From a virus: DNA of 27,041 nucleotides. The notes beneath the pieces are model-generated. The model was not told where the DNA came from. It did no database searches and worked only from the letters and a program-made list of their open reading frames with translations. Both the position numbers and the translations under genes were made by a program. Every line of letters starts with the position of its first letter. Position 1 is the first letter of the stretch. The stretch lies in IMG/VR virus record IMGVR_UViG_3300032326_001704, positions 1 to 27,041 of that record; one strand, given 5' to 3'. Shown one piece after another: positions 1 to 27,041 of this stretch.

Positions 1-885
1 ACGCATGACTTCAGCTTTTTCCTTGTTTAAGGGACTTAGCAATTCTTGCATCAGGTCTTGACGCTGATTGCTTTCTTTGATCATACGTATTTCACGTTCT
101 TTTGACTCAACAACAACTTTAGCTTGTTGTGAGATTTCAATGGCTTTCTTCAATTGCTTATTTTTGCCTTCTAGCATAGCGTATAGCTTGCGAACTTCTG
201 CTTTCTCATTTAGGTGAGTAGCACCAAATTCACTTGCGTATGCTTCAAAAATACGGCGACCAAAATTGTTCTCACGAGCAATTTTGATATCCTCTTGCAA
301 CTGACCCAGCTCATCCCGGAGATGACGGCTAACAGCGTGACTCATTTTCTCTGCACTTTCTTTTACGAAACGTGTTTTGAGTGTTTCAAGTTTTGCGCGA
401 GCTTCACGTACCAAGCGGACTTTTGTTTCCACCACGTCACGTTTGTCTGCGGCAAACTCTTGAATTTCACGAGCCAATGCATGCACCATGAAGTTTTCTA
501 GTTTTGCTAGTCCTTCTGTGTGCATCTTACGGTCTTTACGCAATTCGCCAATTTCTTCTGCAAGTTTTGTCACCAAGAAGCCGTTAAACTTCTGTGCTGA
601 CTCTTTCATCTTGCCTTGGAAACGAACGCGATCTTCTGCCAGTGATTGCTTTTCAGCAGCCACAGCTTGAATTTCTGCGGTGAGACTTTCTGTTACCATT
701 TTATCCAGGGCTTCAACCATTACTGACTTATCATGTTCGTAGCGTCCTGCATACTCTTCTCTGAGTTCTGCACGAGCCTGTTCACGAGCTTCACTTAACT
801 TGGCTTCCCAAGCTTCTGTAATCTCTTGACGAGTTTCCTCGGTGATCAGGTTGCTATCTAACAATGGTTTGATTGCATCTAACAT
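1..885 (-). CDS. 22: Prohead scaffold / core protein, gp22-like (C-terminus beyond window edge)
   Basis: The frame is open from the ATG at 885 to the left edge, giving 295 codons without a stop. It was read directly from the minus strand. The protein starts MLDAIKPLLDSNLITEETRQ and is almost entirely charged and helical (rich in E, K, A, R, Q), as expected of a long coiled-coil assembly scaffold. T4 gp22 is the internal scaffold that nucleates prohead assembly and is later cut up by the gp21 protease. The start is set by AAGGAG seven bases upstream of the ATG. It lies 13 bases downstream of the gp21-like gene, reproducing the T4 order 20-(67/68)-21-22. The call rests on composition, position and order rather than a signature motif. 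The next gene, outside the window, should be the major capsid protein. Confidence 0.8.
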   Translation of the reverse strand, partial: MLDAIKPLLDSNLITEETRQEITEAWEAKLSEAREQARAELREEYAGRYEHDKSVMVEALDKMVTESLTAEIQAVAAEKQSLAEDRVRFQGKMKESAQKFNGFLVTKLAEEIGELRKDRKMHTEGLAKLENFMVHALAREIQEFAADKRDVVETKVRLVREARAKLETLKTRFVKESAEKMSHAVSRHLRDELGQLQEDIKIARENNFGRRIFEAYASEFGATHLNEKAEVRKLYAMLEGKNKQLKKAIEISQQAKVVVESKEREIRMIKESNQRQDLMQELLSPLNKEKAEVMR

Positions 886-898
886 TTGTAGATTCTCC

Positions 899-1534
899 TT
901 AGATCTTAAGTTCTCTAATGAGTTTTACAACTTCATTTTTGAGATACTTTTGCACTTTGTTGTCTTCGCCCGCTTCCTTGGCTACCTCTAACAGTCTATG
1001 ACCGTACTTCATATTCATGAGACTTTCATATATTGCTTTAGGGTATGCATTGGGTGCGCTGGGTTGAGCAACCACATCTATAGTGACTATTTCAAAGTCA
1101 CTTACATGTCCTGTTCTGTCGTCGACGTTGCCGCTGCCACGACTTGAAACTCCTAATTTTACACCAGATGTCAGCAACGTCTTGATCAACTCACCCATAG
1201 GGGTTGGTAAAATCTTTAGTTTGCCACATCCAGCTTCGCCATCCATCCACATACCTTCAACACTGTGACACACACGATCTAGATTAATTTTTAAATCATC
1301 TGGGTGATCCACTTCGCCTAATACTGAGTTACCTTCTTTAATCTGTTGATTAATCGTGTTAACTGCTTTGCTGATTTCATGTAAAGGATAGACACGGTCA
1401 TTTGCATTGCGCTTGTTGCCTTCAATACAAATGCCTTTTAAATAGAGGCTCTTACCGTGGCCATCCGGTCCAGATTCTTCTAGAACCTGGATGTTGGCCT
1501 GATTAAAGGTAAGTTGTTCTCTTAGTGTTTTCAT
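899..1534 (-). CDS. 21: Prohead core protease, gp21-like (peptidase S77 family)
   Basis: This 211-aa protein has almost the same length as T4 gp21. T4 gp21 is the serine protease that sits in the prohead core, is activated on assembly, and cleaves the scaffold and capsid proteins at L/I-x-E sites. Visible family features are ANDRVYP near residue 44, GEVDHPDD with the likely catalytic His77, GVSSRGSG with the likely nucleophile Ser130 or Ser131, and a following DFEIVTIDVVAQPSAPNA block that should hold the acidic member and complete the fold. The C-terminus is charged and probably removed during autoactivation (inference). There is no clear Shine-Dalgarno before the ATG. The stop of the upstream acidic protein lies 3 bases away, so translation is probably coupled to it. 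Confidence 0.92.
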   Translation of the reverse strand: MKTLREQLTFNQANIQVLEESGPDGHGKSLYLKGICIEGNKRNANDRVYPLHEISKAVNTINQQIKEGNSVLGEVDHPDDLKINLDRVCHSVEGMWMDGEAGCGKLKILPTPMGELIKTLLTSGVKLGVSSRGSGNVDDRTGHVSDFEIVTIDVVAQPSAPNAYPKAIYESLMNMKYGHRLLEVAKEAGEDNKVQKYLKNEVVKLIRELKI

Positions 1535-1537
1535 CGA

Positions 1538-2359
1538 TTAACCGCGAGCTACTGGGCTCTTTGTGTTAACGCCGCTGGCCTGACTCATTACTGGCTTGGT
1601 AGCTGGCTTTTGATCTTTCATGCTATTTCCAGCTTTGTTCTGAAAATCGCCGATCAAGTCTTTAGTTTGATTGCTGTAAGCGCCGGGAGCGTCGTGACGT
1701 CCACCCATTTCGCCACCAGCGTGTACTGGCTTGACTGAGTTGCCAATTGGGCCTTTTGCACCTGCGTTAGCGGCTACAGTAGACTTCTTGTTGATGCCGC
1801 CTTCTTCAGAAGTCACTGGCTTTGGGGCTGCTTTTAAGCTAACAGCTTCCATCATGCCCATTTCTTCAGTGTCGTCCATTTCAATAGCGTCGCCGCCTTC
1901 GTCTGGGCCAAAACCGTCGCCGTCGCCCATGTCATTGTCGCCCATTAGGTCTTCAAATTCGGCCATCAACTGGTCTAATTTGTCTTCTAGGTTGAGGATG
2001 TCATCTTTGGTAGCTGGCTCATCACCGCCTTCGTCGTCCGTGCCGCCCATGTCGCCAGCATCGCCGTCGTCATCGCCGCCAAAATCTTCTTCGCCTTCCA
2101 TGTTCATGTCAGACTGTTCTTCAGCTTCAACATCGTCGATCAGGTTATCAGCAGCGTCGCCGCCCATTGGATCGCCTTCGTCGAGGTCTTCAGCTTCTTC
2201 GATGTCTTCGGCTTCTTCAAGATCTTCGCTGGCTTCTTCGGCCATCAAGTTCTCGTAAATTTCACGACTTTTTTCCACGACGATATCATGGAAAAGCTCA
2301 CGTGCTTTGCTTTCTTCATCATTGATCACGTATTCGATCAATTGTTCAAATTTGTTCAT
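1538..2359 (-). CDS. Acidic prohead core protein (gp67/gp68-type position)
   Basis: This is a 273-aa, very acidic protein. The first ~45 residues (MNKFEQLIEYVINDEESKAR followed by ELFHDIVVEKSREIYENLM) look like an ordered helical domain. Residues ~40-165 are a run of Asp, Glu, Gly and Met with many EEAED and GDDD-like stretches. Residues ~175-273 are a basic, Gly/Pro/Ala-rich tail with repeated KPVTSE, KPVMSQ and NTKSPVA-like elements. It sits between the portal and prohead protease genes, where T4 carries the small core proteins gp67 and gp68, and such acidic proteins fill the prohead core before proteolysis. The assignment is positional. CAGGAG lies about 6 bases before the ATG. An 83-bp gap upstream suggests a separate transcription start. 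Confidence 0.6.
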   Translation of the reverse strand: MNKFEQLIEYVINDEESKARELFHDIVVEKSREIYENLMAEEASEDLEEAEDIEEAEDLDEGDPMGGDAADNLIDDVEAEEQSDMNMEGEEDFGGDDDGDAGDMGGTDDEGGDEPATKDDILNLEDKLDQLMAEFEDLMGDNDMGDGDGFGPDEGGDAIEMDDTEEMGMMEAVSLKAAPKPVTSEEGGINKKSTVAANAGAKGPIGNSVKPVHAGGEMGGRHDAPGAYSNQTKDLIGDFQNKAGNSMKDQKPATKPVMSQASGVNTKSPVARG

Positions 2360-2442
2360 AGAAAACTCCTGTAGGTAAAGTGTAATGTTATTTACACATC
2401 AGGAGAAAAACACGCGGTTTATAAGGCCAAAACGGCCATAAA
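2360..2442 (-). promoter_or_regulatory. Intergenic spacer with possible terminator and promoter elements
   Basis: This 83-bp leftward spacer is the largest gap inside the head operon. Reading leftward, it contains an imperfect hairpin with GGCC arms around a TTTT-containing loop (about 2416-2436), then a T-rich run, then GTAAATAA at 2395-2388, and finally CAGGAG before the ATG at 2359. The layout is compatible with a weak terminator or attenuator followed by a late-type promoter for the acidic core protein, protease and scaffold genes. The stem is short and the GTAAATAA box deviates from TATAAATA, so both readings are tentative. Confidence 0.3.
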
Positions 2443-2664
2443 TTACACGGCCGGTGCTTCGGGGGCAGGTGCATACTGCTGACGCACCAGTTTGAGTTTT
2501 TCTTTGTATTCTACCATACGCACATCGTTCATTTTACGCAGTTTGTTTAGCTGACGTAAGGTCAGATGCGTTTTACGCAAGTCACCAATTTCTGGTTGGC
2601 TGTTGTCTTGCTCAAGGTCCTGATAGGCTTCAGGTTCTTTTTTGTAGAATTCGTTGAGTATCAT
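2443..2664 (-). CDS. Small conserved prohead-region protein after the portal gene
   Basis: This 73-aa protein has an acidic N-terminus, a basic helical middle (LTLRQLNKLRKMNDVRMVEY, residues ~33-52) and an Ala/Pro tail. It starts 8 bases after the portal stop codon and is on the same strand, so it is almost certainly co-transcribed with the portal. T4-like phages carry small head genes (67, 68) in this slot, and the LTLRQLNKLRKM pattern looks like a conserved short family of this position. I cannot assign a role from sequence alone. No strong Shine-Dalgarno is visible, which again suggests coupling to the portal gene. Confidence 0.65.
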   Translation of the reverse strand: MILNEFYKKEPEAYQDLEQDNSQPEIGDLRKTHLTLRQLNKLRKMNDVRMVEYKEKLKLVRQQYAPAPEAPAV

Positions 2665-2672
2665 ACGGATAT

Positions 2673-4457
2673 TTATGCTGGCGGGGCGCCTGCACCACCC
2701 ACGCCTCCGGGCACTACAGGACCTGCTGGTGCTGAGCCCACTTCAGGAGCGCCTACTCCTGCTGGCTCCATTTGCCCAATTTCTTCGCCTGTGGCAATGT
2801 CTGTTTCAAGTTGTCCTGGGCTGACTCCTATTGAGCGCAGATCGCTGCCTGCAGGTTCTATTGTGGGCTCGTCGCGTTCTTCACGCCACATTGTTTCGTT
2901 TTCTTTGATTTCTTCTTCAGTCAATCCCAGGAAGCGTTCTAGCAAGAAACGTTTTGACATGTAAGGCAGTGGCTCCATCTGCATAAACGCTTGAATACGT
3001 GTGTTATCCAGTTCGCTTTGACGGTAACTTGCAAAGTTTTGCGGTGCATTAAAGCCTATTGAGAACAGGCCTGAGTCTATGTTAAACCCACGCCACTTCA
3101 AGAACATCTTGAATTCGTCGTCTAATTTCTCAGCAATCAAAGACTGTAAACGTTCACAATACTGGTTAAATCTGTACTCTTGTATGAGTGCTGTGCCTAC
3201 TTTTCCGTCGCTTAAAGCACGGTCTGAGTCGTCTGGACCAGTGGGCAAATAGCTACTAGGCACACGTAGACCACGTGCCATTTTGTTGTTGAAATATTTT
3301 AAGTCGTCAATTTCGCCTAGGTTTGAACCGCCGGCCAGTGTTTCAACACTGCTGCCACGTCCGTCTTGACCTTGGGGAAAGAAGTAGTCTTCGTTGATTG
3401 ACAGCGGATTGTAACTGGAATCCATCATGTTTTGTCCGCCACCTGTGATGGTAGGAATTCTACGCTGATGCATTTCATTTTTGACACGTTCAACAAACTG
3501 CATGGCAAGGTGGCTGGGCATGTTTCCCACGTCAATTTTGAAGATGCGTCGCTCAGGAGCACGACTCACACGATAGATAAGAATAGCATCTTCCAGCAGT
3601 TCTTTCTGTTTGTATACCTTGTAAATCTGTTCTAGTATACTGCGGCCAAACGGCCAAAACACATCCAGGCCTTCGTTCAAGCTGCAATGTACCACGTGCT
3701 TGGCATCTAGTGTGGCTTCATTCATGGCATGCATGAATCGGCTGTTGCCCACGCCGCCGCCTGCACCGCCGTTGGGCATGGTATAGTTTGATGATCCTGA
3801 TATGGTACCTGTCACAGGATTGGTCATGTAGTCTGTGGTTGTTTTTGCTGCCACAGTCATGTTTTGAAAGTTGGGGTTGATGTCGCGAATCACATACTGC
3901 TCAGGACGTTTGCCTTCTGATTCGTTCACAATCACACGCATGACCTTGCTCATGTCCACCCACATCATTTCAAAGTTTTCAGGATCACGAACAAAAATTT
4001 GGTCACCATACTTGATGGTGTTGCGGAACAGTTTGAAGATACGCTGGTCCAGTTTGTTCAGCTTGACCCACTGTTGCAGTTGTTTTTTGATAATACCAAT
4101 CTCGTGATCAGTGGGCTTGTCATTGTACTTGACGTCAAACGGTGTGCCGTTGGTTTCATTCATCTGTGTGGAGAACTCAGCAATGATGTCCAAACAGGCA
4201 TTGACTTCTGAGTCCATGTCCATGTTTTCATACTGATTGTAACGTTCCACACGATTGGGGTGTCCTGAATAGACTTCAGGTAGTCGGCTGGCATAGTTGC
4301 GAAACACAAAGTCTGCTTGCGCCGAAGCATTGCTGCCGTCGTTGCGAGGATAGTTTGGTAAACCAAACTGATTCTTGCCCGAGATTGGACTCATCACACC
4401 TGAATTGTCAGCGACTTTAAAGTACTTGCGCCACGAACCTTGTTGTTTATCTGCCAT
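2673..4457 (-). CDS. 20: Portal vertex protein, gp20-like
   Basis: This 594-aa protein is slightly longer than T4 gp20 (524 aa). Portal proteins form the dodecameric ring at one capsid vertex, initiate prohead assembly, dock the terminase and pass DNA. Diagnostic stretches include EVNACLDIIAEFSTQMNE near residue 83, the stem-region block GRSILEQIYKVYKQKELLED with IYRVSRAPERRIFKIDVGN (residues ~265-310), and a wing/clip block ending GGSNLGEIDDLKYFNNKMAR then GLRVPSSYLP (residues ~375-405), which is a hallmark of T4-type portals. The last ~60 residues are a Gly/Pro/Ala-rich tail that looks disordered. The ATG lies 19 bases downstream of the tape measure stop. There is no Shine-Dalgarno, but a GTAAATAA box lies 6 bases upstream. 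Identification is firm. Confidence 0.95.
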   Translation of the reverse strand: MADKQQGSWRKYFKVADNSGVMSPISGKNQFGLPNYPRNDGSNASAQADFVFRNYASRLPEVYSGHPNRVERYNQYENMDMDSEVNACLDIIAEFSTQMNETNGTPFDVKYNDKPTDHEIGIIKKQLQQWVKLNKLDQRIFKLFRNTIKYGDQIFVRDPENFEMMWVDMSKVMRVIVNESEGKRPEQYVIRDINPNFQNMTVAAKTTTDYMTNPVTGTISGSSNYTMPNGGAGGGVGNSRFMHAMNEATLDAKHVVHCSLNEGLDVFWPFGRSILEQIYKVYKQKELLEDAILIYRVSRAPERRIFKIDVGNMPSHLAMQFVERVKNEMHQRRIPTITGGGQNMMDSSYNPLSINEDYFFPQGQDGRGSSVETLAGGSNLGEIDDLKYFNNKMARGLRVPSSYLPTGPDDSDRALSDGKVGTALIQEYRFNQYCERLQSLIAEKLDDEFKMFLKWRGFNIDSGLFSIGFNAPQNFASYRQSELDNTRIQAFMQMEPLPYMSKRFLLERFLGLTEEEIKENETMWREERDEPTIEPAGSDLRSIGVSPGQLETDIATGEEIGQMEPAGVGAPEVGSAPAGPVVPGGVGGAGAPPA

Positions 4458-4476
4458 AGTAGTTTATTTACCGTGA

Positions 4477-7400
4477 TCAGCTTTGCATACGCAACATCTT
4501 GTTTGAGATGTCGTTGCCACTCTTTTGCGCTCTCACCATTTCTTCCATCATGGCTGCCATTTTAGCATTACTGTCAGCCATGCTTTCAAACAATTTTACA
4601 AAGTTTCCACCAGCGTTATTCAAAGGAATCACAGCTTCTTGACCGTGTAGAGTAGCTGGATAACCGCTGTCAGGACCAACTGCAACGCCACCTTCACTGA
4701 GTTTGATGTCACCGCCTTCGTGTTTAGCCACAGAGAAGTGCATAGCATCTTTGATTGACGCCCAGTTTCCTCCCCAACCCAGTCCTAGTTGTTTAGCCAC
4801 AGCTGAAATATTTTCTGGCATGTCTGTAATCAATTGACTGCCCATGGGGTTCTCAGCTGGGTTGATGTCAATAGCGCCGCCATGACCATGAACACTCTTC
4901 ACCCCAGGTTTGCCACGTACATCTCGGTCAACAAAGCCACCTAGACTCTTGATTTCATACCCTACAGAATCAAGATAGTCAATGATGCCTTGAAACCTTG
5001 GTGCAAACTCAGTGTTAACTTGTGCAGACTTGCCAGTTTTGCTGCGTACAGATGTCAGTTTTGGTGGTCCTTTGATTCCTTGACCACCACTTTGTCCTAC
5101 TGCCTGATGTTCTTCTGGTCCTTTGAGTCCTTGGCCGCCGCCCATGCTTGGCATTCCAGCAGCTGAAGGCATTTGCAGCCCGGTACCTCTGCCCATGCTT
5201 GGCATTCCAGCAGCTGAAGGCATTTGCAGCCCTGTACCTCCGCCCATGCCCGATGGCATTTGCAGCCCAGTACCTCCACCGCTGACCGTGGCGCCCATGG
5301 CACGTTGCATTATGATATTTCTACGAGCTGCATCTGCTTTGTCTTTGCCCATGGTTTTTTCCATGTGATCCAGCATCTTTGTCAGTTCATTTTTTTGTTC
5401 TTCCAGCAACTCAACTTCTTCAAGACTCAGATCAGTTTTGAGTTTTCGCAGTCGGTCTTGCAGTCGGCTGAAGTCTTGTGTCTTTTTCAAGTCTATATCT
5501 GTGAGTTTGGCCAGGGTCACAGTGTCGTTGGCAATCTCTTTGGCTGCTCGTTCAATAATTTCAATTCTGCTGTTGGCCCCACTGGTGATGCCAGCAATTT
5601 GATCATTTGGAACAATTTGCCCGGCCACGTTTGGTCTAAAGAATTCCTCTCCACGCTCGCCCACTCTGTACAATTTGCCAGCATCAACAGGGCCGCCTGC
5701 GGCTCTCCCACCTTCAACATTTTTTTTGGCGTCTCTACCTAACATTAACCCAATTGTGGCGCCAAGGCCTGTGCCAAGGGTAGCCCCCAATTTGGCACCA
5801 ATAATAGCACCAGGTGGGCCGCCCAACAATCCAAGCAGGCCGCCCACAATTGCACCTGCTACTCCGCCTACTCCGCCTCCGCCGGTGGTGCCAACTAGTT
5901 CTGCACCAGCACCTCCTGTGACTTTTTGCACGCTTTCTAGACCTTTTGTTGCAGTGTCTGCCACGGGTTTAGCCATCTCTTTCAATTTGGCCAAGTATCC
6001 TTGTGTAGCACCAACCAAGTCGCTGAGCCCTGCCGCAGCCATAGCTGCTTTTTCAGCCATGAGCGCAGTTTGAGTTTGAGCTGGTCCAATACCTATAGAT
6101 ATGAAATCTTCTACTGCCTTTGTGGCTTTAACTTGTGCGTCTATCAGCTTGGCCTGCCCCTCAAGTATGCCATCAGCGGCTTTTTTGCCAGTGACACCTT
6201 GCAGTTCTTGCTCTTTCCTAATCTGCTCCAAAGTCATTGTTTGTAACTTTTCAGCTACAATTCTTGCTTTGGTGGTTTCTCCCATGCTCACAAAAGTATC
6301 ATCGTTGGCACTGAGTTTGGCTAGGCTGGCACGGAAACGATCTCCTGATTCTCCAACTGAACCAAATATGCGTTTTATTGCTTCAAGTTCAGAAATTTGA
6401 CCTTTTTGCGCCAGTGCTAGATCTCGCATGGCGTTGGGTGCTGATTGTAATAGTTTTGCACCTTCGTCAGTGATAACACCTGATTGCAATGAACGTATCA
6501 TCTTGGCAATGGCCGGACTAAAGTCGTTAGCAATATCGCTGATCTTTTGTACTCTGTCTGCTTCTAGCTTGCCACGCTCACCTTGCATTTGCAATTCACG
6601 AATCACACCAGCGTGTTGCTCTTCCATCATGGCTTCTTCGCGAGCTTTTTCACGTTCAGCTCGCTGAACACCTGTGAGTTTGGTCAGCGCATCTTGTTCT
6701 ATCAGGTATTTTTTTGCACCTTCGGCCAACTGATCCACAGTCATCTTTTGAGCATAGCCCAGGCGAGTCTGTGTACGCAAATACCCTGCCATGCCCTCTG
6801 TAATATCTTTGGGCATGAGGCCCATCTTGAGCATGCTTTCTCTTGCAGGCTCCATGGCCTTGCCCATGTTTTCCAGTGCTTGACGGCCTTTGTAAACTGA
6901 ACCACCAAAGTTGGCAAGATCTTTGCTGTTGTCTGCAACTATCTGAACATAGTCGCCCAGTTCGTTCATACTAAGGCCAAGTTTTTGTGCGCCGTTTTTG
7001 ACCCCAGTCATGCCATCGGACGCTGCGGCTCCAGATTTGGCCAGGCCTGAGAATCCTTTGTACATCTTGTCGGCCATCTCGTTGGCTGCTTGTGTGTACT
7101 TGATGTAGGCCGTGGTGGCCATGGTAAGACCAGCAATCAGGCCTTTGATTAGTATGCCGCCGGGCATCAACAACGCCAGGGCTGCGCCAGCGGCCTGGGC
7201 GGCTGTGGCCAGGCCGTCTAAACTTTCATTAAATGCAGCCGCACCTTTTTTGCCTTCCAGCATGGCCCGGCCAGCAGACATGCCTGCAGATGCCAAACTG
7301 GCCACTGCTTCAGCGCCTTTTGCAGTGCCCGCAGTGAAATTTTCAATTCCGTGTTTGGCTTTCATTTCCGCGTCGCGGCGGGCGTCTGAAGTTGCCTGTG

Positions 7401-7485
7401 AAACTCTACCATTGTCTGCTAGCTCTTGGTTGACTCTTCTCAACGTTTCGGCTAGTTCTGCTGCGGCTCTTTCTGCGTCTGTCAT
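4477..7485 (-). CDS. Tape measure / tail lysin protein with C-terminal M15 peptidase domain
   Basis: This 1002-aa protein has the architecture of a tail tape measure. It has a helical N-terminus and a hydrophobic stretch at ~97-130. A long helical region follows, then a second Gly-rich hydrophobic segment (~534-581) that could insert into the host membrane, a coiled coil (~650-710), and Gly/Met/Pro repeats (~735-782). Near the end it carries a zinc peptidase of the M15 (VanY/L-Ala-D-Glu endolysin) type. SVHGHGGAID fits SxHxxGxAxD with zinc ligands His866 and Asp873, and DAMHF gives catalytic Asp913 and zinc ligand His916. The tail motif YPATLHGQEAVIPL (~940-955) is common in tape measures. 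It probably sets tail length and helps cut the cell wall during DNA entry. It is transcribed from an exact TATAAATA late promoter, upstream of the portal gene. Confidence 0.85.
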   Translation of the reverse strand: MTDAERAAAELAETLRRVNQELADNGRVSQATSDARRDAEMKAKHGIENFTAGTAKGAEAVASLASAGMSAGRAMLEGKKGAAAFNESLDGLATAAQAAGAALALLMPGGILIKGLIAGLTMATTAYIKYTQAANEMADKMYKGFSGLAKSGAAASDGMTGVKNGAQKLGLSMNELGDYVQIVADNSKDLANFGGSVYKGRQALENMGKAMEPARESMLKMGLMPKDITEGMAGYLRTQTRLGYAQKMTVDQLAEGAKKYLIEQDALTKLTGVQRAEREKAREEAMMEEQHAGVIRELQMQGERGKLEADRVQKISDIANDFSPAIAKMIRSLQSGVITDEGAKLLQSAPNAMRDLALAQKGQISELEAIKRIFGSVGESGDRFRASLAKLSANDDTFVSMGETTKARIVAEKLQTMTLEQIRKEQELQGVTGKKAADGILEGQAKLIDAQVKATKAVEDFISIGIGPAQTQTALMAEKAAMAAAGLSDLVGATQGYLAKLKEMAKPVADTATKGLESVQKVTGGAGAELVGTTGGGGVGGVAGAIVGGLLGLLGGPPGAIIGAKLGATLGTGLGATIGLMLGRDAKKNVEGGRAAGGPVDAGKLYRVGERGEEFFRPNVAGQIVPNDQIAGITSGANSRIEIIERAAKEIANDTVTLAKLTDIDLKKTQDFSRLQDRLRKLKTDLSLEEVELLEEQKNELTKMLDHMEKTMGKDKADAARRNIIMQRAMGATVSGGGTGLQMPSGMGGGTGLQMPSAAGMPSMGRGTGLQMPSAAGMPSMGGGQGLKGPEEHQAVGQSGGQGIKGPPKLTSVRSKTGKSAQVNTEFAPRFQGIIDYLDSVGYEIKSLGGFVDRDVRGKPGVKSVHGHGGAIDINPAENPMGSQLITDMPENISAVAKQLGLGWGGNWASIKDAMHFSVAKHEGGDIKLSEGGVAVGPDSGYPATLHGQEAVIPLNNAGGNFVKLFESMADSNAKMAAMMEEMVRAQKSGNDISNKMLRMQS
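5141..5281. repeat. 51-bp tandem repeat (two full units plus one 39-bp unit) in the tape measure gene
   Basis: Units lie at 5141-5191, 5192-5242 and a shortened one at 5243-5281. The first two differ at only a few bases. The third lacks four codons. On the coding strand each unit encodes a GTGLQMPSAAGMPSMG-type segment, just upstream of the peptidase domain. All length changes are multiples of three, so the frame is kept. Such repeats can expand or contract by slippage and would change the linker between the tape measure rod and the peptidase. Confidence 0.9.
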
Positions 7486-7495
7486 TTTGTGTGCC

Positions 7496-7503
7496 TATAA
7501 GTA
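7496..7503 (+). promoter_or_regulatory. Near-consensus late promoter (TATAAGTA) for the baseplate hub operon
   Basis: TATAAGTA differs from TATAAATA at one position and points rightward toward the ATG at 7526, with AGGTGAT as the ribosome binding site between. Together with the opposite box at 7510-7517 it forms a 26-bp imperfect inverted repeat (7494-7519) beginning CCTATAA and ending TTATAGG. The assignment depends on similarity to the T4 late consensus. Confidence 0.55.
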
Positions 7504-7509
7504 ATTGTA

Positions 7510-7517
7510 TATTTATA
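7510..7517 (-). promoter_or_regulatory. T4-type late promoter (TATAAATA) for the tape measure/head operon
   Basis: On the minus strand this is the exact TATAAATA box recognised by T4-type gp55 with RNA polymerase, which needs no -35 element. The expected start of transcription is 5-7 bases downstream, leaving a leader of roughly 18 bases before the ATG at 7485. A gp55-like sigma factor is encoded in this window. The box lies in a 40-bp gap between divergent structural genes. Confidence 0.7.
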
Positions 7518-7525
7518 GGTGATTT

Positions 7526-8371
7526 ATGCCCCAAACTGTGAACCCGCTGAAACAATTTTTTAGACAACCTGCAATCTATTTGCGATTGCCCTCACTAGGA
7601 CAATACTGGGATCAAACTGCTATTAGCATGCCCCCCAACAAGGAATTGCCAGTTTATCCCATGACTGCCATTGATGAAATCACATACCGTACACCAGATG
7701 CACTGTTCAACGGACAGGCCGTGGTAAATGTGATTCAAAGTTGTATTCCTGCTATACGTGATGCTTGGAGCATGCCAGGCTGTGATTTGAACGCAATTTT
7801 GGTAGCCATCAGAATCGCCAGCTATGGACATGAACTGGAAATGACCATCAAGTGTCCCAACTGTGAAACTGAAAGTGATTTTGTACTGGATCTTAGAGGG
7901 GTGCTGGACAAGTTATCATGCCCAGACTACAACACTGCAATCCAGCAAGGTGATTTGGAAATTGTATTCACTCCAATCACCTACCAACATCAAAACGAAA
8001 CCAACATCAAACAGTTTGATCAGCAGCGAGTGATTCAACAGATACAGATGTCTGACCAGCTGACCGATGATCAAAAAATTGAGCAACTCAACGAAACTCT
8101 GCAAAAAATTACCAACCTCACGATCGAAACTCTGAAGTACAGCATTGCCAGTATTCGTACTCCACAGAGTCTGGTCACAGAGCCTGAGTTTATTCAAGAG
8201 TTCTTGGTCAATTGTGATCGTAAATTTTTTACAGAAATACGAGATCACATCATTGATCTACGACAGAAGAGTGAAATTGAATCAGTTGGGGTGACTTGTT
8301 CTCACTGTGATCACAAGTGGAACCAAAATCTTACCTTGGACCAAGCTGCTTTTTTCGGGGTCGCCTCCTGA
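7526..8371 (+). CDS. 26: Baseplate hub protein, gp26-like, with four-cysteine zinc ribbon
   Basis: This 281-aa protein resembles the T4 gp26 type of baseplate hub/assembly protein in its N-terminal block (FRQPAIYLRLPSLG followed by a P-P-N-K-E-L-P-V-Y-P-M-T segment, residues ~12-47) and in ITYRTPDALFNGQAVVNVI (~52-70). Two CxxC knuckles, CPNC at Cys110/113 and CSHC at Cys258/261, flank a helical insertion and probably form one zinc ribbon. T4 gp26 is longer-lived in assembly than in structure, so the protein may be either a hub component or an assembly factor. AGGTGAT precedes the ATG. The small following gene starts 27 bases after its stop codon and appears co-transcribed. The family call is good, while the exact role is inferred from T4. 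Confidence 0.75.
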   Translation: MPQTVNPLKQFFRQPAIYLRLPSLGQYWDQTAISMPPNKELPVYPMTAIDEITYRTPDALFNGQAVVNVIQSCIPAIRDAWSMPGCDLNAILVAIRIASYGHELEMTIKCPNCETESDFVLDLRGVLDKLSCPDYNTAIQQGDLEIVFTPITYQHQNETNIKQFDQQRVIQQIQMSDQLTDDQKIEQLNETLQKITNLTIETLKYSIASIRTPQSLVTEPEFIQEFLVNCDRKFFTEIRDHIIDLRQKSEIESVGVTCSHCDHKWNQNLTLDQAAFFGVAS

Positions 8372-8397
8372 CAGCTTCCACGGAGGAGATATCTACC

Positions 8398-8586
8398 ATG
8401 GTAGATCGCATGGATCAGGAGGCCAAAGATATTAGGCAGCAAAGTTTAAAAATGTCCTGGTACATGCGTGGCGGTGCCAGCTACGAAGATGTGTTGCAGA
8501 TGAGCTCTCAAGAACGCGATTTGCTAACCAAACTGATCAAAGAAAATCTCGAAACCACCAAGACAAGCAAATTACCGTTCTTCTAA
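8398..8586 (+). CDS. Small baseplate-operon protein (62 aa)
   Basis: I place the start at 8398, because CGGAGGAGAT lies directly upstream. A longer in-frame start at 8317 would overlap the gp26-like gene by 55 bases and has no such site. The 62-aa product has a charged N-terminus, then MSWYMRGGASYEDVLQMSSQ and ERDLLTKLIKENLETT, ending KTSKLPFF. The pattern of a short protein with a W-Y-M-R-G-G entry, an S-x-x-E-R-D helix and a KLPFF terminus looks conserved. Directly after gp26-like genes, T4-like phages carry small hub or assembly genes (gp51, gp28 neighbourhood). I infer a baseplate-hub assembly role but cannot name the orthologue. Its stop overlaps the next start (TAATG). Confidence 0.7.
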   Translation: MVDRMDQEAKDIRQQSLKMSWYMRGGASYEDVLQMSSQERDLLTKLIKENLETTKTSKLPFF

Positions 8587-9086
8587 TGGAAATTGAACAA
8601 GTACGAGCCGATATAGAATCATGGATTGCGAACTTCTTGGAAGTTCCGCATCCAGCCTTGGGCGGCTTTCCGCCTTGTCCGTTTGCACGTCAAGCTAGAA
8701 TGAAACGCACATTTGAAGTATACCCAGGAACTGACCCTTATTATGATCTCAAAAATCGAGCACGTTGGGGCATGGGCGACCGAGAAGTTATCATCTATGC
8801 TTACGACCCTCAAGAATGGCCTCATGAACTTTTTGCAGCAAGCATTCAGTCTGCCAATACCGAACACTTACTACGAGCTGACATCCTAGCCTTGGAAGAT
8901 CATCCTGACGATGCAGAAATAGTCAACGGTGTGTGCATGAATCAAGGAACTTACGCTCTAGCACTGGTACAAAGTTTGTCCGACCTTAATGCCAAAGCAA
9001 AGCAAATGGCCAGCAAAGGATTTTATCACAACTGGCCTGAAGAGTACTTGCAAGGCCTGTTTCAACACAGACAGGATCCCAGATGA
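8586..9086 (+). CDS. Hypothetical protein with GGFPPCPFA motif
   Basis: This 166-aa protein is of no family I can name. It has a short helical N-terminus, then the striking LGGFPPCPFARQARMKR (residues ~26-42), where a Pro-Pro-Cys-Pro turn precedes a basic helix. A predicted mixed alpha/beta region (EVIIYAYDPQEWPHELFAAS, ~63-82) follows, then a C-terminal aromatic block with GFYHNWPEEYL. It has no signal peptide or membrane segment. It is bracketed by one-base and four-base overlaps with its neighbours, so it is translated with the baseplate gene before it and the acyltransferase-like gene after it. It could be a redox, metal or modification enzyme partner, but this is a guess. The coding call is strong and the function is unknown. 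Confidence 0.75.
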   Translation: MEIEQVRADIESWIANFLEVPHPALGGFPPCPFARQARMKRTFEVYPGTDPYYDLKNRARWGMGDREVIIYAYDPQEWPHELFAASIQSANTEHLLRADILALEDHPDDAEIVNGVCMNQGTYALALVQSLSDLNAKAKQMASKGFYHNWPEEYLQGLFQHRQDPR

Positions 9087-9517
9087 CCTATCAGTTTGCT
9101 AGAATTAATCTTAGCCAGACTGAGTATCAACCCAGCGTGAAATGGGAATACTTGCGCAACCCAGACATTGCCCGGCTAAATCAGATCTACAGAGACTACT
9201 GCAAGTACAAACACTTTGCCAGTGTGATGCCAATATTTGACAGTCGTTATACTGACCCTATGACAGATGTTATAGGATACTACGATCAGGATCGACTAGT
9301 AGCGTTCAGTTTGATCCGACGCTACGACGACGCCAATGCTCTGTGCGATCAATTCGCATGGAACTATCACAACCCCAAGTTGCGTTTGGGAATCGAAACA
9401 CTACAAACAGAGTGTGCTATCTATCGAGAACGTGGATTTCAATATCTATATCTTGAGCAAGCACACCTGTACAAACAAAGCATAGCAGGCTTTGAACTAT
9501 TAGGACCACTGGAGTAA
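9083..9517 (+). CDS. GNAT / arginyl-tRNA-protein transferase C-terminal-like protein
   Basis: This 144-aa protein's second half resembles the acyltransferase domain of arginyl-tRNA-protein transferases (ATE/Bpt) and related GNAT folds. It has IGYYDQDRLVAFSLIRRYDD (residues ~64-83) as the central strands, then LRLGIETLQTE, and RGFQYLYLEQAHLYKQSIAG with a terminal GPLE. ATE proteins have S-L-G followed by a helix, then G-x-x-Y-L-Y-L-G and a final Y-K-A-x-F-x-P-L-E, and the match in order and spacing is good. The N-terminal cysteine-rich domain of ATE is absent. It might transfer an amino acid or acyl group to a protein, or be an inactive relative used structurally. The start overlaps the previous stop (ATGA). 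The resemblance is from memory of the family, not an alignment. Confidence 0.6.
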   Translation: MTYQFARINLSQTEYQPSVKWEYLRNPDIARLNQIYRDYCKYKHFASVMPIFDSRYTDPMTDVIGYYDQDRLVAFSLIRRYDDANALCDQFAWNYHNPKLRLGIETLQTECAIYRERGFQYLYLEQAHLYKQSIAGFELLGPLE

Positions 9518-9519
9518 CC

Positions 9520-9855
9520 ATGGATTTATACACAATTTGGGCAGACAAAGAAGGCGACATATCAGACCTCGACTGGGTCAACGGAATGAAAAGTTTCTTT
9601 GATCATTTGATCGACGAAGGCAAGATGGAGTCGTACAGAATCACTAGATGCAAGATGGGATTCCGTTCAATTGCAGACATGCCAGAATGGATGATCATCA
9701 TGGAGTTCCGTGACATGGGCCAAATGGACTCAGCATTCAAACGAGTTGCACCACTCGAAGGGGAACTCGAAGTCAAACACAAAAGTTTTAATCAATTCGT
9801 CTCGGGCAATATTCAACATGCCCTGTTTAGAGATTGGCCAGATACTAATCTCTAA
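9520..9855 (+). CDS. DUF6614-like small protein
   Basis: This 111-aa protein matches my recollection of the DUF6614 family. That family starts with a short LYxIWAD-type strand, has a helix that ends in an Y-R-I-T-R-x-K-x-G strand, an IIMEFRDMGQMDSAFKRVA segment (residues ~59-77) and a terminal LFRDWPD. The likely fold is a ferredoxin-like dimeric alpha/beta barrel (inference). Cellular members are common in alphaproteobacteria and have no established function. GGAG precedes the ATG by about 7 bases, and the gene begins 2 bases after the previous stop. It closes the rightward operon. Its presence may reflect acquisition from a host, but base usage looks like the neighbours. Confidence 0.6.
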   Translation: MDLYTIWADKEGDISDLDWVNGMKSFFDHLIDEGKMESYRITRCKMGFRSIADMPEWMIIMEFRDMGQMDSAFKRVAPLEGELEVKHKSFNQFVSGNIQHALFRDWPDTNL

Positions 9856-9861
9856 CACTCA

Positions 9862-9880
9862 AGATGTGCTGCGCACATCT
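9862..9880. repeat. 8-bp inverted repeat with TGC loop after the DUF6614-like gene
   Basis: AGATGTGC pairs perfectly with GCACATCT around a three-base loop, seven bases after the stop codon. No T-run follows on the plus strand, so it is more likely an RNA 3'-end stabilising hairpin than a classical terminator. Confidence 0.6.
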
Positions 9881-9958
9881 ATTAACTTCGCTGTCGCTCG
9901 TTAATGTAGTTGACTTCTAAAAGCGAAGCGATTAAGTATTCATGTAGATTAATCTGGT

Positions 9959-9988
9959 CAGACGGAACCGTTTGCATGGTTCCGTCTG
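9959..9988 (+). terminator. Strong 11-bp hairpin, possible terminator or RNA element
   Basis: CAGACGGAACC (9959-9969) pairs perfectly with GGTTCCGTCTG (9978-9988) around an 8-base loop. The following bases TGTCTT hold only a weak T-run, so intrinsic termination is possible but not assured. It is the most stable hairpin in the convergent gap. Confidence 0.5.
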
Positions 9989-10267
9989 TGTCTTCATGTG
10001 AGTATCACCAGCCAAGACTTTGGAAGTAGGTTATTTTTATACACCGTATGCTATTGGGCTCTGACCTTTCCCTACCTACGTCGACATTGCAATTGCTTGC
10101 TACCTTAAACCTCGTTCCTAGTGTTTAAGTTTTCATAGCCGGTGTTCTCGTATGCTAACATTCATACTATATCAATGCGTCGGCCTTATGTTTCTAGCCT
10201 CAAACTCACTTCCGATTTTTCAGGATACTGGGATTTACCCAGGGGAGTGCATCAATATGTCACGTGT

Positions 10268-10291
10268 CCAGGTTTTATTTGCCTGGTTTTT
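10268..10291 (+). terminator. Rho-independent terminator-like hairpin, rightward
   Basis: CCAGG and CCTGG arms enclose a 9-base T-rich loop and are followed immediately by TTTTT. The T-run makes this rightward. On the opposite strand the same hairpin lacks a T-run. It lies over 400 bases after the last rightward gene, so either read-through RNA or a separate small transcript would end here, just before the tail-to-tail leftward operon. Confidence 0.45.
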
Positions 10292-10323
10292 CCACAGCGG
10301 TATTACAAACTGGCCCGCCAACC

Positions 10324-10590
10324 TTAAGTGTTAGAGTTAATATAACCTTTGGGAATCCAGTTCACAAACTTACCGCCACATGTGTTGCAAATCACTTTGC
10401 CTGCATGCGGTCCTGTTGGTTTGTTGACAATTTCCCAGTTATGGTCTTTATGGATGCCTAGATGCTGCCTTAGTTTTGTTCTTTGATTGTGCCATGCTTG
10501 ATCAAATCCAGTTTTTGGGTTGGTCCAATAAGGGTCGTTCAAAAACGCAGTGTCGCTTTTGTTGGTTTTATTGTAGTCAAGTTTTGTCAT
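10324..10590 (-). CDS. Small CxxC/His protein, putative zinc-binding
   Basis: This 88-aa protein has CNTCGGKFVNWIPKG near the C-terminus (Cys68, Cys71) preceded by several histidines (His43, His47, His50, His62), a pattern that could bind one zinc ion. The N-terminal half is polar and contains NDPYWTNPKTGFDQAWHNQR. Small phage proteins with a C-x-x-C-G-G-K-F/H-x-x-W ending are frequent in aquatic T4-like phages, but I know no function for them. It overlaps the GIY-YIG nuclease gene by an ATGA, which suggests stoichiometric co-expression. It is the last gene of the leftward operon. Confidence 0.65.
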   Translation of the reverse strand: MTKLDYNKTNKSDTAFLNDPYWTNPKTGFDQAWHNQRTKLRQHLGIHKDHNWEIVNKPTGPHAGKVICNTCGGKFVNWIPKGYINSNT

Positions 10591-11015
10591 AGTTTACCAA
10601 TGATGTGACTTCCGTGTACCCTAACCTGGATATGCCCGTTGTAATAATCTCGTGATTCTAATACTCGTCTTGAAAATTGTTCTCTTGCTTCAATGTAACT
10701 ACATTCTGATTTGGAGTTGCAATAATAAAGTATTTCTCTGGTGAAGTTTTCGGTGCCTAGTTTGATTACGTCTGCGGTTAATTCTGGGCTTGACCCATAG
10801 TACTCTCTCCAATCTGAGTCGATCTTTGATCGTATCTTCTTCCGCTTCTTTGTGCCGTTTTTTTGCTTTACAGTCTTGTATGTTGTTTTAGAAAATTTTG
10901 CTAATTTTTTGCCTATGTACTTGCGTCCAGTGAGATTATTTGTGATCAAGTAAACAAATCCCACACACTCTTCGGGCAACATCTCAATTGGGGTATCTTG
11001 ATATAGCCATGTCAT
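10587..11015 (-). CDS. GIY-YIG endonuclease
   Basis: This 142-aa protein carries the GIY-YIG nuclease signature: GFVYLITNNLTGRKYIGKK (residues ~19-37) gives the FVY and YIG strands. Supporting residues are a basic linker KKRKKIRSK, DWREYYGSS (~68-76), the likely metal-binding Glu109 in YIEAREQF, and a late YYN (124-126) matching the conserved Asn. It has no separate DNA-binding extension such as those of I-TevI-type intron endonucleases, so it is closer to a compact freestanding nuclease such as T4 endonuclease II (DenA) or Seg enzymes. Possible roles are host DNA degradation, mobile homing, or processing of recombination intermediates next to gp46/gp47. AAGGATAAA lies far upstream (about 17 bases), so its initiation signal is weak. 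Confidence 0.8.
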   Translation of the reverse strand: MTWLYQDTPIEMLPEECVGFVYLITNNLTGRKYIGKKLAKFSKTTYKTVKQKNGTKKRKKIRSKIDSDWREYYGSSPELTADVIKLGTENFTREILYYCNSKSECSYIEAREQFSRRVLESRDYYNGHIQVRVHGSHIIGKL

Positions 11016-11068
11016 GTGTTGTATGCGATTTATCCTTGCTGTATAGTTATCTCTTTCGTTGCCTGTTT

Positions 11069-11371
11069 TTAAATTTTTCGTTTTTCTATTAACAAATCGT
11101 CAGTACACCCGGTGCAACGAGACTTTTTGCAAGTGGTTGGGCTGGTAAAAATATCCCAGTTTGTGAATATATTTCCCAGCAAATCGTTGTTGCACAGAGC
11201 TGAGTACACATTGAAATTTTTATCAACGCTTATCCGCTTGGATCCAGCAGCACAAGCCCATCCCTGCCACTGGTCCAGATTGTTGTTGTGCATCCAGTTT
11301 GCACTGATACGAAACTCTTGCCCATTGTCTAGTGTGACCTTGCAATTGTAATATTGATGATCTTCAAACAT
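11069..11371 (-). CDS. SPASM-like auxiliary iron-sulfur domain, C-terminal half of a split radical SAM enzyme
   Basis: This 100-aa product makes no sense as a lone protein but has the cysteine spacing of a SPASM/twitch auxiliary cluster domain. It has GWACAAG (Cys40), a short strand pair ISVDKNFNVYSALC (Cys60), then TCKKSRCTGC (Cys81, 86, 89). In single-chain enzymes this domain follows the radical SAM barrel in the same polypeptide. Here its ATG overlaps the end of the barrel gene by 8 bases (ATGTTTGA). A stop lies just upstream in its own frame, so it cannot simply be a longer gene read from an earlier start. It is made either by reinitiation, as a separate subunit, or by a +1 shift at GTT-TGA. 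AGGA lies 13 bases upstream of the ATG. Confidence 0.7.
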   Translation of the reverse strand: MFEDHQYYNCKVTLDNGQEFRISANWMHNNNLDQWQGWACAAGSKRISVDKNFNVYSALCNNDLLGNIFTNWDIFTSPTTCKKSRCTGCTDDLLIEKRKI

Positions 11372-11990
11372 TGAGATTTAGTTTTCCTAAAAAAATTGGA
11401 TGTGTCCTAGTCTGAACACTGTAGTCAATTTGGTTGACTGTGTAGCTAATTTCATGCTGATCCAGCAACGCTGTGTAGATCGGAATGCGATCCCGGTTCC
11501 AGTACTCATCCATGACAACCACGTGTATGAATTTTGAGCTGTCAATGGTCTGTTTTAACTTTATGATCATATCAAAAAACTTTTTCTCGTCAATGTGCTC
11601 GGTGTGTACACTAAATGCAATATTGTCAGTCACTTTGAACATCTTGAAGTAGTAGTTGTAGTTGGCGCTACCGTTGGTGGTAATCATAACTTTGAACAGA
11701 TGCTGGTCATAATTTTGTCTAAGCCAAGAAAGAAACGGTAAAAAATATTTGTTGGTTGTGAGTTCACCGCCAGTGAATGCTATTTTATACTGTAAATTGA
11801 GATGTCGAGTCTTGGAAAAAATACTTTCCCAGGCCTGCTGCATGGTTTCAAGGCTGTGAGGCTTGCTGGTGTTGTCGTGCCACTCTGGACTGCAATACAT
11901 GCAGTCGTAGTTACAGCGAATACTCAATTGCCAGTTGATTGAAAAGTATTCTTCAGTTGGTACAACTTGTACAATTTGTGGATCGGTCAT
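11364..11990 (-). CDS. Radical SAM enzyme, barrel domain (third radical SAM gene, split from its SPASM domain)
   Basis: This 208-aa protein has the CxxxCxxC cluster motif as CNYDCMYC (Cys26, 30, 33), which binds the 4Fe-4S cluster that cleaves S-adenosylmethionine, and the SAM-binding FTGGELTTNK (residues ~72-81). An ITTNGSANYN strand follows. The partial TIM barrel ends at about residue 190 with YSVQTRTHPIFLGKL. It is distinct from the two paralogues upstream, which use CNAxCPxC. The downstream overlapping frame supplies the auxiliary cysteines. The gene overlaps gp46 by an ATGA. Radical SAM/SPASM enzymes modify peptides, proteins or small molecules. No precursor peptide is evident nearby, so the substrate is unknown. 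Confidence 0.88.
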   Translation of the reverse strand: MTDPQIVQVVPTEEYFSINWQLSIRCNYDCMYCSPEWHDNTSKPHSLETMQQAWESIFSKTRHLNLQYKIAFTGGELTTNKYFLPFLSWLRQNYDQHLFKVMITTNGSANYNYYFKMFKVTDNIAFSVHTEHIDEKKFFDMIIKLKQTIDSSKFIHVVVMDEYWNRDRIPIYTALLDQHEISYTVNQIDYSVQTRTHPIFLGKLNLNV

Positions 11991-13750
11991 GCTAGATCAA
12001 CATCCGTGTTGTAACTGGTAAAGCCGTTCTCTTTGATCACTTTGAGAATGTTCTCCACACGCCCGGCCAGTTCATCTCTGTGCGATACTAACCAAATACT
12101 CTTGTGACGCTCACGACTCATCTTCTTCAGCAGGGCCAAGGCATTCTCTACGCCTTGTGTGTCCAAGCCGTTGTCGATCAGTTCGTCAATGAACAACAAG
12201 TTGATGGGTGAATACAAACTTTCCCAAACATCACGGAATGCCCAACTCATGCTCAAGATCAGTCTATTGCGTTCACCACGTGATAGATTATCAAAGTCCA
12301 GTTCGCGACCCAATTCTTCAATGCTCACAGTCAAGTCGTTTTGGAACTTCACAGTGTGTGGCAAGCCAATGCGATCCAGGTAGTGTGTGAGTCTTGCATT
12401 CAAGTAACTCAAGTTCTGATCAATGATCTTCTTGCGAACAAAACTATCTTTACTTGTTAGCAGTTTGAGCAAGAAGTCTTGATGTTCTTGCAATCGAGTG
12501 AGTTCATTCAAGGCATCATATGACACAATCTGCAGGGCTTGCCCTTGCATGTCTGAAATTTGTTCTTCATAAGGATCTATGTCTGTGGATCTTGTGATCA
12601 ATTCTTTGCGCAGTGTTTCCACAGTGTTGCGATGATTCAGTGCCTGTTCTAACGAATCGTAAAACACAGTGGGTGCTGTGCCTAATGCGCCAATGTTAGC
12701 AATAGTATCTTCATGCCCTTGGCGCTGTGTATCGTTGGACAACAGTTGTAGTGCTGTTTCTTGCACTAGAGACTGTTTAGCTTGCTTTAGTTCATCTTGT
12801 TTGTCATCATGTAAGTCTTGACCGCACGAGTGACACTTGTGAGCATCCAGTGCTTCAATTTCTGTTTTGAGTTTGTCTAGCAGTTTGTTTAGTTTGACAT
12901 CATCTGAATCAATTTGACGAATGTACCGGTTGGCATCATCTATGGCTTTTTTCTTCACATGAAATGCTTCTAGATCTCTGTGTGCTTGAACTTCAGCGTC
13001 AATATCAATGTGTTCAAGATCAGCAATGGCCTGGCCTAGTTTGCCCACATCTTCATCACGCTTGGCTATCCAAAGACGTTGACGTTTGCGCAGGCTTTCG
13101 ATCTGTTCTTCAATGCGCTTGTTGGCTTCCTGCACAGCACGAATACGGAACTCTTCTGCCTGAATGGCATCTTTGGTTTGTTTGTTGAGTTCTTTGATTG
13201 CGTCAGCACGTTCACTCAGCAAGGTAATGCCCAACAACTGCTCAATGATAGTGCGCTGATCATTGGCCTTTAAACTCAAAAACGGTTCAGTGTAGGTGTT
13301 CAAGGCCAGCACATGTTTGAACATGTCGTGGCTCATGTTCATCACACGCTCGATAGCATCTTGTGTTTCTCGACTGTCGCCCTGCGCTTCGTCTTCGGCG
13401 GCTTTGTGTTCGTTGTTGATGTAAAAACGTAGCACATTGGGCTTGCGTCCACGTTCAATACGATAATCTTGCCCGTTGACAGAGAAGTCCAGGCTGACCA
13501 ACATGTTCTTGCTATTGGTCTTGTTTACTAGATTGTCTTTGCGAATGTTTGAAAGTGCTTGACCATACAAGGCATAACTTAGAGCGTTGATGATTGTGGT
13601 CTTGCCTGTGCCATTGCGCGAGCCGTCACCGCCTAGGTCCAAGTTTTCACCTAGTACTAATGTAAGATCATTTCGGTCAAAGTCAATGCCTTGAGTGGCC
13701 GCACCCACGCTCATGAAATTTTTAACAGTTAAGTTTTTAATTTGTATCAT
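11987..13750 (-). CDS. 46: Recombination nuclease ATPase subunit, gp46-like (SbcC/Rad50 family)
   Basis: This 587-aa protein has an N-terminal Walker A region GENLDLGGDGSRNGTGKTT (residues ~34-52), with a phage-typical insertion before the P-loop. Two coiled-coil arms flank a zinc hook CHSC (Cys306, Cys309). The C-terminal half holds the ABC signature LSRGERNRL (~489-497), Walker B INLLFIDELID (~516-526) and a switch histidine in VSHRDEL. T4 gp46 pairs with gp47 to process DNA ends for recombination-dependent replication and to degrade host DNA. The length matches T4 gp46 (560 aa). In T4 the 47 and 46 genes are adjacent, but here two radical SAM genes separate them. It overlaps both neighbours by ATGA. 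Confidence 0.95.
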   Translation of the reverse strand: MIQIKNLTVKNFMSVGAATQGIDFDRNDLTLVLGENLDLGGDGSRNGTGKTTIINALSYALYGQALSNIRKDNLVNKTNSKNMLVSLDFSVNGQDYRIERGRKPNVLRFYINNEHKAAEDEAQGDSRETQDAIERVMNMSHDMFKHVLALNTYTEPFLSLKANDQRTIIEQLLGITLLSERADAIKELNKQTKDAIQAEEFRIRAVQEANKRIEEQIESLRKRQRLWIAKRDEDVGKLGQAIADLEHIDIDAEVQAHRDLEAFHVKKKAIDDANRYIRQIDSDDVKLNKLLDKLKTEIEALDAHKCHSCGQDLHDDKQDELKQAKQSLVQETALQLLSNDTQRQGHEDTIANIGALGTAPTVFYDSLEQALNHRNTVETLRKELITRSTDIDPYEEQISDMQGQALQIVSYDALNELTRLQEHQDFLLKLLTSKDSFVRKKIIDQNLSYLNARLTHYLDRIGLPHTVKFQNDLTVSIEELGRELDFDNLSRGERNRLILSMSWAFRDVWESLYSPINLLFIDELIDNGLDTQGVENALALLKKMSRERHKSIWLVSHRDELAGRVENILKVIKENGFTSYNTDVDLA

Positions 13751-14727
13751 TGTTTAGTGCCTGAGCATTGTTGTAAGCAAACTGGATTTGGACGATTAAC
13801 AAAACTAGCAGGATACCGTTTTTGCCACAAATCGCTGTTGATAATATCTTGTAAGTTATTATTATAGAGGTTTATTTGATCAAAGTCTATGTCCAATATC
13901 TTCTTAAAGTGGTGATTGATCAGCAAAGACTGTGTTTGGTGTTGTGCCTGATGCCATCCCATGAGCCAACAACAGGGCCATACAGTTCCGTCGGCATAGA
14001 TTGATATCCATCCAATTTGTTGACTGCGACATTTGATATTGTAATCTGACTCAGCAACACGCTTGGTAAGACTATTGGACGAGCTTTTGAAGCTAACTTC
14101 AGCATTGATGGTTGTCAAGTCTTGATTGTATCGTTGAACTGGCAAATTTGATTCTTGCTCAAACCGATCTTGGTACAGCACAAAAAATCTAGAAAATCCT
14201 AGATCATTGGCTAGTTGTTGTGCCTGCTCAATTTGATGTGCATTGTGTTCAAACAAAATAAACTGCCACTCTGCTCGACCGCCACCTTTGATAAATGCCT
14301 TGGCGTTTTCTATTATTTTGTGATAATCAGTCCCAACACGATAGATTGAATGTGTGTCGGCCAAGCCATCAATGCCAAACACAACTTTGTTTTGTGGCTG
14401 ACTCAGCAACAAGCCAAATTTTTCCCACCAAGCAGTGCTTCTCAAAGAACCATTGGTATTGATAGTAATACTAGCAGAACTGTGTGTTACACACCAATCT
14501 ATTATTTCAAAAATATCAGGATGCATTAGATTGTCGCCTGTATTGCCATTGAAATTTATTGATTTTACCGTGCGCCACAAGTCCAAAGATGTATTAGACA
14601 CTACCCGGTTCCAGTCAAGTATATCGTTGGTACGCATATTTTGCCCCCGCAAACATAACGGGCATTTGGCATTGCAGTTGTTGATACTTTCAATCTCAAT
14701 GGTTGTTATGTCAGTTAGTTCAAACAT
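13747..14727 (-). CDS. Radical SAM / SPASM-type protein B
   Basis: This is a 326-aa protein from the ATG at 14727. A longer start at 14781 exists but would overlap the previous gene by 46 bases, and 14727 falls 8 bases after that gene's stop. The cluster motif is CNAKCPLC (Cys18, 22, 25). A conserved block with ITINTNGSLRSTAWWEKFG and FGIDGLADTHSIYRVGTDYH follows at ~90-145, then GGGRAEWQFI and HNAHQI. The C-terminal part has a SPASM-like pattern: IKCRSQQIGWISIYADGTVW then PCCW, ending NPVCLQQC. It is a clear paralogue of the adjacent protein A. The enzyme should bind one SAM-cleaving and at least one auxiliary cluster. Substrate unknown. It ends in an ATGA overlap with gp46. Confidence 0.88.
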   Translation of the reverse strand: MFELTDITTIEIESINNCNAKCPLCLRGQNMRTNDILDWNRVVSNTSLDLWRTVKSINFNGNTGDNLMHPDIFEIIDWCVTHSSASITINTNGSLRSTAWWEKFGLLLSQPQNKVVFGIDGLADTHSIYRVGTDYHKIIENAKAFIKGGGRAEWQFILFEHNAHQIEQAQQLANDLGFSRFFVLYQDRFEQESNLPVQRYNQDLTTINAEVSFKSSSNSLTKRVAESDYNIKCRSQQIGWISIYADGTVWPCCWLMGWHQAQHQTQSLLINHHFKKILDIDFDQINLYNNNLQDIINSDLWQKRYPASFVNRPNPVCLQQCSGTKQ

Positions 14728-14735
14728 ACTGTTTT

Positions 14736-15617
14736 TCAATGATGCACTAATTTTACGCCATTGCCACAATTGGTCAGGCACAAGGGATGAGGGCGAGAAA
14801 TAATTTCGTTTTCAATATCAGGCAATACATCTGAGTCAGCGGTTCGATGCACATTTAGATAACAGCAAGAACTTATTTTTCCGTTGGCGTTTAGATACAC
14901 AGATTTTTTTGCTAGATGTCTGCAGTCAGACAATTTAAGACTATTGCGTTCGGGATTTAAATGATAGGTATTTGTACGATCGCTTCTGCTCCATGGTTGA
15001 AATTCTATTGGTTGTCCAGTTTGCCAGTGGCGGGCACTTATAGTTTCTCGTACACTGGTTACAAATTTAAATTTTTTAAAACCCATCTTTTGACTCAATC
15101 GTATACAGTCTTTGATTTGGTGTTCATTGTGTGCCCAAGGAATAAACTGCCATGTAGCATAACCGCCAGCAGATATAAACGCCTGGGCATTGGCAACAGT
15201 TTTGTCAAAGTCTGTACCTTGACGATATATTTCATGCACACCCTTAAGACCATCTAAACAAAACCATACATCGTGATTCAAATCTTTTAATAGAGTTCCT
15301 AGGTCACTCCACCATTGAGGGGAACGTATGCCGCCGTGTGTGTGGATTTGAATTTTACTTGCGTACTTTATTGCTAGATCAATGTGCTCTAACACATTAT
15401 TAGCAGCCATGGTATCTCCGTAGGTACCACTAAATTGTATGGTTTCTAAGTTGGGAAGTTTTTTTAAAACTTCTTCAAATCTTTCTGTGGACAGATCTTC
15501 AACCACTAGGTTAGGATTAAGTTGGTACCCACCTTGATTGCGACCGCAACCAGGACACCAAGCATTGCACTTGGTTGAGTTTTCTACTTGTAACCATGTG
15601 GCATCTGACAGAATCAT
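14736..15617 (-). CDS. Radical SAM / SPASM-type protein A
   Basis: This 293-aa protein has CNAWCPGC (Cys17, 21, 24) and the same backbone as protein B: QFSGTYGD, IQIHTHGGIRSPQWWSDLG, FCLDGLKGVHEIYRQGTDF, AGGYATWQFI and HNEHQI in the same order. The C-terminus has DCRHLAKKSVYLNANG, SSCCYLN and HPLCLTNC, the same Cys layout as B. The Gly-Gly-Glu strand usual in radical SAM enzymes is replaced by SGTYGD here and by NGNTGD in B. It follows gp47 with an ATGA overlap and precedes B by 8 bases. It most likely works together with B, either as two steps or as a heterodimer (inference). Confidence 0.88.
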   Translation of the reverse strand: MILSDATWLQVENSTKCNAWCPGCGRNQGGYQLNPNLVVEDLSTERFEEVLKKLPNLETIQFSGTYGDTMAANNVLEHIDLAIKYASKIQIHTHGGIRSPQWWSDLGTLLKDLNHDVWFCLDGLKGVHEIYRQGTDFDKTVANAQAFISAGGYATWQFIPWAHNEHQIKDCIRLSQKMGFKKFKFVTSVRETISARHWQTGQPIEFQPWSRSDRTNTYHLNPERNSLKLSDCRHLAKKSVYLNANGKISSCCYLNVHRTADSDVLPDIENEIISRPHPLCLTNCGNGVKLVHH

Positions 15618-16630
15618 AAGGTCTGGTAAATTTTTAACAGTAGTTTATTGTCGTAGAATTCTGATTCAATGTTGGTGATCTGATCCGTGACAATTTGATC
15701 CACTGATTCAAATTTGACTTCACCGGGAGCCATGTCTGTGTCCACTGCGGAGTTCTTGTTGGGTATCAGGGCCATCTCTCGGAGACCATATTCTCGGATA
15801 TAGGTTTCTTTGATGAAGTTGGCTTCCTCGTACGAAATTTCAATGTCTAACTGCACACGCACATGCATGCCAGCGGCAAGTAAAGTAGGTGCGTTGTCAA
15901 TGATACTGGCCAGACCCAGCACACGATAGCGGGGTTGATCAGGCCAGGCATGAAACTCTGGCTCCTTGCCCCATTCTAGGATCATCATGCCACGTTCATC
16001 ATCACCAGCATCGGCATAGTTGTGCGGAAAGCAGTTGCCAATGTAGGTAATGTTTTTCTTGGTCTGACGTTTGTGAAAGTGCCCAGTAAACACATGCTCA
16101 AAGTTGTTGAAGTCTTCTCTGCGTACCTCACCGTGGTCCGGCATTTCTACCATGGCGTTCATCATGTATCCAGGCAGTTCAAAGTGCCCAAACATGTACT
16201 TGCCTTTCAGTTTGGGTATGCGTTTATGATCATCACCCACAAGCCAAGGTGCAATAACCACATCGTCACTGCAAAACCAATCGTTGCAAATTTCCACATT
16301 AGGGAGGTGCCGAGCCCACTCAACACTTTGTATATCTCGCTTGTCGCGATAGTACAAATCGTGATTGCCAGGAATGAAATAAACACGTTCAAAGTTTGCA
16401 TTCATGTGCTCCAGAGCTCGCAAGCTGTAGTTCAGCGTGACAATATTTAAGCTGGCACGGTTGTTGTGCCAGTCGCCCAAGAACAAACAGGTTTCACAGC
16501 CTTCGGCTCGGGCTTTGGCAGTTGCCCATTTTATAAAATTCATACAGTCCTCATTGTGTTGAGTGCTGTTAGATTTTAATCCAAAGTGAATGTCAGTGAA
16601 GACTGCGGCTTTTTTAAATAGATTACTCAT
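15614..16630 (-). CDS. 47: Recombination nuclease subunit, gp47-like (SbcD/Mre11 family)
   Basis: This 338-aa protein has the same length as T4 gp47 (339 aa) and all the metallophosphoesterase motifs: FTDIHFG (Asp13, His15), LGDWHN (Asp53, His55), PGNHD (Asn89-Asp91), FGHFE (His149) and TGHFHKRQ (His184, His186). These residues coordinate two manganese ions for nuclease activity. With gp46 it forms an Mre11-Rad50 type complex for end resection. The gene lies 12 bases after gp55 and has only a poor ribosome binding site (AATAGATAG). Its stop overlaps the start of radical SAM gene A by ATGA, so translation of the radical SAM cassette should be tied to gp47. Confidence 0.95.
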   Translation of the reverse strand: MSNLFKKAAVFTDIHFGLKSNSTQHNEDCMNFIKWATAKARAEGCETCLFLGDWHNNRASLNIVTLNYSLRALEHMNANFERVYFIPGNHDLYYRDKRDIQSVEWARHLPNVEICNDWFCSDDVVIAPWLVGDDHKRIPKLKGKYMFGHFELPGYMMNAMVEMPDHGEVRREDFNNFEHVFTGHFHKRQTKKNITYIGNCFPHNYADAGDDERGMMILEWGKEPEFHAWPDQPRYRVLGLASIIDNAPTLLAAGMHVRVQLDIEISYEEANFIKETYIREYGLREMALIPNKNSAVDTDMAPGEVKFESVDQIVTDQITNIESEFYDNKLLLKIYQTL

Positions 16631-16642
16631 CTATCTATTATA

Positions 16643-17539
16643 CTACTCATCAAGACTGCTTACAACCGGTCCGGACATGGCAGCCATCGAATGTTTGCCA
16701 GAGTTCTGACGTGTCCATGAAGGGTTCAGTCCGTTCATTTCCAAAATGTCATCTCTGATGTTTTGATTTTTCTTTTCAATGTTGAGAATTCGTGTAAAGC
16801 TGTTTGTGATCGCCGCAGTGTAGTAAGCAAATGGATTTTGACTCTTAGACTCATCGAATTGAAGACCAATCTGCGATAGTTGAAGCAGGGCCTGTCCGCG
16901 CATTTCTTCGTTGTAGGTGTATCCACGCCAGTTGCTCCTTGTGGCATATCTTTCGCATAATTTCATAAACATCAAGGCCAGTTTCTTGGTCATGTCCCCG
17001 TGATCTTTGGAGAATTCGCCTGTGGCCAAATCGCCCTTCCAATGCGAGCGCCCTACTATGTACGGCTTCTTTTCTTCGTCTATGCGATAGTGCTCAAACG
17101 GTGGAAAGTTCACACGCACATGATTCATGTCTAGCACAGGAACATCCACAATGTCTGCAAGTGGGTCATCTTCTACCACATCATCAAGATCTAAAATTTC
17201 CTCTAACTTTCGCTTTTTGGCTTCGGCCTTGGTAATTTTCTTGGGTGCTTTGGGAATGTGATCCCAGCAAGTGATACGGAACACAATTTCGGTGTTGGGT
17301 ATCTTTTTAGGATCAACAATAGTGCCCTCACGCTTGAGTCGATCCGCTCGGTTACGTCTTGCTTCGGCAATGGTACGCTGATTGATCTTGTCTATTGACG
17401 GCAAAATGATATCAAATTGATGATCGTTTACTCTGTCTTGGAACCAGCAGTAGTTGTTTTTACTGAGGTGAATTTCTTTTAAAATATCTCTGTTGTTGAG
17501 ATAATTGACACGAGGTGCCGCCTTGGGTAATAAAGTCAT
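16643..17539 (-). CDS. 55: Late-transcription sigma factor, gp55-like, with long N-terminal extension
   Basis: This 298-aa protein's C-terminal ~130 residues contain the gp55 core: KKLALMFMKLCERYATRSNW (~190-209), YNEEMRGQALLQLSQIGLQF and FAYYTAAITNSFTRILNIEK (~240-263), a compact sigma region-2-like domain that recognises the TATAAATA box. T4 gp55 is only 185 aa. Here ~150 additional N-terminal residues include a basic AEARRNRADRLKREG region and an acidic DLDDVVEDDPLADIVD stretch. In T4-like phages gp55 binds host RNA polymerase and the gp33/gp45 apparatus. It is the first gene after the promoter at 17567-17594. AGGAG lies 11 bases before the ATG. Confidence 0.9.
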   Translation of the reverse strand: MTLLPKAAPRVNYLNNRDILKEIHLSKNNYCWFQDRVNDHQFDIILPSIDKINQRTIAEARRNRADRLKREGTIVDPKKIPNTEIVFRITCWDHIPKAPKKITKAEAKKRKLEEILDLDDVVEDDPLADIVDVPVLDMNHVRVNFPPFEHYRIDEEKKPYIVGRSHWKGDLATGEFSKDHGDMTKKLALMFMKLCERYATRSNWRGYTYNEEMRGQALLQLSQIGLQFDESKSQNPFAYYTAAITNSFTRILNIEKKNQNIRDDILEMNGLNPSWTRQNSGKHSMAAMSGPVVSSLDE

Positions 17540-17566
17540 GTGTGACCGGTCTCCTAATATGTACTT

Positions 17567-17594
17567 ATTGTAGCAGATTTACAACAGTTGTCAA
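17567..17594 (-). promoter_or_regulatory. Sigma-70 type promoter for the gp55-gp47-radical SAM-gp46 operon
   Basis: On the minus strand TTGACA (17594-17589) is followed after 16 bases by TACAAT (17572-17567). The -35 box is perfect, the -10 box has one mismatch, and the expected transcription start is near 17560, about 20 bases before the ATG. The spacing is one short of the optimum. It fits an early promoter used by unmodified host RNA polymerase, consistent with genes for the late sigma factor and recombination proteins. Confidence 0.7.
17578..17594. promoter_or_regulatory. 17-bp near-palindrome inside the operon promoter (candidate operator)
   Basis: On the plus strand the core ACAACAGTTGT (17581-17591) is a perfect 5+1+5 palindrome, and TT/AA at the outer ends also match, with one mismatch pair between. 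It covers the -35 box and the first part of the spacer, where a bound repressor or activator would control initiation. No cognate regulator is encoded nearby. A chance match is possible. Confidence 0.35.
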
Positions 17595-17627
17595 CCTCAT
17601 TGTAAAAATACGCCGTTTTAGAAATGG

Positions 17628-17635
17628 GTAAATAA
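17628..17635 (+). promoter_or_regulatory. Possible variant late promoter box (GTAAATAA)
   Basis: GTAAATAA lies 17 bases before the ATG at 17653, with TAGGA as the ribosome binding site between. The same eight bases occur upstream of two leftward head genes (4464-4471 and 2388-2395 on the minus strand). It differs from TATAAATA in frame and first bases, so a promoter role is uncertain. Confidence 0.3.
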
Positions 17636-17652
17636 CACATAGGAACACTAAC

Positions 17653-20600
17653 ATGGCAGGATATGATCCCAACAAAGCCGCTGAATACAACCGACTGATA
17701 CAACAAGGTGTCGCCCCCGAAGCCGCTATTTTGCAGGTTGGGATTACCTTTGAAGAACGCGGCAATTACGAAATTAACTCGGTTGGAAACACAGAAACCA
17801 ACAAGTCCTATGGCAAAATGAGCGACATTGCCATACCCCAGAACAACACGTCTGGGGTCAATCCTGCCAGCGACCCCAGTCAATTCCCTGCATATGACAA
17901 TGAAGGCAATCTAGAACCTGGCTTTGCCATTAACGAAGAAACCGGCGGAACGTATTATCGTGGGTTCCCATCACAAGATGTTGGTACTGCACTGCCAATT
18001 AGTGATCCTTACTATGGATTAAATCCTACACAACTGAAAGACCTAGGCGGAGCAGATCCCACAGACCCTTACATTCGTGCTAGGCTTGGAATTCCGCAAC
18101 TGCCAGGATCAACTCTTGCTGCAACACCAGGCTTTGGTACAATCAAAACAGGTGTGCCTGCAATTGATTCTGCATTAGGTATCATTGGTGGCGGGATTAC
18201 TTCACTGTTTTCTAACTTTTCTAGCACCATTGGTGGACTATTTGGGCCCAAGCCTACAGCAACCGCGGTAGCCTCAACCACAGGCATGAGTGTTGCTGGT
18301 CTAACAACTCCAGCACCAACGCCTCCTACAAAAGATACATCAGTCAATCCAGCCAGTGACCCCAGTCAGTTTCCAGCATATGACAATGAAGGCAATCTAG
18401 AACCGGGATTTGCTATCAATGAAGAAAACGGCCAGCCATACTACAAAGGTATTGAACCAGCCATCCAAGACACACCAGTCAATCCAGCCAGTGATCCCAG
18501 TCAGTTTCCAGCATATGACAATGAAGGCAATCTAGAACCGGGCTTTGCTATCAACGAAGAAGATGGTCGACCATATTATCAAGGTTTTGAACGCAACACA
18601 GATCAACCAGTCAACCCAGCCAGTGACCCTAGTCAATTCCCTGCATATGACGATGATGGCACCTTGCGACTGGGCTTTGCCATCAATGAAGAAACAGGCG
18701 ACACGTATTATCAAGGCTTTGAACGCACTTTTAATAAGCCACTCAATCCAGACGAAGATCCGTTTGAACAATCGCGTTACGAAGCTGAACTAGCTTACGA
18801 AGCACAGGAGCCTTATGATTTTGCTGCGCTACCTGTCGATGACCCTTATTACGGATTAACTCCAACTCAGTTGCAGGATTTAGGTGGTGCTGATCCAACA
18901 GATCCCTACATACGTGCCAGACTTGGAATACCACAACTGCCTGGATCAACTCTTGCTGCAACACCAGGCTTTGGTACAATCAAGACTGGCGTTCCAATAA
19001 TTGATAATGCGCTGAGCTTTCTTGGCGGATTGTTTGGCGGTCGCACAGCTACCCCGCCCACACCTGCGGCACCTCCAGTTGCGCCGACGTCTGACCCCAG
19101 CCAATTTCCAGCCTATGATGATGATGGTAACCTACAACCTGGTTTTGCCATCAACGAAGAAACAGGCCAGCCATATTATCAAGGCTTTGAGCGAAACACC
19201 GACCAGCCAGTTAACCCTGCTAGCGATCCCAGTCAGTTCCCTGCATATGACAACGATGGTAATCTAGAACCTGGCTTTGCCATCAACGAAGAAACAGGTC
19301 AACCTTATTACCAAGGCTTTCCGCAACCCACCACCAATGCCGATGTAGATCTTGATGCAGATTCAGGCTATGGATCTGACCTTGCATACACACCGACTGA
19401 CACAGCGGCCTTATCTGTAGATGCAACCAAAGTAAGAGCCTCTAATCCTGACTTGTCTCCAGCAGCACAGCAAAATCTTGATAATATTAATGGAGCCAAT
19501 GCTGAGATTGTGCAAGCTCAAGGCAATATTCAGACCAATAACTTGTCTATTCTTCAGAACGAAGAATCCATTGCAGGAGCAAGAGAAAGTCAACGACAGG
19601 CCGAAGCATTCATTGAACAAAACAATGCCGAGCTGGCCGATCCAAATATCACTGATGAACGCCGCGCCGAACTATTGGCCAACAACGCCGAAAACGAAGC
19701 AGTCATTGCAGAAAATGCAAGAGTAATTGACACAGCAACTCAGAACATCGAAGACGCTCAAGCCAACAATGCAGAGCAACAAGGAAGCATTTTAGAAAAT
19801 CAGCTCATAGCTGAAGAGAATGCTGCTGCATTCCGTGAAAACGATGGCGGCGAATTATTAACAGTTGAACCTAATTTAGATCCCGAACTACCGCAAGAAG
19901 ATGAAGAAGTCATTGTTGATACTACTGATCCTGCTGACGTTAATGCAGAAGAAGATCTTGAACTTGCGCTGTTAGAAGACGAAGAAGTTATAGTTGATAC
20001 TACCGATCCTGCTGACGTTAATGCAGAAGATGATCCTGAACTTGGATTATTGGGGGATGACCTTGAAACTGTTGAAGCTGAACTAGCAGAACCAGTTGAT
20101 GAAGACGCTGACCCTGCACTTTTAAACGAGGAAGAAGTTGATCCTTTTGCGCCCTTAGAAGAGCCCGAAGATGTTGATGCTGAACAAGATCCAGAACTGT
20201 TGGGCGGCCCCGAAGATGAAGAATTTACAGAATTAGCGGAGCCAGTAGATCCCGATGCTGATCCTGAACTGCTGGGTGGTCCTGATGAAGAAGTTGATCC
20301 TTTTGCGCCACTAGAAGAACCACCAGATGTTGATGCTGAACAAGATCCAGAACTGTTGGGCGGTCCAGAGGACGAGGAACCTGATGAACCAGAACTGTTG
20401 GGTGGACCTGAAGATGTTGACACCAACACAGACGACGGACTCAAGACCCCAGACGGTCAAGAAGAAGGCGGAACTGCGGCAGAGACTGGCTTGGCTGAAC
20501 CCACAGACGCAGACGTTGAGCAAGCCAATCAAGAAGCTGCTGTTAGAGACCGAGCTCGGCAACAGGCCACATTCCAGGCACGGTACAAACAAGCAGGTAA

Positions 20601-21378
20601 CGCCAACGCTGACTGGCGAGTACGACTGAGCCTTGCGCCCAATTCACAGTATCTGTACAATCAAACAGATGCAGTTGGTATTCTTGCGCCATTGGCTGCA
20701 ACAGACGGAGTAATATTCCCTTATACACCCAACATCACTACCACTTACTCGGCTCAGTACGAACAGTACGATCTTGTTCACTCTAACTATCGTGGTTTAT
20801 TTTACAAAAATTCTCGAGTGGGAGATATTCAGGTTCGTGGCACATTCACTGCTCAAGATACCAAAGAGGCTGATTACTTGTTGGCAGTGATACACTTTTT
20901 CCGTTCAGCAACCAAAATGTTCTATGGTCAAGATGTTGAACGAGGGGTACCACCGCCTGTGTGTTTGTTGAATGGTTTTGGACAGTATCAATTCTCAGAT
21001 CATCCAGTGGTTATATCATCGTTTAATTACAGCTTGCCCAACGATGTTGACTACATAAGAGCAGGCAGCCCCAACAACTACGGACAGAACTTGTTGAATC
21101 GACGTGCCGCGGTGGCCAGCAATCCTGGAGGAACTAGTCTAGCAGGATTGAACAGATTGACCAATGCCTTGCTCAAGAAAGGTGCACCTGGTCAAGGGGT
21201 TCCAGACCCCAGCGCAATCCAACAAAATGTCAGCAACACTGCCGGAGCAACGTATGTGCCAACCAAGATGGAAATAGATATTACTTTGATACCTTTACAA
21301 ACACGCACACAGGTTAGCAAACAGTTCAGCCTCAAAGGCTTTGCTAACGGACAACTACTCAAAGGAGGGTTCTGGTAA
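17653..21378 (+). CDS. Repeat-rich structural protein with gp48/gp54-like baseplate-tail tube C-terminal domain
   Basis: This 1241-aa protein is built of very different parts. Residues ~1-69 form a short N-terminal domain. Residues ~70-556 carry six copies of a 36-aa motif (NPASDPSQFPAYDNEGN then LEPGFAINEETG and YYQGF) and two copies of a 55-aa module beginning DPYYGL. Residues ~598-731 are predicted coiled coil, and ~742-935 are a highly acidic repetitive stretch. The last ~270 residues (NADWRVRLSLAPNSQYLY, GVIFPYTPNITT, HSNYRGLFYKNSRVG, LLAVIHFFRSATKMFYGQD) form a globular domain that I associate with tail-tube/baseplate junction proteins of T4-like marine phages (gp48/gp54 type). The neighbours gp53 and gp5 support a baseplate role. 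Typical gp48 is only ~360 aa, so the N-terminal ~970 residues are additional and may be exposed. Confidence 0.65.
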   Translation: MAGYDPNKAAEYNRLIQQGVAPEAAILQVGITFEERGNYEINSVGNTETNKSYGKMSDIAIPQNNTSGVNPASDPSQFPAYDNEGNLEPGFAINEETGGTYYRGFPSQDVGTALPISDPYYGLNPTQLKDLGGADPTDPYIRARLGIPQLPGSTLAATPGFGTIKTGVPAIDSALGIIGGGITSLFSNFSSTIGGLFGPKPTATAVASTTGMSVAGLTTPAPTPPTKDTSVNPASDPSQFPAYDNEGNLEPGFAINEENGQPYYKGIEPAIQDTPVNPASDPSQFPAYDNEGNLEPGFAINEEDGRPYYQGFERNTDQPVNPASDPSQFPAYDDDGTLRLGFAINEETGDTYYQGFERTFNKPLNPDEDPFEQSRYEAELAYEAQEPYDFAALPVDDPYYGLTPTQLQDLGGADPTDPYIRARLGIPQLPGSTLAATPGFGTIKTGVPIIDNALSFLGGLFGGRTATPPTPAAPPVAPTSDPSQFPAYDDDGNLQPGFAINEETGQPYYQGFERNTDQPVNPASDPSQFPAYDNDGNLEPGFAINEETGQPYYQGFPQPTTNADVDLDADSGYGSDLAYTPTDTAALSVDATKVRASNPDLSPAAQQNLDNINGANAEIVQAQGNIQTNNLSILQNEESIAGARESQRQAEAFIEQNNAELADPNITDERRAELLANNAENEAVIAENARVIDTATQNIEDAQANNAEQQGSILENQLIAEENAAAFRENDGGELLTVEPNLDPELPQEDEEVIVDTTDPADVNAEEDLELALLEDEEVIVDTTDPADVNAEDDPELGLLGDDLETVEAELAEPVDEDADPALLNEEEVDPFAPLEEPEDVDAEQDPELLGGPEDEEFTELAEPVDPDADPELLGGPDEEVDPFAPLEEPPDVDAEQDPELLGGPEDEEPDEPELLGGPEDVDTNTDDGLKTPDGQEEGGTAAETGLAEPTDADVEQANQEAAVRDRARQQATFQARYKQAGNANADWRVRLSLAPNSQYLYNQTDAVGILAPLAATDGVIFPYTPNITTTYSAQYEQYDLVHSNYRGLFYKNSRVGDIQVRGTFTAQDTKEADYLLAVIHFFRSATKMFYGQDVERGVPPPVCLLNGFGQYQFSDHPVVISSFNYSLPNDVDYIRAGSPNNYGQNLLNRRAAVASNPGGTSLAGLNRLTNALLKKGAPGQGVPDPSAIQQNVSNTAGATYVPTKMEIDITLIPLQTRTQVSKQFSLKGFANGQLLKGGFW
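18004..18168 (+). repeat. 165-bp module, copy 1 of 2
   Basis: This segment encodes a 55-aa module from DPYYGLNPTQLKDLGGADP to the end of a GVPAID sequence. It recurs at 18841-19005 with DPYYGLTPTQLQDLGG and GVPIID. Only a few residues differ, which points to a duplication of a larger block that included flanking 36-aa motifs. Confidence 0.9.
18841..19005 (+). repeat. 165-bp module, copy 2 of 2
   Basis: This is the second copy of the module at 18004-18168. Third-position differences are frequent while the protein is nearly unchanged, so the duplication is not recent or has been conserved by selection. Confidence 0.9.
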
Positions 21379-21677
21379 TGGCCAATTACGATTCAACCAG
21401 TCCATATTTTGAAACAGGATACAACCAGTTTTATCTTGATGTCATGGTCAACAGACCCATTCCCAAAGAGGATGACGATCAAACTTTTGTAATCAATACC
21501 ACTTATCAGTATCGACCAGATATGTTGGCCTTTGACCTTTATGACAATGCCACACTGTGGTGGGTGTTTTATCAGCGCAACCCCAACACCTTGCAAGCAC
21601 CGCCCTTGGACTTTAAAGAAGGTACATTGATCTACTTGCCAAAAATTACCACGCTGAAATCAGTCTTGGGATTCTAA
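21378..21677 (+). CDS. 53: Baseplate wedge protein, gp53-like
   Basis: This 99-aa protein matches the conserved N-terminal part of T4 gp53 (196 aa). YFETGYNQFYLDVM is followed by YQYRPDMLAFDLYDN, then TLWWVFYQRNPNTLQ and EGTLIYLPK. The R-P-D-x-L-A-x-D-L-Y and L-W-W-V-F-x-x-R-N-P blocks resemble a LysM-like fold in which gp53 clamps the baseplate wedges. It is shorter than T4 gp53 but similar to the version in other marine T4-like phages, where the C-terminal half is absent. It overlaps the previous stop (TAATG) and is followed by the next start 3 bases later. Confidence in the family is good. Confidence 0.85.
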   Translation: MANYDSTSPYFETGYNQFYLDVMVNRPIPKEDDDQTFVINTTYQYRPDMLAFDLYDNATLWWVFYQRNPNTLQAPPLDFKEGTLIYLPKITTLKSVLGF

Positions 21678-21680
21678 TCT

Positions 21681-24600
21681 ATGGCCACTTTTGCTGAAAA
21701 TGAAGTTGCACGTTTAATACTTGAAGTTGAGCGGTGGAAAAGAATAGTTGCACAACGAGAAGCAATATTAGCCAATCCACCACCAGGCATAACCCCAGAA
21801 CAACTTGCCACACAAAGAACCAATTTAGCTTTATCTCAGGCAACGCTGGCTCAATATGAAGCTGATTTACAAGCGGCACGCCAGGTCGCCGCCACTCAAA
21901 GAACACCAGAACCAGAACCTCAACCGCCTGCTACTGCCAGTCAAACAGCAGCAGATGATGCGCCCAAAGGCCCCAACGCTCCTGAACCAGCACAGGTAAG
22001 CCCCAACGGTCGTATAGTTGCACCGCCTGACACTACCGCTCCAAGCAATGCAGTAACTCCTGTAACATCTGACACAGGTGGGGACACAGGAACCAATGCC
22101 CCTGTACGCACTACAGAACAAACTCAAGCAACCAACGGTTACGGCGGTACCAATACGGGCAATCAAGGCATCAATATTAGAGCAGAAGACGGCACACTGT
22201 CAAGTCTAAGAAAAAGTCCTGAATCAGGCGAGCTGTATGATGCAGCAGGTATACCTGGCGGCGTTGAACTAAAAACAGAAGCAGGCACCACAACACGCGA
22301 CGATGCTGCAAACAATTCTACATCTACCAGACAAACACAAGTAAACGCTAGCGAAGCTAGCTTGGTCAAGATCTTGCCTCAACCAAACGTGCTGGATGAT
22401 TACTACAGTTACTCATATCAGATATCTGTGTATCTGTGCAATGACTCACAGTACAAAAGACTGTTATTTGGCAACAATACCAAACTTGATGGCTATCAGT
22501 TGTTGTTTCAAACTGGCGGAGCACCGTTGAATCAAGACGGAGAGAGACCACAGCCACCTGCTGGTACAACTTTGTACGAAAGCGATGGAACATCAAGCAC
22601 AGTACCACCAGAAGAACGCAACTACCCCGACGGCGGCCGCAATCCGTTTTTTGACAACGATTTCTATATAGATTCAGTAACACTAGAAAACAAATTGCCA
22701 GCGGGCGGCGCAGGCGCTGCACACTATAGCACTGATCTTAAGTTTACTTTGATAGAACCACAGGGCATGACCTTGTTGGAACGCCTGCGAGATGCTGTGC
22801 AAAATCATTCACCACAAAACGAAAACGGCAAGGTCAACTATCTTGCTGCCACCTATGTCATGGTTATTCGATTTTATGGATACGATCAAGATGGCAACAT
22901 TGTGATGCCCATCAAAGGAGGGCTAACAGTAGGAAATCAAACCAGTGATACCAGAGCTGTGGTAGAAAAACTTGTGCCATTCCAGATTACAAACATAGAC
23001 TGGACCATAGGTAGTAAAACTACCAGTTATGAATGGAAATGCAAACCGGTGGGACTGAACATTGCTGGATCAACGGCTCGCGGCACTATTCCTTATGATC
23101 TTCAATTGAATGCAACCAGCGTAGAAAAACTGCTGGCAGGTCAGGCACAATATGCACCTGAAAAATCAGCACCTGCGGACAAGCCAGGTGCATCAACCAC
23201 TGCCACAGCACCAACAGGAGCGTTCCGCGGACAACGATCTGACATGCCAAAAACTTCTGCGCCTGCACCACAAACTGCGGTGGCTGCTCCTAATCCTTCG
23301 CGAATGGTTGTGCAAGGGCTCATGGAAGCCATGAATGATTTCCAACGAAAACTTGTGTTGGACGGGGTCTATGAACAAGCTGACAATTATTCAATTGAAT
23401 TTGTGGGACCAGGGTCTGAAAAAATATCTGGAGCCACGCTGGTACAGCCCAACGTCAAGATAGACCAATCCAAAACTCCCATGGCAAAAGGCAAAGAAGT
23501 TCCTGAAAAAGATCGTGTGGACAACTCCAGCAGAAGTTTCAGCATCACTGCCGGCCAACAGATTTTACAAGTCATTGAATTAGTGCTACGCAACAGCAGT
23601 TACATCAGTTCACAGGCCTTGTTTACCATTGACGAAAACGGCAAACAAATTCCCACAAAAAATCTCAACTACAATGAGCCAGTGAAATGGTACATCATCA
23701 ACATGAGTGCCCAGCCGCGCAGCAACAAACTTGACGGCAAACGAAATGACTATGCCTACGATATCAAGTATACTATCAGTCCTTTTTTGATCAAGAATCT
23801 AGCCAGTGTATATTTCCCGGTAAACCAGTTCAGCGGAGTTCACAAAAGTTATCCCTACTGGTTCACTGGTAAAAATACAGCAGTGCTGGAGTACCAAGAA
23901 AATCTCAATGCAATTTTTAGAATGACATTGAGTGGCAGTGTAGAAGATGATGCTGCCGCAACAAAATTGCGTGATGCACAAACTTCAAGTTTGAATGAAA
24001 TCATGATGTATACCTATCAAGCTCGTAGTGTAGAATCCAGTTCAGGTGCTCTAGGCAAAAGTTTTGAACTGGGTGCCAATGCTGCAGAGTTGCTGTATGA
24101 TCCTACAGGTTTGAAAAATGCCAAAATTAAAATTATTGGCGACCCTGCCTGGATTGCACAAGGCAGTTTTTTTCGTCCTGTGACTCAGGAAACATTTGGT
24201 GGCAAAGCCTTGACGTCTGGTTTCATGCCTGACGGATCAGTGGCGTTTGACAATCAAGAAATCCTGTTTGAAATAGTGTGGCAACGACCTGAAGATTATG
24301 ATCTCAGTACCGGCATGGCTGATCCGTACAGTAAAACACAAAAAAAATACAACGCTCGAGTTGCTCTGCAGAGCCGAGTTTACATTGCTACCAAATGTAC
24401 AAGTGAATTCAGATCAGGTAGATTTGAACAAACGCTTGAAGGCAAAGCGTATACCTTTATAAAACCAGATGGTAGCAATTCGTCTACTCCTTCTGTAGCT
24501 GCCTTGGCCACCAACGCAGCTGGCAGCGATGCTGGTAGAAATAACAACACAGCAACAGCAAATAAAACCAATGAAACATTTGCGAGAATAGGACGAGCGG

Positions 24601-25040
24601 TACCCACTGATGCTGAGGCACAACAAGCAAGAGCTAATTTTGCCAAAACTGATCCCAGACGTCTTGACATCGGTGATGGCGGCAAGCGTGCAATGCTTGG
24701 AGCACAAGGAGCTTACAAAGAAGCAAAGTTTGCAACAAACGCTGGGGGTGCCGCTTTTGGAAATCCAAACTTGGCCAGACAAGGTATCACAGCTGGAGCA
24801 ACACTACAGCCAGCACCGCCGCCAACACCACCCACAGATGGGACCGGGCAGACAGTGAGATCTACAAATGTACAAGCCACAAATATCCCACCAAAATTAC
24901 CTGAAGCCAATCCACAGGTCACACCGGGACAAGCGGCGGCTGCTTTGAATGCTCAACGATTAGCAGACCTAAAAGCAAGAGCCGCTGGCACTGCACCAAA
25001 GTACAGACCAGGGCAACCAATTGCCACAGACGGAGGTTAA
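21681..25040 (+). CDS. Large baseplate / hub structural protein (1119 aa), unassigned
   Basis: No motif allows a firm name. The first ~70 residues are a helical coiled coil (EVARLILEVERWKRIVAQRE). Residues ~70-225 are a Pro/Thr/Ala linker. Residues ~226-930 are folded, starting SLVKILPQPNVLDDYYSYSY and QISVYLCND, with beta-rich segments such as LKFTLIEPQGMTLLERLRD and YVMVIRFYGYDQDGNIVMP. The last ~190 residues are again low complexity. It lies between gp53 and the gp5-like spike, where T4-like phages encode hub components. A gp27-type role (the cylinder linking the spike to the tail tube) is possible by position but not by any motif I can see. The rarely cut linkers suggest extended arms. 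Coding is certain because the frame is open for 3.3 kb with consistent usage. Confidence 0.6.
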   Translation: MATFAENEVARLILEVERWKRIVAQREAILANPPPGITPEQLATQRTNLALSQATLAQYEADLQAARQVAATQRTPEPEPQPPATASQTAADDAPKGPNAPEPAQVSPNGRIVAPPDTTAPSNAVTPVTSDTGGDTGTNAPVRTTEQTQATNGYGGTNTGNQGINIRAEDGTLSSLRKSPESGELYDAAGIPGGVELKTEAGTTTRDDAANNSTSTRQTQVNASEASLVKILPQPNVLDDYYSYSYQISVYLCNDSQYKRLLFGNNTKLDGYQLLFQTGGAPLNQDGERPQPPAGTTLYESDGTSSTVPPEERNYPDGGRNPFFDNDFYIDSVTLENKLPAGGAGAAHYSTDLKFTLIEPQGMTLLERLRDAVQNHSPQNENGKVNYLAATYVMVIRFYGYDQDGNIVMPIKGGLTVGNQTSDTRAVVEKLVPFQITNIDWTIGSKTTSYEWKCKPVGLNIAGSTARGTIPYDLQLNATSVEKLLAGQAQYAPEKSAPADKPGASTTATAPTGAFRGQRSDMPKTSAPAPQTAVAAPNPSRMVVQGLMEAMNDFQRKLVLDGVYEQADNYSIEFVGPGSEKISGATLVQPNVKIDQSKTPMAKGKEVPEKDRVDNSSRSFSITAGQQILQVIELVLRNSSYISSQALFTIDENGKQIPTKNLNYNEPVKWYIINMSAQPRSNKLDGKRNDYAYDIKYTISPFLIKNLASVYFPVNQFSGVHKSYPYWFTGKNTAVLEYQENLNAIFRMTLSGSVEDDAAATKLRDAQTSSLNEIMMYTYQARSVESSSGALGKSFELGANAAELLYDPTGLKNAKIKIIGDPAWIAQGSFFRPVTQETFGGKALTSGFMPDGSVAFDNQEILFEIVWQRPEDYDLSTGMADPYSKTQKKYNARVALQSRVYIATKCTSEFRSGRFEQTLEGKAYTFIKPDGSNSSTPSVAALATNAAGSDAGRNNNTATANKTNETFARIGRAVPTDAEAQQARANFAKTDPRRLDIGDGGKRAMLGAQGAYKEAKFATNAGGAAFGNPNLARQGITAGATLQPAPPPTPPTDGTGQTVRSTNVQATNIPPKLPEANPQVTPGQAAAALNAQRLADLKARAAGTAPKYRPGQPIATDGG

Positions 25041-25043
25041 TCA

Positions 25044-26570
25044 ATGGCAGAGAACGTAGATCGCAGTCGAGGTCGCCCCAGTAATTACAAACTGGATCGC
25101 GGAGGAGTACCTGCAGAATTTGGTCCATTTACTGGAGTGGTCATGAGCACAGTAGATCCCACACGGTCGGGCCGCCTGCGTGTGTATATTGATGCGTTCA
25201 GTTCGGGAGCTGACATTGGTTCTATGGAAAACGAAACTACCTGGACCACAGTGAGCTACATGCCGTCATTCTATGGCAACACCCCACTGAGTCAAACTCA
25301 AGGAGCCACTGAAGGCCTTGGCGCCTATCCTGGCAATCCTACCAGTTACGGCATGTGGTTTACACCCCCTGATGTGGGAGTAAAAGTAATTTGCATATTT
25401 GTCAATGGTGACCGTAGTCAAGGCTTTTATATTGGTGTGGTACCAGAACAAGGACTGGGACACATGGTGCCTGCCATTGGTTCAGTGACAGCGTCGCAAG
25501 CAGATATACAAAATCAAAATCAAGAAACTTATTTTGCTGACGCTCCTAGATTACCAGTTACAGAAATCAATCTAAACAATGAAGGTCTTTTTAACGACCC
25601 AAGATTTTATGATCAAGCCAAGCCAGTACAAGGATACCTTGCCCAGGCCTTGCTACAACAAGGATTGATCACAGACCTAGAACGCGGTACTATTCAAAGT
25701 TCAAGTCAACGAGAAACACCCAGCGCAGTATTTGGAATCAGCACACCGGGCATAGCAATATACCAAGGTGGTATGAATCCCAACGACATCAGAACAAAAC
25801 TAAATTCAGGGGAAATCAAGCCCAGTGATGCCAAAGTAATTGGCCGCGTAGGTGGACACAGTTTGGTCATGGACGACGGCGACTTGGATGGTAACAATGC
25901 CATGATGCGCTTGAGAACCAGCTTAGGCCACCAAATCACCATGAGTGACACAGGAAACTTTTTCTACATTGTGCATGCCAATGGACAGACCTGGTTGGAG
26001 TTTGGGGTAGAAGGCACAGTGGATGTGTATGCCACAAACTCAGTAAACGTGCGCACCAAAGGTGACATCAATTTGCATGCTGACCGTGACATCAACATGT
26101 TTGCTGGTCGTTACCTAAAGATGAAAAGCAAAGAAGACATGCAGATAGAGTCAGATACGTTTTTGTCTATGCAAGCACAGGAAGATATCACACTGTACAG
26201 TCGCAGTACTGTGGGTGTCAAGGCTGACGGAACATTGACATTGAACAGCGCATCTGGTTCTTGGGGCGCAGGTTCTGCGCTGGTGTTGCAGGCAGGAGGT
26301 ATTGACCTTAACGGACCCGCAGCAGGTCGAGTCAACACCCCGCAACCTTTGACCAAAACACTACTAGACGACACTGAATGGGACACCAGCAAAGGTTGGA
26401 TTGTCAAGTCACAAGGGCTTGAAAGCACAGTGAATCGAGCACCCACACACGAGCCATATCCTTATCACAACAAGGGCGTGGATGTTGAGATTGCATTTGA
26501 AGAAGGCAAGCCAAGCCCACCACCAGGCGCAGTACCAGTTCCAGCTGGTGTAGAAATACAGGCAAAATAA
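25044..26570 (+). CDS. 5: Central spike / hub protein, gp5-like OB-fold and beta-helix, without lysozyme
   Basis: This 508-aa protein has an N-terminal OB-fold like that of T4 gp5 and VgrG (FGPFTGVVMSTVDPTRSG, RLRVYIDAF; then YGMWFTPPDVGVKVICIFVN and GFYIGVVPEQG, residues ~25-140). A middle region has GHSLVMDDGD, MRLRTSLGHQITMSD (~270-310). The C-terminal beta-helix (~322-404) shows V-x-V and D-I-x-L repeats, VDVYATNSVNVRTKGDINLH and similar, which trimerise into a rigid needle. T4 gp5 also has a lysozyme domain between OB-fold and helix, and none is visible here (no E-x8-D/T-x5-T pattern and no room in the folded blocks). AGGTTAATC precedes the ATG. It overlaps none of its neighbours, starting 3 bases after the previous stop. 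Confidence 0.85.
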   Translation: MAENVDRSRGRPSNYKLDRGGVPAEFGPFTGVVMSTVDPTRSGRLRVYIDAFSSGADIGSMENETTWTTVSYMPSFYGNTPLSQTQGATEGLGAYPGNPTSYGMWFTPPDVGVKVICIFVNGDRSQGFYIGVVPEQGLGHMVPAIGSVTASQADIQNQNQETYFADAPRLPVTEINLNNEGLFNDPRFYDQAKPVQGYLAQALLQQGLITDLERGTIQSSSQRETPSAVFGISTPGIAIYQGGMNPNDIRTKLNSGEIKPSDAKVIGRVGGHSLVMDDGDLDGNNAMMRLRTSLGHQITMSDTGNFFYIVHANGQTWLEFGVEGTVDVYATNSVNVRTKGDINLHADRDINMFAGRYLKMKSKEDMQIESDTFLSMQAQEDITLYSRSTVGVKADGTLTLNSASGSWGAGSALVLQAGGIDLNGPAAGRVNTPQPLTKTLLDDTEWDTSKGWIVKSQGLESTVNRAPTHEPYPYHNKGVDVEIAFEEGKPSPPPGAVPVPAGVEIQAK

Positions 26571-26571
26571 C

Positions 26572-27041
26572 ATGGCTGAATTTACATTTAATCTTGATCA
26601 ACTCAAAGCCACTGCTGCCAAAACACAGACCCGCGTTGAAGCTGGCCTGTTTGCCAAAACCAAAGATGAAGATTTAATCTACACAGGTGATGATTACATA
26701 GTATGGGATAGAACCAACGGTGAACGTCTGCGCAGAGGATTGCCCAGTTTAACTCAAATTGGTTATCCACGACCGCCTGAAGATACCACAGGAGCAGCAA
26801 CGGACACACCAGCTACCGGTACAGTGCCCACAAACCCTGACGGCTCTGCAAAAACATTTGCCATCAAAGGACCGCCAGGACTCACACGTGAGCAGGCATT
26901 TGCAATATTCAAAAAACAAGCTGACACTGGTAGTCTAGTTGGATTCAAACCAGGAGAAACATTAAGCGCCGCAACACAAGCTGCGGATGGCCTTGCTGGA
27001 GCCCAGGCCCTGGTAGCACAAGCTCAGTCAGGAGTGACTGG
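26572..27041 (+). CDS. Structural protein, start of gene (truncated at right window edge)
   Basis: The ATG at 26572 starts an open frame that runs 156 codons to the window end. The N-terminus is FTFNLDQLKATAAKTQTRVE, followed by DLIYTGDDYIVWDRTNGERL and RRGLPSLTQIG, then a Pro/Thr/Gly linker. From ~residue 98 there is IKGPPGLTREQAFAIFKKQ, a helical segment that may begin a further domain. It follows the spike gene directly with the same strand, so it is probably another baseplate or tail protein. I do not recognise it. Confidence 0.7.
   Translation, partial: MAEFTFNLDQLKATAAKTQTRVEAGLFAKTKDEDLIYTGDDYIVWDRTNGERLRRGLPSLTQIGYPRPPEDTTGAATDTPATGTVPTNPDGSAKTFAIKGPPGLTREQAFAIFKKQADTGSLVGFKPGETLSAATQAADGLAGAQALVAQAQSGVT

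Follow-up and report, generated by a model that had tools for sequence, protein, structure and literature searches.

We propose that, in the viral DNA analysed here (27,041 nucleotides, positions 1 to 27,041 of IMG/VR record IMGVR_UViG_3300032326_001704; hereafter the window), the segment running from a late sigma factor gene through gp47 and gp46 to a GIY-YIG endonuclease gene is a hot-spot where genes insert at three slots. Its radical SAM genes, designated A, B and C-D, would be exchangeable cargo whose products act with a genome-wide enzyme set to tailor a small molecule, sugar-like or otherwise. C and D would be two subunits of a single twitch radical SAM enzyme, with D translated from a start codon of its own. 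We assign this reading a probability of about 0.62, which is a joint figure for the hot-spot cargo, the two-subunit enzyme, the separate D start and the sugar-like or small-molecule role.

An operon segment with exchangeable cargo

The operon lies on the minus strand in the order sigma–gp47–A–B–gp46–C, followed by D. Its first gene encodes a gp55-like late sigma factor (16643..17539; PHROG_12791, 1.3e-75), and the next is gp47, the SbcD/Mre11-like nuclease subunit (15614..16630; PHROG_100, 2.9e-64; 49% to PA5oct gp47). Gene A (14736..15617) specifies a radical SAM protein with a C-terminal, twitch-type four-cysteine domain. After a spacing of 8 bases comes B (13747..14727), a radical SAM protein with a SPASM/twitch domain, for which the ATG start is more likely than the listed GTG at 14781. 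The SbcC/Rad50-like gp46 (11987..13750; PHROG_77, 2.4e-98) is followed by C (11364..11990), which encodes a radical SAM barrel with CxxxCxxC and GGE motifs and no auxiliary domain, and by D (11069..11371), which starts inside the 3′ end of C and would supply the twitch (auxiliary Fe-S) subunit. A SegE-like GIY-YIG endonuclease gene (10587..11015, minus strand; PF19835, 5.2e-33) forms the right border of the gp46|GIY slot, a border that is conserved in our locus survey. By the PHROG matches, a gp55-type sigma gene leads and the orthologues of gp47 and gp46 follow it in turn, the arrangement of the T4 nuclease operon, and the sigma-47-46 order is common to the window, T4, 121Q and PA5oct. A scan for promoters and terminators revealed no distinct signal inside the operon (27 promoter-like sites versus 17 expected); A, B and C-D would be expressed with their neighbours only through the shared operon.

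Across the three slots, inserts are present in 23/74, 48/77 and 42/59 loci, and radical SAM inserts in 6, 9 and 35. The earlier note had suggested surveying gp47-gp46 intervals for the cassette, and radical SAM genes do recur there, but alongside other cargo or nothing: the slot holds radical SAMs, sulfotransferases, methyltransferases or no gene at all, and other cargo across the segment comprises sulfotransferase, DUF6071, methyltransferase, 2OG oxygenase, AMP-binding and TctC genes. On a gp47 tree of 93 phages, the content of this slot changes state at least 41 times, compared with a mean of 46 when shuffled, and the slot is therefore almost without phylogenetic memory. Gene A is more stable than the other cargo, because phages that have it group together on the tree (11 changes versus 15 shuffled) and it occupies the gp47|gp46 slot in 19/100 loci, a set partly chosen by A.

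The earlier note read the three ATGA overlaps (gp47/A, B/gp46 and gp46/C), all of which are in the sequence, as a sign that these genes are expressed with the nuclease in set proportions, in which case the enzymes might act on gp46, gp47 or phage DNA. The tightness of these overlaps is consistent with that idea, as are the frequency with which A adjoins gp47 and the occurrence of C-D beside two recombination modules, gp46/47 in some phages and UvsX/UvsY in others. However, the same ATGA joints occur at 22/30 empty slots and at 31/40 slots with unrelated cargo, turnover of the slot contents along the gp47 tree is close to random, and the relatives PA5oct and 121Q have gp47-gp46 without an insert. 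A link of the radical SAM genes to the nuclease is not supported, and we regard action on the nuclease or its DNA as very unlikely. The premise that 47 and 46 are neighbours is not strict, for T4 itself has 46.1 and 46.2 between them. C-D pairs are found equally in the UvsX-UvsY region of other phages, and the window C clusters (100/96) with copies that lie beside gp46 as well as copies that lie beside UvsX. An implication of the hot-spot is that genes of a phage operon can be coupled by overlaps without having a common function; the hot-spot is also a place to search for new phage chemistry.

Radical SAM enzymes in one chain and in two

A, B and C are divergent members of the radical SAM family. 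Their Pfam Radical_SAM scores (16.8, 29.0 and 25.7 bits, respectively) all fall below the curated cut-off of PF04055 (29.5 bits), and the assignment is carried by motif and fold. The CxxxCxxC motif is present in each, which together with the Pfam matches bears out the identity given in the earlier note; 76 C-D pairs and the whole B set keep it without exception, and its conservation in the A set is 90% or more. Four cysteines C-terminal to the barrel, able to hold one auxiliary [4Fe-4S] cluster, are conserved in A, B and D: in A they accompany CxxxCxxC in 17 homologues, B passes the Pfam SPASM cut-off, and those of D are kept in 73-76 of 76 pairs. Barrel and twitch are thus joined in one polypeptide in A and B but not in C-D. 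The auxiliary domains described earlier are real for A and B, whereas D had been overlooked, the auxiliary domain of C being encoded separately.

A partial (beta/alpha)6 barrel is predicted in the AF2 models of B (pLDDT 79; fold near SuiB/SkfB/BlsE) and of a C-D homologue, and the listed best Foldseek matches are radical SAM proteins. This structure search, as proposed earlier, recovers the expected folds for both, but with TM under 0.6 none of the matches is close enough for a substrate to be named, and the proteins match no characterised class. A sequence search of the PDB gave no usable match for A and nothing for the fused C homologue; for B it gave general radical SAM matches only.

Among 68 distinct, informative phage copies of C in IMG/VR, 65 are split, with D in an overlapping frame, and 3 are fused; none of the 68 has C without D or D without C. 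C is homologous to the N-terminal ~205 residues of a fused 333-aa protein (locus L005) and D to the C-terminal ~95 residues of the fused proteins, while separate database proteins match each. The AF2 model of the fused homologue has a barrel at residues 17-188, a low-confidence linker at about 200-237 and a twitch domain at 241-333, and in this model the C/D split falls at the floppy linker between barrel and twitch. From these sequences we infer that C and D are two subunits of one twitch enzyme, which would assemble like the fused form. C would hold the barrel and the SAM-cleaving cluster, which would generate a 5′-deoxyadenosyl radical that takes hydrogen from the substrate; the auxiliary cluster of D would position the substrate or take the electron.

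Assembly error or a pseudogene was considered as the cause of the split and rejected, 65 distinct copies keeping the start codon and the cysteines and 62 keeping the frame. A search for a bacterial source of C, covering 84,980 species with two peptide patterns only and so not exhaustive, gave 4 distant radical SAMs (26-32%). In databases, C-type proteins appear as bare radical SAM cores and those of the D type are labelled 'uncharacterized', and present annotation therefore hides the enzyme.

In the window, the D start codon is the ATG at 11369..11371 (minus strand), within ATGTTTGA, which overlaps the C stop at 11364-11366; a Shine-Dalgarno-like AGGA lies upstream at 11385..11388 on the same strand. 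At the junction, each of the 65 split pairs has a start codon in the D frame (46 TTG, 19 ATG), and D is therefore probably initiated on its own, from a start codon inside the end of C. An AGG or GGA lies upstream in 52/65. The junction leucine codon is CTT 36 times, although CTT makes up 10% of leucine codons elsewhere, and the codon after it always begins with G; where TTG is lost, ATG appears in its place. It is conceivable that programmed +1 ribosomal frameshifting at the conserved AAT-CTT-G joins C and D, yielding one fusion and some free C. The +1 frame of D relative to C in 62/65 pairs, the unusual conservation of the junction DNA and the D-frame stop usually found just upstream of it are all compatible with such a mechanism. 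Yet the window and loci L031 and L058 lose CTTG (CTC/CTA) and an ATG appears 3 bases on, L087, L069 and L094 have TAT for CTT, which creates an ATG, and L042 and L043, with D in another frame, keep the TTG start. In addition, the C stop ranges from -26 to +2 around the D start, whereas the spacing between that start and the D domain is mostly constant. With a D-frame start in every pair, we judge frameshifting unlikely and retain independent initiation.

Possible role and substrate

The most likely role for A, B and C-D is the tailoring of a sugar-like or other small molecule. We favour this because related jumbo phages carry 13–19 radical SAM genes and clusters with carbamoyltransferase, amidinotransferase and sugar enzymes; the sugar link comes from these relatives, no carbamoyltransferase, amidinotransferase or sugar gene having been identified in the annotated stretch of the window. 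A–D would act together with such radical SAM, carbamoyltransferase, amidinotransferase and sugar enzymes encoded genome-wide. A bolder reading, which we consider rather unlikely, is that C-D is the first natural radical SAM enzyme known to work with a barrel and a separable auxiliary-cluster subunit (mostly with a TTG start). Phages would then draw on 13-19 enzymes of this kind, along with amidino- and carbamoyltransferases, to make a sugar or nucleoside with a new modification that decorates phage DNA, the virion or the host surface.

Other substrates have to be weighed against sugar-like tailoring. A, B or C-D may modify a peptide or virion protein encoded elsewhere, in the manner of RiPP maturation. 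The fold of B is closest to the RiPP maturases SuiB and SkfB, and in other loci (L011, L069, L222 and L236) a possible substrate protein of ~150-170 aa recurs after a ~435-aa radical SAM gene; the SuiB/SkfB match, however, reflects general SPASM/twitch architecture at 16% identity, and A–D adjoin no small ORF or precursor, as noted earlier, since the genes overlap or abut and leave no room for one. Such modification seems doubtful. More improbable still is that C-D is a phage viperin-like enzyme making a modified nucleotide such as ddhCTP. Foldseek does recover viperins among its matches, and the best NCBIfam profile for C is viperin_w_prok (3.8e-15), but that match covers only residues 17-134 of C and scores far below the family cut-off (55.8 vs 180 bits for NF038283, and 17.0 vs 450 for TIGR04278), and in the fold search viperin comes behind BlsE, SuiB and MoaA. 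Moreover, known viperins are one chain without an auxiliary cluster, whereas C is always accompanied by D. C also falls short of the QueE cut-off (TIGR03963, 27.1 vs 260 bits), and the annotated genes include no QueE-like or queuosine-pathway neighbours, as the earlier note had observed.

Comparison with known systems

In the open-licence literature, we found no paper on a split twitch enzyme and none that places radical SAM genes between 47 and 46 or between UvsX and UvsY. A two-chain twitch enzyme, if true, would allow the auxiliary cluster to be removed, swapped or titrated without mutating cysteines, so that the function of such clusters could be tested directly. The known twitch/SPASM enzymes recovered by the fold search (BlsE, SpeY, BtrN, AbmM, MoaA and SuiB) likewise combine a CxxxCxxC barrel with an auxiliary cluster domain, and align with identities of 20% or less; they are single chains, in contrast to the separate, overlapping genes of C-D. 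The N_Twi_rSAM proteins (NF033640), radical SAM enzymes with a twitch that account for most of the clusters in related jumbo phages, differ in that the Fe-S domain precedes the barrel, and A, B and C are far below the NF033640 cut-off.

With regard to gene order, T4 55-47-46 resembles the window in having extra genes in both gaps (46.1 and 46.2 in one; alpha-gt and the homing endonuclease gene mobB between 47 and 55 in the other), but unlike the window it has no radical SAM genes there. Phages with multiple radical SAM genes are already known. For example, Campylobacter phages CP220, CPt10 and F379 have an amidinotransferase alongside 11-12 radical SAM genes (Timms 2010, PMC2853527). These phages have distant homologues of A, B and C, although their radical SAM module apparently lies outside the gp47-gp46 slots, and the C homologue CPT_0081 is one fused 289-aa gene, unlike C-D. 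The equivalent F379 gene was considered as a further split and rejected; it is instead broken by a frameshift relative to CP220, where there is one 289-aa gene.

Finally, the cultured Pelagibacter phage Mosig EXVC030M has a split barrel, Mosig_00084, and a twitch-like protein, Mosig_00085, whose genes overlap at ATGGCTAA; their annotations go no further than 'molybdenum cofactor biosynthesis enzyme' and 'hypothetical'. The pair lies beside aminotransferase, carbamoyltransferase and methyltransferase genes, and its barrel is of the B type rather than the C type, making it a second split pair from another subfamily.

The split radical SAM enzyme

This IMG/VR virus record of 27,041 bases carries on its minus strand genes for a gp55-type sigma factor, gp47, A, B, gp46, C and a GIY-YIG protein. 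The identities of gp47 and gp46 are certain from their PHROG matches, and the nearest relatives of this gp47 are found among jumbo phages, for instance PA5oct, 121Q and Atu_ph07. The earlier note had placed three radical SAM genes in this operon, A and B between gp47 and gp46 and C after gp46. This is borne out by CxxxCxxC motifs in all three and by Pfam Radical_SAM matches, although these are all sub-threshold; B additionally has a SPASM match above the Pfam cut-off. The three ATGA overlaps described there are present, and A and B are separated by 8 bases. What had been overlooked is D (11069-11371, minus strand), a 100-aa ORF that starts inside the 3′ end of C, and the original observation is therefore extended by this gene. 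The variable slot after gp46 is always bounded on the right by the SegE-like GIY-YIG gene (10587-11015); the label of this gene's best PHROG, PHROG_447 (‘NAD synthetase’), is an apparent misannotation. The GIY-YIG gene has an ATGA overlap with an 88-aa Cys-containing ORF (10324-10590) without a family match.

D of the window gave zero matches to Pfam and PHROG. In the 80 loci retrieved from IMG/VR with C as query, a D homologue comes after C in an overlapping frame. The non-redundant tally over all loci is 65 split pairs, three fused single ORFs and one contig end, with no C lacking D and no D lacking C; D is in the +1 frame relative to C in 62 of the 65 split pairs. Across 76 C-D pairs, CxxxCxxC and GGE are kept in C, and the four cysteines of a twitch pattern are kept in D in 73-76. 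The fused forms (loci L004/L005, 333 aa; L119; L120) show that C and D belong to one enzyme, with D as its C-terminal domain. In an AlphaFold2 model of a fused form (pLDDT 85, pTM 0.84), residues 17-188 make up a complete six-stranded barrel, confidence is low around 200-237, and a second domain starting at 241 is predicted with confidence, so that in the model the gene split coincides with the linker. In BFVD, a 206-aa protein that matches the C part at 49% and a 100-aa ‘uncharacterized’ protein (rmsd 1.2) are distinct entries; the latter probably matches the D domain, judging by how long it is and how much of it aligns. An enzyme of this kind, a twitch radical SAM protein that is split and conserved as such, appears to be new, both to us and to the open literature searched.

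Two scenarios for the synthesis of D are that it is initiated independently, or that C and D are joined by +1 frameshifting. A D-frame start codon lies near the C stop in 65/65 pairs (46 TTG, 19 ATG), compared with 30% of same-frame six-codon windows elsewhere in C, and AGG or GGA is found upstream in 52/65. CTT serves as the junction leucine codon in 36 cases, although it makes up 10% of the leucine codons in the rest of C; the next codon always begins with G regardless of the amino acid encoded; both are the expected result of conserving a TTG start. Where the TTG has been lost (for example CTC or CTA in the window, L031 and L058), an ATG is present instead. Frameshifting remains a rival, but it is at odds with the universal D-frame starts and with this replacement of TTG by ATG. 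Because of the starts, the CTT-G conservation and the ATG replacements, we favor, from sequence comparison, independent initiation, in which D would be translated from its own start codon near the C stop.

A second split is found in the cultured Pelagibacter phage Mosig, in which Mosig_00084 (211 aa) is a barrel protein and Mosig_00085 (112 aa) has twitch-type cysteines; their overlap sequence is ATGGCTAA. Like C-D, this pair is a barrel and twitch-type split with an overlap; however, its barrel matches B, and it thus belongs to another subfamily. In Campylobacter phage F379 (L111:7008-7910), F379_100 carries a frameshift when compared with CPT_0081 of CP220, which is intact at 289 aa; in F379 the twitch part is unannotated and in a different frame.

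Cargo slots and movement of C-D

The ATGA coupling had also been taken to suggest co-expression with the nuclease, a link that is unsupported by our survey of 79 loci retrieved with gp47. Inserts occur in 23/74 loci between sigma and gp47 (radical SAM in 6), in 48/77 between gp47 and gp46 (radical SAM in 9), and in 42/59 between gp46 and the GIY gene (radical SAM in 35). Other cargo includes sulfotransferases, DUF6071 proteins, methyltransferases, a 2OG oxygenase, an AMP-binding enzyme, TctC and, judged by eye, GIY-YIG-like genes. On a 93-protein gp47 tree, the four states of the gp47-gp46 slot require at least 41 changes (shuffled mean, 46), and four loci whose gp47 proteins closely resemble one another, L006, L007, L097 and L177, hold A, A, other cargo and nothing, respectively. 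The ATGA joint at the gp47 end occurs in 22/30 cargo-free loci, as frequently as with cargo. Given this frequency and the slot turnover, the overlap is a property of the site and not evidence of joint function. In T4 the same intervals are occupied by 46.1, 46.2, alpha-gt and mobB; in PA5oct and 121Q gp47 directly adjoins gp46.

C-D is also found after UvsX in other T4-like phages, where the genes, whose identities were confirmed, are arranged gp32-UvsX-C-D-UvsY. Among 76 loci selected with UvsY, radical SAM genes lie between UvsX and UvsY in 22, and C-D in two. In the tree of C proteins, the copy from the window falls in a six-row clade (support 100/96) containing both gp46 and UvsX contexts, so C-D has been transferred from one locus and lineage to another. 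A search by two peptide patterns only gave no close relative among 84,980 bacterial and archaeal species. Separately, a recurrent cassette lies between gp32 and UvsX (L032:3298-6918; L064:3272-6948), with genes for a 202-217-aa protein (sulfotransferase-like by eye), a radical SAM protein of about 300 aa, a 154-157-aa protein without assigned identity, a short-chain-dehydrogenase-like protein and a SPASM radical SAM protein of about 384 aa.

Possible substrates and radical SAM-rich relatives

Neither profiles nor folds gave a substrate name. The nearest folds are BlsE, SuiB, MoaA, viperin, SkfB, SpeY and BtrN for C-D (TM to query 0.26-0.54), and SuiB, SkfB, BlsE and AnSME for B (TM 0.53-0.58). 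Membership in the viperin and QueE families was rejected, both falling below the family cut-offs.

Related jumbo phages contain conserved clusters (L328, L329, L330, L331, L332, L333, L334 and L335) with several radical SAM genes in a row, usually about five; those tested are of the N_Twi_rSAM type. Also present in the clusters are a carbamoyltransferase, genes that by eye look glycosyltransferase-like, further genes without a name and, in some, an amidinotransferase; L335 has GDP-mannose dehydratase, epimerase and heptose-kinase-like GHMP kinase genes. The L333 cluster shares a contig with L004, which carries the close relative of the window (A 91% identical). Because radical SAM genes in other phages are recurrently accompanied by carbamoyltransferase, amidinotransferase and sugar genes, we favor the idea that the radical SAM set tailors a sugar-like molecule; no such partner gene was found in the annotated part of the window.

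Two further arrangements were noted. A radical SAM gene of about 435 aa (494 aa in L207) is repeatedly followed by a c38-type protein of about 150-170 aa without a Pfam match (L011:11571-13300, L069:2470-4220, L222, L236 and L207), which is a candidate substrate or partner. A 572-aa protein (L004:12497-14212) carries a radical SAM domain in its N-terminal part and weakly matches short-chain dehydrogenase at the C-terminal end.

Radical SAM-rich phages as such were already known, with 11-12 such genes reported for CP220/CPt10 (PMC2853527) and 12 for a marine viral genome (PMC5332604). Five related jumbo-phage contigs (317-354 kb) and a further 316-kb contig exceed these with 13-19 PF04055 matches each, among them the genes of the conserved clusters described above. 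In Campylobacter phages the radical SAM genes are accompanied by an amidinotransferase, in Mosig by a carbamoyltransferase and an aminotransferase.
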